Shown here one piece after another: positions 1 through 63,217 of a stretch of DNA of 63,217 nt. Below the pieces are notes generated by a model. The model did no database searches. It worked only from the letters and a program-made list of their open reading frames with translations, and was not told the origin of the DNA. Numbering within the stretch: position 1 is the first letter of the stretch; each line of letters starts with the position of its first letter. The position numbers and the translations under genes were made by a program. Source of the DNA: a virus; IMG/VR virus record IMGVR_UViG_3300008339_006649, positions 1 to 63,217 of that record; one strand, given 5' to 3'.

Positions 1-349
1 TTAGGTACTAAGTCAATATAATCCTTTTTTAAAACCCAATCACCACCCGCCTGTAAACCTACAATTTTAGAATATGCATAAGTGTATTGGGTCTCCCAAT
101 CCATACTACGTGTTGATAGTGCTCTTGTTATAGATTGTTCATCAAGATTTAAACCGTAAACCGAGGTCCATTGAGATTCGATTAACCAATCTTGAACATG
201 TTGTTCATAATCCTCTATAGAAAGTTCCAATAAAGAATCCATCATTTCATCATCCAACTCAACTCCACGTAACGGTGCACCTAAAAGATTACGTATTCTT
301 TTATAAAGTTTACTTCTTTCTGGTTCGTTAATGATTACAATAGACATAA
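1..349 (-). CDS. Hypothetical virion-type protein, C-terminus cut off by the window edge
   Basis: The reading frame begins with ATG at 349 and runs leftward off the window without a stop, giving about 116 residues that start MSIVIINEPERSKLYKRI. The visible part is acidic and helical (for example ELDDEMMDSLLELSIEDYEQ), followed by a Trp/Tyr-rich stretch. A short helical N-terminus with a DDEMMDSLLE-type helix recalls small head-tail connector or neck proteins. That function is only inferred from pattern and from the tail genes that follow at 3.9 kb. A TATTTATA box sits 11 bases upstream of the start on the same strand, as for the other late genes here. The start is well supported and the function is uncertain. 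Confidence 0.75.
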
Positions 350-360
350 TATATTTTCTA

Positions 361-368
361 TATAAATA
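361..368 (-). promoter_or_regulatory. TATTTATA box upstream of the leftmost gene
   Basis: On the minus strand this reads TATTTATA. It lies 11 bases before the ATG at 349 and is an exact copy of the box found before many structural genes in the window. It is a candidate late promoter element. Confidence 0.55.
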
Positions 369-394
369 TCATTAAAATAAAAAGACTTACAATT

Positions 395-1477
395 TTACTT
401 TTTTTCTAATAGTGAATTAAAAGAGTCATTAACAAATTCCCAATTAACCACTTTCCAAAAATTTTTAATATACTCGTCTCTTTTGTTTTTATACTTTAAA
501 TAATATGCGTGTTCCCATAGGTCTAAACCTAATAGTGGATATCCATTTTCTTTTTCCGTATTCATTAATGGATTATCTTGATTTGATGTTGTTGTGATTT
601 TTAACTTATTATTTTTTGTTAATATTAACCAAACCCATCCAGAACCAAATTTTGTTTTACCCTCTTCCTCAAATTTTTCTTTAAATTTTTCAAAAGAACC
701 AAAATCTTTTTCTATTTTAGATAATATAGGGTCTTTTATTTGTTGTTTTTTTGGGGATAGCATTTTCCAAAACAAAGCGTGATTAAAGGCACCACCACCA
801 TTGTTTTTAACAATTTTATTAAATTTAGAAACTTTTTTAATGATTTCTTCCAATTCTAAATCAGGACCTTTAATTTTTTCTAACTCAACATTTAATTTTT
901 CAACATAAGTTTTGTAATGTTTAGTGTAGTGAGTTTTCATAGTTTCACTATCAATAAAAACACCCACAGAGTCATAATTATAAGGTAATTTTTCTATACT
1001 TATTTTTTTTATTTCGGTTATAATGTTTTGTTTTGATACTGATTCTATTTTTAATTTATTTTCTATTTCTTCAATTTTTTCTTTAAATGGGGAATATAAT
1101 TTTTTTTCAATAGATTTATTATCCTTTTCAAATTTTTTAATATCTGCACCGGCTTTAGCGTTAGCTTCATCTTCATTTTTACCGCCAATGTCCTTACCTT
1201 TTTTTCTTTTTAGTACGGTTCTTTGATATTCATGAATCCACTCATGTGATAATGTTTTTAAAATATCTCGATTAATCCGGTCTTTAACTAAAATTTTTAA
1301 TAAACTACCACTTGTTCTTGAACCAGTGGTCATTTTACCGGTTCTATTTTTTTGAAAACTAATGGTAACGTCGTTTTCTAACGGATGTTCCTTTTTTAAA
1401 AAGTTTATGAATTCTTTAATTAAAGATTCCCCACCTTTTGTCGGAGTACACCCAATATATTTAATCTTAACTTCCAT
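395..1477 (-). CDS. Fusion protein: HExxH metallopeptidase-like domain plus Mn/Fe superoxide dismutase
   Basis: This 360-residue protein joins two domains that are not normally linked. Residues about 1-120 hold SHEWIHEYQ, an HExxH zinc site (H78, E79, H82), followed by an acidic NEDEANAKAGAD segment that could supply the third zinc ligand, as in gluzincin-like peptidases. After a charged, probably coiled-coil linker (about 115-163), residues 165-355 match iron/manganese superoxide dismutase throughout. The four metal ligands are visible: H183, H233 (FNHALFW), D319 and H323 in the signature DLWEHAYY. Gateway and second-sphere residues H187, Y191 and Q300 (SNQDNPLM) are also present; the Gln position is the one typical of Mn enzymes. 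SOD converts superoxide to oxygen and peroxide. No signal peptide is seen. A TATTTATA box 4 bases before the ATG suggests late expression. The SOD assignment is firm; peptidase activity is inferred from the motif only. Confidence 0.9.
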   Translation of the reverse strand: MEVKIKYIGCTPTKGGESLIKEFINFLKKEHPLENDVTISFQKNRTGKMTTGSRTSGSLLKILVKDRINRDILKTLSHEWIHEYQRTVLKRKKGKDIGGKNEDEANAKAGADIKKFEKDNKSIEKKLYSPFKEKIEEIENKLKIESVSKQNIITEIKKISIEKLPYNYDSVGVFIDSETMKTHYTKHYKTYVEKLNVELEKIKGPDLELEEIIKKVSKFNKIVKNNGGGAFNHALFWKMLSPKKQQIKDPILSKIEKDFGSFEKFKEKFEEEGKTKFGSGWVWLILTKNNKLKITTTSNQDNPLMNTEKENGYPLLGLDLWEHAYYLKYKNKRDEYIKNFWKVVNWEFVNDSFNSLLEKK

Positions 1478-1481
1478 GATA

Positions 1482-1489
1482 TATAAATA
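1482..1489 (-). promoter_or_regulatory. TATTTATA box upstream of the metallopeptidase-SOD gene
   Basis: This exact TATTTATA on the minus strand is separated from the ATG at 1477 by only 4 bases and abuts the stop codon of the SNF2 gene. It is placed so as to start the SOD-fusion gene independently of SNF2. Confidence 0.55.
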
Positions 1490-3253
1490 TCAACGTCCGT
1501 TAGAAATCATTTTTAACATTTCTTCTATTGCAGATGCGTCATCCATCATATCATCACCCATAACGGTTGATATGATTTTTTTCTTTCTGTTTAAGATGTC
1601 GTAGATGGCACCTTCAATTGTATTTTCAAATAAAGGGTAATAAACTGATGTGGAATTTTTCTGACCAATTCTATGTGAACGGTCTTCGGCTTGTGCGTGT
1701 TCAGCGGGTACAAATGATAAGTCATTCATTATTACCGCTTCGGCAGCAGTTAAAGTCAAACCAACACCCGCGGCTTTCAAGTTACCAACAAATACTTTAA
1801 TCTTATCGTTAGTCTGAAATTCATCAACAGCATTTTGACGATGAGGTTTTGAACAACTCCCATCTAAATAAACTGCCGACTTACCAAAATGTTGGTAGAT
1901 TTGTTGGAGGGTGTCGGTGAAGTTTGTGAATATGATTACTTTTTTACCTTGCTCAATAATATTTTCAGCCAACTCAATCGTGTTATTAATTTTTTCCTGA
2001 GCAATCACTTTTCTAACCTTCATTAATTTACCAAATTGAATTGTTAATGAATTGGATTCTTCGGGATTTTGGTCGTACCAATCATAGTATTCACCCATCA
2101 ATTCTTCATAATCTTTAGATTTTAACCTTAAATAAACGGGTGTGATAATTTTTTCGGGTAAATCTAAAACCTCTTCTTTTAATCTACGTAAAATGTGTGT
2201 TTGAGTTCTTTCTCTTAATTCGTCAAGATTAGTTGCTCCTTGAACATTCCAAACTTTTCTTTTACCAACATTAAACTGAAAACCATTACAATACCTTTTA
2301 GCGTACGCCATCCAATTCATAGCCACAGGACTATCAACAATGTTCAATAAATTATAATAATTCATAGGTCGTGATGTCATAGGTGTTCCTGATAACAACC
2401 AAACTCTTTCTATTCTTGATATGATGTCATTTACGATTTTAGTTCTTTGCGCTTGTGGATTTGAAATCATATGTGCCTCATCCATAATGACTAAATCAAA
2501 TTTTGTCTTTAGAATTGTTGAGTCGTCTTTTTTCTTAATCTCGTGGAAATTTTTTAAGATGTCATAGTTGATGATTACAAAATCATGTTGATCTGAAAAT
2601 TTTTTACCTTCTGCAATATATACGGTTCTGTCTGAATAATTTTCAATTTCACGTTGCCAATTAATTTTTAATGATGCGGGACATATAATTAAAATCTTTT
2701 TTGCGCCTGTTTCTAAAGCGGAGATAATTGTTGATGTGGTTTTACCAAGACCCATATCATCGGCCAAAATAAACTTTTTATTTCTAACCAACTTTTCAAT
2801 TGCCTCAATTTGGTGAGTCATTGGCATTCTGTGTTTATACTTACTATAATCTATAACAACATTTTTCACTTCGTTATCTTTAACGAGTGCTGATTTTGGC
2901 ATCCAAAAATCATAAGTTGTGTCACCTGAAAATATTTTACCCCAAATGTGATACGATTTATCTTTTTCGACCAAAAGCTTTTCAACGTATATTTCAGTCG
3001 GTTCCTTGGTATACATTTTATCCTCCATTAATTTTTTACCAAAGTATGAATCCAGTTTAACCCATTTTTTTGCAACTTTTGGTTGTACGTTATGATAATT
3101 AATAATGTATTCAGATTGGGGTCTTGTGGGAACAAAAGACTTACTATTTTGTTTTTTGTGTTTTAAATTAAGGATGTAATTATTAGACCCTTCATAATTA
3201 TCTAAAATTAAAAGGGCCTTGGACTCTGGCGTTTTTGATATTGCATCTTCCAT
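1490..3253 (-). CDS. SNF2-family DNA helicase/translocase
   Basis: This is a superfamily 2 ATPase of the SNF2 (SMARCAL1/HARP-like) type, about 587 residues. Walker A is DDMGLGKT (about residues 165-172 from the chosen start). Other SF2 motifs are the DEAH box in VIMDEAH (258-261), motif III LLSGTPM, and the C-terminal helicase domain with VGNLKAAGVGL and motif VI DRSHRIGQ. Such enzymes translocate on double-stranded DNA and remodel forks or displace proteins; in T4-like phages UvsW fills a comparable branch-migration role, though that equivalence is inference. The ATG at 3253 (MEDAISKTPES) was preferred over one 10 codons upstream because the longer version adds a hydrophobic MFCFIIIHIL stretch lying in A/T-rich leader DNA. 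The gene is read leftward, divergent from the gene at 3329, and is followed by the SOD fusion. Confidence 0.92.
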   Translation of the reverse strand: MEDAISKTPESKALLILDNYEGSNNYILNLKHKKQNSKSFVPTRPQSEYIINYHNVQPKVAKKWVKLDSYFGKKLMEDKMYTKEPTEIYVEKLLVEKDKSYHIWGKIFSGDTTYDFWMPKSALVKDNEVKNVVIDYSKYKHRMPMTHQIEAIEKLVRNKKFILADDMGLGKTTSTIISALETGAKKILIICPASLKINWQREIENYSDRTVYIAEGKKFSDQHDFVIINYDILKNFHEIKKKDDSTILKTKFDLVIMDEAHMISNPQAQRTKIVNDIISRIERVWLLSGTPMTSRPMNYYNLLNIVDSPVAMNWMAYAKRYCNGFQFNVGKRKVWNVQGATNLDELRERTQTHILRRLKEEVLDLPEKIITPVYLRLKSKDYEELMGEYYDWYDQNPEESNSLTIQFGKLMKVRKVIAQEKINNTIELAENIIEQGKKVIIFTNFTDTLQQIYQHFGKSAVYLDGSCSKPHRQNAVDEFQTNDKIKVFVGNLKAAGVGLTLTAAEAVIMNDLSFVPAEHAQAEDRSHRIGQKNSTSVYYPLFENTIEGAIYDILNRKKKIISTVMGDDMMDDASAIEEMLKMISNGR

Positions 3254-3309
3254 TAATATATGAATAATAATAAAACAAAACAAAAAATCAATTTTTTAAA
3301 ATTTTAAAG

Positions 3310-3317
3310 TATTTATA
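3310..3317 (+). promoter_or_regulatory. TATTTATA box upstream of 3329 gene
   Basis: This exact TATTTATA is followed by an A-rich leader and the ATG 11 bases later. Read on the opposite strand it is TATAAATA, 56 bases before the SNF2 start, so a divergent role cannot be excluded. Confidence 0.55.
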
Positions 3318-3328
3318 ATAAAAATTTT

Positions 3329-3811
3329 ATGAAAAAAATAATAAAACTTACAGAATCTGATTTAGCAAGAATTGTTATAAATGTTATAAATGAAAATAAC
3401 AATGAAAAAAAAAGAAGTCATATACTTTTATATAACTGTCTGATGACTAAAACTAATTGGTATAATAAATCAAATATCAGAAGCGTTGAAAATAAAAATT
3501 GGTCAATTATCGAAGGTAGTTTAGAATCGGGCGATAAAGTAGTTTATGCAAGAGAATTTGTTAACGAAAAATTAAAAAATCGAGAAATAAATTATGGTTC
3601 ACAACGTTTAAGATGTGAGCGTAAAAACAGTAAAATTAATTGTCAACTTTTAACGTTTATGGATGGAGACAAACAGAGTATTTGGCTACTGAACAAAACT
3701 TATGTTGGAGATAAAAAATTTATTTGGTACAGTGAAGGTGTTACAACAACATGTGATGAACTTCAAAAAATTGTAAATGATGAAGCAAATAAAGCACATA
3801 TTAATGACTAA
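3329..3811 (+). CDS. Hypothetical protein with an LTESDLARIV N-terminal tag
   Basis: This 160-residue protein is not recognised as a known family. It opens with MKKIIKLTESDLARIVINV, a basic amphipathic helix ending in an I-N-E tripeptide (residues about 20-22). The remainder (about 28-160) is basic, with Tyr/Trp-rich beta-like segments and four cysteines. The N-terminal helix resembles a short targeting tag, and I-N-E fits the (I/L)-x-E cleavage pattern of T4-type prohead proteases. That reading is inference. The gene stands alone between a TATTTATA box and a strong terminator hairpin, so it is a monocistronic unit. Confidence 0.8.
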   Translation: MKKIIKLTESDLARIVINVINENNNEKKRSHILLYNCLMTKTNWYNKSNIRSVENKNWSIIEGSLESGDKVVYAREFVNEKLKNREINYGSQRLRCERKNSKINCQLLTFMDGDKQSIWLLNKTYVGDKKFIWYSEGVTTTCDELQKIVNDEANKAHIND

Positions 3812-3830
3812 TTTAAAATTAAATTTTTGT

Positions 3831-3856
3831 AACCCACTTTAAAGTGGGTTTTTTGT
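3831..3856 (+). terminator. Rho-independent-type terminator
   Basis: The inverted repeat AACCCACTTT/AAAGTGGGTT forms a near-perfect stem followed directly by TTTTGTTTT. It closes the monocistronic 3329 gene just before the neck/tail genes. Confidence 0.85.
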
Positions 3857-3864
3857 TTTATTAG

Positions 3865-3872
3865 TATTTATA
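3865..3872 (+). promoter_or_regulatory. TATTTATA box upstream of the neck/tail genes
   Basis: This exact TATTTATA lies only 3 bases before the ATG at 3876, between the terminator hairpin and the start codon. It is one of the shortest box-to-start distances in the window. Confidence 0.6.
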
Positions 3873-3875
3873 GTT

Positions 3876-4391
3876 ATGGCAGAGAATAAAGTTCCAATTA
3901 CTCGTTTAAATAAGTTTTTTTCTGAACAAGATTTTGATTTGGATATATCTATGGGTGACGAATGGTTAGGTGGAGATATGAATTTTACCGTGGTATTATA
4001 TAGAGTTGATAGACAAAGAACTGTAAATGATGATGTTTATGGTGAAACTTTAGAAGATGGTATACAATTTTTACCTCCTGTTGAATTTAAAGGATATGTA
4101 CAAGTTGAGCAACCTTCTAATGTTGATTACGGGGCATCTAAAATCTCACAAACAGAACCAGGTAATATTAAAATTGGTGTTTACCAAAAACAATTAGATG
4201 AGTTAGGTATACAGATTTCATATGGTGATTATATTGGTTATTATGAGACTGAAACAAGAGTTAGGTATTATACAGTCGTAAATGATGGTCGTGTTATTTC
4301 GGATAATAAACACACTTATGGTGGTTATAAACCATTCTATCGTTCTATTATTGGAGCACCTGTAAATGAAAATGAATTTAGAGGAATATAA
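3876..4391 (+). CDS. Putative neck / head-closure protein
   Basis: This 171-residue protein starts MAENKVPITRLNKFF and is mainly beta-rich, with GDEWLGGDMNFTVVLYRVDR near the start and GDYIGYYETETRVRYYTVV near residues 125-145. No enzymatic motif is visible. Its place directly before the gp15-like tail terminator and the sheath, with a 2-base gap, fits a neck or head-completion role. In T4 the neck genes 13 and 14 precede gene 15. The functional label is inferred from this synteny and from the compact beta-rich make-up rather than from recognised sequence identity. Confidence 0.6.
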   Translation: MAENKVPITRLNKFFSEQDFDLDISMGDEWLGGDMNFTVVLYRVDRQRTVNDDVYGETLEDGIQFLPPVEFKGYVQVEQPSNVDYGASKISQTEPGNIKIGVYQKQLDELGIQISYGDYIGYYETETRVRYYTVVNDGRVISDNKHTYGGYKPFYRSIIGAPVNENEFRGI

Positions 4392-4393
4392 AA

Positions 4394-5434
4394 ATGGCAT
4401 TACCTAAAAAAATAAAAAATTATTTACCTTTAACTCCAGAAAAAGTTGGTAGGGAGCGAAGACAGGAAATGTTAGACGACATTACTGACCAAGGAACCTA
4501 TTTACCCAAAGGAGTTTTACATGCGGATTTAGATAAAGGTATGTTAGATTTTGTTAAAGAAACATTAAAATTAGTTGTCGATGAAAAAACAGTACCAACA
4601 ATTAATAAAATAATAACGAACCAAAACTGGTCACAATTTGTTGAGTCTTGGAATTTTCAAGATTTAGATAATAACGTGTCGTTACCTTTTATTGCCACTG
4701 TTAGACTACCGGAAGTAAAATACGGAACATTTCAAGGAGGTGCCGCAAACATACCAAATAGAAGGCAATTTTTTTATTATACTGTACCAACTTGGGACGG
4801 TCAAAGAAAAGGCGCTACAGTTTATAAAATCCCTCAACCAGTCCCTGTTGATATTACATTTAATGTTAAGTTATTTTGTAATAGGATGAGAGAGCTTAAT
4901 GATTTTAATAAAATTGTTATGCAAACTTTCACATCAAAACAGGCATACACTCAAATTAAAGGTCACTATATACCTATAATTATGGAAAGTGTTGGGGATG
5001 AGTCGGCAAAAGATTTAGAAAAAAGAAAGTACTACATTGCAAACTATACTTTTATTATGAAAGGACTTCTTATAGATGAAGAAGAGTTTCAAATATCACC
5101 CGCAATATCAAGGCAGGTCACTATGTTTGAAGTGGATACAAAAGTAAGAGGTAGAAACGTAAAACCACAACCCCCAAGACCAAATTATTTTGATTTAAAT
5201 TTAACTTTTGTTGTTGGGGTAACACAACTAACTGAAGTTTTTAGATATACCGCAGATTTAAAAGTTGGGGAAATAGATAATGTATCGTCTTATTCTGTTT
5301 TTATAAATGGTAATTATGTCGGTGACGATTTAACAACTATACAAATTACTGATGGAGATACGTTTTTAATTACTGTAACAAAGATAGACCCAACTAAATC
5401 GGCAACCATATATACAACCGCATATTTAGTTTAA
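4394..5434 (+). CDS. Tail terminator / sheath-stabilising protein (T4 gp15-like)
   Basis: This 346-residue protein resembles T4 gp15, which caps the tail tube and sheath and joins the tail to the head. The shared architecture is a central PVPVDITFNVKLFCNRMREL strand-helix region (about 145-170), a segment around HYIPIIMES, and then KRKYYIANYTFIMKGLLIDEEEF. These align in order with the gp15 segments around PSPIKMIYELSIFTRYEDD and RRIEWSLTFEVNGWMYPP. An extra C-terminal beta domain of about 80 residues makes it longer than T4 gp15 (272 residues). It follows the putative neck gene and precedes the sheath, as in T4. The protein is probably added at the end of tail assembly. Confidence 0.7.
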   Translation: MALPKKIKNYLPLTPEKVGRERRQEMLDDITDQGTYLPKGVLHADLDKGMLDFVKETLKLVVDEKTVPTINKIITNQNWSQFVESWNFQDLDNNVSLPFIATVRLPEVKYGTFQGGAANIPNRRQFFYYTVPTWDGQRKGATVYKIPQPVPVDITFNVKLFCNRMRELNDFNKIVMQTFTSKQAYTQIKGHYIPIIMESVGDESAKDLEKRKYYIANYTFIMKGLLIDEEEFQISPAISRQVTMFEVDTKVRGRNVKPQPPRPNYFDLNLTFVVGVTQLTEVFRYTADLKVGEIDNVSSYSVFINGNYVGDDLTTIQITDGDTFLITVTKIDPTKSATIYTTAYLV

Positions 5435-5584
5435 CTACTCCCCATATAAATCTTTTTTTACTTCACAATTTTTTTTAATTAAATTCTCTAAAAATTTATA
5501 CATTTTAAGTCCATTTTCTTCGCAGTATTTTTTTAATAAATTATGAGTTTCTTCTGATATTTTTAAGTTTTTTATCTTTTTCAT
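5435..5584 (-). CDS. Small ribbon-helix-helix-type DNA-binding protein
   Basis: This short antisense gene encodes about 49 residues from the ATG at 5584 (MKKIKNLKISEETHNLLKK). A beta-strand followed by two helices, IKNLKISEETHNLLKKYCEENG then KMYKFLENLIKK, is the pattern of Arc/CopG/ParD-like regulators. An upstream in-frame ATG at 5632 would add 16 residues (MVRKKSTFFLPITFYK) that do not fit the fold. That ATG has a TATTTATC box 2 bases before it, so the longer form is possible. The gene lies head-on against the gp15-like gene, whose stop it abuts. It may regulate phage or host promoters, but the target is unknown. Confidence 0.6.
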   Translation of the reverse strand: MKKIKNLKISEETHNLLKKYCEENGLKMYKFLENLIKKNCEVKKDLYGE

Positions 5585-5634
5585 TTTGTAAAAAGTTATA
5601 GGTAGAAAAAAGGTAGATTTTTTTCTTACCATTT

Positions 5635-5642
5635 GATAAATA
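5635..5642 (-). promoter_or_regulatory. TATTTATC box (variant) for the antisense RHH gene
   Basis: On the minus strand this reads TATTTATC, one base from the consensus box, directly upstream of the longer start of the RHH gene at 5632. Confidence 0.35.
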
Positions 5643-5678
5643 TTATATAAGGGTAAAGTTTTTTGTGTTTTGACGAGG

Positions 5679-5686
5679 TATTTATA
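5679..5686 (+). promoter_or_regulatory. TATTTATA box upstream of tail sheath gene
   Basis: This exact TATTTATA is followed by a 33-base A-rich leader before the sheath ATG. The leader contains AAATTTAAATAC at 5698-5709, which recurs in the leader of the tail tube gene. Confidence 0.6.
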
Positions 5687-5697
5687 TAATAAAATAA

Positions 5698-5709
5698 AAA
5701 TTTAAATAC
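5698..5709 (+). promoter_or_regulatory. Leader element AAATTTAAATAC of the sheath gene
   Basis: This 12-base palindrome-containing element lies 10 bases before the sheath start. The identical 12-mer occurs 6 bases before the tube start (10105-10116). Both lie downstream of a TATTTAT box, which suggests a shared translation or stability element for the two most abundant tail proteins. Function is inferred. Confidence 0.35.
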
Positions 5710-5719
5710 TTTTTAAAAC

Positions 5720-8700
5720 ATGGCATCATCTAACAAAGTTTTCGTTTCTCCTGGAGTTTACACATCTGAAAGAGACTTAACATTTGTTGCACAAAGTGTG
5801 GGTGTAACAACATTGGGAGTTGCGGGAGAAACCTTACAAGGACCTGCTTTCGAACCAATTTTTATTACAAATTTTGACGAATTCCAAGTTTATTTTGGAG
5901 GAACAAGTCCAGAAAAATTTGTAAACACACAAATACCTAAATACGAATTAGCTTATATCACTAAAGCATATTTACAACAATCAAATCAACTTTTTGTTAC
6001 TAGGGTTCTTGGGTTATCAGGATATGATGCGGGACCATCTTGGTCTATTGTCACTATAGGAAATGTTGACTCATCATCTATTGTTGCAACCGGTAATACT
6101 GGACCGGTAAATGTATTATTTACGGGAACAACAGGTACTTCAGCTAATATTACATTAACAACAGTACCATCTTCTTTAAACGTTGACGGTAATTTTTATA
6201 ACACATATACAGAATACAATGGTGGTACATCTTCAGTTGAATCCGATTTAAAAACTTACCTTTCTAATCAAGTTAATTTGGCCGGAACATCATCAACAGG
6301 TACAACTTCTATGTTTTGGGGTATTGTCAGTGGTGGAACATTTAACCTTGTGACAGGTGGGTCTATTAATACAGTAACGGCATATACTGAAAACTTTGGT
6401 GTTACATCAGCAAGTGGTGGTACATTAAATTCAACCACTAACGATGCTTGGTTCTATGGGTTATTTAATTACCAAAATAATACGGTAAATACATATTACG
6501 GACAAGGTTTTGGTTGTTCTCTTGGTTCACTATCGGGAACTGGTGGTAACTATTCAGGTTCTGCCAAATTTTACATCACAAACTATTCAGGTACCCCATA
6601 TACCGAATACGATGACATGGTTGTTGCAACTTTAAGATCAAGAGGGATTACTACTTATAGCTCAACACAACATGGTCCAAAATTTGAAGTTACTGGTACA
6701 ACAGATGTTGCCATGATATGTACAAATACGTATTCAGGTGTAACTAAAAATCCATATTTACCATTCTCAATATCAGGCGTAACATATGACGGAGATAATT
6801 TTGAATTTGAGACTTCAATGCAATCAACAGATAAAAACTTTATTAGAAAAGTATTTGGTGGATCTAATTTTGGTAAAAATAGAACTGAAGTTCCTCTTTT
6901 TGTTGAGGAGACTTATTCAAGTTTACTTTTAACAGGTTACAGAGCAGGTCAAATTAGAGGTCTATATTGTGACTTAGTATCTTTACCCGGTGTTACTGAT
7001 GTGTCGAGTCCTGATTATTCAGACTCTTTAGGATTTTATTTAGAACAATATCAAACACCTGAAACACCATACTTGGTTTCTGAACTTAGAGGTAATAAAG
7101 TTTACAAATTATTTAAATTTGTTTTAATATCTGACGGTAACGCAGCAAACACACAGGTTAAAATGTCAATAGGTAATATATCATTTACTAATGGTACATT
7201 TGATGTATTTATTCGTGATTTCTTTGATAACGACCAAAATGTTAAAGTTATTGAAAGTTTTACTAATTGTTCTATGGATCCATCAAATAACAATTACGTA
7301 GCTAACAAGATTGGTACATCTAATGGTGAGTATCAGGTTAAATCTAAATACGTAATGTTGGAAATGAGCGATGAAGCACCAATAGATGCATTACCTTGTG
7401 GTTTTGAGGGATATATTTCAAGAGAATATGCTAACGCAACTCCACCTTTTGTAAACTATAAAACTAAATACTACACGGCGGGAGAAACAATTTACAACCC
7501 TCCTTTTGGTTCAAGTTCTGGTGGCGATAATCCTGTAATTTCAAGTGGAGAAAATCCAAGAAAGGCATACTTAGGTATATCAAATATAACGGGTATCGAT
7601 TATGATTTTTACCAATATAAAGGAAAACAAATACCGGCAAGTTTGGCGACAGATACTACAGGTATCGCTTGGGGATACTTAACTAAAGGTTTCCACATGG
7701 ATAGTGGGGCTACGGTTGTAACAATAGCTAATGGTTACTCTACATCAGGACAATCAGCATTTGAAGTAGGGGTTAGTTCATTTAATTCTGAACCTACAGA
7801 TGCTTCTAACGCATACTATAGATTAAACACTCGTAAATTTACTATATTAGCGTATGGTGGTTTTGATGGTTGGGACATTTATAGAGAATCAAGAACAAAT
7901 ACTGACACATACGCTTTAGGTCAAACAGGTTTCAAAAACGGAGCGGCTACTTCAGTAACATATCCTACGGCAACAGGTTGGGGAGCATTTAAAGCAATTT
8001 CAGGACCTAATCAAGAAAGTTGGGCAAATACTGACTTTTACGCATACAAATGGGGACAGTCAACTTTCGCAAATCCTGAAGCAACAAACATTAATGTATT
8101 TGCAACTCCGGGTATTGATTATGTAAACAATTCTAATTTGGTTGAAGATGCGATTGATATGATTGAGACTGATAGAGCTGATTCTATTTACATTACCACG
8201 ACCCCTGACTTTAATCTGTTCTTACCGACATACCAAGATATCGAAGAGGGGTTAATTTACCCTCAAGAAGTTGTTGATAATTTAGAAAATACAGGAATTG
8301 ACTCTAACTATACGGCAACTTACTACCCGTGGATTTTAACAAGAGACACTGTTAATAATACTCAAATCTATATCCCACCAACTTCTGAAGTTGTTAAGAA
8401 TTTAGCATTGACGGATAACATTGCATTCCCTTGGTTCGCATCGGCAGGTTACACAAGAGGTCTTGTAAACGCAATTAGAGCAAGACGTAAGTTAACACAA
8501 GATGATAGAGATACTTTATATAAAGGTAGAGTTAACCCAATCGCAACATTCTCCGATGTAGGTACAGTAATTTGGGGTAACAAAACAATGCAAATTAGAG
8601 AATCTGCACTTGACAGAATAAACGTAAGAAGATTGTTATTACAAGCACGTAAATTAATTTCAGCAGTGGCAATTAGATTGTTGTTCGAACAAAACGATAA

Positions 8701-8923
8701 CAAAGTAAGACAAGACTTCTTGGATTCAGTTAACCCGATCTTGGATTCAATTAGAAGAGATAGAGGTTTAATTGACTTCCGTGTGACAGTTTCAAACACA
8801 CCTGAAGATTTAGATTCAAACACATTAACAGGTAAAATCTTCTTGAAACCTACAAGAGCGTTAGAATATATCGACATCGAGTTTGTGATTACACCAACGG
8901 GGGCGTCTTTCGATAACGTTTAA
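5720..8923 (+). CDS. Contractile tail sheath protein (T4 gp18-like), enlarged
   Basis: This 1067-residue protein forms the contractile sheath around the tail tube. The N-terminus, FVSPGVYTSERDLT, with ETLQGPAFEPIFITNFDEF and LFVTRVLGL, is the classical sheath start. The C-terminal region from about residue 810 (YPWILTRDT, IPPTSEVVKNLALTD, IAFPWFASAGYTRG, and NVRRLLLQARKLI) matches the conserved sheath core that forms the handshake lattice. Between them lies a long Gly/Ser/Thr-rich insertion (roughly 110-700), which makes the protein some 400 residues longer than T4 gp18 (659). This insertion probably forms the outer, surface-exposed domains. The gene has its own TATTTATA box and leader and is followed by a hairpin. 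Identification is firm. Confidence 0.95.
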   Translation: MASSNKVFVSPGVYTSERDLTFVAQSVGVTTLGVAGETLQGPAFEPIFITNFDEFQVYFGGTSPEKFVNTQIPKYELAYITKAYLQQSNQLFVTRVLGLSGYDAGPSWSIVTIGNVDSSSIVATGNTGPVNVLFTGTTGTSANITLTTVPSSLNVDGNFYNTYTEYNGGTSSVESDLKTYLSNQVNLAGTSSTGTTSMFWGIVSGGTFNLVTGGSINTVTAYTENFGVTSASGGTLNSTTNDAWFYGLFNYQNNTVNTYYGQGFGCSLGSLSGTGGNYSGSAKFYITNYSGTPYTEYDDMVVATLRSRGITTYSSTQHGPKFEVTGTTDVAMICTNTYSGVTKNPYLPFSISGVTYDGDNFEFETSMQSTDKNFIRKVFGGSNFGKNRTEVPLFVEETYSSLLLTGYRAGQIRGLYCDLVSLPGVTDVSSPDYSDSLGFYLEQYQTPETPYLVSELRGNKVYKLFKFVLISDGNAANTQVKMSIGNISFTNGTFDVFIRDFFDNDQNVKVIESFTNCSMDPSNNNYVANKIGTSNGEYQVKSKYVMLEMSDEAPIDALPCGFEGYISREYANATPPFVNYKTKYYTAGETIYNPPFGSSSGGDNPVISSGENPRKAYLGISNITGIDYDFYQYKGKQIPASLATDTTGIAWGYLTKGFHMDSGATVVTIANGYSTSGQSAFEVGVSSFNSEPTDASNAYYRLNTRKFTILAYGGFDGWDIYRESRTNTDTYALGQTGFKNGAATSVTYPTATGWGAFKAISGPNQESWANTDFYAYKWGQSTFANPEATNINVFATPGIDYVNNSNLVEDAIDMIETDRADSIYITTTPDFNLFLPTYQDIEEGLIYPQEVVDNLENTGIDSNYTATYYPWILTRDTVNNTQIYIPPTSEVVKNLALTDNIAFPWFASAGYTRGLVNAIRARRKLTQDDRDTLYKGRVNPIATFSDVGTVIWGNKTMQIRESALDRINVRRLLLQARKLISAVAIRLLFEQNDNKVRQDFLDSVNPILDSIRRDRGLIDFRVTVSNTPEDLDSNTLTGKIFLKPTRALEYIDIEFVITPTGASFDNV

Positions 8924-8943
8924 TAAAACAATAAAAAATAGAG

Positions 8944-8965
8944 TGGGGGGTAGAAATATCCCCCA
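8944..8965 (+). terminator. Hairpin after the sheath gene, possible weak terminator
   Basis: TGGGGG and CCCCCA pair across a 10-base loop just downstream of the sheath stop. The following bases are TTATATATTTATA rather than a pure T-run, so termination may be partial. The next TATTTATA box follows at once. Confidence 0.5.
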
Positions 8966-8970
8966 TTATA

Positions 8971-8978
8971 TATTTATA
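8971..8978 (+). promoter_or_regulatory. TATTTATA box upstream of the 8993 small gene
   Basis: This exact TATTTATA follows the sheath hairpin and is 14 bases from the next ATG. It probably drives the small gene and the HAD gene together. Confidence 0.55.
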
Positions 8979-8992
8979 GAAAAAATAAAGAC

Positions 8993-9130
8993 ATGAAAAT
9001 AGAGAAAAAATTAATAAAAGAATCTTTAGGGTACTCCCAAAAAGGTAAAAAAACGTTTTCTGATAAAAAACAAAACATAATCATTACTGAGTCTCAGTTA
9101 GAAAAATTATTGGAAAAACTTCAAAAGTAA
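8993..9130 (+). CDS. Small basic protein (45 aa) with ITESQLEKLL motif
   Basis: This short gene encodes 45 residues beginning MKIEKKLIKESLGYSQKGKK and ending in ITESQLEKLLEKLQK. It is lysine-rich and probably helical. The ITESQLEKLLEKL end resembles the LTESDLARIV tag at the start of the 3329 protein. It has a TATTTATA box 14 bases upstream, and its stop overlaps the ATG of the HAD gene (TAATG), which suggests translational coupling. The family is not recognised. The box, the overlap and the matched motif support a real gene. Confidence 0.6.
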   Translation: MKIEKKLIKESLGYSQKGKKTFSDKKQNIIITESQLEKLLEKLQK

Positions 9131-10005
9131 TGAATGTTAAAAGACACGTTTTAAATTATCTAAAAAATAGAAAACTGAATGAAGGGTTTACTGAAGAAGG
9201 AAGACCCGACACCAAATATTATGCTTTTGATTGGGACGATAACATTATGTTTATGCCGACCACAATAATATTATTATCAGAAAATGATGAAGAGGTACAC
9301 ATGTCTACTGAAGATTTTGCAGACCATAGACATGAAATAGGTAAATCTCCATTTAACTATAAGGGGACTGTTGTTATAGGGTATGCAAATAATCCATTTA
9401 GAAATTTTAGAACAGAAGGGGATAAAAGATTTGTTATAGATACAATGTTAGCCAAACCAGGACCATCTTGGAATGACTTTGTTGAATGTGTTAATGGGGG
9501 TTCAATTTTTGCTATTATAACTGCAAGGGGTCATAATCCTAAAGCGTTAAGAGAAGCGGTTTTTAATCTTATTATGAGTAACCATATGGGTATTAATAGT
9601 AATGTATTGGCGGAAAACCTTAGAAAATATCGTAACCTATATGATAATATTAACGATGATAACAAAAAGATTAAATCATTAACCAAACAAGACTTAAACG
9701 ACTATTTAGATTTGTGTAGGTTTGAACCCGTTACTTTTGGTGAAGGAGATGCTGCGAATCCTGAAGAAGGTAAAATTAAAGCAATGAGGTCTTTTATTAA
9801 TTATTGTAAAGAGATGGCTTCGGAGATAGGTCAGAAAGCTTTCTTTAAGAACGATGTTTCAAATAATGAAATTGAACCAATTATAGGGTTTTCTGACGAT
9901 GACCCAAGAAATATAGAAATGATGAAAGGGTTTTTAGAAAAAGAATATGAAAAAAATCCAGTAAGAACTTATTTAACAAAAGGAGGAAATAAAAAAGAAT
10001 TTTAA
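9130..10005 (+). CDS. HAD-superfamily phosphatase-like protein
   Basis: This 291-residue protein carries the HAD hydrolase motifs in order. Motif I is FDWDDN (nucleophile candidates D34 and D36), motif II is AIITARGHN (T132), and motif IV is GFSDDDPRN (D257-D259). The region between motifs II and IV is long (about 120 residues) and may be a cap that contains the motif III lysine. HAD enzymes hydrolyse phosphate esters through an aspartyl-phosphate; the substrate here is unknown, with nucleotides or DNA 3'/5' phosphates being plausible. The N-terminus MNVKRHVLNYLKNRKLNEG is a basic helix with an L-N-E site like those of other tagged proteins here. It is coupled to the preceding 45-residue gene and lies between the sheath and tube genes. 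Confidence 0.8.
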   Translation: MNVKRHVLNYLKNRKLNEGFTEEGRPDTKYYAFDWDDNIMFMPTTIILLSENDEEVHMSTEDFADHRHEIGKSPFNYKGTVVIGYANNPFRNFRTEGDKRFVIDTMLAKPGPSWNDFVECVNGGSIFAIITARGHNPKALREAVFNLIMSNHMGINSNVLAENLRKYRNLYDNINDDNKKIKSLTKQDLNDYLDLCRFEPVTFGEGDAANPEEGKIKAMRSFINYCKEMASEIGQKAFFKNDVSNNEIEPIIGFSDDDPRNIEMMKGFLEKEYEKNPVRTYLTKGGNKKEF

Positions 10006-10013
10006 TAATTATT

Positions 10014-10100
10014 ATGTTCTGGTCTAGTAATAGAATATTTGAAAGAAATTTAGAAGTAAATAGAAAAAAATTAAATACGATATATTTATTAGAAAAATAA
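10014..10100 (+). CDS. Possible 28-residue micro-ORF before the tube gene
   Basis: An ATG at 10014 opens a 28-residue frame (MFWSSNRIFERNLEVN...) that runs through the TATTTATT box of the tube gene and ends at 10100. There is no box of its own and no recognisable family. It may be chance coding capacity in an A-rich leader. Confidence 0.2.
   Translation: MFWSSNRIFERNLEVNRKKLNTIYLLEK
10083..10090 (+). promoter_or_regulatory. TATTTATT box (variant) upstream of tail tube gene
   Basis: TATTTATT, one base from the consensus, lies 32 bases before the tube ATG. The leader carries the same AAATTTAAATAC element (10105-10116) as the sheath leader, at a similar distance from the start. Confidence 0.5.
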
Positions 10101-10122
10101 AAGAAATTTAAATACACACAAT

Positions 10123-10611
10123 ATGGCTGATTTATTAATGAAAATGCCCTTTCAGTATGAACCTAAAAGAAAAAATAGATTCATCGTTACTTTCCCTTCT
10201 TCTTTGGGGATTAATTCTTGGTATGTTGAATCCACTTCAAGACCAAAAATCGAAATTAAAGATGTTGAGATACCTTTCTTAAATACTTCAACATATGTTG
10301 CTGGTCGTTTTAATTGGGGTTCACTTGATGTTACATTTAGAGACCCTATTGGTCCTTCAGCTGCACAAGCGTTAATGGAGTGGGTACGTTTACACGCCGA
10401 GTCTGTTACGGGACGTATGGGATATGCTGCAGGGTACAAAAAAGATATTGATTTAGAAATGTTAGACCCAACAGGAGTTGCGGTTGAAAAATGGATTTTA
10501 CAGGGTGTTTTCTTAACTAACGTGGACTTTGATTCATTAAGTTATAGTGAAGATGGTTTAATAACTGTTAAAGCAACTCTTAGACCTGATAGATGTATCT
10601 TAGTATACTAA
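10123..10611 (+). CDS. Tail tube protein (T4 gp19-like)
   Basis: This 162-residue protein is the subunit of the inner tail tube, through which DNA is delivered. It has the usual size and features of the gp19 family: an N-terminal basic stretch leading to RFIVTFPSSLGINSWYVEST, then VEIPFLNTSTYVAGRFNWGSLDVTFRDPIGPS, and a C-terminal beta-hairpin ending VKATLRPDRCILVY. RFNWGSLDVTFRD is the conserved central strand pair of T4-type tubes. It is expressed as a single unit, with its own TATTTATT box and leader and a strong terminator after it, consistent with a high copy number. Confidence 0.93.
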   Translation: MADLLMKMPFQYEPKRKNRFIVTFPSSLGINSWYVESTSRPKIEIKDVEIPFLNTSTYVAGRFNWGSLDVTFRDPIGPSAAQALMEWVRLHAESVTGRMGYAAGYKKDIDLEMLDPTGVAVEKWILQGVFLTNVDFDSLSYSEDGLITVKATLRPDRCILVY

Positions 10612-10632
10612 AATAAAATTAGAATATTTCAT

Positions 10633-10662
10633 AATCCCATCTATTTCAGGTGGGATTTTTTA
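10633..10662 (+). terminator. Rho-independent-type terminator after the tube gene
   Basis: AATCCCATC pairs with GGTGGGATT across a short loop and is followed by a T-run (TTTTTTATTT). It separates the tube gene from the gp26-like gene. Confidence 0.8.
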
Positions 10663-10706
10663 TTTACTAAAATTATTAATCGTTTATTTTTTAAGAAAAA
10701 ATTATT

Positions 10707-11465
10707 ATGGACCAATCTTTACAATACGGACAAATGGAATTTAATTTACCACACGACGTAGTCGCATTACCTTCAAGAGGGATTTTTTATAGACCTAAAA
10801 AAGAATCATTAAAAGTAGGATATTTAACCGCGGCAGATGAAAATCTTTTAATGTCTCAAAACACACCAAAAGAAGGAATTATTTCGGCACTTCTAAAAAC
10901 TAAAATTTATGAACCCGGTTTTGATGTTGGTCAGTTATTGGACACTGATGCTCAAGCTGTTTTAATATTTTTAAGAAACACCGCATTTGGTTCTGGTTAT
11001 TCATATAAATTAATAGACCCCGCAACAAATAAATATTTTGAGGTGGAAATAAATTTGGATGAATTAAATTTCCTACCATTAAAACATAATCCAGATAGTG
11101 ATGGTCTTTTTTCATATACACTTAAAAAATCAAATAAAAATATAAAGTTTAAGTTATTAAGTATTTCTGAAATAAATGAAATTGACAAATTAAAAGACCA
11201 ATATCCTGAAAATATGATTGCACCGACAATCACCAAAAAATTAGAAAAACATATAATTGAGTTGGATTCTGATAGAGACAGAATGAAAATTTCCAATTTT
11301 ATTAATCAAATGCCAATTTCAGATGCTAAAGACTTAAGAAAATTTATTTCAGAGTGTGAACCAAAATTAGATTTAACAAGAACAGTAACCGCCCCGTCAG
11401 GAGAAAAAGTGACCTTTGAGGTTATTTTTGGGGTGGAGTTTTTTCGGCCTTTCTTTTCATTATAA
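10707..11465 (+). CDS. Baseplate hub assembly protein (T4 gp26-like)
   Basis: This 252-residue protein shows the T4 gp26-family pattern: VALPSRGIFYRPKKESLKVGYLTAADENLLMS near the N-terminus, the usual 'LPSkG.fY ... v..lTa.eE..L' start of this baseplate family. It ends with an SGEKVTFEVIFGVEFFRPFFSL tail. In T4 the family acts in baseplate hub assembly. There is only a weak box upstream (TATTTACT at 10661). The last codons overlap an open +1 frame (11413-11598), entered at TTTTTTCGG (11439-11447), which has no ATG of its own and encodes a conserved-looking tail. Two products, terminated and frameshifted, are therefore likely. The other possibility is a single-base error in the T-run. Confidence 0.8.
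   Translation: MDQSLQYGQMEFNLPHDVVALPSRGIFYRPKKESLKVGYLTAADENLLMSQNTPKEGIISALLKTKIYEPGFDVGQLLDTDAQAVLIFLRNTAFGSGYSYKLIDPATNKYFEVEINLDELNFLPLKHNPDSDGLFSYTLKKSNKNIKFKLLSISEINEIDKLKDQYPENMIAPTITKKLEKHIIELDSDRDRMKISNFINQMPISDAKDLRKFISECEPKLDLTRTVTAPSGEKVTFEVIFGVEFFRPFFSL
11439..11447 (+). other. Candidate +1 ribosomal frameshift site TTT TTT CGG
   Basis: In the gp26-like frame the codons read GAG TTT TTT CGG CCT. A +1 slip of the Phe tRNA from TTT to TTC, at a pause on the rare CGG codon, would continue as GGC CTT TCT TTT CAT into the downstream open frame. This is the layout of known +1 sites, where a slippery P-site codon is followed by a slowly decoded codon. Confidence 0.5.
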
Positions 11466-11598
11466 AAAAGTATTACTTGATGAAATATATTATTTAGTCA
11501 AACACTGCGGATTTTCATATTCAGACATTTTAAAAATACCAACATATGAAAGAAGATATTTTATAGATAAATTTATAGAATCACTTAATAAAACATAA
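11446..11598 (+). CDS. Frameshift extension of the gp26-like protein (baseplate assembly)
   Basis: This open frame, +1 relative to the gp26-like gene, has no ATG; its only non-standard start is TTG at 11416. It encodes GLSFHYKKVLLDEIYYLVKH followed by CGFSYSDILKIPTYERRYF and a short basic end, about 50 residues. The 'FFGLS..YKK.LLDEI.YLV...GFSYSDIL..P.YERR.F' arrangement looks like a conserved small helical protein often encoded next to gp26-type genes. Combined with the upstream frame it gives a continuous product reading ...GVEFFGLSFHYKK. The lack of a start codon and the exact overlap argue for expression by +1 frameshifting, or for a base-call error in TTTTTT. Confidence 0.55.
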   Translation, partial: GLSFHYKKVLLDEIYYLVKHCGFSYSDILKIPTYERRYFIDKFIESLNKT

Positions 11599-11606
11599 CT
11601 AAATTC

Positions 11607-11614
11607 TATTTATA
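11607..11614 (+). promoter_or_regulatory. TATTTATA box upstream of tape measure gene
   Basis: This exact TATTTATA is followed by AAATAAAAATATT and the ATG 13 bases later, a typical spacing for the late genes here. Confidence 0.6.
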
Positions 11615-11627
11615 AAATAAAAATATT

Positions 11628-13550
11628 ATGTGGCTTTTTTTTGAAGGTGATGGAAATGTGACATCTAATGACGCGGCAGAAACACCTATTGGTAGTACTT
11701 CCGCATATAACGCGGACGCTCCACTTGAACAACTTGAAAGTTTAAAACAAGCTTATCAAAATTTTGTTGCCAGTATAACTAACGCTAAGACTGTCGTCCA
11801 AAACGTTAATAAATCCATGACTGAAATGGAGGGGTCAGCACTTGCTCTCCAAAGGTCTATGGGAGGTGTTGTTATGGGCGCCGAGCAATTTAGACAAAAA
11901 TTAATATCATCATACCATGCAAATTTAGATATTGGTGTAAGTTTTAAAGATACTTTAGAAAGTGTTGAAGGTATAGCCGCTGGAATGGGAAGAATGGTTA
12001 ACCCATCTGAAGAAGTGATTACAAATATGCTTGTATTGTCCAAAAGTACAGGTATGGCTGCTAAAGATATTGGGGGAATGGTTACAGACCTTGTAAGATT
12101 TGGAGGAACGCAATTAGAAGCAACCAAAAAAATAGAGACCCTTTCAAAATCGGCAAGAGCCGCAGGATTGAATGCTGCATCATTTGTAAAAAGTATTCAA
12201 ACTGATTTAAAAAAAGTTAGTGGTTTTGGTTTTAAAAGTGGTGTTGACGGGTTATCTAAAATGGTAAAACAGGCAATGTTATTAAGGACGACTGTACAGG
12301 CGATAGGTGCTCAAGAAGTTCAAAACACAGCATTAGATCCTGAAGGTGCAATTCAATTAGCTGCCGATTTTCAAATGTTAGGTGGTGCCGTTGGTAAACT
12401 TGCCGACCCATTCCAATTAATGTATATGGCTCAAAACGATGTTGAGGGGTTACAAAAAGAATTAGTTAACTCTACAAAGGCAGCAATGTCTTTTAATAAG
12501 GAAACAGGTAATTTTGATGTATCTACTGAAGATATGTACAGACTTAGACAACAGGCAAAACTTACAGGTGCAAATTTAGAAGATTTAGTTAACACAGGTA
12601 GAGAAGCTGCAAAGTTAGATTATTTAAGAGATAAGTTTGATTTAAAAGGTTTAGATGAGGATACTCAAAATTTAGTTGCCGGTTTAGCGGAAATTGGTGA
12701 AGGTGGGAAAGTATCAATAGATATACCAGGATTTAAAAAATTAGAAGCAGACACCGCCGACGGTTTAAAAGCCCAATTACAAAGTGCCGATGCACAAAAA
12801 GCATTGAAAGATTACCAAGACAAAGCGGCTATGACTGAAAAAGATTTGGCCATTGCACAACAAACTATTAGTGAAAAACAGGCGATAGATGTTAACATTA
12901 TTAAAGAAGCCGTATTGAAATCAATGTCCCAAGACCAACAAAAAGAACTTTTAGCTAGTATAAAAAAATCTAACGAAGATGTTGGTCAGGCTATGACGAC
13001 AATTGCTAATAGTAGCGCAACAGTGACAGGACCATTGGTAACTGGTGCCAATACCGCTACAAGTACAGGTGCTAAAAATTTTGCTGAAGGTGTTAAGGTT
13101 TCTGACAATTTACTCAAAAATGCATTCGAGAATATATCATTAGAATCTGATGTTGTTGATAATGGTAGTGATGATAATTTAGACCCCGATAACGATACAG
13201 GTCTTGAAGACGGGTTTATGGATAAAGGAACCCCAAAATTTATAAAATCCGGAAAAAATAAATTGCTACCATCAATAGATGACCAAATATTAGTTGCCCC
13301 AAACATTACTGACTATATTTCTAAATCACAAAAATTAAATGAAATGACAGGTTCATTAACAGATATGATGGGGGGTGGAAAAGTTGGAGGAGCAATAGAC
13401 ATCAATATTAATGTTGGTGGTTCGGTAACTGGAGATAGGAACGCAGATGTAAGTAAAATATTTAACGACCCAAAAGTACAAAAACAAATAATGGACACAG
13501 TTCTATATAAATTAGATGCATATAAAAGACAACAAGGTGTTTTGAAATAA
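11628..13550 (+). CDS. Tail tape measure protein (T4 gp29-like)
   Basis: This 640-residue protein is mostly helical, Ala/Lys/Gln-rich and Cys-free. It has long coiled-coil stretches (about 30-130 and 390-460) and the STGMAAKDIGGMV...KIETLSKSARAAGL region seen in tape measure proteins. The C-terminus is more polar (GGGKVGGAIDININVGGS) and ends in a helix (KQIMDTVLYKLDAYKRQQGV). Such proteins span the tube lumen, set tail length and are ejected on infection. The size is close to T4 gp29 (590). Its place between the tube and gp26-like genes and the giant baseplate genes supports the role. Confidence 0.75.
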   Translation: MWLFFEGDGNVTSNDAAETPIGSTSAYNADAPLEQLESLKQAYQNFVASITNAKTVVQNVNKSMTEMEGSALALQRSMGGVVMGAEQFRQKLISSYHANLDIGVSFKDTLESVEGIAAGMGRMVNPSEEVITNMLVLSKSTGMAAKDIGGMVTDLVRFGGTQLEATKKIETLSKSARAAGLNAASFVKSIQTDLKKVSGFGFKSGVDGLSKMVKQAMLLRTTVQAIGAQEVQNTALDPEGAIQLAADFQMLGGAVGKLADPFQLMYMAQNDVEGLQKELVNSTKAAMSFNKETGNFDVSTEDMYRLRQQAKLTGANLEDLVNTGREAAKLDYLRDKFDLKGLDEDTQNLVAGLAEIGEGGKVSIDIPGFKKLEADTADGLKAQLQSADAQKALKDYQDKAAMTEKDLAIAQQTISEKQAIDVNIIKEAVLKSMSQDQQKELLASIKKSNEDVGQAMTTIANSSATVTGPLVTGANTATSTGAKNFAEGVKVSDNLLKNAFENISLESDVVDNGSDDNLDPDNDTGLEDGFMDKGTPKFIKSGKNKLLPSIDDQILVAPNITDYISKSQKLNEMTGSLTDMMGGGKVGGAIDININVGGSVTGDRNADVSKIFNDPKVQKQIMDTVLYKLDAYKRQQGVLK

Positions 13551-13566
13551 AAAACACAAAATAATC

Positions 13567-13574
13567 TATTTATC
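13567..13574 (+). promoter_or_regulatory. TATTTATC box (variant) upstream of the 2163-aa baseplate gene
   Basis: TATTTATC, followed by ATAAAAAG, lies 13 bases before the ATG at 13588. The spacing matches the exact boxes. Confidence 0.5.
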
Positions 13575-13587
13575 ATAAAAAGACTAA

Positions 13588-16500
13588 ATGGAAAGTCCAC
13601 TATCGTTTAATTCGTCAGAAAATTTTAGAAAAAAATTATTAGTACGTAATCTACCACCGTATAAAGTAGATGGTTCTTTTAGTACTGGTGATAGACCCGC
13701 TGTTAGTGAATTTAGAATTTTAGATTACGCGATAGTTGATTCTACATCTGTAGATGTGATTGGGGACCAACAGGAAAGACTATTGTACCCAATAAATCAA
13801 TATGGTCCTGAAAATAAAAAAGAGTACGGAGATATTGTTAAAATCAATATTAATAGAAATTACAAAACTAATGAGGGAGAGTATGGGTTTCCCGATACAA
13901 TTAATAGTGATTTAGAACTAATTGGTGATAATTCAGAATTATATCATATAGTAAAAAACGTTTATAAACCACAAAACAATAGAAAAGATTATGGGGATAG
14001 CGTTTATTATATAAATGACGATTTAAATATACGTACAGTTGGTAGTGGAGAATATAATATTTCGGATACACTTAATAGTTACTTATTTCAAATAGGTAAT
14101 AATAGTGAAATAGAACATAAAGTATTAAACAAGTATAAACCAAGTAGTGGGACTATTGGTGGTTTTGGAGATACTAAATACGAAATAAACGACCTTTTAG
14201 TTTTATCCTCAAGTTTTAGACAAATATTTGGATACGGTATTTCATACACCATTAATAGTGAGTTAGAACAAGTTGGTAATATTCAAGAAGAATATTTGAT
14301 AGTTAAAAACAAATATTCCCCCGAAAACTCTAACCAATACGGAGAAACAAGATATGATATTAATGCTGATTTAACATTAGGGTCCAATGAGGGTGAATAT
14401 AATTATGGTGATACTATTGGTGACGAACTAGAACTTAAAGGTATTGAATTAAGACCAAAATTATTCACAAATAATGAATATAGACCTGAAGATGGTCAAA
14501 GTGTTTTTGTTGTTGAACCTTATAATATACTTAAAAATTTAATTATTGGTTCGGGTAACTATGGATATCCCGATACAATTGGAAGTGAGTTAGAAGTCGA
14601 AGGTAAAACAGACAGACCAATTCTAATTGCGACTAACCAATACGGACCTGATAACCCTATTAAGGGTGAGGTAAATATCAATGTAAATCAACAAACAAAT
14701 TCAAACGAAGGGGAATACGGATTTCCTGATACTATTGGTAGTGAGTTAGAAAACATTGGAATTGACGAAAGAAAACCTACATTTCTATCCAATCCTTGGG
14801 GACCTGAAGGTGACCAAAGTACCACAGAAATTGACCCTTACGCTAAAGTTAAAAACTTAACAATTAATGCTGGTAATTACGATGTTACCGACACTGACCA
14901 AAATGAATTAGAATATGTTGGTGGTTTAAAAGAAACTGAGGCGTATATTAAAAACAAATATGTTACCGGTGACGGAGATTATAACCTATTAACAATAACA
15001 GACTTACAATATCAAACAACAGGATTACCTTACGCCAATTCAGATTCTACATTCGTTTTTGTACCATCAACATATACACCGGCAAGTATTTTAATAAGTG
15101 ATAACCCTAACGGATCTGAAGGTAGCCTTTCACAAGATTCTCAGTTAGCGGCTCTCGGAGCTAAACAATTACAAAAAGAATTTAGACATAGAGTTGCTTT
15201 AGAGCTTTTACAACAAACATTAGGTAGAGTAAATGTTTTAAATACTAATATTGATGCTGATACAGGAGAAATTTCAACAAAACCAAATTTAGACCCATTT
15301 AACGCTATAGGATTACTTACGGGTAACATACCTATCATAGAAAGAAATTACTCAATAACTAATCCTGAATTATTTTTAGGTCAAGGTATAAATTTTGCGG
15401 CTAAATTAGCCGGAACATATTCTCCTTATTCTTATATACCTGGTGATTATTTTACGTATCCTGATAAAAATGGATTTGGGGCCTATGATAATGTATTTTC
15501 GGCTATCGGAGGAGCAATCGCAGGATTAATTCAGATGGTTAATCCAAATAATAATAATTCTTCCGAATTATTTTTAGAACACACTACGATATCGACTAGA
15601 CATTTATTGTACGACCAATTAAAATATAATAATTTTAGACCTGACTATAAAGTGGGTACGGATTTAACTGCACCTCCAGGTAAATTTTATGTTGGGACAC
15701 GTAAGAATGAAATAACAGAAATTGTACAAGGGGACCAACAACCAAAAGGCAAAAACAACAAGTTAAATATAGGACCTGTATTGGGTTATGGTAATATAGG
15801 TAAACAATATGAGGGCGAAAGAATTAGTGACAGGTTATTTGGTTTAAACACTAGAAATTTCTTTAGTAGTGGTTTTGTTAATGGTAGTAATAAAAATAAT
15901 GCTAACGTTGGAATATCAGGAGGGTTTACATGGTTATCAAACGATAATTATGTTTTACCTGGTGATTTCCAAGGACCGCTAAATGAAAAATTCCAAGATA
16001 ATTCTGATTTTGAGTTTTCACAATTAAGTAGCACTTACGAAACTACAAAATCAAGTAACTATGAATTTACTGAAGGTTCGTTATTGGATGTTACTCAGAA
16101 ATTAGTAGATGCGGGTAGTAAGTCAAACAATCAGTTAGAACATGTCGGAAACGCAATTAACCAAGTTTCAAAAGTTTTTAATGATGGATATATTGAGTTA
16201 ACAAAAGGGTCTAGAGTTATTAGATATACCACACCCAATTCAAAACCCGACTCAACAAAATCAGTGCAAGGATATGAATATTGTAGATTATTCACAAAAG
16301 ATAGACCTTACTATACGTTTGATGAGTTACAAAAAACAGACGGTAACATTAGAAAATATACAAATTCAGTATTAGATAATACTTACAACTTAAATATCGC
16401 ACCATTAAATATGGTTGAGGGTGTTGAGTCCACAAATATTATTGATGGTAAAGTAAAAAAATACATGTTATCATTAGAAAATTTGGCTTGGAGAACATCT

Positions 16501-19500
16501 AATAAACCTGGTTACACTTATGAAGATTTACCTGCCTGTGAAAAAGGACCTAACGGAGGTAGAATAATGTGGTTCCCACCTTACGATTTAAGTTTTGACG
16601 AATCAACAAACACACAATGGACTGATACAACTTTTATTGGTAGACCTGAACCTGTATATACATTTGGTTCATCATCAAGAAAAGGTAATTTAAGTTTTAA
16701 AATAATTGTTGACCACCCGTCTATTTTAAATGTTTTGGTTGAAAAAGAATTAGAAAACGAATCATCACAATCTCAAATTACAAGAGTAATAGATTCATTT
16801 TTTGCGGGATGTACAAAGTATGATTTGTATGATTTGGTACAAAAGTTCCCGATGTTCACACCAAATGATATTTTTGAAACCCAATTAATTTTAACTCCAG
16901 ACCAAATAAAAGATTATACTGAAACATTACCAAGTTCAACTATAGAGAATAGGGTTGACCAAACATTTATTCCGCCTACAGAAACTCCACAAGATAATCC
17001 ATGTACTGAATGGGATTATAGTGTTGGTACTGGCCCTACAGATTTAACTTATACTGCGTGTAATGGTTCACAAATTGTTTTACCTTCTTTAAGTGCTGGT
17101 ACTAAAGGTACTGTATGTGTTGAAAAAAATACTGTACCATATTTTTCTGTTGTTGCAGGTAATAATACCGTTACAATAACTAATAGACCTTGTACAACCT
17201 CTACAACAGGAACGACCCCAACACCACCTGAGGAAATACCATTGGAAAAGAAATATCCTGAACCGTTATTTTATTTTCATAACGACTTTCCTGACCCTAA
17301 CACGAATAGGATTTATGCGTCAAAACCGTATGACCAATGGTTGGCCGATTATAAAGCCCTAAAAACAAAATATTTAAGTACTGGTGGTAGTGATGGTTTC
17401 AGAAGTTTTTCTAAGGCCAGAGACAAGATAATTAAATACGGGGATAGTACATATGCCGATAAAGAAACGGAAATAAATGGATTATCGGATGCGGATAAAA
17501 ATAATTTTTTAGCAAACTATATAGACACTAGGACAGAAAAAGTTTCTGAATTTTTTGAATATATTGATAGCGAATTTGAAGAAATTAAAAAATTCTTAAC
17601 TGACGTTGTACAAATTATAAAACAAGGTGGTACAGTTAACTTTACGTTAAAATCTTCAGCATCTGCAGTTACTACAGTTGCTTATAACGTTAATCTATCA
17701 AAAAGAAGAATTGATGCCGCCTTACAGTATATTTTAAATTTTGAGCAAGATGGTATAAAATTAAAAAACTATTTTAATACTAAGTTAATTGTTAAACAAG
17801 TTCCAGAAGGGGAGACTACAACCATACAAGACCCAAGATATACCGCTATTAATTGTAACAAAAGTTATTTAAGTGATAGTGCTGAGGGAGTTGTTTCTGT
17901 AAACGCGATGGCATGTAGACGTGTTAGAATTTTAGATGTTAAAGTAACTAACTTACCTGGTAATAGTGAAAATACACCACCAAATAATACAGAAACACCA
18001 ACTAATGGTGATGGTGATACTACAGTATTAAATAGCGAAACACCGAGCCAAGGAGGTAATGGAGGTACACCTGCTAGTTCGGCAACTACAACAACACCAA
18101 CATTTATAACACAAACACCTAGCGGACAAACTGAAAATATTACACCTTTAAACCAAACTGTCACTAAAAATAATCCGACGTATAAGACAACTACCGTCGC
18201 TAGAAAAGATTTAACTAAAAGATTGGCTAGAAAATTATTAACTGAATGTAATTATTTTGAATTGGTTAGACAAAGTGACCCTATGATATATGACGGTATA
18301 AAAAGTAAAATAAAACATTTTCATCCGGTTTTTCATTCTATAACACCTGAAGGATTAAATGCCAGACTTACATTTTTAAATCAATGTATGAGACCGGGTG
18401 ACACTATACCTACAGTATCAAAAGATAATAATGGTACCGAAACTTTACTTTATAACGATGTTACAAACAGTGTGTTTGGTGCACCTCCTGTTTGTGTTTT
18501 AAGAATTGGTGATTTTTTTCATACAAAAATAGTAATAGACTCTTTAAGTTTAACATATGAAGATGGTAGGTTTGATTTAAATCCTGAGGGCATTGGAGTA
18601 CAACCTATGATTGCTGACGTTAAAATTGGGTTTAACTTTATCGGTGGACACGGATTGGCGGGACCAATAGCTAAACTACAAAATGCTTTGTCGTTTAATT
18701 ATTACGCAAATACTGAAATGTATGATGAAAGAGCTGAGGCAACCGAAGATGTGACATCTCAGTACGATGCTCAAATATTGGCCGACATCAAAAATCAGTT
18801 AGGAATTGTTAATGTTGCAGAACAAAGACCAATAAGTAATGATGGTGGAGTGACTATAGGAACAATAAAAACAAATAACTACGATTTAACAACTCAGAGC
18901 GCTTCAGGTGAAATATCATATATGGATAACTTTAAAAAATTAGTAGACAGTACAAAAAGTTATGCATCAACAACATTACAAAATTTAGAAAAATTAAATG
19001 AAGAATTATTGTTAGGTGGTTTAATTGTATTAACAAAAGAAAGAAAATACACTGAAGGTTATTTTGACTATTTAGGTGGTAATTTAACAAATACTGCAAA
19101 CATATTTGGTAAATCCGAAAACACACAACAAAAAATTGAAAAATTAATAACAGATGCAAAAACAGATGTTGATAATGGTAACTGTCCTTTATTAAAAGAC
19201 CTAACGACACAAAATTTTAACGACGCCGAAATAAGAAAAATTAAAAATAAAATTAAATCATTAATTGATGGTAAACAAAATTCTATGATAACGTCTATAG
19301 AAACCACAAATTCAAGTATAACGACTGAAGAGTTAAGTTTAATTCAATTAATAGACCAAATAAATTATGTTTCAAGTGGGGTTGATGGATATATTAACAA
19401 TAAAGGTGGTGTAGTTGTTTATAATTTATCAGGAACAAGTGATGTTAATGCTTCTAGTGTTGGTGTTAGTAATACTTTTAATGAATTAACACAAGACTTC

Positions 19501-20079
19501 TTAAAAATAAAAACAGAAATAAATGAATATTATGATAAACTATATAGTTTTGAAATAATACCTTCAGGTGATACTTACACTTATAATGATAATTTTACTT
19601 TTGATATGTTTATTGAAGATAACTCGGCAAATATAACGGCACCTAAAAATAGATTTTTTATGTTATTTGGTTCGGATGTGTTAAAAGACCCTGTAAAATT
19701 TGCAAGTTCAGTTACGGAACCTGTTAAAAATACTGCGAATGATGTAGGTTGGAACTCGTACATCTTAAAAAATATTGGTTGGGATTTTAATTTAAATTTA
19801 AATACAGGACAATATACAAACCAAGCATTACCAACAGGTTTATATACTAGTTACAAAAAATCAAAAGATAAAATTGACGAGAGATTTAAAAAGTTTAAAG
19901 ATCAATACTACACAAACAAGTTCAATACATTTAATCCATTCAATAAAGATAAGACTAGAAATTTATATTACGTAACTCAATCACCACTACAACCTTTTGC
20001 AGATACTAATTTAAAAGAATTGTGGTCAGAAACAAACTCAACTTGGGATAAATTTAATTTGAAAAAAAGTTTTAGCTAA
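13588..20079 (+). CDS. Giant baseplate/tail protein with internal repeats and an OmpA-like domain
   Basis: This 2163-residue protein is very large for a tail component. Residues about 69-460 hold seven degenerate repeats of about 55 residues with the pattern N.Y.PE...Y.IN..L...GEY...DTI.SELE..G. Around residue 993 is IMWFPPYDLSFDE followed by RKGNLSFKIIVDHPSILNVL, a conserved-looking tail or baseplate core. Residues about 1215-1460 resemble an OmpA-type fold: YFHNDFPDP, FTLKSSASAV...VNLSKRRIDAALQYIL and CRRVRILDVKV. A Thr/Pro-rich linker (about 1470-1530) leads to a second core (about 1540-1720) with VCVLRIGDFFHTKIVIDSLS. The rest is helical. It precedes the gp53-like gene by a TAATG overlap. 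Role in the baseplate is inferred from context and order; the exact T4 equivalent is not clear. Confidence 0.75.
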   Translation: MESPLSFNSSENFRKKLLVRNLPPYKVDGSFSTGDRPAVSEFRILDYAIVDSTSVDVIGDQQERLLYPINQYGPENKKEYGDIVKININRNYKTNEGEYGFPDTINSDLELIGDNSELYHIVKNVYKPQNNRKDYGDSVYYINDDLNIRTVGSGEYNISDTLNSYLFQIGNNSEIEHKVLNKYKPSSGTIGGFGDTKYEINDLLVLSSSFRQIFGYGISYTINSELEQVGNIQEEYLIVKNKYSPENSNQYGETRYDINADLTLGSNEGEYNYGDTIGDELELKGIELRPKLFTNNEYRPEDGQSVFVVEPYNILKNLIIGSGNYGYPDTIGSELEVEGKTDRPILIATNQYGPDNPIKGEVNINVNQQTNSNEGEYGFPDTIGSELENIGIDERKPTFLSNPWGPEGDQSTTEIDPYAKVKNLTINAGNYDVTDTDQNELEYVGGLKETEAYIKNKYVTGDGDYNLLTITDLQYQTTGLPYANSDSTFVFVPSTYTPASILISDNPNGSEGSLSQDSQLAALGAKQLQKEFRHRVALELLQQTLGRVNVLNTNIDADTGEISTKPNLDPFNAIGLLTGNIPIIERNYSITNPELFLGQGINFAAKLAGTYSPYSYIPGDYFTYPDKNGFGAYDNVFSAIGGAIAGLIQMVNPNNNNSSELFLEHTTISTRHLLYDQLKYNNFRPDYKVGTDLTAPPGKFYVGTRKNEITEIVQGDQQPKGKNNKLNIGPVLGYGNIGKQYEGERISDRLFGLNTRNFFSSGFVNGSNKNNANVGISGGFTWLSNDNYVLPGDFQGPLNEKFQDNSDFEFSQLSSTYETTKSSNYEFTEGSLLDVTQKLVDAGSKSNNQLEHVGNAINQVSKVFNDGYIELTKGSRVIRYTTPNSKPDSTKSVQGYEYCRLFTKDRPYYTFDELQKTDGNIRKYTNSVLDNTYNLNIAPLNMVEGVESTNIIDGKVKKYMLSLENLAWRTSNKPGYTYEDLPACEKGPNGGRIMWFPPYDLSFDESTNTQWTDTTFIGRPEPVYTFGSSSRKGNLSFKIIVDHPSILNVLVEKELENESSQSQITRVIDSFFAGCTKYDLYDLVQKFPMFTPNDIFETQLILTPDQIKDYTETLPSSTIENRVDQTFIPPTETPQDNPCTEWDYSVGTGPTDLTYTACNGSQIVLPSLSAGTKGTVCVEKNTVPYFSVVAGNNTVTITNRPCTTSTTGTTPTPPEEIPLEKKYPEPLFYFHNDFPDPNTNRIYASKPYDQWLADYKALKTKYLSTGGSDGFRSFSKARDKIIKYGDSTYADKETEINGLSDADKNNFLANYIDTRTEKVSEFFEYIDSEFEEIKKFLTDVVQIIKQGGTVNFTLKSSASAVTTVAYNVNLSKRRIDAALQYILNFEQDGIKLKNYFNTKLIVKQVPEGETTTIQDPRYTAINCNKSYLSDSAEGVVSVNAMACRRVRILDVKVTNLPGNSENTPPNNTETPTNGDGDTTVLNSETPSQGGNGGTPASSATTTTPTFITQTPSGQTENITPLNQTVTKNNPTYKTTTVARKDLTKRLARKLLTECNYFELVRQSDPMIYDGIKSKIKHFHPVFHSITPEGLNARLTFLNQCMRPGDTIPTVSKDNNGTETLLYNDVTNSVFGAPPVCVLRIGDFFHTKIVIDSLSLTYEDGRFDLNPEGIGVQPMIADVKIGFNFIGGHGLAGPIAKLQNALSFNYYANTEMYDERAEATEDVTSQYDAQILADIKNQLGIVNVAEQRPISNDGGVTIGTIKTNNYDLTTQSASGEISYMDNFKKLVDSTKSYASTTLQNLEKLNEELLLGGLIVLTKERKYTEGYFDYLGGNLTNTANIFGKSENTQQKIEKLITDAKTDVDNGNCPLLKDLTTQNFNDAEIRKIKNKIKSLIDGKQNSMITSIETTNSSITTEELSLIQLIDQINYVSSGVDGYINNKGGVVVYNLSGTSDVNASSVGVSNTFNELTQDFLKIKTEINEYYDKLYSFEIIPSGDTYTYNDNFTFDMFIEDNSANITAPKNRFFMLFGSDVLKDPVKFASSVTEPVKNTANDVGWNSYILKNIGWDFNLNLNTGQYTNQALPTGLYTSYKKSKDKIDERFKKFKDQYYTNKFNTFNPFNKDKTRNLYYVTQSPLQPFADTNLKELWSETNSTWDKFNLKKSFS
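13790..14990 (+). repeat. Seven ~55-residue protein repeats within the giant baseplate gene
   Basis: The translated region repeats a module starting NQYGPEN / NVYKPQN / NKYKPSS / NKYSPEN / NEYRPED / NQYGPDN / NPWGPEG. Each module contains a GEY..PDTI.SELE element near its end. An eighth copy (NKYVTGDGDYN) is truncated. The DNA copies have diverged, so the repeat is best seen at protein level. Confidence 0.75.
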
Positions 20080-20396
20080 TGCAGTATTACAATAGATATA
20101 AAGAATTTTTAATAGATGGTAAACAAACAGTTGTACCATTTTTAAATTTACCTGCTAGAGCAACTGACCAAAGATATCTTTACAGAACGGGTCAAAGTCG
20201 TTTAGATAAGGTAAGTTATGAAAAATATGGGGCACCATATTTTGGTTGGTTAATATTGGCCGCAAACCCATTATATGGTGGTTTAGAGACAAATATACCC
20301 GATGGGACAATATTAGTTATACCTTTTCCGCTAGTTGCTGCGTTGCAAGACTACAAATCTGCATTAGATACACATATTTTTTATTATGGCAGGTAG
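20079..20396 (+). CDS. Baseplate wedge protein (T4 gp53-like, LysM-like fold)
   Basis: This 105-residue protein contains RYLYRTGQSRLDKVSYEKYGAPYFGWLILAANPLYG followed by PDGTILVIPFP. The pattern of a strand, then 'D.vsy..YG.p.y.WlIlaaN', then 'i.dG..l.IP' is that of gp53-type wedge proteins, which share a LysM-like fold and link baseplate parts. It overlaps the stop of the upstream giant gene by one base (TAATG) and overlaps the start of the next giant gene by 11 bases. The three genes are therefore translated as one tightly coupled baseplate operon. Confidence 0.7.
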   Translation: MQYYNRYKEFLIDGKQTVVPFLNLPARATDQRYLYRTGQSRLDKVSYEKYGAPYFGWLILAANPLYGGLETNIPDGTILVIPFPLVAALQDYKSALDTHIFYYGR

Positions 20397-23300
20397 AATA
20401 CCACAAACAAAAAAAGTATATGTAGAAACTGAATACGACAATATTATTGTTGTAAACCCAAATGAAGTTTACGATTCAGAAGATAAAGCGGCCCCAAGAT
20501 TGGTTGACCACGAAGATTTAGTATACTATGCTAATTTAGAAACTTTTATAATTCCAAGAACAAAATTGGCGATAGGGGATAGTTTTGACTCTCCCGTAAT
20601 TAACACTACTATCGCAACAGTTTTTGGTGGTGAAGAAGATTTAAAAATAAATTTTTTAAAACCAAAAGGTAAAACGGCATTCGACACTAGTTGGTCAGAC
20701 CAAATAACTGGATTTGAATCAAGATTGGGTTTAGGTGCGAATCAAAGGGCTGAACAGATTGTTAATGCTGATGGTAATGCTAGATTTAAAAACACAGTAA
20801 GAAATTACGAAGACACCCAACTTTTAGGTATTAAATCAATAAGGGTTAATATTAAAGGTACTGGCGTACCTGAAGTTAATATTGAAATGATTGACGTACA
20901 AGGTAGGTCATTATTTGAACAAGGAGAAAATTCAATATACTCCGCATTTTTTAATTTTCCGTACCCACTTTTTTATTTAACATTAAAAGGATATTACGGT
21001 AAGGCAATTAGATACCGACTTTCATTGATGTCATTTAATGCGAGATTTGATGCAGAAACTGGAAATTATGATATCAGTTTAAAATTGATTGGTAAGTTTA
21101 CTGCATTATTATTTGACACACCATTAATGTATGCTAAGACGGCTCCTAAAATGTTTGACACTCAGGTAACAATTACTGATACAACAAACAATCAAGTAAA
21201 ACAAATATCAACTTACAAGGGAAGACAAAAACTTGATGAGGTATATTCAATATATAAAAGAAAGGGTTTAATTGCAAATGATTTTGAACACCTTACTTTA
21301 GATGAATTTATTTATAGGGTTAATAACTTTTCAGTAAAATTACAAAAAGATATAAAAGAAAAAGGAGATTTTACTGAAATTAATGATATACAAGATTATA
21401 GAGAAAATTTAGAAAATTTTAGAAAAAATGTTTATGATAATTCATTAAATAAATTTTTAGATTCAACTAGTTACTACGTTAATGACGGTCAAATATATTA
21501 CCCTTTTAAAAAAGAAATACAGTACCAAGATAGAGAGGCTTACAAAACAAAAATAGAAGAAAGATTTAAAGTTTATATTGAAAACCTTAAAAAAAATAAA
21601 ACTTTTGGGACAGGAGGGAAATATGAAATACCAATTAATTTTAAAGATAAAAAAGACATAATAAAAAAATTAGATTTAAATAATTGGATTAATAATTCAA
21701 ATAATGTAATACAAACATATTACTACAGAACAGGTAGACAATTAGATACAACAAAAAACGAAGACAAACAATTATTTGAAAAATTTAAATTAGATGAAGA
21801 TAAAAATAAGGAATTATTTTCTAAGGTTTTAGATAGTAACGGACAATTGGTTGATGATTTACCTGACTTTTTTGTTTTTGGCGATAAAAGAATTGCTGAT
21901 GGTTCTTATGTAAAACAAAGTTTTTTAGACAAATTAGATAGTGCAGGTAAAACCTTAAACACACATGAGGAAAAAATAGAAAACGACCTATCTAAGGTTT
22001 TGGCCGATAGAGTTTTAAAAAACCCTGCTGATGGTGGTATAGGATTTAAACCTACAATAAGAAATGTGTTTGCTGTTATTTTTGCAGGTGCAGACGCATT
22101 CTATAGATTAATGGAAGACGTACACCAAACAGCTTGGGATGTTAGAAATGATCCACAAAGATTAAGTGCGGTCATTCCACCTGAAAAAAGTTTCTCAGTG
22201 GATGCGATGAAAAATTTACAAAAATCATCGGGAGAATTAAATGATGATAATGTTGTATATCCTTGGCCTTTATATTTTACAAAAGAAAAACAAAAAGACG
22301 GTAGAGAATTGTATACAATACAATATCCTGGTGACCCTAAAATTATTAATCAAACAAGAGCCTATGACTATAGAATATGGCCTGAAATATCTTTTGTTGA
22401 AGCATATTTAAAAGGTACTACAGAAACGTCTAAACCAATACAAGGGACTGTATACGATAATCCTGCGGATTCAAATAAGTATGTTTCGGCAAACGCAATT
22501 GAGTTCCCATTTAAAGTATTACCGTACCAAGATTTATCTGAAATAAGTACTTTTTATGAAATTTTTGAAAGAACATACCTTTCTTCGCATTATGGTAAAT
22601 TTAGTTCTGAATCCGCATTTAAAAATCAAATTGATAAGTTTTATGGGGATATAGAAAGCAAAGATTTGGGGTTAAATGTCGGTAACAATATACAATTAAA
22701 CCAAACTTTAAAAAATTACAAATTTACTTACCAAGGTCTGATAGACTTTATGAAAAAGATTTCTAATAACGGTGACGGTGAAAGTTGGCAAACATACATT
22801 AGAAGTTTATTTAAAACGGAATACATTGAGAATTTAGTAAAAAATCAAACAGAGATTTATAGTATAGATACATTAAACAATCGCTCAGTCCAAGTTTCTT
22901 CAGATTTAGAATTATCTAAAAATTTAGTAAGTTATTTAAAAAATACCGATTCATCTAAAAAAAATAATTTAGATACATACCCATTAACTAATTTAAATTG
23001 GTTAAAAACTAATGTTTCTAACGGGTCGTCTATTGGTAGTTTTGAACAGTTTAATAATACTACTAATAGTTTTTTATACTTAGATGACAAAAAAACAATA
23101 GCAAGAATAAATGAAAATGCGGATAATAAAAGCATTAGTTTATTGACTAATAATGGATTTTTAACTTCATATAGCCAACCTTACGTAACAAACCAATCAA
23201 CACAAACACCATTATCAACTAGGTCAACATTACAAGATTTTTATACAGATAGAGAAGAAAAATTCTTATATGGTACAGAATCATTTATTAATTATGGGAC

Positions 23301-26300
23301 TTCTTACTCTGGTAATGTTAATCAATCAATACAGACCACTTCTTTATTAAACACACCTTATTTTATAAATTCATTAATTAAAGGTGTTGAAGACAACAAC
23401 AACAATGTTGAAGATTCCTTCACCGCTTTAGGTTATTTATATTTAAATTCCTTACCATTAATAACAACCAAAGAAACACTTAAAATATCTGAAAACGATA
23501 CTTTAACTGATATTGATTACTTGGCTTCCACGTTTAAAAAATACTCATCAATACATCAGGTACCATATGCGTGGGTTTTAAAATACGGGTCAATATGGTA
23601 TAGATACAAAAAATTTGTAGAAACAGGAAATGATATTTTAGACCCAATTTGGAAAGACTTTGATTATACATCTGCTTACGATCCAGTAACTTCTGCAACT
23701 ACAACACAATATATTTTACCCGATTATTCCGGTAACCAACAAACATTTGTACTACAAAAAAATGAACCGTTTCCTATTCCGTCATTACAATCGAAAGATT
23801 TATTAAATACCGGATTCTATCCTAAAATTATAAACACAGTTGAAAATTTCTTTTTTCAAAAAAACCTGTTTACTGGGTATAGTCAAACTGATTTCTTTAA
23901 TGCTTATAATAATCAAAAATTTAGAATAGGTAAAAATAATACATCTACTAATTATTTAGATTTTGGATTTGACACCACCAATCCAAACAAATCATTATTA
24001 AAACAAAATTATTACCAATATAGAGAATTCAGTGGTACGACGGCATATAGTACTGGAGGAAGTTTAATATTATTATACCCATCTATGGGTGGGATACCTA
24101 TAGACCAATCAATATTTGAATGTGTTGATTCTAACATTAATATGACACAAAACATATTGAATAATAAATCACTTTATAATGGTTCAGTAAGGCCACTATG
24201 GTCATCACCACATTTTGGGTATTTTGATAACGGATTGATACAAAAACCGTCACCAACACAATACCTTAAAGTAATTAAAACAAATACTTCTAAACAAAAT
24301 GCATTTGATTTGTCTTCAAATAAATCAGAATACTCATCAATAGATGAAATTTTTGCACTATTCACTCCGGAATTATTAGATAAGTTTGAAAAATTATTTT
24401 TAGGTTTTTGTAACTATAAACCAAGCTCTGCTAATTTAGTATTAAAAGAAGAACAAATTGTACCAACATATAACGAACCTAATAAAGTATCTAATCTTGA
24501 CCAAAAAAGATTATTCACTCAATTAAGTTCTCTATTTTTTATAAATAAAACAGGTGTCAACTTTATTGGTGAAGATGTTGATGGAAAAACATTAGGTGAA
24601 AAACAAATTGAAACCTTTACCAAGTCAGTTACTCGTTTTTTAAATTTTGATTGTGTTATAAAATTAGCAAATCCAGGTAATTTTGATAGAAAGTTGTTTA
24701 ATTCATTTTCTAATTTATCTGAATTTATTCCTGTTGATAAGTTAACATTTAACCCTTACAAAAAAGGTACTTTACCTGGAGACGGTACATCAACAACATT
24801 ACTACAAAGTCTTGCTCAAAATACAACTGCTTGGAATACTCTAAGAACGTATTTAGGATTTACAACAATTCCAAATATGGAATATCAAAATCAAGTACAA
24901 CCAAATTTTCCTTCAGTGCCGTTGACTCAAACACCAGCAAATCCAACGGTAACCTATACACCACCAACAGTAGGACAAACTTACAGAACGTTCCAAGACA
25001 TATGTACTGGTACATATTTTAATATTACGGACCCGGATGATAATACCATGACTAGCTCATTTAATTATACTAATGGAGATATATGGTATTTAGAAGTTGT
25101 CGATAACACCTCACAAAGTAAAAATTTCTGTGCTAGAAAAGTATCAGATAGTGCAATAACTACCAACTATAATTTAGTGCTTGATGACGATTACCCTGAA
25201 ACAAACGCAGTAAATGTTACACCTGAAAGTTACTGTATGTCTTTTTATCAAACACTAATAAATTGTCAACAATCACCACTCACATCACCTATTCAGTTGG
25301 AGTTTCTTGGAAATAGTGGAACTTTAATTCCGGAAACATCACCTCCTGGAGATGCTACATATTTTAATATTGTTGTACCAAGTGGTGGGTATGCATCTTA
25401 CAGATTAACAGGTATACCTAATTTTGACCCAACAAATCTTGGTAGTGTTTTATTTTATCCTGCTGGTAGTAATTTAAATGACCCAAATATTTTACCATTA
25501 CCTTTTAATGGTTACGGTGGCGCGAATACCAATTACACTAGAGTTTACGAAATTAACAATAATACTTCGGGTAATTATATTATGGCAGTTAGGTACGCTG
25601 TTACATACCCTAACTATGCGACATACACTGCGAATGTTTCAACATTAGGTGGAAATCAAACAACAATACCTACACAAACTAATACAACAATACCACCAAC
25701 ACCTTTACAAGGAAGTCAAAAATCATTTGTTACTGATTTCTTTATTGATAATGATATTGATTTCACATCAGACAATATTAAATCGCTTTACCCACTTATT
25801 AGGTTATATGCTGACCAAAAATTAAATGACCCTACATATAATAAAAGTAAGTTTACAACATTTATTAATAATGTATTAATTGACCAAAGAACATTACAAC
25901 AAAATATGTTGAATGAAACTTTTAGTAATTTAAATAAAACATTGAAAAATATTGATGTAAAAACACAAACACCAAACGTTTCAGTTAATGGTGATACGGG
26001 TAAGTTAAGTTTATATAATACATTAAAAGGATTTAACGATAAATGGATTGCTGGTTCTGATTTAAAATATGTTACATTGTTTGAAGACTTTTTATTCATG
26101 GATAGAGCTAATAGTGACTTAGGTGATACATTTGTTGTTGACATGGATAAAGTAGTAAACAGATTAGATACTACAAATAACCCTGAAACCAATCTAATGC
26201 AGGTTGTTAGTAATATTTTAAGTGATAATCAGTTTATGTTTATGGCGATGCCGGCATATGTAAATTTTTATGGTATACAAACAGCAATTAAAAATGGAAC

Positions 26301-27651
26301 ACCAATAGACATTGAGATTCCTAACTCACTTTTTGGTACCTATTTAGAAGTTGATTATACAAAGTCTAGCCCTAAATTTTTATGTCTTTATATGGGTAAC
26401 CCTTCAGAGTACCCAAAACCAAAAGAAAACTCATTTATTAGGTTTGGTGATGATAGTTTTGATTTGAGAGTTCCTGATAACCCACTAAGAATATCGGACC
26501 CAAATAGAGACTACTCTAAAACAAATAAAGTGGTTGGGTTTAGTGTTGATTTTGGGGTTCAAAATCAAAACATATTTAAAAGTGTTGATTTAGATATGTC
26601 AGAAATGAAAAATACTTCAGAATCTTTTAAAGTTTTTGCTGATATAGGAGGGTCCGTTGCTGGTGACCAAGTCGCTCAACAATCAGTCTCAATGTATAGT
26701 ATTTACAAATCAAGGTCGTATTCTTGCGGAGTAACATCAATGGGTAATGCAATGATACAACCAACAATGTATTTTGTATTAAGACACGTACCTATGTTTT
26801 ATGGACCTTATTGGATTTATGAAGTTAATCATAGTATAACCGAAAGAGGATTTGATACCGATTTTAAAGGTACTAGAATACCAAAATATAGTTTACCTAA
26901 TGTTGACCAACTTGTTACTAATGTTAATAAAAAAATATTATCATCATATAAAGAAAAAATTAAAAAAGAAAAACCGGTTGTTGATAAAAAAGATGAGGAA
27001 TTAGCTAACACTGACCCTACTATTGGTACCGTTAAAACACCAACCCAACAATGTATTGAACTTACCGAATATAAAACATTAGAATTTGTTGAAGTAACAC
27101 CAACAAAAGTAACAGTACAAGAAATATTACCAATAATAAAAACAGCGACAAATAAAAAATCATTAAGAGCATTATTATTAGGTATAGGGTTTACTAGAAA
27201 TATAAATAGCTTCGATTCAAACGCTAACTTATTTAACACATCTAATTATAATTTTTATGAAATATCTACCGAAAATAAATTTACGGGTAATATGGATTCA
27301 TACATAAAAAATCAAATGTGTGCGACAATTAATAATACGGTTAGAAGTATGGCTAGTTTTAGCGATTTTAAAACACCAACCGATTTTATGGTTTCATTCT
27401 ATTCTGTATATGAACCAATAATTGAAAGTTTAAAAAATTTAAATCCAGATACTAATATCTATAAAAGTTATGGAAAAGCCCTAGCTCAATTAGCAATTAC
27501 TACATGGGATACCCCAATAGGATTAAACTCTACCGCATCAGAAATAAAACAAAAGGCGCTTGACCAAGTTGGTACTAACATAAATGTTTATGACCTATAT
27601 GTTCAGTATTTTACTAACGCTTACGAGAATTTTGATAAAAACCCTAATTAA
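20386..27651 (+). CDS. Giant baseplate protein (2421 aa), probable hub/central component
   Basis: This is the largest gene in the window. The N-terminal 260 residues contain VPEVNIEMIDVQGRSLFEQG and FFNFPYPLFYLTLKGYYGKA, then ETGNYDISLKLIGKFTALLF, a pattern seen in baseplate hub proteins. A long charged, helical middle follows. Linkers rich in Thr and Pro (about 1510-1530 and 1765-1775) flank a beta-rich module (about 1640-1760). Near residue 2140 is VLRHVPMFYGPYWIYEVNHS, then ITERGFDTDFKGTRIP, which resembles the end of hub-type domains. The last 250 residues are helical, of unknown role. It begins inside the gp53-like gene and ends just before a TATTTATA box. No lysozyme motif was recognised. 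The baseplate role is inferred from context plus these motifs. Confidence 0.75.
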   Translation: MAGRIPQTKKVYVETEYDNIIVVNPNEVYDSEDKAAPRLVDHEDLVYYANLETFIIPRTKLAIGDSFDSPVINTTIATVFGGEEDLKINFLKPKGKTAFDTSWSDQITGFESRLGLGANQRAEQIVNADGNARFKNTVRNYEDTQLLGIKSIRVNIKGTGVPEVNIEMIDVQGRSLFEQGENSIYSAFFNFPYPLFYLTLKGYYGKAIRYRLSLMSFNARFDAETGNYDISLKLIGKFTALLFDTPLMYAKTAPKMFDTQVTITDTTNNQVKQISTYKGRQKLDEVYSIYKRKGLIANDFEHLTLDEFIYRVNNFSVKLQKDIKEKGDFTEINDIQDYRENLENFRKNVYDNSLNKFLDSTSYYVNDGQIYYPFKKEIQYQDREAYKTKIEERFKVYIENLKKNKTFGTGGKYEIPINFKDKKDIIKKLDLNNWINNSNNVIQTYYYRTGRQLDTTKNEDKQLFEKFKLDEDKNKELFSKVLDSNGQLVDDLPDFFVFGDKRIADGSYVKQSFLDKLDSAGKTLNTHEEKIENDLSKVLADRVLKNPADGGIGFKPTIRNVFAVIFAGADAFYRLMEDVHQTAWDVRNDPQRLSAVIPPEKSFSVDAMKNLQKSSGELNDDNVVYPWPLYFTKEKQKDGRELYTIQYPGDPKIINQTRAYDYRIWPEISFVEAYLKGTTETSKPIQGTVYDNPADSNKYVSANAIEFPFKVLPYQDLSEISTFYEIFERTYLSSHYGKFSSESAFKNQIDKFYGDIESKDLGLNVGNNIQLNQTLKNYKFTYQGLIDFMKKISNNGDGESWQTYIRSLFKTEYIENLVKNQTEIYSIDTLNNRSVQVSSDLELSKNLVSYLKNTDSSKKNNLDTYPLTNLNWLKTNVSNGSSIGSFEQFNNTTNSFLYLDDKKTIARINENADNKSISLLTNNGFLTSYSQPYVTNQSTQTPLSTRSTLQDFYTDREEKFLYGTESFINYGTSYSGNVNQSIQTTSLLNTPYFINSLIKGVEDNNNNVEDSFTALGYLYLNSLPLITTKETLKISENDTLTDIDYLASTFKKYSSIHQVPYAWVLKYGSIWYRYKKFVETGNDILDPIWKDFDYTSAYDPVTSATTTQYILPDYSGNQQTFVLQKNEPFPIPSLQSKDLLNTGFYPKIINTVENFFFQKNLFTGYSQTDFFNAYNNQKFRIGKNNTSTNYLDFGFDTTNPNKSLLKQNYYQYREFSGTTAYSTGGSLILLYPSMGGIPIDQSIFECVDSNINMTQNILNNKSLYNGSVRPLWSSPHFGYFDNGLIQKPSPTQYLKVIKTNTSKQNAFDLSSNKSEYSSIDEIFALFTPELLDKFEKLFLGFCNYKPSSANLVLKEEQIVPTYNEPNKVSNLDQKRLFTQLSSLFFINKTGVNFIGEDVDGKTLGEKQIETFTKSVTRFLNFDCVIKLANPGNFDRKLFNSFSNLSEFIPVDKLTFNPYKKGTLPGDGTSTTLLQSLAQNTTAWNTLRTYLGFTTIPNMEYQNQVQPNFPSVPLTQTPANPTVTYTPPTVGQTYRTFQDICTGTYFNITDPDDNTMTSSFNYTNGDIWYLEVVDNTSQSKNFCARKVSDSAITTNYNLVLDDDYPETNAVNVTPESYCMSFYQTLINCQQSPLTSPIQLEFLGNSGTLIPETSPPGDATYFNIVVPSGGYASYRLTGIPNFDPTNLGSVLFYPAGSNLNDPNILPLPFNGYGGANTNYTRVYEINNNTSGNYIMAVRYAVTYPNYATYTANVSTLGGNQTTIPTQTNTTIPPTPLQGSQKSFVTDFFIDNDIDFTSDNIKSLYPLIRLYADQKLNDPTYNKSKFTTFINNVLIDQRTLQQNMLNETFSNLNKTLKNIDVKTQTPNVSVNGDTGKLSLYNTLKGFNDKWIAGSDLKYVTLFEDFLFMDRANSDLGDTFVVDMDKVVNRLDTTNNPETNLMQVVSNILSDNQFMFMAMPAYVNFYGIQTAIKNGTPIDIEIPNSLFGTYLEVDYTKSSPKFLCLYMGNPSEYPKPKENSFIRFGDDSFDLRVPDNPLRISDPNRDYSKTNKVVGFSVDFGVQNQNIFKSVDLDMSEMKNTSESFKVFADIGGSVAGDQVAQQSVSMYSIYKSRSYSCGVTSMGNAMIQPTMYFVLRHVPMFYGPYWIYEVNHSITERGFDTDFKGTRIPKYSLPNVDQLVTNVNKKILSSYKEKIKKEKPVVDKKDEELANTDPTIGTVKTPTQQCIELTEYKTLEFVEVTPTKVTVQEILPIIKTATNKKSLRALLLGIGFTRNINSFDSNANLFNTSNYNFYEISTENKFTGNMDSYIKNQMCATINNTVRSMASFSDFKTPTDFMVSFYSVYEPIIESLKNLNPDTNIYKSYGKALAQLAITTWDTPIGLNSTASEIKQKALDQVGTNINVYDLYVQYFTNAYENFDKNPN

Positions 27652-27655
27652 GGTA

Positions 27656-27663
27656 TATTTATA
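27656..27663 (+). promoter_or_regulatory. TATTTATA box upstream of the 27678 gene
   Basis: This exact TATTTATA begins 5 bases after the stop of the giant baseplate gene and 14 bases before the next ATG. Confidence 0.55.
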
Positions 27664-27677
27664 TAATAAATTAAAAT

Positions 27678-27902
27678 ATGAACATGAAAAATTTACTTGA
27701 CGATTATCTTAAAAAAGATACACGTATTACACAAAAAGATAGCGGTAATGGATACCAAGAAGTTTGTGATTTAGATACAGGTGATTGTTATACAATCAGA
27801 ATGAAAGACGGTTTAATTGAGAGAGTGGATAATACCATGAAAACAAATAGAACATTAAAAGTTGAAACTCCTCAGGGTGTTAAAACATTATTGAACGGTT
27901 AA
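27678..27902 (+). CDS. Small hypothetical protein (74 aa)
   Basis: The 74-residue product begins MNMKNLLDDYLKKDTRITQK and continues with a small beta-rich domain (YQEVCDLDTGDCYTIRMKDGLIERV) that carries two cysteines. No family is recognised. It has its own TATTTATA box and is separated by 10 bases from the Pro/Ala-rich gene that follows, so the two probably form a late operon. The short basic or amphipathic N-terminal helix is like those of other late proteins in the window. Confidence 0.75.
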   Translation: MNMKNLLDDYLKKDTRITQKDSGNGYQEVCDLDTGDCYTIRMKDGLIERVDNTMKTNRTLKVETPQGVKTLLNG

Positions 27903-27912
27903 AAATTTAAAA

Positions 27913-28605
27913 ATGAGTTTAGACAGAAAAATTTTAGAAGAATTAAAAAGATTTAATCAAATTAATTCATACATTTTAAATGAACAAGATGTACCACCAC
28001 CGACACCTGAGGATTTAGGTACCCCACCTGCTGACCCCGCAGCCGCTCCACCGGCAGATGCAGAAATTCCCGCACCTGGCGCAGATGTTGCTGCACCACC
28101 AGCGGCAGGGGCAGACGCTGCCGCGGCACCTACTGAAGTACCTGAACCCGTTGATGTTGAAGGTGATCCAGATGTTGAAGAAGTTGGTAAAGAAGAAGAG
28201 GGTGAAGAAGAAAGTGAAGAAATTGATATCACTGACCTTGTTACTACACAACAAGAAATCCAATCTAAACAAGATGAATTTATGGATAGTATTTTTTCTA
28301 AATTAGATGACTTAGAAAGTAAATTATCTCACATGGATCAAATCATGGACAAAATTAATAGTCTTGAAAACAAATTTGATAAATATAGAGAAAAAACTCC
28401 TGAAGAAAAATTAATGTTACGTTCATTAGACTCTTACCCATATAATCAAAAATTAACAGATTTTTTTGATGATAAAAAAGGTGAGATGGAAGAGACTGGT
28501 AAAAACGAATATATACTTACTTCTGACGAAGTTGAAAACTTTTCACCAAACGAAGTTAAAAAAACATTCAATATTTACGACGACGAAGACAATTCTTTAA
28601 ATTAA
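27913..28605 (+). CDS. Pro/Ala-rich, acidic, coiled-coil protein, possible internal virion or scaffold protein
   Basis: This 230-residue protein has four parts. The first is an N-terminal helix MSLDRKILEELKRFNQINSY ending in an I-L-N-E site. The second is a low-complexity Pro/Ala/Asp linker (about 27-75). The third is an acidic Glu-rich run with EEEGEEESEEIDITDL, and then a heptad-like coiled coil (about 110-160). The fourth is a small C-terminal domain (EEKLMLRSLDSYPYNQKLTDFF). The Ala/Pro segment is locally GC-rich compared with its AT-rich surroundings. The make-up is like phage scaffold or internal head proteins, but no family is recognised. A terminator hairpin follows at once. Confidence 0.75.
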   Translation: MSLDRKILEELKRFNQINSYILNEQDVPPPTPEDLGTPPADPAAAPPADAEIPAPGADVAAPPAAGADAAAAPTEVPEPVDVEGDPDVEEVGKEEEGEEESEEIDITDLVTTQQEIQSKQDEFMDSIFSKLDDLESKLSHMDQIMDKINSLENKFDKYREKTPEEKLMLRSLDSYPYNQKLTDFFDDKKGEMEETGKNEYILTSDEVENFSPNEVKKTFNIYDDEDNSLN

Positions 28606-28620
28606 AAAATAAATTTTTTG

Positions 28621-28645
28621 AGGGACTCACAAGGTCCCTTTTTTT
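28621..28645 (+). terminator. Rho-independent-type terminator before the replication module
   Basis: AGGGAC and GTCCCT form a stem with a 7-base loop, followed by TTTTTTT. It ends the late unit and separates it from the SSB gene. Confidence 0.85.
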
Positions 28646-28722
28646 ATGCTCATTTATTTGACATTTTATTATTTGTACCTATTATTAATGAAGATAAAAG
28701 AGTAATAATTAAAAATTTATTT

Positions 28723-29580
28723 ATGACAAATTCAGTATTAGATTCAGTACTTGCGCAGTACGAAAAGAACGCACAACCAAGTGGTTCACAGAGAACAAAC
28801 ATCTCACAAGAAGACAGATTAAAGAAGTATTTTTCGGCAATCTTAATGAAAAACGAAACATCCGCACAACGTAGAGTTCGTATTTTACCCACAAAAGATG
28901 GTTCATCACCATTTGTTGAAGTATGGTATCACGAAATTATGGTAAACGGACAATGGGTTAAGTTGTATGACCCTGACAAAAACGACAACGAGCGTTCCCC
29001 ACTTACAGAAGTTTATAATGAACTTATCCAAACGGGTAAAAAAGAAGACAAAGAATTGGCATCGCAATACCGTTCACGTTTATTTTACATCGTTAGAGTA
29101 ATTGACCGTGATAACGAACAAGATGGTGTTAAATTTTGGAGATTTAAACACAATTACAAAAACGAAGGTATCTTAGATAAAATCCTCCCTATTTGGAAAG
29201 CTAAAGGTGATATCACAGATGCTGAAAAAGGTCGTGATTTAATTATCGAACTTAAGAAAGCTAAAACCCCACAAGGAAAAGAGTATACAGTAATTCAAAC
29301 AGTTATGTATGATGACCCTGCATTACTTCACGAAGATAAAGAAATTATGAGTGGATGGTTGGAAGATGAGTTAACATGGAATGACGTGTATTCTAAAAAA
29401 CCTGTTGAGTATTTAGAAGCTATCGCAATTGGAGAAACACCAATTTGGAGTACAGAACTTAAGAAATATGTTTACGGTGAAACTGCCGACATTTCTCTTG
29501 GTGGTGGAAATACAAAAGAAGTGGTTCCTGTGGTAGACCCACAAGCTGACGAAGAGCCGGCTGAAGATTTACCATTCTAA
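28723..29580 (+). CDS. Single-stranded DNA-binding protein (T4 gp32-like)
   Basis: This 285-residue protein binds single-stranded DNA during replication and recombination. Support comes from RRVRILPTKDGSSPFVEVWYHEI and RSRLFYIVRVIDRDNEQDGVKFWRF, the OB-fold-like core strands typical of phage gp32 proteins. The acidic C-terminal tail ends DEEPAEDLPF, the type of tail that recruits partner proteins. There is no cysteine in the protein, so the zinc site of T4 gp32 is absent. The start at 28723 (MTNSVLDSVLAQYEKNAQ) was chosen because the open frame upstream runs through the terminator hairpin and has no other ATG before it that fits. It heads the replication module and lacks an exact TATTTATA box, which fits earlier expression. 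Confidence 0.85.
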   Translation: MTNSVLDSVLAQYEKNAQPSGSQRTNISQEDRLKKYFSAILMKNETSAQRRVRILPTKDGSSPFVEVWYHEIMVNGQWVKLYDPDKNDNERSPLTEVYNELIQTGKKEDKELASQYRSRLFYIVRVIDRDNEQDGVKFWRFKHNYKNEGILDKILPIWKAKGDITDAEKGRDLIIELKKAKTPQGKEYTVIQTVMYDDPALLHEDKEIMSGWLEDELTWNDVYSKKPVEYLEAIAIGETPIWSTELKKYVYGETADISLGGGNTKEVVPVVDPQADEEPAEDLPF

Positions 29581-29588
29581 ATTTAATT

Positions 29589-29631
29589 AAGCATGGATAC
29601 TTTTAAACATATTGTGTCCATGCTTTTTTTT
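29589..29631 (+). terminator. Rho-independent-type terminator after the SSB gene
   Basis: AAGCATGGATAC and GTGTCCATGCTT form a long stem (one mismatch) followed by TTTTTTTT. It likely uncouples the abundant SSB message from uvsX. Confidence 0.88.
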
Positions 29632-29654
29632 ATAAACAAATTAAAAAAAACAAA

Positions 29655-29876
29655 ATGAAACCAGTGATTGCAGAAAAATTAAAAGAAGCATTAGTTAAAA
29701 AGTATGAAGCAGAAATTGCTGATGCTGAAGCAAGACTTTATGTTTATTTCACAAATCCTGTTGGGATTGGTGAGCATCCACAACACACAGAAGAGATGGA
29801 TAATTTAGTTGGGCAGCTTACCGACGCAAAAGACAAGTTAGAAACTATAACAAATTTTAAAATTTACGAACTATAA
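29655..29876 (+). CDS. Small hypothetical helical protein preceding uvsX
   Basis: The 73-residue product, MKPVIAEKLKEALVKKYEAE..., is predicted to be two helices with heptad character. A central loop (NPVGIGEHPQHTEEMDN) contains two histidines. No family is recognised. Its stop overlaps the UvsX start (TAATG), so the two are translationally coupled. The helical hairpin and the position next to SSB and UvsX leave open a loader or mediator role, as UvsY has in T4. That is speculation from position, since the sequence itself does not show it. Confidence 0.75.
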   Translation: MKPVIAEKLKEALVKKYEAEIADAEARLYVYFTNPVGIGEHPQHTEEMDNLVGQLTDAKDKLETITNFKIYEL

Positions 29877-30883
29877 TGGCTATTAAAAAGAACGACTTTA
29901 GTTCACTAAAGAAAAAATTTTCCACATCTGCAAAATATAAACCACAAAGATTCTTTGATCTTGGTGCTCCCTTTTTAGATGCTGTTGGCTTACCTGGTCC
30001 TGCTATGGGACACATTAATATGTTCTTGGGTCATTCCGATACGGGAAAAACCACTGCGTTAGTTAAAACTGCAGTTGATGCACAGAAAAAAGGAATCCTT
30101 CCTGTGTTTATTATTACAGAACAGAAATGGTCATTTGAACACGCCAAACTAATGGGGTTTGAATGTGAAGAAGTTGTTGATACCGAAACAGGTGAATTAG
30201 AATGGGATGGTTTTTACATCTTCAATAACAACTTTGATTACATTGAACAAATTACTGATTACATTAATAGTCTATTAGATGCTCAAGAAAAGGGGGATTT
30301 AGATTATTCATTATGTATTATGTGGGACTCAGTTGGTTCGGTTCCTTGTAAAATGACTTATGAAGGTAAAGGTGGTAAACAACACAATGCAAGTGTTTTG
30401 GCCGACAAGATAGGTATGGGGATAAACCAACGTATTTCAGGTTCTCGTAAATCAGATTCTAAATATGAAAATACGCTTATCATTGTTAACCAACCTTGGG
30501 TTGAGTTACCTGATAATCCTTTTGGGCAACCTAAAATTAAAGCTAAAGGTGGTGAAGCTATTTGGTTAAATTCATCTTTAGTATTTTTATTTGGAAATCA
30601 AAAAGGAGCAGGAACTACAAAGATTACCGCAACAAAAGACAAACGAACTGTTAAGTTTGCATCAAGAACAAAAGTATCGGTAATGAAAAACCACATTAAT
30701 GGGCTTGGATTTGAAGATGGTAAAATTATTGTAACACCACACGGGTTCTTACCAGGAAAAGAAACTTCCGAAGAAAAGGCATCTATTGAGCAATACAAAA
30801 AAGAATATGCCGAGTATTGGAAGGAAATTATCGGAGTTGATGGTGACTTCGATTTGAAAGCAGAAAAAGAAGAAGTAGAGTAG
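29876..30883 (+). CDS. uvsX: RecA/UvsX-like recombinase
   Basis: This 335-residue ATPase belongs to the RecA/UvsX family, which forms filaments on single-stranded DNA and drives strand exchange, repair and recombination-dependent replication. Walker A is GHSDTGKTT (residues 52-60). The Walker B strand is CIMWDSVGSVP, and NTLIIVNQPW and KAKGGEAIWLNSSLVF follow in the expected order of RecA motifs. The C-terminus is acidic and charged (DLKAEKEEVE). It is coupled to the preceding 73-residue gene and followed after 21 bases by the exonuclease. Placement beside SSB, helicase and exonuclease is typical of T4-like replication modules. Confidence 0.9.
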   Translation: MAIKKNDFSSLKKKFSTSAKYKPQRFFDLGAPFLDAVGLPGPAMGHINMFLGHSDTGKTTALVKTAVDAQKKGILPVFIITEQKWSFEHAKLMGFECEEVVDTETGELEWDGFYIFNNNFDYIEQITDYINSLLDAQEKGDLDYSLCIMWDSVGSVPCKMTYEGKGGKQHNASVLADKIGMGINQRISGSRKSDSKYENTLIIVNQPWVELPDNPFGQPKIKAKGGEAIWLNSSLVFLFGNQKGAGTTKITATKDKRTVKFASRTKVSVMKNHINGLGFEDGKIIVTPHGFLPGKETSEEKASIEQYKKEYAEYWKEIIGVDGDFDLKAEKEEVE

Positions 30884-30904
30884 TAACAATTTAAAAGACG
30901 ACGA

Positions 30905-31912
30905 GTGTCAAAAACATTATTGGTTGATGGGAACAATCTATTAAAGATTGGGTTTCATGGTGTGAGGGAGTTCTACAATGGAACGCAACACGTAGGTGGT
31001 ATTTGGCATTTTCTAAATACTTTAAGAAAATTTTTAGAAGAAACAAACTTTAACAAAGTTGTAGTTTTTTGGGATAGTGATACAAGTTCATTACAACGTA
31101 GACTTATTTACCCAAAATATAAACTTAATAGAAAGTCGTCCGATAATGAACAAAAGAGGGATTCTTTTAACTTTCAAAAACAAAGAGTAAAACAATATCT
31201 TGAGGAGATGTTTGTAAGACAAATGGAGGTAGATCGTTCCGAAGCGGATGACTTAATTGCCTACTATTGTCATATATCATTAGATGAGGATAAAACAATA
31301 TTTTCGAGTGATAGAGATCTTACACAACTTATATCTGATAAGGTTACAATTTACTCACCATCCACAAAACAATATTATAGAAATGGGGATACAATAAAGG
31401 TTTACGATGCCGAGATTCCCCACTATAATGTTAAAACCCTTAAGATAATTACTGGTGATGGTTCGGATAATATAGACGGGATATTCTATATGGGGGAAAA
31501 GACTTTGCTTAAATTTTTTCCTGAACTACTTGAAAAACCTGTAGAAATTACTGATATTTTATCAAAAGGGGAAAACCTATTAAAAGAAGAAAAAGGTAAC
31601 AGTTCCTTACAAAATCTTTTAACGGGTAAAACTAAAGAAGGTATTTTTGGTGAAGAGTTTTATGTTATTAACAAAAAACTAATTGATTTGAGCGAACCGT
31701 TAATAACTGACGAAGGAAAAGAATTAGTTAACTTATATTACTCTGAGTCATTGGATCCTGACGGTAGAGGATATAAAAACCTAATTAGAATGATGATGGA
31801 AGACGGTTTGTTCAAGTACTTACCAAAAAATGATGAAAATTGGGTTTATTTTTTAAAACCATTTTTAAAACTAACCAGAAAAGAAAAAACAAAGTTTAAA
31901 AACAAAAAGTAA
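30905..31912 (+). CDS. 5'-3' exonuclease / RNase H of the FEN family (T4 RNase H-like)
   Basis: This 335-residue metal-dependent nuclease probably removes RNA primers and 5' flaps. The acidic active-site residues of the FEN family are visible: VDGNN (D8), VVVFWDSD (D57), EADDLI (E113, D115, D116), SSDRDL (D136, D138) and GDGSDNIDGI (D185, D188, D191). The last belongs to the helix-hairpin-helix region. RRLIYPKYKLNR is the conserved basic patch that binds the substrate. The start is GTG at 30905, because the catalytic VDGNN lies only eight residues in and no ATG could include it. It lies between uvsX and a small unknown gene. Confidence 0.88.
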   Translation: MSKTLLVDGNNLLKIGFHGVREFYNGTQHVGGIWHFLNTLRKFLEETNFNKVVVFWDSDTSSLQRRLIYPKYKLNRKSSDNEQKRDSFNFQKQRVKQYLEEMFVRQMEVDRSEADDLIAYYCHISLDEDKTIFSSDRDLTQLISDKVTIYSPSTKQYYRNGDTIKVYDAEIPHYNVKTLKIITGDGSDNIDGIFYMGEKTLLKFFPELLEKPVEITDILSKGENLLKEEKGNSSLQNLLTGKTKEGIFGEEFYVINKKLIDLSEPLITDEGKELVNLYYSESLDPDGRGYKNLIRMMMEDGLFKYLPKNDENWVYFLKPFLKLTRKEKTKFKNKK

Positions 31913-31923
31913 AACAAAAAAAC

Positions 31924-32376
31924 ATGAAAGAACAAAACGACATTACTAAAGTTGAATTCTTAATTACATTAAACAACAACTTTGTTGTTCAAAGATTTTT
32001 TAATGTTAAGGGTTTCAATGGAAAGGCAAAAAATAGTGTGGAACTTTTGAATTACATTAACGAATTATCTAACGACTTAAAAACAAAACTTAGAAATAAA
32101 TGTGTTGTTTATATGTTAGAAAATCGTTTTCAAATTGAAGAGGATGCAAGTATTTTAGAAACATCAAATACTGATGGACCTGAGACCTTTAATATTATTT
32201 TAAAGTTAGGGAATGAGACAATTTGTCATAGAATTATAGATGCTAAAGTATACCCGCCTAAGGTAAGATATACGCTGGATGTACGACCATCAATAAAAAA
32301 CATCTTAAGAGATTTAACTGACATTTTATCAGGTAAAAATTTATCTTACGAGTACTTAAATTATTCATTCGCCTAA
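31924..32376 (+). CDS. Hypothetical protein of the replication module (150 aa)
   Basis: This 150-residue protein begins MKEQNDITKVEFLITLNNNF. It looks like an alpha/beta fold with strands FLITLNNNFVVQRFFNV and FNIILKLGNETICHRIIDA, ending in IKNILRDLTDILSGKNLSYEY. No motif or family is recognised. It lies 11 bases after the exonuclease and just before the helicase, which makes a replication-associated role likely, such as helicase loading or primase assistance. That is inference from position. Confidence 0.75.
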   Translation: MKEQNDITKVEFLITLNNNFVVQRFFNVKGFNGKAKNSVELLNYINELSNDLKTKLRNKCVVYMLENRFQIEEDASILETSNTDGPETFNIILKLGNETICHRIIDAKVYPPKVRYTLDVRPSIKNILRDLTDILSGKNLSYEYLNYSFA

Positions 32377-32379
32377 TAG

Positions 32380-32387
32380 TATTTATT
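32380..32387 (+). promoter_or_regulatory. TATTTATT box (variant) upstream of helicase gene
   Basis: TATTTATT lies 26 bases before the helicase ATG. It is the only box-like element inside the replication module and may be fortuitous. Confidence 0.35.
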
Positions 32388-32413
32388 AGAAAACAAAGAA
32401 CAAATCATATAAT

Positions 32414-33793
32414 ATGTCAGACAAAAAAAACTTCGGATACTTAGGAAATACTTTTCAAAATCAATTAATAAATAACATTATTGTTTATAAAGATTTTTCA
32501 AATTCCATCATTGAAGTTATTGACCCACACTACTTTGATAATCAATATTTTCGTATCATTTGTCAAATGATTAAGGAGTATTACTCAAAGTATGAACATA
32601 CCCCTACGTTTGACACTTTAGAACAACTAACTAAGTCGGAAATTACTTCCCCAATGGCTCAAAAGAGTATATTAGACACTCTTGACCAAGTTAAAAACGT
32701 TTCCGACGAAGGTTCAGTTTATGTACAAGAAAAGGCACTAAAGTTTTGTAAACAACAAGAACTACAAAAAGTAATGACTAAAGCTCAATCAATCATTGAT
32801 AAAGGTGATTTTGAGAGTTACGATAGATTAGAAGAAATGGTTCGAGGGGCACTTCAAGTTGGTGAAACTGATAAAGGGACAACTGATGTGTTTTTTAACA
32901 TTGATGAAGTTTTGGATGACGATTACAGACACCCTATTCCGATTGGTGTACCTGGTATTGACAACCTTTTAAAGGGTGGTTTAGCTAAAGGAGAAATTGG
33001 TGTAATTTTGGCACCTACTGGGGTAGGTAAATCAACATTTACTACTAAAATAGCCAATCACGCATTTAATTTAGGGTATAACGTACTTCAAATATTTTTT
33101 GAAGATAACCCAAAAATTATTCAAAGAAAACATTTTACACTTTGGACTGGTATCCATCCTGATGATATGTCTGAAAATAAAGATGAGGTTATGGAAAGGG
33201 TAAAACATATACAATCAACAATGAAAAATAAGTTGATTATGAAAAAGTTACCATCGGATACTGTTACTATGAATCAAATAAAGAATCAAGTAAGAAAAAT
33301 GATGGCGGAAGGTACTAGAATTGATATGATTATTTTAGATTATATTGATTGTGTAGTTCCTGACAAAATGTTAGGTGATGAATGGAAAAGTGAGGGGTCT
33401 GTAATGCGTGGATTTGAGGCAATGTGTCATGAATTAGATATTGCAGGATGGACGGCAACACAAGGAAATCGTAATTCTATTTCATCAGATGTTGTAACAA
33501 CAGACCAAATGGGTGGGTCAATTAAAAAGGCACAAGTTGGTCACGTAATAATTACCGTAGCCAAAAGCTTACAACAAAAAGAGATGAATTTGGCGACAAT
33601 CGCAATTACCAAATCAAGAATTGGTAAAGATGGGATTGTTTTTGAAAACTGTAAATTTGATAACGGAATGTTAGAGATTGACACAGAACAAAGTATGACT
33701 TTCTTAGGTTTGGAAGAACAAAAAGAAGAAAGAAACAAAAACAGAATCAAAGAATTGCTTGAAAAGAAAAGGCAAAAACAACAAGAATCTTAA
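32414..33793 (+). CDS. Replicative DNA helicase (DnaB/T4 gp41-like)
   Basis: This 459-residue hexameric helicase unwinds the fork. It has an N-terminal helical domain (about 1-150) and a RecA-like ATPase domain. GVPGIDNLLKGGLAKGEIGVI leads into Walker A, APTGVGKST (residues 200-208), and Walker B is MIILDYIDC with D309. TATQGNRNS and KKAQVGHVIITVAKS follow, as expected for DnaB-family motifs 3 and 4. The C-terminus is basic and helical. It is followed after 21 bases by nrdB. No primase was seen in the window. Confidence 0.9.
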   Translation: MSDKKNFGYLGNTFQNQLINNIIVYKDFSNSIIEVIDPHYFDNQYFRIICQMIKEYYSKYEHTPTFDTLEQLTKSEITSPMAQKSILDTLDQVKNVSDEGSVYVQEKALKFCKQQELQKVMTKAQSIIDKGDFESYDRLEEMVRGALQVGETDKGTTDVFFNIDEVLDDDYRHPIPIGVPGIDNLLKGGLAKGEIGVILAPTGVGKSTFTTKIANHAFNLGYNVLQIFFEDNPKIIQRKHFTLWTGIHPDDMSENKDEVMERVKHIQSTMKNKLIMKKLPSDTVTMNQIKNQVRKMMAEGTRIDMIILDYIDCVVPDKMLGDEWKSEGSVMRGFEAMCHELDIAGWTATQGNRNSISSDVVTTDQMGGSIKKAQVGHVIITVAKSLQQKEMNLATIAITKSRIGKDGIVFENCKFDNGMLEIDTEQSMTFLGLEEQKEERNKNRIKELLEKKRQKQQES

Positions 33794-33814
33794 AAAAATA
33801 ATTAAATTTACAAA

Positions 33815-34762
33815 ATGGAAAAAATATTAGTAGAAAACCCTAATAGGTTTGTTATCTTCCCAATCGAACACAATGATATTTGGGAATATTACAAAATGCA
33901 TCAGGCGGCTTTTTGGACCGCTGAAGAAGTAGATTTGACGAATGACATTAGAGACTGGGAAAATTTAACAGATAATGAAAAATATTTTATTAAAAATGTT
34001 TTATCTTTTTTCGCAGCATCAGATGGAATCGTAAACGAAAATTTGGCAGAGAACTTCTATCGTGAAGTACAATATCCCGAAGCTAAATTCTTTTATGGAT
34101 TTCAATTAGCGATGGAAAACATCCACTCACTTATGTATTCGTTATTAATCGACACATACATCAATAATGCAAAGGAGAAGGATGAATGCTTCAACGCTAT
34201 TGATAGATTACCTGCGGTACAGAAGAAAGCTAAATGGGCTTTAGATTGGATTGAAAACGCATCATTCCAAGAAAGATTAATTGCATTTGCGGCTGTTGAA
34301 GGTATTTTCTTTTCAGGTTCGTTCTGTTCTATTTTTTGGTTAAAATCAAGAGGAATTATGCAAGGTTTGTGTAATGCCAATTCTTTAATATTTAAAGATG
34401 AGAACTTACATTGTGATTTCGCAATCCACTTGTTAAACAACCATTGTGAAGACAAACCATCGGAAAAAAGAATTAAAGAGATTTTATTATCAGCACTTGA
34501 AATTGAAAAAGAGTTTATAACTGAGTCTTTACCAGTGTCATTGATTGGTATGAATTCAAACCTAATGAAACAATACTTAGAGTTTGTGGTTGACGGGCTT
34601 TTAGTTAAATTTGGATGTAGTAAAGAATTCAATGTGGAACAACCATTCAAATTCATGGAACAAATTGCCGTTGAAACCAAAGGTAATTTCTTTGAATCAA
34701 GAACAATGGAATACCAAAAGGCTAAACTTAACGAAACTATTTCATTTACAGACGATTTCTAA
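33815..34762 (+). CDS. nrdB: Ribonucleotide reductase class I, small subunit
   Basis: This 315-residue subunit holds the di-iron/tyrosyl radical cofactor that starts reduction of ribonucleotides to deoxyribonucleotides. Ligands are visible: D40 (WTAEEVDL), E101 and H104 in [12 protein letters not shown] with radical tyrosine Y108, the Glu in [12 protein letters not shown], and [10 protein letters not shown] with Glu and His. The overall pattern ([17 protein letters not shown] and [18 protein letters not shown]) is that of the R2 type common to eukaryotes and many Bacteroidota. The C-terminus (ISFTDDF) fits the large-subunit docking tail. It is directly followed by nrdA (14-base gap), so the enzyme is made stoichiometrically to supply dNTPs for phage DNA. 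Confidence 0.93.
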
Positions 34763-34776
34763 TTAAACTAAATAAT

Positions 34777-37203
34777 ATGTCATTAAAAATAATTAAAAGA
34801 AATGGGGAAAGCGTTTCATTCAATCCCCAAAAAATTTATAACCGTGTTAAACGTGCTTCAAAAGGGTTAAGTGTAAATTCAGATGAAATATTCATAAAAG
34901 TAATTACATCAGTACCAACTGAGGGTGAAATAACTACAAAAGAGTTAGATAAACTTGTATATGAAATTGCTGCGGCATATACCGGTAGTCATCATGATTA
35001 TTCACGATTAGCATCATCAGTTGCTATTTCATCTTATCATAAAGAAACTAATGATAGTTTTTCAGAAACTATGATGGTCTTATATAAAGATGGTATCATT
35101 AATGAAAAATTAATTGAAACTATTAAGTTATATGGTGAGGATACTATCGATGCTGTAATTAACCACGATAACGATTATAATTTTGATTATTTTGCTTGGC
35201 GTTCTTTACAAGAAATGTACTTGTTAAAAAGACCAACAGGTAAAGTAATCGAAAGACCACAACACATGTATATGAGAGTTGCGTTGTGGGTTACCGATGA
35301 TTTTGTAAGTGCGGTCGAGTATTATAAATCATTATCAAATCAACTAATATCTAAGGCAACACCAATCATGATTAACGCAGGAACAAAAGTTCCTCAGTTA
35401 GCTTCGTGTGTATTACACTACAATAACTCAGACTCAAGAAAAGGATTGTTAGATACACTAAATGATATCTCAACATTTTCTTCAGATGCTGCTGGTATTG
35501 GGTTGTCTATGTCTAACATTCGTAGTAAAGAGAGTAGAATTTCATCATCAGGTGGATTCGCAGGTGGGTTATTGAAATACCTTAAAATTGTTAACGAATC
35601 ATTAAGGTTCTTTAATCAACAAGGAAGACGACCTGGTTCTGCCGCAATTTACCTTGAACCTTGGCATAAAGATATCTTTGATTTATTGGACATTAAAAAG
35701 AATACAGGTGCAGAAGAATTAAGGGCTCGTGATTTATTTACTGCTCTTTGGTTACCTGACAACTTTATGAGGGCGGTTAAAAATAATGGTGATTGGTATT
35801 TGTTCTGTCCTAATGATATTAAGACTGCCGGCATCAAGGCATTACAAGAGTGTTATGGTGATGAGTATGAAGAAAACTATAACAAAGCAGTATTGATGGG
35901 ATTGGGTAAAAAAGTTAAGGCACAAGACATATGGACTAAAGTTATTGAATCACAAGTTGAAACGGGAGTCCCTTATCTTTGTTCTAAAGATAGTGCCAAC
36001 AGAAAAACTAATCACCAAAACATTGGGGTTATTAAACAGTCAAACCTTTGTAATGAAATTTACCAATATACCGATGAAGAGACTACCGCCATTTGTACGT
36101 TATCATCAATAGTATTAAAAAACTTTATCCAAAACGGTAAGTTTGACCATGAATTATTATTTACTGAAGTTCGTAAAGTTGTAAGAGCATTAAACAAAGT
36201 AATTGATATTAACAACTACTCAACACAAAAAGGGTTGAAAGGTGGTATGGAACAAAGAGCAATTGCTATTGGAACACAAGGTTTGGCCGATGTGTTTTAT
36301 TTAATGGATTATATCTTTACATCAGAAGATGCTAAAAAATTAAATAAAGATATATTTGAAACAATCTATTACGCGGCAATTTATGAAAGTAACCAATTGT
36401 GTATAAATGGTAAGTATGATAAATACTCACATTTTAACGGGTCACCGATGTCTAATGGAGTATTCCAATTTGACATGTGGGGATTAGATGGGTCACAACT
36501 TTCAGGAATGTGGGATTGGGATAAATTGAAAAAAAGTGTTAGTGATTATGGTGTATGTAACTCTTTGTTTACCGCTCAAATGCCTGTCGCATCTTCAGCT
36601 AAAATTACAGGTTCATTTGAAATGACAGAACCAGCACATTCGGCATTATTTAATAGACGAGTTGTTGGTGGTGAGATTATGATAGTAAACAAATACCTTA
36701 TTAATGATTTTGAAAAAATTGGTATTTGGTCAGAAGATTTAAAAAATGAAATTATTATGAACGAAGGGTCAATTCAAAATATTAATTTCAATAACTACTT
36801 AGATACTGAAGATAAACACTACAATAAAAAAGTTAAAAGAATAGAACACTTAATTCCTAAATATAAAACTATTTGGGAGATTTCACAAAGAGAATTAATC
36901 GATATGGCATCTGATAGAGCACCATTTATTGACCAATCACAATCAATGAATATCTATATGGCTAACCCAACTTTATCTAAGATTACTTCATCACATTTCC
37001 ACTCGTGGGAGAAAGGTTTAAAAACTTTGTGTTATTATGTTAGGACTAAGGCGATTTCTACAGGAGCAAAACACTTAGCACTTGATATGAGTAAAAAAGA
37101 AAAACCTAAGAAAATTGAAACACCACAAATAGATTATTCTAATATGAATTTACCACCAAAACCAGATAATAGTGACTTTGATTGTTTTGGATGTTCATCC
37201 TAA
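34777..37203 (+). CDS. nrdA: Ribonucleotide reductase class I, large subunit
   Basis: This 808-residue catalytic subunit reduces ribonucleoside diphosphates. An N-terminal ATP-cone (KIIKRNGESVSFNPQKIYNRV, about 1-90) provides overall allosteric control. Active-site residues are visible: C211 (LASCVLHY), N423/C425/E427 (NLCNEI) and C440 (AICTLSS). The C-terminal CFGC pair (C803, C806) in FDCFGCSS shuttles electrons from thioredoxin or glutaredoxin. GQPGTPV-type substrate loops are represented by MPVASSAKITGSFEM. All key residues are present, so the enzyme should be active. A terminator follows at 37209. No thioredoxin or glutaredoxin gene was seen in the window. Confidence 0.94.
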   Translation: MSLKIIKRNGESVSFNPQKIYNRVKRASKGLSVNSDEIFIKVITSVPTEGEITTKELDKLVYEIAAAYTGSHHDYSRLASSVAISSYHKETNDSFSETMMVLYKDGIINEKLIETIKLYGEDTIDAVINHDNDYNFDYFAWRSLQEMYLLKRPTGKVIERPQHMYMRVALWVTDDFVSAVEYYKSLSNQLISKATPIMINAGTKVPQLASCVLHYNNSDSRKGLLDTLNDISTFSSDAAGIGLSMSNIRSKESRISSSGGFAGGLLKYLKIVNESLRFFNQQGRRPGSAAIYLEPWHKDIFDLLDIKKNTGAEELRARDLFTALWLPDNFMRAVKNNGDWYLFCPNDIKTAGIKALQECYGDEYEENYNKAVLMGLGKKVKAQDIWTKVIESQVETGVPYLCSKDSANRKTNHQNIGVIKQSNLCNEIYQYTDEETTAICTLSSIVLKNFIQNGKFDHELLFTEVRKVVRALNKVIDINNYSTQKGLKGGMEQRAIAIGTQGLADVFYLMDYIFTSEDAKKLNKDIFETIYYAAIYESNQLCINGKYDKYSHFNGSPMSNGVFQFDMWGLDGSQLSGMWDWDKLKKSVSDYGVCNSLFTAQMPVASSAKITGSFEMTEPAHSALFNRRVVGGEIMIVNKYLINDFEKIGIWSEDLKNEIIMNEGSIQNINFNNYLDTEDKHYNKKVKRIEHLIPKYKTIWEISQRELIDMASDRAPFIDQSQSMNIYMANPTLSKITSSHFHSWEKGLKTLCYYVRTKAISTGAKHLALDMSKKEKPKKIETPQIDYSNMNLPPKPDNSDFDCFGCSS

Positions 37204-37208
37204 TATTA

Positions 37209-37232
37209 AATCCCAACTTGTTGGGATTTTTT
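37209..37232 (+). terminator. Rho-independent-type terminator after nrdA
   Basis: AATCCCAAC and TTGGGATT pair around a short loop, followed by TTTTTTGTTT. It closes the replication/nucleotide module. Confidence 0.87.
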
Positions 37233-37242
37233 GTTTAATATC

Positions 37243-37276
37243 TATTTATTGAAAAATTCACTCTATTATATTTATA
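37243..37276 (+). promoter_or_regulatory. Tandem TATTTATT and TATTTATA boxes before the gp25-like gene
   Basis: TATTTATT lies at 37243-37250 and an exact TATTTATA at 37269-37276. The second is only 4 bases from the ATG at 37281. The first could act as the promoter proper, with a usable leader. Confidence 0.6.
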
Positions 37277-37280
37277 TAAT

Positions 37281-37745
37281 ATGGCAAATGGTATTACATA
37301 TGGTTTAAGTTTTCCTTTTAGACAAAGTGTTAAAGGAGATTACGTACAGTTAACGGACACTTCTGATGACGAAATTCGTACAGATTTATTACATTTAATA
37401 TTAACAAAAAAGGGTTCTAGATATTACTTACCTGATTTTGGTACTAGAATATATGAATTCATTTTTGAACCATTAGATGGTGAGACTTTTGATGGTATAC
37501 GTTCAGATATTGAACAACAAGTTGCTAAGTACATACCTAATCTAACTATTAATAGTATAACCATAGAACCTTATGTTGAATCTGATGAAGCGGCAGGGCA
37601 ATTGGATTATGAATTATTAGGTCAGGCCAGTATATATAGAATACCAGGTGCTAATACACAAGAATACACCGCAAAATTAAAAATAGACTATACCGACGAA
37701 AATAAAGCATTCGGAAGTAGGGAGTTTGTGATAATAAACATTTAA
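37281..37745 (+). CDS. Baseplate wedge protein (T4 gp25-like)
   Basis: This 154-residue protein belongs to the gp25 family, which has a lysozyme-like fold and joins the wedge to the sheath to start sheath assembly. Diagnostic segments are the N-terminal ITYGLSFPFRQS, DEIRTDLLHLILTKKGSRYY with LPDFGTRIYEFIFEPLD, and IEQQVAKYIPNLTINSITIE. The length is typical (T4 gp25 is 132). It is followed after 2 bases by the gp6-like gene, the usual 25-6 order of contractile systems, and starts the second structural block after the replication module. Confidence 0.92.
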   Translation: MANGITYGLSFPFRQSVKGDYVQLTDTSDDEIRTDLLHLILTKKGSRYYLPDFGTRIYEFIFEPLDGETFDGIRSDIEQQVAKYIPNLTINSITIEPYVESDEAAGQLDYELLGQASIYRIPGANTQEYTAKLKIDYTDENKAFGSREFVIINI

Positions 37746-37747
37746 AT

Positions 37748-39586
37748 ATGGCAAATAAAAAAATTAATTATACCGAAAGGGATTTTGAAGGTATAAGACA
37801 GGAGTTAATAAATTATACAAAACAATATTATCCTGAGTTAGTACAAAATTTTAACGACGCTTCTGTTTTTTCTGTACTAATGGATTTAAATGCTGCGGTT
37901 GCGGATAATTTACATTTCCATATCGATAGAAGTATACAAGAAACTGTACTTCAGTACGCACAACAAAGGTCTTCTATTTTTAATATTGCTAGAACTTATG
38001 GTTTAAAAATACCGGGGTATAGACCATCGGTTGCGGTTATCGACATCTCAATAACAGTACCACCTTTAGGTGATAGTGAAGATTTTAGGTACTTAGGAAT
38101 CTTAAGAGCGGGTTCACAATTTAATGGTGGAGGGACAACATTTGAAACCGTTTATGATATTGATTTTAGTACTCAGTATAATTCTGAAGGGTTTGTTAAT
38201 AGAACAAAAATACCAACATTTGATAATAATAATAAAATTATAAATTACGTTATCACAAAAAGAGAGGTTGTAGTTAATGGAACAACTAAAGTATTTAAAA
38301 GAGTTATTAATCCATCAGACGTAGTCCCATTCTTTAATTTCTTTTTACCTGAGAGAAATGTTTTAGGTGTCACATCAATAATACAAAAAGAAGGGTCAAC
38401 ATACCCATCTGTACCTTCATATTCTGAATTTGTAACATCGACAAATAAATGGTATGAAGTTGACGCATTGGCGGAAGACACCGTTTTTATTGAAGACACC
38501 ACAAAACCAACAGATAATGCGGGGATTAAGGTTGGGAAATATATAAAAACAGAAAATAGATTTATAACTGAATACACCCCAGAAGGATTTTTAAAAATAC
38601 AATTTGGTGGTGGTACCACAACACCACAACAACAACTAAATGATTTTGCTAAGAACGGTATTAAATTAGATTTAGGTAACTATCAAAATAATATTGGATT
38701 AGGATTAACGGTTCAACCAAACACCACAATTTACGTACAATATAGAATAGGTGGTGGATTGGCTTCCAATGTTGGTGTTGGGGTAATAAATCAAGTAGGT
38801 ACTGTAGAGTTCGCAATAAATGGGCCGTCAAGTACTATAAACAACAATGTATTACAATCTTTGGCTGCCAACAACGTAACGGCAGCTATTGGTGGGTCTA
38901 ATCCACCATCTACTGAAGAGGTTAGAAATATGGTATCTTTTAATTTTGCAGCACAAAAAAGAGCGGTAACTGTAAATGATTATAAATCTATTATAGACAC
39001 AATGCCCGGTAAGTTTGGTGCACCTGCTAAAGTTGCTATTACCGAAAATAATAACAAAATTACAATACAGATTCTTTCATATGACGATACGGGTAAATTA
39101 ACACAAGTCGTATCTAATAATTTAAAAAGTAACTTGGCAACTTATCTGTCTAAGTTTAGAATGATTAACGATTACATATCAATTGATGTTGCTAAAGTTA
39201 TTGACCTCGAGTTCGATATTTACGTTGTTTTAGAGTCAGATAGAAACCAAGGGCAAGTTATCACTGAAGTGATTAATCAAATTTCAAACTACATGGCTCC
39301 TGAAAACAGGGAGTTAGGTCAAAATGTTAATGTCTCTGATGTTAGAAGATTGATTCAAAACACTGCTGGTGTTTCCACACTTTCAGACTTAAAAGTTTAT
39401 AATAAAGTTGGGGGTCAATACTCGTCATCACAGACTTCACAAAGATATGTTGACAAAGTTACAAGAGAGATACAATTAATAGACGACACAATATACGCTG
39501 AACCAACACAGATATATCAAGTTAGATTTAATAATAGAGATATAAAGGTAAGTGTTAAAAACCTTAAAACGGTAGACTTCTCATAA
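37748..39586 (+). CDS. Baseplate wedge protein (T4 gp6-like / J-type)
   Basis: This 612-residue protein forms the wedge backbone of the baseplate. The start, INYTERDFEGIRQELINYTK with YPELVQNFNDASVFSVLMDLNAAVADNLHFHIDRS, is the standard gp6/BaseplateJ-type opening. The C-terminal half contains PSTEEVRNMVSFNFAAQKRA and VNDYKSIIDTMPGKFG, then ISIDVAKVIDLEFDIYVVLES, which match the conserved core. The size is close to T4 gp6 (660). It follows the gp25-like gene by 2 bases and is followed by a 72-base gap with an imperfect hairpin and a TATTTATT box. Confidence 0.92.
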   Translation: MANKKINYTERDFEGIRQELINYTKQYYPELVQNFNDASVFSVLMDLNAAVADNLHFHIDRSIQETVLQYAQQRSSIFNIARTYGLKIPGYRPSVAVIDISITVPPLGDSEDFRYLGILRAGSQFNGGGTTFETVYDIDFSTQYNSEGFVNRTKIPTFDNNNKIINYVITKREVVVNGTTKVFKRVINPSDVVPFFNFFLPERNVLGVTSIIQKEGSTYPSVPSYSEFVTSTNKWYEVDALAEDTVFIEDTTKPTDNAGIKVGKYIKTENRFITEYTPEGFLKIQFGGGTTTPQQQLNDFAKNGIKLDLGNYQNNIGLGLTVQPNTTIYVQYRIGGGLASNVGVGVINQVGTVEFAINGPSSTINNNVLQSLAANNVTAAIGGSNPPSTEEVRNMVSFNFAAQKRAVTVNDYKSIIDTMPGKFGAPAKVAITENNNKITIQILSYDDTGKLTQVVSNNLKSNLATYLSKFRMINDYISIDVAKVIDLEFDIYVVLESDRNQGQVITEVINQISNYMAPENRELGQNVNVSDVRRLIQNTAGVSTLSDLKVYNKVGGQYSSSQTSQRYVDKVTREIQLIDDTIYAEPTQIYQVRFNNRDIKVSVKNLKTVDFS

Positions 39587-39604
39587 GATTCTTTATTTTA
39601 TAAT

Positions 39605-39638
39605 GTTATGTCTTATTTTTTAAAATGAGGAACATAAC
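39605..39638 (+). terminator. Imperfect hairpin between the gp6-like gene and the 1669-aa gene
   Basis: GTTATGT (39605-39611) and ACATAAC (39632-39638) enclose a second pairing, CTTATTTT with AAAATGAG. The stem has a bulge and is AT-rich. It could be a weak terminator or an RNA element ahead of the next TATTTATT box. Confidence 0.4.
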
Positions 39639-39646
39639 TATTTATT
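39639..39646 (+). promoter_or_regulatory. TATTTATT box (variant) upstream of the 1669-aa gene
   Basis: TATTTATT directly abuts the hairpin and is 12 bases before the ATG at 39659. Confidence 0.45.
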
Positions 39647-39658
39647 TTTAAAAGATTA

Positions 39659-42600
39659 ATGACCAAAAGTTATCGAATAAGAACCCAACCGGGAGTAGAC
39701 AAAAATATAAGAATAAACGTAAATCAAGATTTTGATTTTTTGGAAATTTTATCCTTAAAATTAAAACAAGAAGACGTATATACCAGATTTTGTGCCGATT
39801 ATGGTGTTGTTGCCGGAAGAGTTATAGTTAATGGTGGGTATGGAGTACCTAATGCTAATGTATCCATTTTTATACCATTAGACGCTATTGATGAAAATGA
39901 TCCAGTAATATCCACATTATATCCATACAAAGCTGTCGACCAAAAAAATGAAGACGGTTATCGTTATAATCTTTTACCTTATAGACAAGAATATGCAGGT
40001 CACACCCCTACTGGTACTTTTCCAGATAGAGAAGATATATTAACAAGACGTGAAGTTTTAGAAGTTTACGAAAAATACTATAAGTATACTGTAAAAACAA
40101 ATGAGAGTGGTGACTTTATGATTATTGGGGCACCTTTAGGGATTCAAACTTTAGTTTTAGATTTGGACCTATCCAATATTGGATGTTTTTCGTTGAGACC
40201 CGCAGATTTTATTAGGGCTGGATTGGCAGGACCCGAACAATTTAACGGAGACCAATTTAAATCCTCAACTGATTTGGGGTCACTTCCACAATTAGTTAAC
40301 ATTAAAAATGATATAGACGTAACATCTTTTTGGGGTGAAACTGATTTGTGTAATATTGGTATCACTAGATCTGATTTTGACCTTAGAGATTTTGGTATTG
40401 ATATTAAACCACACGCAGTTTTTATGGGTTCCATTTTCTCAACCGCAGATGAAGATTTTTTAAAAACTAACTGTAAACCTAAAAAAGACTCAGGTAACTT
40501 ATGTGACTTAGTTACGGCATCTGGAACAATACAATCGATTAGACAAACCATAAATTACGATGGTAATGGAAGACCAATATTAGAACAATTCTCTCTTCCT
40601 GAGGGTGGTAAAATAATAGATGATAATGGTACTTGGTTAACTGAAGTCCCGATGAACTTAGATTACGTAACGACAAATGAATTTGGAGAGCAAGTATTAT
40701 CTAATGACCCATCGGTTGGTATTCCAACTAAAGGTAGATATAGGTTTAGAATACAATACCAAAATGAAGATGGGTTAAGAAGTGACGTACTAAGAGCGGA
40801 TTATTTAGTACCTAATGTTAAAGAATGGGGGTGGACAGGAACCAATCCACCTGCGGGGTCTTCTGCCCAACTTAAATCGTATGCCTTTAGTTTAGATTGG
40901 AATGATTACGGAGATACTGGTACTACGATTGGTCAACAGATGATAACTGAGGCTATTAATTGTGAGGACAGATTTTATGAATTAAATTTTAATAAAGTTT
41001 ATACCATTGCTAATTTTTTAGATAGATGGAAATGGGGGTATAATAGAAGTAGACATTTGGGTATTAAAGAGATTACTAATAGAACATGTACCACAACAAC
41101 AAATAGATTTCCTGTTAATGATGGTGTAAGAAATTTTGATTTTATATATTTCTTATTTAATTTACTCGTTACTATTTTTACCCCTGTATTTGTTGCTATA
41201 ATACCTGTTTTACATTTACTTGCACTTGTGTGGCCAATTTTAAAATGGGTTATTGCTATAGTACTACCTGGTTTATTATTATTCTTTGCGATTCAATATG
41301 GTATCGCCGCGTTTGCCGCCTTTCCGGCGGTTGGTTTAATAGTCTTGTACGCGGCAGTTGCAATAATTTTGGCGGCCGCGGCGACATTATTTGCAATTAA
41401 AGTATCTCCTATGTTAACCAAGTTTAAGTTTAAAGGGTTAAATCTACCTATGATGTCTTACCCTGATTGTGAATCTTGTCCTTGTGATGTACCTGATTTA
41501 GAGACAGATGAAGTACAAGGTAATTTATTTGGAGGGGGAGGTAACCAAAGTACTAAAATTGGTAAATATACAGTGAATAGTAGAACTAGTGGTTCAATAC
41601 TTGCGGACATTAATTCAAATACATTCTACTTAAATGCAGTTAATTTTAATAATTGTAATTTTAATAATGATAACCAAATACACCAATCTGCGTATAGTAA
41701 TCCACAACCTGTTGGTCCTACTTATTTTTGTTATTTAGACCCTGAAGATTATTTTGGATCGGATAATAAAAAAAATCAAAAGTATCAGGCAGATGCTTAT
41801 GGTATTAGATATGGTATTGCTGGATACCCTACTTCACCTGAAATTGGTTTACCAATAGTCGCTGATTTAACCGATACCAAATACTTACAACAAAGAGATG
41901 TACCATACGCACAGTCTTTAAATTTAGCAAATGTTAAGTCTAGATATTTTGATACTACTGCGTCAAACAGAATTACAACAAAAATAAATGGTAATAATCC
42001 ACTTGTAAGGGATAATGTAATGATATTACTTGTTGACCAAAATACCGCAAGTCAATTATCATCAGGAACTATTGTTACTTTCCACGACACTTCAAATTTA
42101 AATGATATAAACCTAACAGGATTAACCGTACAAAATCAATTTGGGTCTAATTCAATTACGGGGTCTAGTGTAACAGGATTTACTCAAATACCAATAACAT
42201 TTGCAAATCCTTCTAACGGAGCACCACAAACTGTGAATGTGTCCATTTCAGGAAGTACCTCTGAAAAAGAATATTTGGCTAAAACAGGTGTTGAGTATTT
42301 TCAAGTAATTACCGGTATGACAACATATAATGCTGATTTATTAGCATCAGGTATAAAAATATCAACAACACCAAATCCTAATAACCATGGGGATACGTCA
42401 AACTTACTTAGAAAATATATCCTGAATAAAAGACAACAAATTAGATATCGTGATGGTAATAATAATCAACAAACTGAATTAATTAATCCATTAACAGTAA
42501 TAGGTGATAGTTGGAAGAACTTAGAATTAATATTTTTAGTAAGAGGCGTTGATTTATACACTGAAAAACAAACAATAGAATATGACCTATCTACAATATT

Positions 42601-44668
42601 TGGAACAACAATAAAAGTTTCAGGTAGTTTTTATATGAACAGACCAATCCAACCTAACTCAGGGTCTGGATTATGGTATACTAACGCAAAAACTCCCGAA
42701 TCACATGATGTTGGATACTCATCACAATATTTATATCACCAGCCTTTTAATTTCCAAGTAGATAACACACAGTTTAGTTCTGTGACATCTACAACAATAA
42801 AATATTATTCATCACTAGATAAATCTATAGGTGCGGGTTATACTCCGTCAGGTGGTTTGGGTATTGGTGTATATACTGGTGGTAATATTATAGATGACAG
42901 TGGAGACCCTCAACAAACACTAAGATTTTATGGGTCAACATATCAAGGTAATGTTGAAGGCGGGTCATTATTAGCTACGACTCAGTCCACAACAGGAACA
43001 TTTAGTTCATTAGGTAACTACAACGGTAGGAATTATTCACCGGCTTACCATATAACTAATTCCGCTCTTTTTGTGACTATTTCAGGACCTAACCCTAAAT
43101 TAGTGATGAGGTCAGATAGGTTACCAACTTCAGATAAAACCCAAGTTTTTGGTACAATATCACATTTACTACATCAAAACGATAACTTTGGAATTTATTT
43201 ATATAATGATGGGGGGGCTTCCTCATTGTTTGCAAATCAAGCAACCGATACTTCAAACAACGCTCAGGACTTTGGGCCTGATGGTGCACCTACACAAGCA
43301 AGTAGTGTTTTGTCAACCTTTGATTGTGCGGGAATGGTGCCATTAAAATGTTATGAAATAGACCCTGTCACAAATAGTTTCACCGTTGAAACACCATGTC
43401 CTGATAACGAGAATCCGGTAAGGGTAAAATCTGGCTGTTACCAATTTATTCAAAAACCATATCTTGTTGGTATAGGTAAAGATTTACAAAATTTTTCAGA
43501 ATGGAAATCAAGATTTAGAATGATGTTTGGTGCGTGTCGAGGAATATTCTCTCACGTATTCCAAAACAATTGGGTTAACGGTAGTTTATATATGTTCTCA
43601 TTTAAAAAACAGACAACATTAAATCTACCAGGACAACCAAAAAAATATAAATTTTGCGGTACATATGAATCAACAACAAGACCTGGACAAGGGCCTATTT
43701 TTTATACTTCAGGGTCAACTAATTCTTTTTTCTATAGATCCACACCATACAATGGTACAGATTTTATAGGACAAATACCTAAACAAGGTACCTTCTTAAA
43801 CCCATCAATACAACCTGTAGATTTTGATGGAATTAATGATAGAAATTTAATGTTCCCTACCACAATAATGGATATGGGACCTAGAGATGAATTTACTAAA
43901 GAAATATGTACAAGCCCTGATTTTGAAGGTTACATTATCGATACGATTAAATCCACCTCATTTAATGACACTTCTGACTTATTACAATTGTTCATAATTT
44001 CTAGATTAATTAATACTAACTTCCTCGGTGCTATTTTAGGTTTGGGGGATGCTTCTATAAATAAAATGTTTTCTAGAACTTCAGACAGATTGGATGGTGA
44101 TATTACACAATTATTTAGTATTAATAGTGAATATGGGGTTGCTGGATTTAGTGAAGATGAGTATGATGGTGCGGGAGACATATACATTGCAACATCAGGA
44201 CCTGCAACTATGGGAGTATTTTTTACATCAAACACCGAAAATAGAATTGTAGTTACACCAGGGGTAACAACTTTTACACCACAGTTAACTAACTTTTACG
44301 GGTATCCTAAAACTCAAGAGGTACCATTTTACCAATGGCAATTGACACAACAAAGCGTACCAACAATTTTTGGGTCAGACACGAATGAATGGAATACAAA
44401 TATAATTGGTTCAGGATTTTACTCTGAAAAATATCAAGCATTAAGTTTTAAACAAGCACCACTATCGCAGTACTTTAATAATTTAAATACAGGGCAAAGA
44501 GGGTTTATATACAATTCAAATGCAACAGGAACTGATGAGACATTCCCTGCTGGACAATCCAATAGCTTTTTAGTTGGTGCCCCTTACCATTTTTATTTTG
44601 GTCTAAACAAAGGTAAATCCGCAATAAGTAGATATATCACAAAATACATATTAAATCAAGATGTCTAA
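39659..44668 (+). CDS. Large baseplate/tail protein with an internal multi-helix hydrophobic block
   Basis: This 1669-residue protein is unusual. The N-terminus (SYRIRTQPGVDKNIRINVNQ) leads to DYGVVAGRVIVNGGYGVPNANVSIFIPLD, a carboxypeptidase-regulatory-like beta fold with a KTNESGDFMIIGAPLG strand pair. At about residues 491-581 there is an almost continuous hydrophobic block (FIYFLFNLLVTIFTPVFV, VLHLLALVWPILKWVIAIVL, IILAAAATLFAIK), enough for three or four membrane helices. It is followed by a cysteine cluster, CESCPCD (about 602-607). The remainder is Gly/Ser/Thr-rich beta structure with a Cys/Trp-containing segment near 1270-1310. Its place after the gp6-like gene indicates a baseplate or tail component. 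The hydrophobic block hints at membrane insertion during DNA entry. The family is not recognised with certainty. Confidence 0.7.
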   Translation: MTKSYRIRTQPGVDKNIRINVNQDFDFLEILSLKLKQEDVYTRFCADYGVVAGRVIVNGGYGVPNANVSIFIPLDAIDENDPVISTLYPYKAVDQKNEDGYRYNLLPYRQEYAGHTPTGTFPDREDILTRREVLEVYEKYYKYTVKTNESGDFMIIGAPLGIQTLVLDLDLSNIGCFSLRPADFIRAGLAGPEQFNGDQFKSSTDLGSLPQLVNIKNDIDVTSFWGETDLCNIGITRSDFDLRDFGIDIKPHAVFMGSIFSTADEDFLKTNCKPKKDSGNLCDLVTASGTIQSIRQTINYDGNGRPILEQFSLPEGGKIIDDNGTWLTEVPMNLDYVTTNEFGEQVLSNDPSVGIPTKGRYRFRIQYQNEDGLRSDVLRADYLVPNVKEWGWTGTNPPAGSSAQLKSYAFSLDWNDYGDTGTTIGQQMITEAINCEDRFYELNFNKVYTIANFLDRWKWGYNRSRHLGIKEITNRTCTTTTNRFPVNDGVRNFDFIYFLFNLLVTIFTPVFVAIIPVLHLLALVWPILKWVIAIVLPGLLLFFAIQYGIAAFAAFPAVGLIVLYAAVAIILAAAATLFAIKVSPMLTKFKFKGLNLPMMSYPDCESCPCDVPDLETDEVQGNLFGGGGNQSTKIGKYTVNSRTSGSILADINSNTFYLNAVNFNNCNFNNDNQIHQSAYSNPQPVGPTYFCYLDPEDYFGSDNKKNQKYQADAYGIRYGIAGYPTSPEIGLPIVADLTDTKYLQQRDVPYAQSLNLANVKSRYFDTTASNRITTKINGNNPLVRDNVMILLVDQNTASQLSSGTIVTFHDTSNLNDINLTGLTVQNQFGSNSITGSSVTGFTQIPITFANPSNGAPQTVNVSISGSTSEKEYLAKTGVEYFQVITGMTTYNADLLASGIKISTTPNPNNHGDTSNLLRKYILNKRQQIRYRDGNNNQQTELINPLTVIGDSWKNLELIFLVRGVDLYTEKQTIEYDLSTIFGTTIKVSGSFYMNRPIQPNSGSGLWYTNAKTPESHDVGYSSQYLYHQPFNFQVDNTQFSSVTSTTIKYYSSLDKSIGAGYTPSGGLGIGVYTGGNIIDDSGDPQQTLRFYGSTYQGNVEGGSLLATTQSTTGTFSSLGNYNGRNYSPAYHITNSALFVTISGPNPKLVMRSDRLPTSDKTQVFGTISHLLHQNDNFGIYLYNDGGASSLFANQATDTSNNAQDFGPDGAPTQASSVLSTFDCAGMVPLKCYEIDPVTNSFTVETPCPDNENPVRVKSGCYQFIQKPYLVGIGKDLQNFSEWKSRFRMMFGACRGIFSHVFQNNWVNGSLYMFSFKKQTTLNLPGQPKKYKFCGTYESTTRPGQGPIFYTSGSTNSFFYRSTPYNGTDFIGQIPKQGTFLNPSIQPVDFDGINDRNLMFPTTIMDMGPRDEFTKEICTSPDFEGYIIDTIKSTSFNDTSDLLQLFIISRLINTNFLGAILGLGDASINKMFSRTSDRLDGDITQLFSINSEYGVAGFSEDEYDGAGDIYIATSGPATMGVFFTSNTENRIVVTPGVTTFTPQLTNFYGYPKTQEVPFYQWQLTQQSVPTIFGSDTNEWNTNIIGSGFYSEKYQALSFKQAPLSQYFNNLNTGQRGFIYNSNATGTDETFPAGQSNSFLVGAPYHFYFGLNKGKSAISRYITKYILNQDV

Positions 44669-46412
44669 CGAAAACGAAATATTAATAGTATTAGGGTCCA
44701 AAAGGTTTGCATCTAATAGTAATAAAGATGTTTGGATTCAACCACCATTAATCGGTGATAGAAGAACTATGGTTGAGGGTGATAGGTCAGTAACTTTAAA
44801 CTTAGTCGAACAATTTAATACGGAACGACAAGAAAGTGATACATTCAGATTGTCAGGTAAAATAGTAAATATATTTAATAATACGGTAAGTGGTAAAACA
44901 ACTTATACTCCATACAGAAACATTTTATATTATACAAATGCTATTGCAAACGCTACGGCCAATATCCCACCAAACCCATCAGTTGCTTGGGAAGGTTACC
45001 CACAATTTGATGAGTTCACTATGGTTAGAGATTCTTCAGTTAACGGACATAGAACATTTATTCCAAAAAGTTCAACAACTTATAATTGGTCGATATATGC
45101 GTCTTATGCGTACAGTAGCGATACCCAACAACAAATGGCTTACACTAATGAAGACTACAATGTTACTAATAATTTTGTTGTTTCTGATGGTATACCTTTT
45201 GTGATGGATACATCACAATTTAATGGTAAAAATTTAGTTTACTTTAACTGTGGTACCAAACATAATTTAACACCAGGGGAATGGGTAGAATTAAATATAC
45301 CATCAAACCCAACTGGGTTAGGAGGTCAGTTGGTTTTTCAAGTATATGATTTAGGTAACGGTATTTACGGGTCTGAAGAAAATGTTTTTAGTATTTATAA
45401 TCTTAAGTTTCCAGTTTCTCAAACAACTACAGGTACATTTGGCACCTTTAAAAGAATTGGAAACATCCAAAATAGCGGTGAAACTAAATCTATATATTAT
45501 GTTAGATTACATAAAATTTTAACAAATATAGAAGACTGTAATATTGTGCAAGGGGGATTTGAGAATAGTCCTTTTTATAAAAAAACTAAATTGGAATACT
45601 CTGCACTGACACCAAATCAAGTACAAAGAGTTTCAACTAAAGAGGGTAGTAAGACTTTTTCATATACTTTTAATAGAGACATATTAATAAATGGATTAAA
45701 AGATAATAATGGAAAACCAGTTACTGAACTTTTTGTTACAATGATAGAAAGAGGGTATATGGGTTGGTTTAACCCGCCGGCAATAACTCAAACAGGTTCA
45801 CAAACAGGATTAGATATTGGGTGGGGGTTTAATTTTTTAAAAAACTCAATAGATACTTGGTGGGACCACAACTCTACGGTTAATAAAGATAACATACCTT
45901 TAGGTTCTTATGAACAACCAGCAGGTAGCGGACAATTTTTTTATTACAATGATTTTTTAAAAATAGGCGATGTAATAAAAGGGGATTTTTGTGAATACAA
46001 TTACGTAGAACAAAAAGAGTATGTTATTTCACCAATGTATCATAAGTACTCATTTAATTCTAATTATTTTTACGATAACTCAACGGTTAATTACCCAAGT
46101 GGTTACGGTTACGAACCACACACATCAGTACCTATTAGGGTTTTTAGTGATTATCTTGAGTACGGGTCTAAAGATAGTGTGGATAATATTCCTGTTTATG
46201 CTTGGTATTCAGAATATAACGATACATTTATTTGGCGAGATATATACACATACGGATATGTTGACGGGGATAATTTAGGGGTCGATTACCCATTTGTTAA
46301 TGGTGCTCATTACCCATTCAGTTCTATATTATTCTTACAAAAACCAATACAAAGAACTGATAAAGTTAATACTAATCTAATAAACCAACCAATCAACGAT
46401 AATTGTGAATAA
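44661..46412 (+). CDS. Tail/baseplate structural protein, unknown (583 aa)
   Basis: This 583-residue protein overlaps the stop of the upstream gene by 8 bases, so it is translationally coupled. It is rich in Tyr, Asn, Ser and Gly and appears beta-structured, starting NEILIVLGSKRFASNSNKDV. A conserved-looking core is KEGSKTFSYTFNRDILINGL with PVTELFVTMIERGYMGWFN. No enzymatic motif or known family is recognised. The neighbours, all structural, suggest a wedge or fibre-network component made in the same operon. Confidence 0.65.
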   Translation: MSNENEILIVLGSKRFASNSNKDVWIQPPLIGDRRTMVEGDRSVTLNLVEQFNTERQESDTFRLSGKIVNIFNNTVSGKTTYTPYRNILYYTNAIANATANIPPNPSVAWEGYPQFDEFTMVRDSSVNGHRTFIPKSSTTYNWSIYASYAYSSDTQQQMAYTNEDYNVTNNFVVSDGIPFVMDTSQFNGKNLVYFNCGTKHNLTPGEWVELNIPSNPTGLGGQLVFQVYDLGNGIYGSEENVFSIYNLKFPVSQTTTGTFGTFKRIGNIQNSGETKSIYYVRLHKILTNIEDCNIVQGGFENSPFYKKTKLEYSALTPNQVQRVSTKEGSKTFSYTFNRDILINGLKDNNGKPVTELFVTMIERGYMGWFNPPAITQTGSQTGLDIGWGFNFLKNSIDTWWDHNSTVNKDNIPLGSYEQPAGSGQFFYYNDFLKIGDVIKGDFCEYNYVEQKEYVISPMYHKYSFNSNYFYDNSTVNYPSGYGYEPHTSVPIRVFSDYLEYGSKDSVDNIPVYAWYSEYNDTFIWRDIYTYGYVDGDNLGVDYPFVNGAHYPFSSILFLQKPIQRTDKVNTNLINQPINDNCE

Positions 46413-47247
46413 TAACTATTATAGATTTTCATTAAACGTATCCGATAAGGATATAATAATACCCGTTGAAATAACCTTTGACCAAGAAGGTAGAGAGCAA
46501 GGTGTTGAAGAATATGAAAGTGAAGTTTTAGAAAGGGTTATAAATGGTGTTGATGACTTTGAAATATCAAAATTTGCGCACGCCCCTTGGGACACTAATA
46601 ATGATGTGACACAAGTACACTACCAATTTAATTTTTTTAACCCAAATACCACAACGGATTTTATAAATAACCCACCCACGATTACGGATTGGTTGGACGA
46701 CTATCAATATGCGACATTTACTGATAGTGAAATTTATTATTTCTCAAATTCATTTAAAGGTAGTTTTTTTAAATTAGATTTTTACGATAGTAAAACTAAT
46801 GAAAACCAAAAAATACTTTTCTCAGTCGTATTACCAACTCAACAAGGATTAAAAGAACCTGGGTTTATTGGTCCACAGTTTAATCAAACTACAGTTCAAG
46901 TAAAAAAACCAAAATACATTTTAGACTATACTGGTCAAGATAAAGAAGGGTTTTTCTACTATTGGTTAAAAAATCCTGATTATTTAAATCAAACTACATT
47001 TTACATGTCTTGTAAATTCTTTAACGCAAAAAAAGGTCAATTTATTAGAATGATGAATAAACCACAATCAACATTAACTGGTGCTGGTGTATACAATTTT
47101 GATAAAGAATCATTTTTTTATTACAAAGTAATGTTTGACCAAACTAATTATGAGTATAAAGTCTATGAAGAAAGTACAGGACTACGAGTTGGAGTTGGTC
47201 CTTTAGCCTCTGAAGCTATAATTTGGTATGAATATGTTAACCCATAA
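46405..47247 (+). CDS. Tail structural protein, unknown (280 aa)
   Basis: This 280-residue protein starts at GTG (46405), inside the end of the preceding gene. The overlap and the absence of an ATG near the start of the homogeneous sequence support this choice. It begins MNNNYYRFSLNVSDKDIIIP and is beta-rich and aromatic (FFYYWLKNPDYLNQTTFYMS). Its stop overlaps the next ATG (TAATG). No family is recognised. It is one of a chain of coupled baseplate-region genes. Confidence 0.65.
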   Translation: MNNNYYRFSLNVSDKDIIIPVEITFDQEGREQGVEEYESEVLERVINGVDDFEISKFAHAPWDTNNDVTQVHYQFNFFNPNTTTDFINNPPTITDWLDDYQYATFTDSEIYYFSNSFKGSFFKLDFYDSKTNENQKILFSVVLPTQQGLKEPGFIGPQFNQTTVQVKKPKYILDYTGQDKEGFFYYWLKNPDYLNQTTFYMSCKFFNAKKGQFIRMMNKPQSTLTGAGVYNFDKESFFYYKVMFDQTNYEYKVYEESTGLRVGVGPLASEAIIWYEYVNP

Positions 47248-48347
47248 TGGAATCTGAAAAATTTAGTGTATTAATATCCCCTGAAGTTATATCTTCAGAT
47301 CTTGTTGGGTTTGTTTATACCGCATCAACTAGTGATGGTAATATCAGTCAACCTGGATATGTGTATTCAGGAATGTCCTACATATTAAGTGGAGGAACAA
47401 ATGGAGATTCTTTACTCACGGGATTAACAATGCCTCTATTATTTACTCAAACTTATAATGATATTGGATTTTATTCTGAGTTTGATGGACTTATGGTACA
47501 AAAAGATATTGTTACAAATTTTCTTTATTCAGGAAATAGTACCACAAATTTAAATTCAGTTACTTTGTATAATACTTCTGGTGATTACACTGTTAGTTAT
47601 TTAGATTTCACTACATATATTGTTGATTGGGGTGACGGATCTCCAACTCAACAATTAACTACAACATCATTAACACACACATATTTAGTTAATAGTGGTT
47701 ACACAATAACTTTATCAGGGTCAAACCCATGGGGTGTAACAGTAATTCAAAAACCAATAACAATACCATTACAATCGGTAACAATACCAAACCCAAGTGG
47801 TAATATTGTATTTACACCACAACAAGGTAATTGGGCTAATATCCCTATCTCATATAATTACATTTATGATTTAGACTCAAATAATACGGTGGCTTATCAA
47901 GTATCTAGTAACTGGGCTACCGTTCCATTTGCTGTCCAAGGTTATACAAAATCAAGATTACAAGATTTAAAAAGATGGGGACCTGTACCATATACCATTG
48001 GGTATGTGTTTAATAAAAACGGACAAGTTTTTGGACAAGTGAATTCAATAACCAACGACGTTACTGGGTACACTATTAATAATGTTGATTATTACGATTT
48101 AATAAATGGAAAAACATTGTATGTTATTAATAGTAGTGGTCTAACTCCTAATGATATTATTGCATCTGCAATTACAAAAAATGAATATTTATTGGATTTT
48201 GTAATGGCTCCTGAAATACAAACAGACATTTATGTTGAAAGGGGTAAATATTCGGCATTTGAGGCTTTACAAAGATTGGGTGAGGTTGATAATATTGGAG
48301 ACATGGTTAGTTATGGGTATGGATTCTTCAAAATTAATACGACATAA
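47247..48347 (+). CDS. Tail structural protein with a PKD-like domain (366 aa)
   Basis: This 366-residue protein has a PKD-type Ig-like domain at about residues 95-170. It contains VDWGDGSPTQQ followed by a THTYLVNSGYTITLSGSN strand pair, the WGDG...HTY...Y.V pattern of that fold. PKD domains are common in surface and fibre proteins and act as spacers or in protein and sugar contacts. The C-terminal part (MAPEIQTDIYVERGKYSAFE, ALQRLGEVDNIGDMVSYGYG) looks like an assembly or attachment region and is probably conserved in the phage group. The gene is coupled to the preceding one (TAATG). Confidence 0.75.
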   Translation: MESEKFSVLISPEVISSDLVGFVYTASTSDGNISQPGYVYSGMSYILSGGTNGDSLLTGLTMPLLFTQTYNDIGFYSEFDGLMVQKDIVTNFLYSGNSTTNLNSVTLYNTSGDYTVSYLDFTTYIVDWGDGSPTQQLTTTSLTHTYLVNSGYTITLSGSNPWGVTVIQKPITIPLQSVTIPNPSGNIVFTPQQGNWANIPISYNYIYDLDSNNTVAYQVSSNWATVPFAVQGYTKSRLQDLKRWGPVPYTIGYVFNKNGQVFGQVNSITNDVTGYTINNVDYYDLINGKTLYVINSSGLTPNDIIASAITKNEYLLDFVMAPEIQTDIYVERGKYSAFEALQRLGEVDNIGDMVSYGYGFFKINTT

Positions 48348-48361
48348 AAAATAAGATAAAC

Positions 48362-48369
48362 TATTTATA
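48362..48369 (+). promoter_or_regulatory. TATTTATA box upstream of the 48379 gene
   Basis: This exact TATTTATA followed by AAATAAAAC lies 9 bases before the ATG at 48379. It starts a new operon of coupled tail genes. Confidence 0.6.
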
Positions 48370-48378
48370 AAATAAAAC

Positions 48379-49287
48379 ATGGCACTTGGAACATATGGTA
48401 TTGTAAGACCTGCAGATGTATCACCTGATGATGTTGATGTGATATTACATTATACTGCATCTAGAGACGTTACAGATAATTTTTTATTAAAAAAATTAAA
48501 TGCTAAAAGTATTTTAACACCGTATTTTCATAATGGTGAAACTGGTGGTAACGCTAATGTTGAAATACTTGGTGGTTTATATAATTTAAAATTACCGGCA
48601 TCAGAATTTAATAAAAAAGGAATTTATACTGTTTATATAAGACCTGCTGAGATTAGAACTACAATTACGGATTGTGGAGTACTTTCGGCATTACCAAACG
48701 TTAAAGGGATAATTATTAACATTAACGACGTACCATCAGTCTTTAGAAATAAATTCACAAATCAAGGTTTGGTAGGATTTAGAGTGGAATACTTAAACCA
48801 AGATGGGACAAAAATACCTAATTTTTATAGAATAGTTACGTCATCTTTCTTTTGTGAACCAGTAGTGACCGAACAAGTTAATTCATCACAAAAAAATATT
48901 AGATATAGATATGTTGATGGAGGTAGCGATTTAATTTTTTGTACTTTATCACCATCGTCATCACCAACAAACAAACCAAACGCAACTCCATTTATTGGTC
49001 AACCAAACCAAAGTATTATAGTTACAAATACTTTTTTCAATCCAATCACTATTGATATTCAAATGGCTGATTATGATTTAGATACTATTGCGATAGCTCT
49101 TTATGGTAATCAAACTAAGAGTATTGAGGATGGTATATATACATTGTACGACAGTGCTGGTAATATATACAAACAATACAACTTGTTTGAGGTTAGAGAT
49201 AACTTTAATGAGTTATTGTATGAGGTTAGACAGGATAGGGGTAATAACATAGATTTTAGTAAAAACTTTACAAATATTATTACTTAA
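48379..49287 (+). CDS. Tail/baseplate structural protein, unknown (302 aa)
   Basis: This 302-residue protein begins MALGTYGIVRPADVSPDDVD and is largely beta-structured. It has GIYTVYIRPAEIRTTITDCG near residue 80 and SIEDGIYTLYDSAGNIYKQY near 255. The C-terminus (LFEVRDNFNELLYEVRQDRG) is charged and probably an interaction segment. It is followed by the gp7/tail-protein-I-like gene with a TAATG overlap, so a wedge or fibre-connector role is likely. No known family is recognised. Confidence 0.7.
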   Translation: MALGTYGIVRPADVSPDDVDVILHYTASRDVTDNFLLKKLNAKSILTPYFHNGETGGNANVEILGGLYNLKLPASEFNKKGIYTVYIRPAEIRTTITDCGVLSALPNVKGIIININDVPSVFRNKFTNQGLVGFRVEYLNQDGTKIPNFYRIVTSSFFCEPVVTEQVNSSQKNIRYRYVDGGSDLIFCTLSPSSSPTNKPNATPFIGQPNQSIIVTNTFFNPITIDIQMADYDLDTIAIALYGNQTKSIEDGIYTLYDSAGNIYKQYNLFEVRDNFNELLYEVRQDRGNNIDFSKNFTNIIT

Positions 49288-52223
49288 TGGCTAATAAAAT
49301 ATTTTTTCCTCCTGGTGGTGTCAAAACATTTTCTGACAATTTAGTTGGTTTACAACTAACTGACGGTGGTGGGCTTACGCAAGGTAATTTTGAATTTACA
49401 ACGGCAATATATGAAAAATCTAATAGGAAGTTTGATACTGGTATATTTTCAGATTTTTACACATTAGATAATTTAAAAATAGATAATATTGAACAAGTTA
49501 AACGTGTAATACAAAAAAACTTTACAGTATATCCTAATTTTGATATTTCTGAAATAACAAGTTTTTCATTATATGGTTCACTAGCTAAAAGACTTTCGGC
49601 ATCGGCGATTAAAGTTATTAATAACTTTCCTGCTGGTTTAGAAATATTAAATAGACAAGTAAGTGGTTTATTTACAGGTGAGACGGCTTCAAATATTTCA
49701 TATGATTCAAAAAACGATGAAACCACTTTTGAAGTTAATACTTCTTTAATAAGAAACCCATTTGAAATAGATTATTCAGTAAATTCTGCCAGAAACATTC
49801 AGGTTAGGCCTTATCCTGTTAGTGCGTATAGGGACCTAACTAATAATTTTGAATCTTATTCTTTATATTTTTACAATTTTTTAGAAGAATATCCATTAAC
49901 GGATTTTGTCCCTACACAAACAATGTCTGGGGGAACACTAACATTCACTGTAAAAGGTGACCCATTTTCAGGTAGTAGTGCATCTACTAGAGTTTTAATT
50001 ATTAAACCAAATAATACTAAAACCGAAGAAATTTTTGACGAATCGTTTGATGAGGTTGAAGATTTTCTTTTAAATAGAAATATCAGTCCAAAATATACGG
50101 CTGTGTTTTCATATCCCGATTATGATTCTGATGGTAGATATACTCTATATAATAAATCAGTTACTTGGCCATTAAACCAATATTGGAACTTAGACATTAA
50201 TAGTTCTGCCTTTGATACGTATTTGGCTGAATTACAAAGAATTTCAGATATATTAGATACTTACAAAACAAATTTAATAAGTAGATTTTTAATCACGGGG
50301 GCTTTTAAAGAATTTGATACTTCTGACCAAAAAATTGAAAAAGTATTACAGATATATGGTAGGAGTTTTGATGAGGTTAAAAAGTTTATAGATGCTTTGG
50401 CAAATATGAACTCTGTGAATTACATTGTTGGAAACGACATACCATCACAATTATTATCTAACTTATCCGCAACTTTAGGTATTGACCCTAATATTTCACC
50501 AATTACAAATGAGTCTTTTCTAACTTCAGTTTTTAACCCTAATTCTAAACAAATTTATCCAGGTCAGAATAAACCTAACACTCCCGTTGAGTTAAATTAT
50601 GAGTACTATAGAAATTTAATATTGAACTCAGCATATATGTTTAAAACTAAGGGGACTAGAAAATCTTTAGAATATGTGATGAGATTTATTGGTGCTCCCG
50701 AAGCGTTACTTGAATTTAATGAGGTTATATATGTTGCTGACACAAAAGTAAACATGGATAAATTCGATGTTCAATACGCTAAAATATCTGGAGGAACGCA
50801 ATACATTGAATTACCCGCATTAGATAACACAAACACATTTAGTATTCAAGGTGTTACATATACTGGATACACTACAAACGGCTTTATTAGTAGAGTAGAA
50901 ACTACTTTAACTGACTATGGTATTGATTCTGATGGATACCCAATGAGTCCGACACCTACCGATACTAATTTTTATCAGACAGGTGCTGGTTGGTTTGAAC
51001 AGACACCTAAACATAGGTCTCCAGAAGTGGCTGATGATGCGAACTCTTCTTTTAACCCTAGTAACCCTTATTTAATTACTAGTTTAAAACCCTTTACGTT
51101 TGGTCAAGAATACATGGATAAATTTAGAAAGTTCCCAAATATGAATGTTGGGTATACTTTAACTAAAGTTTATGATAATCAAAAATCTTGGGCATCAAAC
51201 GACATCGGAAATAGAAAAGACGGGGTAAACACTAATGGGGTAAATTACACTGTAAGTGATGATAAATTAGTAATTAATTCAAAAAATATTGAATTATATA
51301 TGAATATGGGACAAGGTATCACTTATGATATTTGGGATATGTCTGTTAAATACGATTACCCAATACCGAATAGTGGATTAACTGCACCTTATCCATATCC
51401 TGGAAATGTTGATTGGACATTTATAAATCCAAAACCTAAGGAAAAAACATTCTTTGAATTTGCTCAAGATTTTTATAATAACTTTATCAATGTAAGAAAT
51501 AGGCAAACAATATTTGATGGTAAAACCGGAGGATACCCAACATTACAATCAGTATTTTGGAGATATTTACAATCTGAAGAAACTGTCGGGATTCCTTCTA
51601 ATAAGTTTACGTATCAAAAAATGATAGACTATACATTAGGTATAGGGGATTATTGGCAGAGATTATTGGAGCAAGTGGTTCCAGGAACAACTCTATGGTT
51701 AACGGGTCAAAAAATGGAAAATACCATTTTTCATAGACAAAAATTTGTATGGAGAAGACAAAGAGGATGTTCTTTCATACCTGTTACTTGTATACCTTGT
51801 AAATATAACGGACAACCATTCGCATACGACTGTATAGACCAAACTTTACAATGTCAGTTACAGGGAACCCCTTCTGATATGTTACAGAGTTTGTTAGGTA
51901 ACTTATTATTAACTAGTGGGTATACTCAAACACAGTGTGACTTAAATAGTATTGTATCTACTTGGTATGTTGATTGTAGATTAGACACCCAAGTCTTGGT
52001 TCAAGAACAATTTTATACGGGATATGGTTTAGGCGACGTACCAACACCCGCACAAGTATTATCAGCAATAGACCAAAAGTTAGAAACATTATACCAACAT
52101 GGACTTAATTATTATTTTGCAGGAAATACTTTAATTGTAAGTAATTCTACTTGCTACGATGACTTTACTAATAGTATTTTGTCATTAAATATTGGAATAA
52201 ACATTCAAATTAATTGTAACTAA
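49287..52223 (+). CDS. Large baseplate wedge protein (tail protein I-like core; possible gp7 equivalent)
   Basis: This 978-residue protein begins MANKIFFPPGGVKTFSDNLV. A region around residues 440-475 reads YYRNLILNSAYMFKTKGTRK followed by SLEYVMRFIGAPEALLEFNE. The 'KGTrkSLEyvmrfiGAP' motif is typical of tail protein I-like baseplate components, which link wedge to fibres. The C-terminal third has a cysteine-rich segment, CSFIPVTCIPCKYNG. The size is near that of T4 gp7 (1032), but equivalence is inferred. It is coupled at both ends (TAATG), and the following gene encodes the first SprB-repeat fibre. Confidence 0.75.
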   Translation: MANKIFFPPGGVKTFSDNLVGLQLTDGGGLTQGNFEFTTAIYEKSNRKFDTGIFSDFYTLDNLKIDNIEQVKRVIQKNFTVYPNFDISEITSFSLYGSLAKRLSASAIKVINNFPAGLEILNRQVSGLFTGETASNISYDSKNDETTFEVNTSLIRNPFEIDYSVNSARNIQVRPYPVSAYRDLTNNFESYSLYFYNFLEEYPLTDFVPTQTMSGGTLTFTVKGDPFSGSSASTRVLIIKPNNTKTEEIFDESFDEVEDFLLNRNISPKYTAVFSYPDYDSDGRYTLYNKSVTWPLNQYWNLDINSSAFDTYLAELQRISDILDTYKTNLISRFLITGAFKEFDTSDQKIEKVLQIYGRSFDEVKKFIDALANMNSVNYIVGNDIPSQLLSNLSATLGIDPNISPITNESFLTSVFNPNSKQIYPGQNKPNTPVELNYEYYRNLILNSAYMFKTKGTRKSLEYVMRFIGAPEALLEFNEVIYVADTKVNMDKFDVQYAKISGGTQYIELPALDNTNTFSIQGVTYTGYTTNGFISRVETTLTDYGIDSDGYPMSPTPTDTNFYQTGAGWFEQTPKHRSPEVADDANSSFNPSNPYLITSLKPFTFGQEYMDKFRKFPNMNVGYTLTKVYDNQKSWASNDIGNRKDGVNTNGVNYTVSDDKLVINSKNIELYMNMGQGITYDIWDMSVKYDYPIPNSGLTAPYPYPGNVDWTFINPKPKEKTFFEFAQDFYNNFINVRNRQTIFDGKTGGYPTLQSVFWRYLQSEETVGIPSNKFTYQKMIDYTLGIGDYWQRLLEQVVPGTTLWLTGQKMENTIFHRQKFVWRRQRGCSFIPVTCIPCKYNGQPFAYDCIDQTLQCQLQGTPSDMLQSLLGNLLLTSGYTQTQCDLNSIVSTWYVDCRLDTQVLVQEQFYTGYGLGDVPTPAQVLSAIDQKLETLYQHGLNYYFAGNTLIVSNSTCYDDFTNSILSLNIGINIQINCN

Positions 52224-54517
52224 TGGCTTGTGTATCGGGATTAACTAATGGTGTTTATAGTTATGTTGATTGTTGTGGTGTAACAGTATACGGAGCTTCC
52301 GTTGGGGAGAGTATTTGTTTAGATGAAACATATACAGGTTCTTCTTACGGTGTTTATATTGCGACAGGACAAACTTGTTCACAAAATTGTATACAAGGAC
52401 CTTTAGATTATAGTTTTTCAGTTACTGGAACTTGTTCAGCAACAACAGGGTCCGTAATATTTTCCCCAACAGGTGGGGTTCCACCGTATACTATAGATAA
52501 TATAATACCTGGAACTGTTAGTGCTCAAACAAGTTCAAACCCAATAACTTTTACAGGTTTAACGGGTGGTACTTATGTTTTTAGATTAAATGACACACTA
52601 GGGTTACAAAACAACGAACTCTATATTAATGTGGCGATAACACCATGTTTTGAAGGTAGAGTTATTAATGCTAGTGGAACAACTTGTGGTGACAGTAATG
52701 GATTTTTACAAGTAAGTGCATCTACAACAGGTGCTCCTTACACAATTTTATTTTACCAAAATAATACATTATTAAGTGTAGATACAACAAATACATTACC
52801 TTATGATTATAATGGGTTATCTAGTGGTATATATTATGCAACAATCATAGATAATGGTGGTACTACTGCGAATACTGAAAATGCGGTTATAAGTGCTAGT
52901 ACTGACGTTAATTTTGGTTTTTGGAAAGTTAACACATCTAATTGTGTTTTAACTACGGGTAAATTAGCCGTTACAGGTATAACAGGTACCGGACCTTACA
53001 CATACCTTTGGAGTAACAATCAAACAACTCAAGTCATAACAGGATTAACTCAAGGAGTGTATTCTTGTACTGTTACCGATAGTTTGGGGTGTTCTACGAC
53101 TTTATCAGAAACCGTAGGTGTTGCTGACCCAATAGGGTTAGGACTTTTAACTGCCACACAACCTACTTGTTTTTCTTCTGATGGTGCACTTAATTTTGTT
53201 TTAACTGGCGGAACAGTACCTTTTTATTTTTCAGGTACGTCGGGTCAGGTGGGGTATACTTTATCTAATAATTTTTCACTAACGGGTTTATCTTCTGGTA
53301 TCTATAGTGTTTTGGTTAGAGATGCTAACTTTTGTGAGTATATTGTTAGTGGGTCATTAAGCCCAACAAATGGGTTTAGTGTGGTTAATACTAATGTAAC
53401 CAATTCTAATTGTAACCAACAAAACGGGTCAATTGGCGTTACAATTGCCGGATTAGGTGGATTCTACACTTATAGTTTATCGGGACAAACTAATGGGTTA
53501 GTTTATAATAATACTAGTCAAAACCAAACTTATACATTTAGTAATTTATCTAATGATACCTATAGTTTAACGATATCTGCGACAGGTACTAATTGTGTTT
53601 ATACGACAAATGTTAATGTATCATCTAATCAAAAATTTTCAATAAGTGCGTCAACAACAGGGTCAACTTGTGGACAATCAAATGGTAATGTGTTGGTAAC
53701 TGTAGGTACTGGATACACGTCACCTTTAGATTACGTATTAAGTAATGGTAATACCATTATAGACTCACCACTAAGTGCGATTACCTATAATAATTTACCT
53801 GCCGGTACATACACAATAACTGTTACCGATTATGATGGTTGTTCTGTTAGTTCAGGATTCACAGTTAATACAGGCGGGTCTTTAACCTCATCATTATCTA
53901 CGACAAATTGTACGGGTAGTAATGATGGGACCGCAAGTGTTGTTATATTTGCCGGCGAACCACCATTTACATATGTTTGGTCAGATGGACAAACAGGGTC
54001 AACTGCGTCAAGTTTATCTGCCGGCACATATTCAGTTGTTGTTACAGACGCATCAGGATGTACTAATACCCAATATGCGACAATAACTTGTTTAGGAACT
54101 AATGTCACATCTTATGAGTTATACACTATTTGTAAAAATACATTTACAACAACATCGGGTAATCAAAGAGGTATAAGTGAAATGTTAAACGAAGGATTTA
54201 TCGATATTACATCAGGTTATACCAATTGTATTTTTAATTCTGCCGAATTAACTTGTGAAATTACAATTAATGGTTCGGCATTTACTGAAACATTTTATAC
54301 CGCAACAACATTAAATGATATACCACAAGACACTCTTTGGCAATCAACAATTGAGGGTATTCTTTCAGGAATAACAGATATTGACACTTATCAAATAAAC
54401 TTAACGGATAACACACTAACCATAACATCAACTTGTAGTGGTGATTATGATCCGCTTTCCGATGCGGATTTTTCACTAGGTTTAAGTATTGTCTATGATG
54501 TAGTCTGTGGAGTATAA
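52223..54517 (+). CDS. Tail fibre/adhesin with seven SprB-type repeats
   Basis: This 764-residue protein contains seven units of the SprB repeat, known from the gliding-motility adhesin SprB of flavobacteria. Each unit begins with a cysteine (for example NTSNCVLTTGKLAVTGI), contains a G.PPYTY.W strand (GEPPFTYVWSDGQTG), then 'GLssGtYsv.VtD..GC' (SAGTYSVVVTDASGC). The N-terminal 60 residues are Cys/Tyr-rich (YSYVDCCGVTVYGASVG) and may attach it to the baseplate. The last 130 residues form a distinct domain (NQRGISEMLNEGFIDITSGY and then a beta-rich end) that could bind the receptor. The gene is coupled to the neighbours on both sides (TAATG). The module is probably of host origin. Confidence 0.85.
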   Translation: MACVSGLTNGVYSYVDCCGVTVYGASVGESICLDETYTGSSYGVYIATGQTCSQNCIQGPLDYSFSVTGTCSATTGSVIFSPTGGVPPYTIDNIIPGTVSAQTSSNPITFTGLTGGTYVFRLNDTLGLQNNELYINVAITPCFEGRVINASGTTCGDSNGFLQVSASTTGAPYTILFYQNNTLLSVDTTNTLPYDYNGLSSGIYYATIIDNGGTTANTENAVISASTDVNFGFWKVNTSNCVLTTGKLAVTGITGTGPYTYLWSNNQTTQVITGLTQGVYSCTVTDSLGCSTTLSETVGVADPIGLGLLTATQPTCFSSDGALNFVLTGGTVPFYFSGTSGQVGYTLSNNFSLTGLSSGIYSVLVRDANFCEYIVSGSLSPTNGFSVVNTNVTNSNCNQQNGSIGVTIAGLGGFYTYSLSGQTNGLVYNNTSQNQTYTFSNLSNDTYSLTISATGTNCVYTTNVNVSSNQKFSISASTTGSTCGQSNGNVLVTVGTGYTSPLDYVLSNGNTIIDSPLSAITYNNLPAGTYTITVTDYDGCSVSSGFTVNTGGSLTSSLSTTNCTGSNDGTASVVIFAGEPPFTYVWSDGQTGSTASSLSAGTYSVVVTDASGCTNTQYATITCLGTNVTSYELYTICKNTFTTTSGNQRGISEMLNEGFIDITSGYTNCIFNSAELTCEITINGSAFTETFYTATTLNDIPQDTLWQSTIEGILSGITDIDTYQINLTDNTLTITSTCSGDYDPLSDADFSLGLSIVYDVVCGV

Positions 54518-54795
54518 TGCCATACCAAGTAACAATATCAGGAATTACAGGAGGAACTCCACCATATACTTTATATGTTTGTGATGAATATGGTAATAAT
54601 TGTCAATTACTAGGGTCAACAGGAGGAACATTTGTACTATCATCACTATTTCAAACGGCAGATACTTTGATGTTCAAAATTGTTGATTCCACTTTATGTG
54701 AATATTTTGAAATAGTAAGTTGCCCTCCTGAGTATTTATTACAAGAGAACGGATTTTATATATTACAAGAAGACGGTTTTAGAATATATTTATAA
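54517..54795 (+). CDS. Small tail module protein, SGGxxPYxxxVC family (92 aa)
   Basis: This 92-residue protein belongs with the proteins at 55599 and 59840. They share an N-terminal domain of the pattern 'I.GGTPPYTLYVCDEYGNNC ... F.....l.FKIVD..lCEYF'. The C-terminal end, LLQENGFYILQEDGFRIYL, is a short repeated hairpin and resembles the end of the 59840 protein. It is coupled to the SprB-repeat fibre gene (TAATG) and probably caps or extends a fibre. No outside family is recognised. Confidence 0.7.
   Translation: MPYQVTISGITGGTPPYTLYVCDEYGNNCQLLGSTGGTFVLSSLFQTADTLMFKIVDSTLCEYFEIVSCPPEYLLQENGFYILQEDGFRIYL
54787..54794 (+). promoter_or_regulatory. TATTTATA box upstream of the collagen-like fibre gene
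   Basis: This exact TATTTATA lies across the last codons of the 54517 gene and is 3 bases from the ATG at 54798. Part of it is fixed by the Tyr-Leu-stop codons, so chance is possible. Confidence 0.4.
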
Positions 54796-54797
54796 TT

Positions 54798-55592
54798 ATG
54801 GATTTAAGAATTTCACAACTACCTTTTGTCACTTCAGGGGCACCAAATTCAATACTAGCTATTGTAGATTATAGTAGTGCCACAACTGGTGTAACAAGTG
54901 CAATTTATTTTTCATCTGTCACCGCAAATCTTTCAGGGGCAACTGGAACATCAGGAACTAACGGTACTTCTGGTACAAACGGAACATCAGGAACCAATGG
55001 TACTTCTGGCACAAACGGAACATCGGGAACTAACGGTACTAGTGGTAGTTCGGGAACCTCACCAACAAGTCCATACTCTTATGTGTATGGATTATACACA
55101 CAGACAGGTAATTCTACTACCGTTTCTGGAACAACAAGTGAAACCACTATAGTTGGAGAGGGTAGTGGTACGTTAAATGTGCCGGCAAATGGGTTTACCG
55201 CAGGTAGTTCTTTTAGCGCACTGATGGTTGGTCACATGGGAGCCAACAACAACGATGATTTAACTATTAGAATAAAGACTAATTCAGTTACTTTAGCGAG
55301 TATTGGACCAATGAATTTATCTTCGGCAACTAATAAACATTTTAAATTGGATGTGTATTTTACAATAAGGACAACAGGCACTACTGGTGTTGCATCCATA
55401 ATGACAGGAGGAAATTTTGAATACTCTAAGGACGCAAGTTCTGCGTTTGAACAATTCAATTTTACAGAACTCAATAATACTACATTTGATACAACAATTT
55501 CAAATACATTAAATATTACCGCTCAGTTTGATAGCACTAATGCTTCCAATATGATATATTCAGAATTATTTTTTCTAAATAAAGTTTATTAA
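54798..55592 (+). CDS. Collagen-like tail fibre protein (264 aa)
   Basis: This 264-residue protein has the start [20 protein letters not shown], typical of phage fibre attachment ends. A Gly-X-Y tract of about 14 triplets ([12 protein letters not shown]...) at about residues 47-90 should form a collagen-like triple helix. The C-terminal 170 residues form a beta-rich globular region ([20 protein letters not shown] and [15 protein letters not shown]), probably a trimeric tip that contacts the receptor. No enzyme motif is seen. It sits within the fibre cassette between two members of the SGGxxPYxxxVC module family. Confidence 0.8.
54945..55060 (+). repeat. 36-bp direct repeats coding the Gly-Thr-Ser/Asn collagen-like tract
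   Basis: The coding DNA repeats a 36-base unit (GGAACATCAGGAACTAACGG and so on) about three times with few changes, giving GTSGTN twice per unit. Such in-frame tandem repeats can expand or contract without breaking the frame. Confidence 0.75.
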
Positions 55593-55598
55593 ATATTT

Positions 55599-56117
55599 AT
55601 GATTTTAGATATTACAGGAGTTACGAGTGGTACAAGTCCATATGATATATTTTTATGTACATGGGATTTGAATAATTGTTTTTTTGTATCGGGAAGTACT
55701 TCAATACCACCAACTATTCAAATAGATTCTGATAATTTTTTTCCAAATGAGGACTTACTTCAATTAAAAATTATAGATGGAAACGGATGTATATTTACAG
55801 AACCATTACCCTGCACCACAACACCTACTCCAACACCTACTCCAACACCTACTCCAACACCTACACCAACTCCAACACCTACACCAACCCCCACACCAAC
55901 TCCTACACCAACTCCTGCTTGTATTTATTATTCAATTACGAATACTTTTGATGGGTTTTTAGAGATTACGTTTACAGGTTGTTGTGCGGAAATTAATGGG
56001 TCACCTTATGGGTTAGCACCACTTTCAACACTTAGAGTTTGTTCATCAACTTATCCGACCACTAGTAATATTTCGGCAACATCAATATCTTCAATAGGAA
56101 ATTGCCCTTCTTGTTAA
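55599..56117 (+). CDS. Fibre module protein with a long Pro-Thr tract (172 aa)
   Basis: This 172-residue protein has three parts. An N-terminal domain (1-68) of the SGGxxPYxxxVC family contains VTSGTSPYDIFLCTWDLNNC and LKIIDGNGCIF. A Pro-Thr tract (about 73-107) consists of roughly 17 PT pairs. A small Cys-rich C-terminal domain (FLEITFTGCCAEINGSPYG) follows. The tract should be an extended rod and is rich in potential O-glycosylation sites. It precedes two glycosyltransferase genes. A TATTTATG overlaps the start codon itself, so the start could lie just downstream of a box. Confidence 0.75.
   Translation: MILDITGVTSGTSPYDIFLCTWDLNNCFFVSGSTSIPPTIQIDSDNFFPNEDLLQLKIIDGNGCIFTEPLPCTTTPTPTPTPTPTPTPTPTPTPTPTPTPTPTPTPACIYYSITNTFDGFLEITFTGCCAEINGSPYGLAPLSTLRVCSSTYPTTSNISATSISSIGNCPSC
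55814..55919 (+). repeat. Pro-Thr coding tandem repeat (6/12-bp units)
   Basis: Tandem ACACCTACTCCA-type units code for alternating Thr and Pro. The DNA units are nearly identical, so slippage in multiples of 6 bases would change the rod length without breaking the frame. Confidence 0.8.
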
Positions 56118-56169
56118 AAAAACTATTGTTTTTTATTTTAATGAGTTTATCATCTTAAAAAAACAAGAA

Positions 56170-57366
56170 ATGAAAATATTTGTTCAAATTGCGTCTTACC
56201 GAGACCCAGAACTACTCCCAACTATCAGGGATTGTATTAATAAGGCAAAATATCCTGAAAATTTAACATTTGGAATTTGTTGGCAACACGATGAAACGGA
56301 ATCGATGGAGGAATTCCAATACGACGAAAGATTTAAAATATTAGATTACCATTGGAGTTTGAGTAAAGGTCTTTGTTGGGCTCGTTCTGAAATTCAAAAA
56401 TTATGGAATAAAGAAGAATATACATTACAATTAGATTCACATCACAGATTTTTACAAGATTGGGACGTTGAATTAATTCAAATGATGAATCAAACAGGTT
56501 CTGAAAAACCACTTATAACTTCATATGCTGGTATGTATAGGCCAAAAACTAATGAGATATTAAATGTTGAGCCATATAAAATGGTTGCATCAAATTTTAC
56601 ACCAGGAGGTACTATACTTTTTAGACCCCATACAATACCAAATTGGCAAAACTTAGATAAACCAATACCTGCTAGGTTTGTTAGTGGGCATTTCTTTTTT
56701 ACTGTAGGGATACACTGTGAAGAATATAAATATGACCCAAATTTATACTTTGCGGGGGATGAAATTAGTTTATCGATTAGGTCTTTTACTTTGGGTTATG
56801 ACTTATTTCACCCACATAAAACTGTGGTATGGCACGAATACACTAGAGAAGGTAGAACAAAACATTGGACAGACTTTAACGATGAAAATAAAAACAATGG
56901 TATTGTTGAAAAACAATGGTGGGAGATGGATAATGAATCTAAAAGAAGACTAAGACACATGTTACAAGAGGAGGACAATAAAATTGACCTTGGTATTTAT
57001 GGGTTAGGTAATATTAGGACTCATAGGGACTATGAAATATATGCCGGAATTAATTTTAAAGAAAGGAGATTACATGATGATACATTAAGAGGTATTGACC
57101 CACCTGTTGGTGATGAAACTGAGTGGTTCCTAAAACAAAAACAAAGATTTGATTATACTTTAGATATACCAAAAACAGAAGATTTTAATTTTATTTACAT
57201 AGGTATAGAAGATAAAGATGGTATAGTTATTCACAGACAGGATTTGATGACCTACCAAAATAAACTAAACGTTTCTATTGAATCGTATGAAAAACCACAT
57301 AAATGGGTTTATTGGGTTAATCATAAAAACGGAGAATGGGGACAAAGAATAGATACAATATTATGA
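56170..57366 (+). CDS. Glycosyltransferase of the Gnt1-type (GlcNAc-transferase) family
   Basis: This 398-residue enzyme begins MKIFVQIASYRDPELLPTIR, followed by DCINKAKYPENLTFGICWQHD, the start of the GlcNAc-transferase family whose eukaryotic member Gnt1 adds GlcNAc to hydroxyproline of Skp1. The metal/sugar-nucleotide motif is LQLDSHHRF (D89, S90, H91). Further family blocks are GGTILFRPHTIPN, FVSGHFFFTVG and FAGDEISLSIRSFTLGYDLF, with HPHKTVVWHEY. The C-terminal 80 residues form an extra domain (about 320-398). It is encoded within the fibre cassette directly after a Pro-Thr-rich fibre gene and overlaps the next glycosyltransferase-like gene by ATGA. A role in glycosylating phage fibres or host surface sugars is inferred. 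Confidence 0.85.
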   Translation: MKIFVQIASYRDPELLPTIRDCINKAKYPENLTFGICWQHDETESMEEFQYDERFKILDYHWSLSKGLCWARSEIQKLWNKEEYTLQLDSHHRFLQDWDVELIQMMNQTGSEKPLITSYAGMYRPKTNEILNVEPYKMVASNFTPGGTILFRPHTIPNWQNLDKPIPARFVSGHFFFTVGIHCEEYKYDPNLYFAGDEISLSIRSFTLGYDLFHPHKTVVWHEYTREGRTKHWTDFNDENKNNGIVEKQWWEMDNESKRRLRHMLQEEDNKIDLGIYGLGNIRTHRDYEIYAGINFKERRLHDDTLRGIDPPVGDETEWFLKQKQRFDYTLDIPKTEDFNFIYIGIEDKDGIVIHRQDLMTYQNKLNVSIESYEKPHKWVYWVNHKNGEWGQRIDTIL

Positions 57367-58160
57367 AAATAGGAGCATTCTACCAATCAGGATATAAATT
57401 AGTTGCGTGTTATAAGGCATTAGAACAATTAAGAAAAATATACCCCGACATTCCTGTTGCATTATATGAAGATGGTTCAGATGTACTTGAACCTGTCGCT
57501 AAAAAATTTAATTGTGACTATAAAAAGACAGATATAACCGGTCAAAATTTGAGACATTCAGGAAGACCTGTTGTTGGTATCGAAAGCAATTTAGCATGGT
57601 TAAAAAGAATATATGACGCATGTTTAACAACATTAAAAGATGTTGAATGGGTAATACATTATGAAGATGATGTGTGGTGTAGATTTGAAATTACAAGACC
57701 ACCAAGATTCACAATTGCTGGAGCGAATGGGCCATTATATACTCCTGAACTTTACAAGTACCTTAAAGAAAGATTTGACATTAAAGACGAATCAAGAGGA
57801 CATTGGAGTCATTTGGGTTCTTTACAAAGTTATGGTGGTTGTGGAGGAACTATTTTTAACAGACTCGCATTCATTGATGTTTATAATAGATTACATGAAA
57901 TTGATTGGGAAAAAATTAAAGAATTAGACTCTAGACCAATAGAATGGTCAGATGCTAGTTTGTCATTTGTATTCCAACATGCCGGATACACTAGTGGTAT
58001 ATGGGATGATTGGGCGCAATACGATAGTAAAAATCAAGGTAATTGGTGGGATAAAACAGGTTGGTCCATACCAATGGAAGAACAAAGAGATGTTGCTTTT
58101 ATTCACTTATATAAACACTTTTATAATTATGAACCTGATGATATTGAACTCGATTTATAA
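57363..58160 (+). CDS. Second glycosyltransferase-like protein (GT-A fold, 265 aa)
   Basis: The ATG at 57363 overlaps the preceding stop (ATGA) and gives MKIGAFYQSGYKLVACYKAL, a clean Rossmann-like opening. An upstream in-frame start would add nine residues inside the neighbour. The protein shows WVIHYEDDVWCRF with an acidic D-D motif (E101, D102, D103) that probably binds a metal-sugar nucleotide, and a GSLQSYGGCGGTIFNRLAF segment typical of acceptor-side loops. The C-terminus contains DVAFIHLYKHFYNYE. It is likely a retaining or inverting GT-A enzyme acting with the Gnt1-type enzyme to build a short glycan. Substrates are unknown. Confidence 0.7.
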   Translation: MKIGAFYQSGYKLVACYKALEQLRKIYPDIPVALYEDGSDVLEPVAKKFNCDYKKTDITGQNLRHSGRPVVGIESNLAWLKRIYDACLTTLKDVEWVIHYEDDVWCRFEITRPPRFTIAGANGPLYTPELYKYLKERFDIKDESRGHWSHLGSLQSYGGCGGTIFNRLAFIDVYNRLHEIDWEKIKELDSRPIEWSDASLSFVFQHAGYTSGIWDDWAQYDSKNQGNWWDKTGWSIPMEEQRDVAFIHLYKHFYNYEPDDIELDL

Positions 58161-58189
58161 AATAAACATCAATAAAATAAACTTTGGAT

Positions 58190-58197
58190 TATTTATA
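58190..58197 (+). promoter_or_regulatory. TATTTATA box upstream of the 58216 fibre gene
   Basis: This exact TATTTATA followed by TAATAAAG lies 18 bases before the ATG at 58216. It separates the glycosyltransferase pair from the next fibre genes. Confidence 0.55.
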
Positions 58198-58215
58198 TAA
58201 TAAAGTTATTTCTGA

Positions 58216-59835
58216 ATGGCAAATGTAGTTTTAAGTAGTTGTTGTTATAACTATGTGTATAGTGCGACAGGGTGGTCTTATTCGTCAACCGTAGGGTTAG
58301 GATTTGAGGTTACGGGCGATACTAATATCATAGATGGTTGTTATACTATTGTTAGCGGTGTAACAGGTACTACTGTTGCTTTTGATGGTACAGCGACCAC
58401 AAATGCTGGTTGTGGTGCGGATTGTTTATCTTTTTGTTGTTCAGATACTTTATGTTTAAATATTCAAAACAATATATATTCAGGTTATAGTGGTGATTAT
58501 AACTTTTTAGGTTCATATAATGGGTACCCTTATTGGACTGGTGGTACGTCAAATACAGGATACATTTATTATAATAACACATTTTGGTGTTTGAGTAATA
58601 CGTTAGGTGGTACTTGTTATTTTTTTGGGTCTAACCCCACGTCGGCAATTTGTCCTGATTTAGATGAAACAATATTATCATCAGGAGTATGTGTACCAGC
58701 ACCTACACCTACCGATCCTTGCTCTATTTTAGACTTTGATGTGTTGTTGGAGTGTGAAATACCAACCCCTACACCAACGCCTACACCTACCCCTACACCA
58801 ACTCCAACTCCTACCCCTACACCAACTGCGAATTTGTGTAGTGGATTTACCGCTGATATAACAACATCTGATATTACCCCTACACCTACACCTACACCAA
58901 CCCCTACACCTACACCAACTCCGACGGTAACACCATCGGCAGATACTGTTACATTTGTTGTTGATAGTGGAAACTTTGTATGTGCAACGGTTAAAGAATT
59001 GGTTGATTGTAATACCGGTGAAAGATATTATGTTAGTGGGGCGTTGTTATTAACAGGGTCAACAGCCACTACCGTTACGACTACAGGTACAACTATATAC
59101 GGATTAATAAATAATGAACTTGCTTGTGCTACATATACACAAGACATAAATGGAGGAAGTCCAAATGCGATTGTTACATATATAGTGTCAGCATACACAG
59201 GAAGTTGTTCAGTACTTTGTGTAACACCAACACCTACACCAACACCAACACCTACACCTACACCAACACCAACACCTACACCAACTCCAACTATATCATA
59301 TTCGGCAGGAACTTCATTCGTATTTACTTCTTGTACTTCAAATAGTATGATAATACAAACGGCTTATCCTCCAACAAACATTGCGGTTGGAGATATATTA
59401 AGAATCGTTACAGGGTCAACATCTGGTTATACAAGTTATTGTTACGAATATGTGGGTAATTTTGTTAATTATGTTGCACCAGGAGGATTCATAACATCAA
59501 CACAAGACACGTTTACGGCCACAACCGCTACAACATATACGTCTTGTTTAACATGTCTACAAGTGGAACCATTAGTCGATACATTTACAACTTGGATAGG
59601 TAAAGGTGCTTATTCAGTTAACTGTCCTGTTTGTCAATTAACAAACTTTGGTACTCAAGTAATATTCTACACCCAACCTTCTGTTAATCAACTACAGAAT
59701 GGAGTGACAGTATATAATAACTCATCATTATTATATCCATTAACTGTGGATTATATTAAACATGGTAATAAGATTTATAGTGTAGATAATAATGGAGTGA
59801 TAACAGAATTTTGTACAGTAAACGGAAATTGTTAA
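58216..59835 (+). CDS. Cys-rich fibre protein with three Pro-Thr tracts (539 aa)
   Basis: This 539-residue protein alternates globular Cys-rich, Tyr/Thr-rich beta domains with three Pro-Thr rods (about 182-205, 220-237 and 336-359). The domains start [20 protein letters not shown], then [20 protein letters not shown] after the second rod, and [20 protein letters not shown] after the third. The last 100 residues ([20 protein letters not shown]) are probably the tip. The rods are strong candidates for glycosylation by the two adjacent glycosyltransferases. No enzyme motif is present. It is expressed from its own TATTTATA box. Confidence 0.8.
58759..59290 (+). repeat. Three Pro-Thr coding tandem repeats (58759-58828, 58875-58925, 59222-59290)
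   Basis: Each block consists of ACACCT/ACCCCT/ACTCCA-type 6-base units coding Thr-Pro. The third-base variation (A, T, C) differs between blocks, showing independent expansion or gene-conversion history. Confidence 0.75.
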
Positions 59836-59839
59836 AAAT

Positions 59840-60127
59840 ATGCCAACACAAATAACAGTAAATACAATATCAGGAGGATCAAGTCCATACGACATTTGGG
59901 TTTGTGATGGTTGTGGTACGTCAGGTACGTGTCAGTATATCGCAACAATAACCACATTACCATATAGTTTTACACTACCGGCAATTTTTGAAACATACAC
60001 AACATATGTTGTTAAAATAATAGATAATAATGGGTGTGAGTATTGTGATAGTAATTGTGGGTATAAACTGTTCCAAGACGGGGATTGTTTTGAATTCATG
60101 GACGGAACACCATATGAATTTCAATAA
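59840..60127 (+). CDS. Small tail module protein, SGGxxPYxxxVC family (95 aa)
   Basis: This 95-residue protein begins MPTQITVNTISGGSSPYDIW with VCDGCGTSGTC, then FTLPAIFETYTTYVVKIIDN and NGCEYC. It matches the 54517 protein and the N-terminal domain of the 55599 protein along their length. The end, KLFQDGDCFEFMDGTPYEFQ, is a short beta-hairpin repeat like the end of the 54517 protein. It starts 4 bases after the preceding fibre gene and is probably co-translated. It is likely a fibre adaptor or tip. No outside family is recognised. Confidence 0.72.
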   Translation: MPTQITVNTISGGSSPYDIWVCDGCGTSGTCQYIATITTLPYSFTLPAIFETYTTYVVKIIDNNGCEYCDSNCGYKLFQDGDCFEFMDGTPYEFQ

Positions 60128-60152
60128 ACTTTGATATATATAAAATAAAGAA

Positions 60153-61727
60153 ATGAGTAGATTAACATCGAGGAGTTTAGCGACAGGAGCAACACTAAAT
60201 GACCTCATACATATTGTAATAACGGGTGACACGACACAAAATGCTGCCGGGTCTTCATATAAAGCAACATTAAGTCAGTTGTCTCCACTTTTTGTTAGTC
60301 CTAATGTTTATGTTACGGGAGGTACTGCAAACTCTACAGGAGGTACAATTACCTTTACTAACTCTACGGGTGGTACGTTTACTGTAACTGGAGCTACAAC
60401 GCCCTTTAGTGGTGGTTCAGGGTCATGTATTAATAATTTATATACTAATAATGTTTATGCGTGTACAGATGAGATTACAGTATATAATAGAGTTCAATCG
60501 GATAGTTCAGATGCTCAATCAACATTAAGTTTTGCCTTTGGTAGGGGTGTTCAGGCCTTAGGTGATTATACAGCAGCAAAGGGTTCATTTACAATTGCGT
60601 CCGGGGTCACATCACATGCTGAAGGTACATATACAAGTGCTTTTGGTATTTATTCACATAGTGAAGGAAATTCGTCAAGAACTGGAACAAATAATGCATA
60701 TTTAGCCACAGGACTAACATCGGGAGTTGTTTATTTAAGTAGTACATATGGTAACGTAACTTCAAATTTTACAAATGGTGAATTTATTTATATAAATGAT
60801 GAAAATTTTTCAGGATCTTTGTTAGAGACTTATGGTAAAGTTTCAGGAACTACTTTTTCGGCAGGACAGACATTAATTTATTTATATGATACATTAACCA
60901 CAACTGCAGGTAGCTGCTATGTTGGAGATACTAAATACCCTGACCAATGGGGAGGTGATAAAGTAATTGGCGGTCAAGGTGCAAATTCTAAAGGTTTCAC
61001 TACATCTGCTATAGGTAAATATTCATTAACTAGTGGTCAACAAACCGCAGGGTTAGGCCCATACAATCTAACTACAGGTAAAAATAATAAAGTATATGGG
61101 ACTTCATCCTTAGCGATAGGTACCTCTAATGTTGTTGCGGGAACAACATCATTTGTATTTGGAGATTCAAATAGGGTAGAAGGAACACAATCCACCACAT
61201 TTGGTACTAATAATAATATTTATTCAGATAAAAGTTTTGCTGGAGGTTCAAATAACACAACAAATGGACTAAGCTCTTTTATATATAGTAGACAATCAAC
61301 AATTAATAACGCCCAAGGGGCGATACTTGGAGGTATATTCAATTTTATACAATCGGGATCGACAGAAAACGGTGGTATTTTTGGTGGTCAGTATAATACT
61401 ATTGCAGGTGTGACCCCTAGTGACCCAACACAAGACAGTGTTATAATTGGTGGTTCTGGAAACACCGTAACATACTTTAATTCCGCGATAATTGCTAGTG
61501 AAAGGTCTATGCTTACTACCGACCACTCAGTGATTTTAGGGGGTACAAATATTACCGGAACAACCGCAGAAACTGTCTACGTACCAAAAATAAGATTAGT
61601 AACGTCAGGAACACCATCAGGTAGTGCGGACACACAAGGAGAACCAGGTTCATTACTTTGGGATAATACTTATTTTTATTTTAAAACTAATCTAGGTTGG
61701 AGAAGAATAAGCGGATCAACATTCTAA
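60153..61727 (+). CDS. Trimeric fibre with YadA/Hep_Hag-like head repeats (524 aa)
   Basis: This 524-residue protein has a fibre-type N-terminus (SRLTSRSLATGATLNDLIHI). A long series of 14-residue-like left-handed beta-roll repeats then resembles YadA heads: ALGDYTAAKGSFTIASGVTS, HAEGTYTSAFGIYSHSEGNS, TSSLAIGTSNVVAGTTSFVF and TQSTTFGTNNNIYSDKSFAG. The C-terminus, GEPGSLLWDNTYFYFKTNLG and WRRISGSTF, is a typical fibre end used for tip trimerisation or docking. Such proteins bind host surface ligands. It follows the SGGxxPYxxxVC module after 25 bases and precedes the partial SprB-repeat fibre. Confidence 0.82.
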   Translation: MSRLTSRSLATGATLNDLIHIVITGDTTQNAAGSSYKATLSQLSPLFVSPNVYVTGGTANSTGGTITFTNSTGGTFTVTGATTPFSGGSGSCINNLYTNNVYACTDEITVYNRVQSDSSDAQSTLSFAFGRGVQALGDYTAAKGSFTIASGVTSHAEGTYTSAFGIYSHSEGNSSRTGTNNAYLATGLTSGVVYLSSTYGNVTSNFTNGEFIYINDENFSGSLLETYGKVSGTTFSAGQTLIYLYDTLTTTAGSCYVGDTKYPDQWGGDKVIGGQGANSKGFTTSAIGKYSLTSGQQTAGLGPYNLTTGKNNKVYGTSSLAIGTSNVVAGTTSFVFGDSNRVEGTQSTTFGTNNNIYSDKSFAGGSNNTTNGLSSFIYSRQSTINNAQGAILGGIFNFIQSGSTENGGIFGGQYNTIAGVTPSDPTQDSVIIGGSGNTVTYFNSAIIASERSMLTTDHSVILGGTNITGTTAETVYVPKIRLVTSGTPSGSADTQGEPGSLLWDNTYFYFKTNLGWRRISGSTF

Positions 61728-61728
61728 T

Positions 61729-63217
61729 ATGGGACTTTTAAGTGGAAATAGTTGTAATATCATAACACTCTTACCTTTAGGTTTGGATTGTAGTAGTATA
61801 AATGCGTCAACCCCGCAATCATCAAATGGTGTTGTTAGTTTATATGTTACGGGTGGGACTCCACCATATAATATTACATGGAGTAATGGTGGGCAAGGTA
61901 ATTTACTAACAAATTTAAGACCTGGTAGTTATACAGCAACTGTTATTGATTATTATGGTGATTTCACAGGAACAACAACATGTACGGTTGATTATGATAG
62001 TTTTTATTTAGAAAGATTTGACGATTGTTCAAATAGTGGTAGCTCGGTTTATTATTTGGCTGATACTGTTTACCCATTTAGTGCTGGTACGGTATATGAA
62101 TTAACAACACAAACTGGTTGTTGGACAAGTAGCGGAACAACACTATATACTGGACAAACATATATCGGTAGTTACGCAATTTCTGTTTCAGCATACACAG
62201 GATGCTCACAATGTTTACCTACCCCAACACCAACACCAACTTACCCTGACGATTTATGTTTTGAACTAACCCAAGGTAATAGTATTACACAAATTAATTT
62301 TGCATCAGGTGGTACAATTAACGGTTATCCTTCTTGGACAAGTGTTACACCAAGTTATATAATGTATTATAATAGTGGTACAACAAGATGGACTATTAGT
62401 GGTTGGACTACAGGAGGTGCTCCGTATAATATGACACCGCAAACACCACCAACAGGTAGTTGGACATTGGTAGGCGCAATGGCTTATGGGTCATCTTTAA
62501 ATGTGACTAGCGGTATTTGCCAAAACCCACCTATGACTATAACTTTGACACCAACAAACCCATCATGTTCAACTTTAACTAATGGTTCTGTTGTTGTAAC
62601 CGCAATAGGGGGATTATCGCCATACACCTATTCACTTGATGGAGTTAACTACCAAGTATCTAATATATTTGTTAATTTGGGTTCAGGTACCTACACTGCA
62701 TATGTAAAAGATTCATCAAATACGGTTAGTAGTCAATCTTTTACATTAACCGCACAACAGACTTTTCAAAATTATAATGTTAATTTAACCATTAATCCTG
62801 GTCAAATAACAAATGTTGGTACGTCATCATCAAGAACTTCTACTTGGTCATTAACTGTCTCACCAACACCATTACCTGCTGGTGTAACGGTTAATATGAA
62901 TTTATTATTTAATGTGTTATCGACCGCCTATACGTCTACAATCATTACAACATTTAATAATACGATAGTTACTAATACTAACCCTAACTCAACTGTTACT
63001 TTATTATCGACAAGTCCGACAACTGGAAGCAGCGTAGTAAGACCCGTTTGTGATGGGGGTAATATTACAACCAGTGCGTATACTAAAACATATTCTGTAC
63101 AGTTATCCACAAACGGATTCGCATCTGGAACTATTACTCAATATGTTAATACACCTTGCAGTTATCAAAATGGATGTGAATTGAGAGGTTATTTAAAAGA
63201 CAGTATTAGTGTCCAAA
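61729..63217 (+). CDS. SprB-repeat and Pro-Thr fibre protein, C-terminus cut off by the window edge
   Basis: An ATG at 61729, 1 base after the previous stop, opens a frame that runs to the end of the window (about 496 residues, no stop). It begins MGLLSGNSCNIITLLPLGLD. Two SprB-type units are visible: GGTPPYNITWSNGGQGN with RPGSYTATVIDYYG, and NPSCSTLTNGSVVVTAIGGL with GSGTYTAYVKDSS. Between them is a short PTPTPTYP tract. The rest is Thr/Ser/Asn-rich beta structure. It belongs to the fibre cassette and is probably another adhesin. It is real but partial. Confidence 0.85.
   Translation, partial: MGLLSGNSCNIITLLPLGLDCSSINASTPQSSNGVVSLYVTGGTPPYNITWSNGGQGNLLTNLRPGSYTATVIDYYGDFTGTTTCTVDYDSFYLERFDDCSNSGSSVYYLADTVYPFSAGTVYELTTQTGCWTSSGTTLYTGQTYIGSYAISVSAYTGCSQCLPTPTPTPTYPDDLCFELTQGNSITQINFASGGTINGYPSWTSVTPSYIMYYNSGTTRWTISGWTTGGAPYNMTPQTPPTGSWTLVGAMAYGSSLNVTSGICQNPPMTITLTPTNPSCSTLTNGSVVVTAIGGLSPYTYSLDGVNYQVSNIFVNLGSGTYTAYVKDSSNTVSSQSFTLTAQQTFQNYNVNLTINPGQITNVGTSSSRTSTWSLTVSPTPLPAGVTVNMNLLFNVLSTAYTSTIITTFNNTIVTNTNPNSTVTLLSTSPTTGSSVVRPVCDGGNITTSAYTKTYSVQLSTNGFASGTITQYVNTPCSYQNGCELRGYLKDSISVQ

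Follow-up and report, generated by a model that had tools for sequence, protein, structure and literature searches.

A zincin-superoxide dismutase fusion in uncultured freshwater T4-like phages as a probable precursor of head cargo

In phage T4 the prohead protease gp21 cleaves after L/I-X-E (PMC9026906), and a targeting sequence (CTS) is all that the internal proteins of the T4 head share (PMC3012670); IPI-III and Alt have leaders ending in L/I-x-E, with diverse cargo behind similar leaders. The propeptides of T4 and of the giant phages are cut at several sites (PMC5694885), and the ejection proteins of the giant phages phiKZ and SPN3US have long propeptides that are cut after a short x-x-E, which in phiKZ is S/A-x-E, by a gp21 homologue; we found no SOD or zincin described among these proteins. 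Superoxide dismutases (SODs) have been reported from freshwater phages and are described as a defence of the host against ROS (PMC6802176); the auxiliary genes listed in a Microcystis-virus study include an Fe/Mn SOD (PMC12542629), and some UniProt entries from uncultured Caudovirales bear the name 'superoxide dismutase'. The initial annotation of the DNA analysed here had called phage SODs rare and a peptidase-SOD fusion undescribed. The first statement is to be qualified in view of these reports; the second still holds for the open literature (most subscription papers lie outside this scope), where we found no report of a zincin-SOD fusion, of a polyprotein or cleavage-site architecture of this kind, or of a packaged phage SOD.

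The window, by which we mean the whole stretch of 63,217 nucleotides (positions 1 to 63,217 of IMG/VR virus record IMGVR_UViG_3300008339_006649), encodes on its minus strand, at 395-1477, a complete fusion of a zincin, a putative propeptide linker and an Mn/Fe SOD. That a single 360-residue frame holds both an HExxH domain and a complete Mn/Fe SOD, as first annotated, is borne out by the uninterrupted open reading frame with its ATG start, by Pfam and PDB matches and by an alignment of 57 diverse fusions.

Residues 156-360 (398-1012, minus strand) make up the Mn/Fe superoxide dismutase domain, which is unmistakable by sequence over residues 160-350. Within the 360-residue protein Sod_Fe_N (3e-21) and Sod_Fe_C (8e-42) exceed their Pfam cut-offs (76.1 bits for a cut-off of 27, and 141.9 bits for one of 20.9), and the best PDB match of the protein is a SOD (2e-58). 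The four metal ligands, three His and one Asp, are all present together with the second-sphere Gln and the gateway His/Tyr, and the full set that had been annotated is invariant among the 57 fusions: H183 (929-931), H233 (779-781), D319 (521-523) and H323 (509-511), all on the minus strand, as well as H187, Y191 and Q300, to which W321 can be added. UniProt A0A6J5L953, one of the SODs of uncultured freshwater phages, shows 62% identity where the two proteins align; the accessible part of the paper on such SODs mentions no fusion, cleavage site or packaging (PMC6802176). The closest cellular SODs are mostly enzymes of Bacteroidota, which share the ligands at 45-55% identity, and several of which have an apparent secretion signal where the phage proteins have a leader ending in [I/L]xE. 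Phylogenetic analysis groups the phage SODs in a single clade apart from the Bacteroidota enzymes (support 100/99), with one bacterial row inside it; this SOD, from the bin of a Fluviicola MAG (L335), sits on a very long branch (0.96) and its position may reflect a misplacement, a transfer or a binning error.

The N-terminal domain (residues 1-131; 1085-1477, minus strand) is assigned as a zincin-like metallopeptidase by motif and modelled fold only. The HExxH motif H78-E79-W-I-H82 (1232-1246, minus strand) is present as annotated and H78, E79 and H82 are invariant in the alignment. An acidic third zinc ligand had been placed at residues 102-104; E102 (1172-1174, minus strand), in the segment GGKNEDEANA, is likewise invariant and is the better candidate, whereas E104 is only nearly so. 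The AF2 model of the domain has a pLDDT of 94.9 and a pTM of 0.90, and a Foldseek search of the PDB with it returned mostly zincins at the top (thermolysin-like, astacin-like and YbeY), with weak E values of about 0.02. There was no significant Pfam match, the SprT-like family scoring 12.9-15 bits (E 0.02-0.1) against a gathering score of 25.6; among the matches in BFVD are phage proteins that carry an IrrE or SprT-like label. The domain has HExxH and a predicted zincin fold in common with SprT-like and IrrE-type phage proteins, and differs from them in a conserved GGxxEDEAN block that holds E102; no close solved structure was found. We found no relatives of the zincin in bacterial genomes, and within the phage collection only Synechococcus phage S-SRM01 has one (38%). 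Other phages encode it as a stand-alone protein of 129-140 amino acids that ends at the domain border (L254, L283-L308), at loci that differ from the SOD locus; in several of these its gene lies next to an FKBP-like one and to one whose product has the leader ILITEEEK...NINE.

A scan of IMG/VR with the domain pair, a search that the initial annotation had proposed, found relatives encoded on at least 582 stretches, and the best 80 of these at least 582 matches span the whole fusion, or nearly so, at 56-100% identity. Full-length relatives occur on more than 80 viral contigs. Since full-length fusions, identical or 53-76% identical, recur on many independent contigs, a chance frame or an assembly chimera is ruled out, and in the relatives checked there was no stop, frameshift or loss of a ligand. 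One fusion (L277:3001-) has lost the region of the first SOD helix in frame (FLTEIKKLNDAL...) and is either a degenerate copy or an assembly artefact. No cultured phage in INPHARED has the fusion. Fourteen SOD matches there were considered as relatives and rejected, as they cover the SOD domain only, at less than 60% identity, and look bacterial; these bacterial-looking matches lie in 'phage' records OR850395, OR845917, OR846594, MW462191 and others, and MW462191, the one record opened, also encodes tet(X4) and a class C beta-lactamase.

Between the two domains lies a flexible linker (residues 132-155; 1013-1084, minus strand). Residues 138-161 have an AF2 pLDDT below 50, and the model of the full-length fusion has a pTM of 0.52, too low for the arrangement of the domains to be read from it. 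Among relatives the linker is variable except for one tripeptide, which in the window is I153-T154-E155 (1013-1021, minus strand) and which we predict to be a site for the prohead protease, cleaved immediately past E155 (bases 1013/1012). We counted this motif in 110 fusions, 47 zincin-less phage SODs and 65 bacterial SODs. It can be seen that [I/L]xE, with its Glu exactly 9 residues before the LPY of the SOD, occurs in 109 of the 110 fusions and in all 47 zincin-less phage SODs, and at the corresponding position in none of the 65 bacterial enzymes; linker composition would give it at 4.3% per site. P1 is Glu throughout, P3 is Ile or Leu apart from a single Val, and P2 is free. At 20 and 26 residues the linker has further [I/L]xE sites, in 62 and 73 of the 110 fusions respectively, which recalls the multiply cut propeptides of T4 and the giant phages (PMC5694885). 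The K and I that follow the junction site are conserved as well, and the block could therefore be conserved for some other reason.

One such reason would be that the SOD is also made from an internal start, at the MKKIGIEKLPY that most relatives have after the predicted cut, so that what selection keeps at the junction is a start region and not a protease site. P1' is indeed Met in about 70% of fusions. However, the window and its clade have Ile there (IKKISIEKLPY) and no Met, and the conservation at P3 and P1 is at the level of amino acids and upstream of the supposed start codon, which makes this explanation highly improbable. Under the cleavage reading, the predicted piece after the cut would correspond to a normal SOD N-terminus, mostly beginning at a Met.

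Further information on the junction comes from phage SODs that have no zincin (54 unique sequences, among them L311-L313 or near relatives of those). These begin with an N-terminal leader of about 30 residues, matched by the linker of the fusion and likewise ending in [I/L]xE, as in MKKIEKKINLITEELKKVETHENQQMFINE/MKKIGIEKLPY (the slash marking the predicted cut) or, in L472, LLTE/AKKIGIEKLPY. In the tree the zincin has been gained or lost at least twice, and zincin-less L311 is nested among fusions of the window type. Because the zincin-less SODs keep the leader, and given this tree, we consider that the linker is the SOD's own leader, in front of which the zincin was added or from which it was lost. 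The leader is a putative propeptide and a candidate capsid-targeting sequence. As in CTS-bearing cargo, it ends in L/I-x-E at the predicted mature N-terminus; in the fusion it is internal, and we found no such leader at the N-terminus of the zincin itself.

It could be argued that the zincin is itself a long removable propeptide, which takes the SOD into the prohead and is then discarded, leaving the SOD as the sole cargo. Head proteins of giant phages do have propeptides of more than 100 residues with CTS-like roles (PMC5694885). Against this, a mere carrier would have no need of an invariant HExxH and E102, the zincin is found alone at other loci of other phages, and the 30-residue leader by itself suffices in the zincin-less SODs; we therefore regard a discarded zincin as improbable, although less so than an internal start.

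The surroundings of the gene are constant. At SOD loci a helicase gene lies upstream on the same strand in 240 of 240 cases, and a neck protein gene lies downstream in 228 of 240, so that the order helicase - fusion - neck protein is fixed. In the window the upstream neighbour, which is not a head gene, encodes an SNF2-type DNA helicase (1490-3253, minus strand; PHROG 62, 7e-114), and the downstream neighbour, cut by the window end, encodes a head-tail adaptor or neck protein (3-347, minus strand; PHROG 211, 0.008). On the sense strand of the fusion gene, 4 nt before its ATG, is the box TATTTATA (1482-1489, minus strand), which read on the opposite strand is the T4 late box TATAAATA. This box, already called late-type in the initial annotation, stood up to a count: of its 24 occurrences in the window, 11 are in sense and no more than 60 nt before a start, against 0.63 expected and a maximum of 4 in 5000 random placements. 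The starts that it precedes include those of the tail sheath gene, other structural genes, the neck gene and the fusion gene, and by analogy late expression of the fusion is likely. The same box is strongly enriched upstream of many plus-strand genes of the window.

The box also bears on the classic reading of the gene as an auxiliary one, namely that it encodes a stable bifunctional enzyme of the infected cell, which shields the host against superoxide while it is infected or inside grazers, and to which the zincin was joined for co-expression. The invariant SOD ligands and the single frame, stop-free in the relatives examined, fit this reading, as does the host ROS defence proposed for freshwater phage SODs (PMC6802176). 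A late-type box does not, and neither does a flexible, low-confidence linker with an invariant protease-type motif at the exact domain border, nor the retention of the leader in SODs that have no zincin. We consider a stable two-domain enzyme unlikely, if the least unlikely of the alternatives. The annotation as a peptidase-SOD fusion thus stands for the domains and their ligands, which are intact; the junction [I/L]xE and the zincin-less SODs indicate that the product is probably a precursor rather than a lasting two-domain enzyme.

If the fusion is a precursor cut in the prohead, the lineage should have the machinery of T4-like head maturation. The 63-kb window has no head module, gp21-type protease and gp23 included, and the protease and gp23 are therefore known only from relatives; of eight records searched, four long relatives encode a protease of the gp21 type together with a capsid protein of the gp23 type, the combination found in the T4 system of internal head proteins. 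Capsid precursors of three long relatives have LINE/AAST or LINE/ATSE near residue 60, close to the length of the T4 gp23 propeptide (65 residues; PMC5694885), and the corresponding MCP site of Flavobacterium phage immuto is IVSE/ANV. P1' at the SOD junction, Met or Ile, is unlike the Ala-type residue of the MCP site. Among the named capsid proteins of the phage collection, those of Flavobacterium phage immuto, Microcystis phage Mel-JY01 and Rhodothermus phage RM378 are some of the nearest; on this evidence and that of the closest cellular SODs, which are mostly from Bacteroidota, a host in that phylum is likely.

Taking these observations together, we think it probable that the fusion is a head-cargo precursor of a T4-like myovirus, which is cut by the prohead protease, packaged and ejected with the DNA. 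The precursor would be made late, alongside the structural proteins, and taken into the prohead core, probably by means of the amphipathic leader before the SOD. The gp21-type protease would then cut after I-T-E155 and so separate the zincin from a native-like SOD that begins IKKISIEKLPY. The two proteins would be ejected alongside the DNA; the SOD would remove superoxide during entry and early infection, and the zincin would cleave some target. We infer the cleavage, packaging and ejection, and the SOD and peptidase activities, from the genes of the window and its relatives. The initial suggestion that the protein acts during virion production or is packaged gains support from the late-type box and the junction motif, packaging itself being the inferred part. 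Compared with T4 IPI-III and Alt, whose leaders likewise end in L/I-x-E, the putative cargo here is a SOD and a zincin, sometimes with a third module, and there are several candidate sites per chain.

Many relatives run on past the SOD into a third module, of which there are at least four unrelated kinds. [L/I]xE occurs within the first 40 residues past the SOD in 38 of 40 proteins with a third module and in 1 of 30 that end there, a contrast that is partly built in because the tails of proteins that stop short are brief. In L063, L076, L064 and L312 the modules behind the SOD are exchangeable and unrelated, each following an [L/I]xE, and one type of module is also found alone or behind other partners. 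None matched Pfam or PHROG, and some are suspected, by eye, to resemble PD-(D/E)xK nucleases. A wider proposal, which we judge to be evenly poised, is that a freshwater T4-like lineage packages a multi-enzyme polyprotein, which the prohead protease cuts at [I/L]xE sites into a SOD, a metallopeptidase and exchangeable modules that are injected along with the DNA. If so, we know of no earlier case of an antioxidant enzyme carried in a phage virion, and the cargo system would be modular and evolvable. An antioxidant pre-made in the virion would guard the first minutes of infection, instead of acting through later expression, and SOD genes now called auxiliary metabolic would be recast as ejected effectors. 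A leader with [I/L]xE at module borders would then be a sequence rule by which head cargo could be recognised across thousands of genomes of uncultured phages, and the function of many unknown proteins would become directly testable.

We also looked for such motifs beyond the SOD family. Across 72 ortholog groups, N-terminal columns have a conserved [LIV]xE 1.5 times as often as internal ones do (p = 0.03); since this proteome-wide enrichment is weak, the case is carried by the SOD family and the MCP. The leader MKKIIRLTESDLxRIVxRVIxE is common to 25 otherwise different proteins in the loci fetched, including one encoded in the window at 3329-3811, much as the T4 internal proteins have only a targeting sequence in common (PMC3012670), and is a candidate capsid-targeting sequence of the lineage. 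The window protein (plus strand) begins MKKIIKLTESDLARIVINVINE, a leader of this LTESDL kind, and in G003 the genes for two proteins with such leaders lie between those for the homologues of gp21 and gp22. A further window protein (9130-10005, plus strand), which has no Pfam match and is HAD-like by eye, has a variable leader that ends in (L/V)xE in four orthologues (MNVKRHVLNYLKNRKLNE/GF...) and is followed by a conserved YYAFDWDDN.
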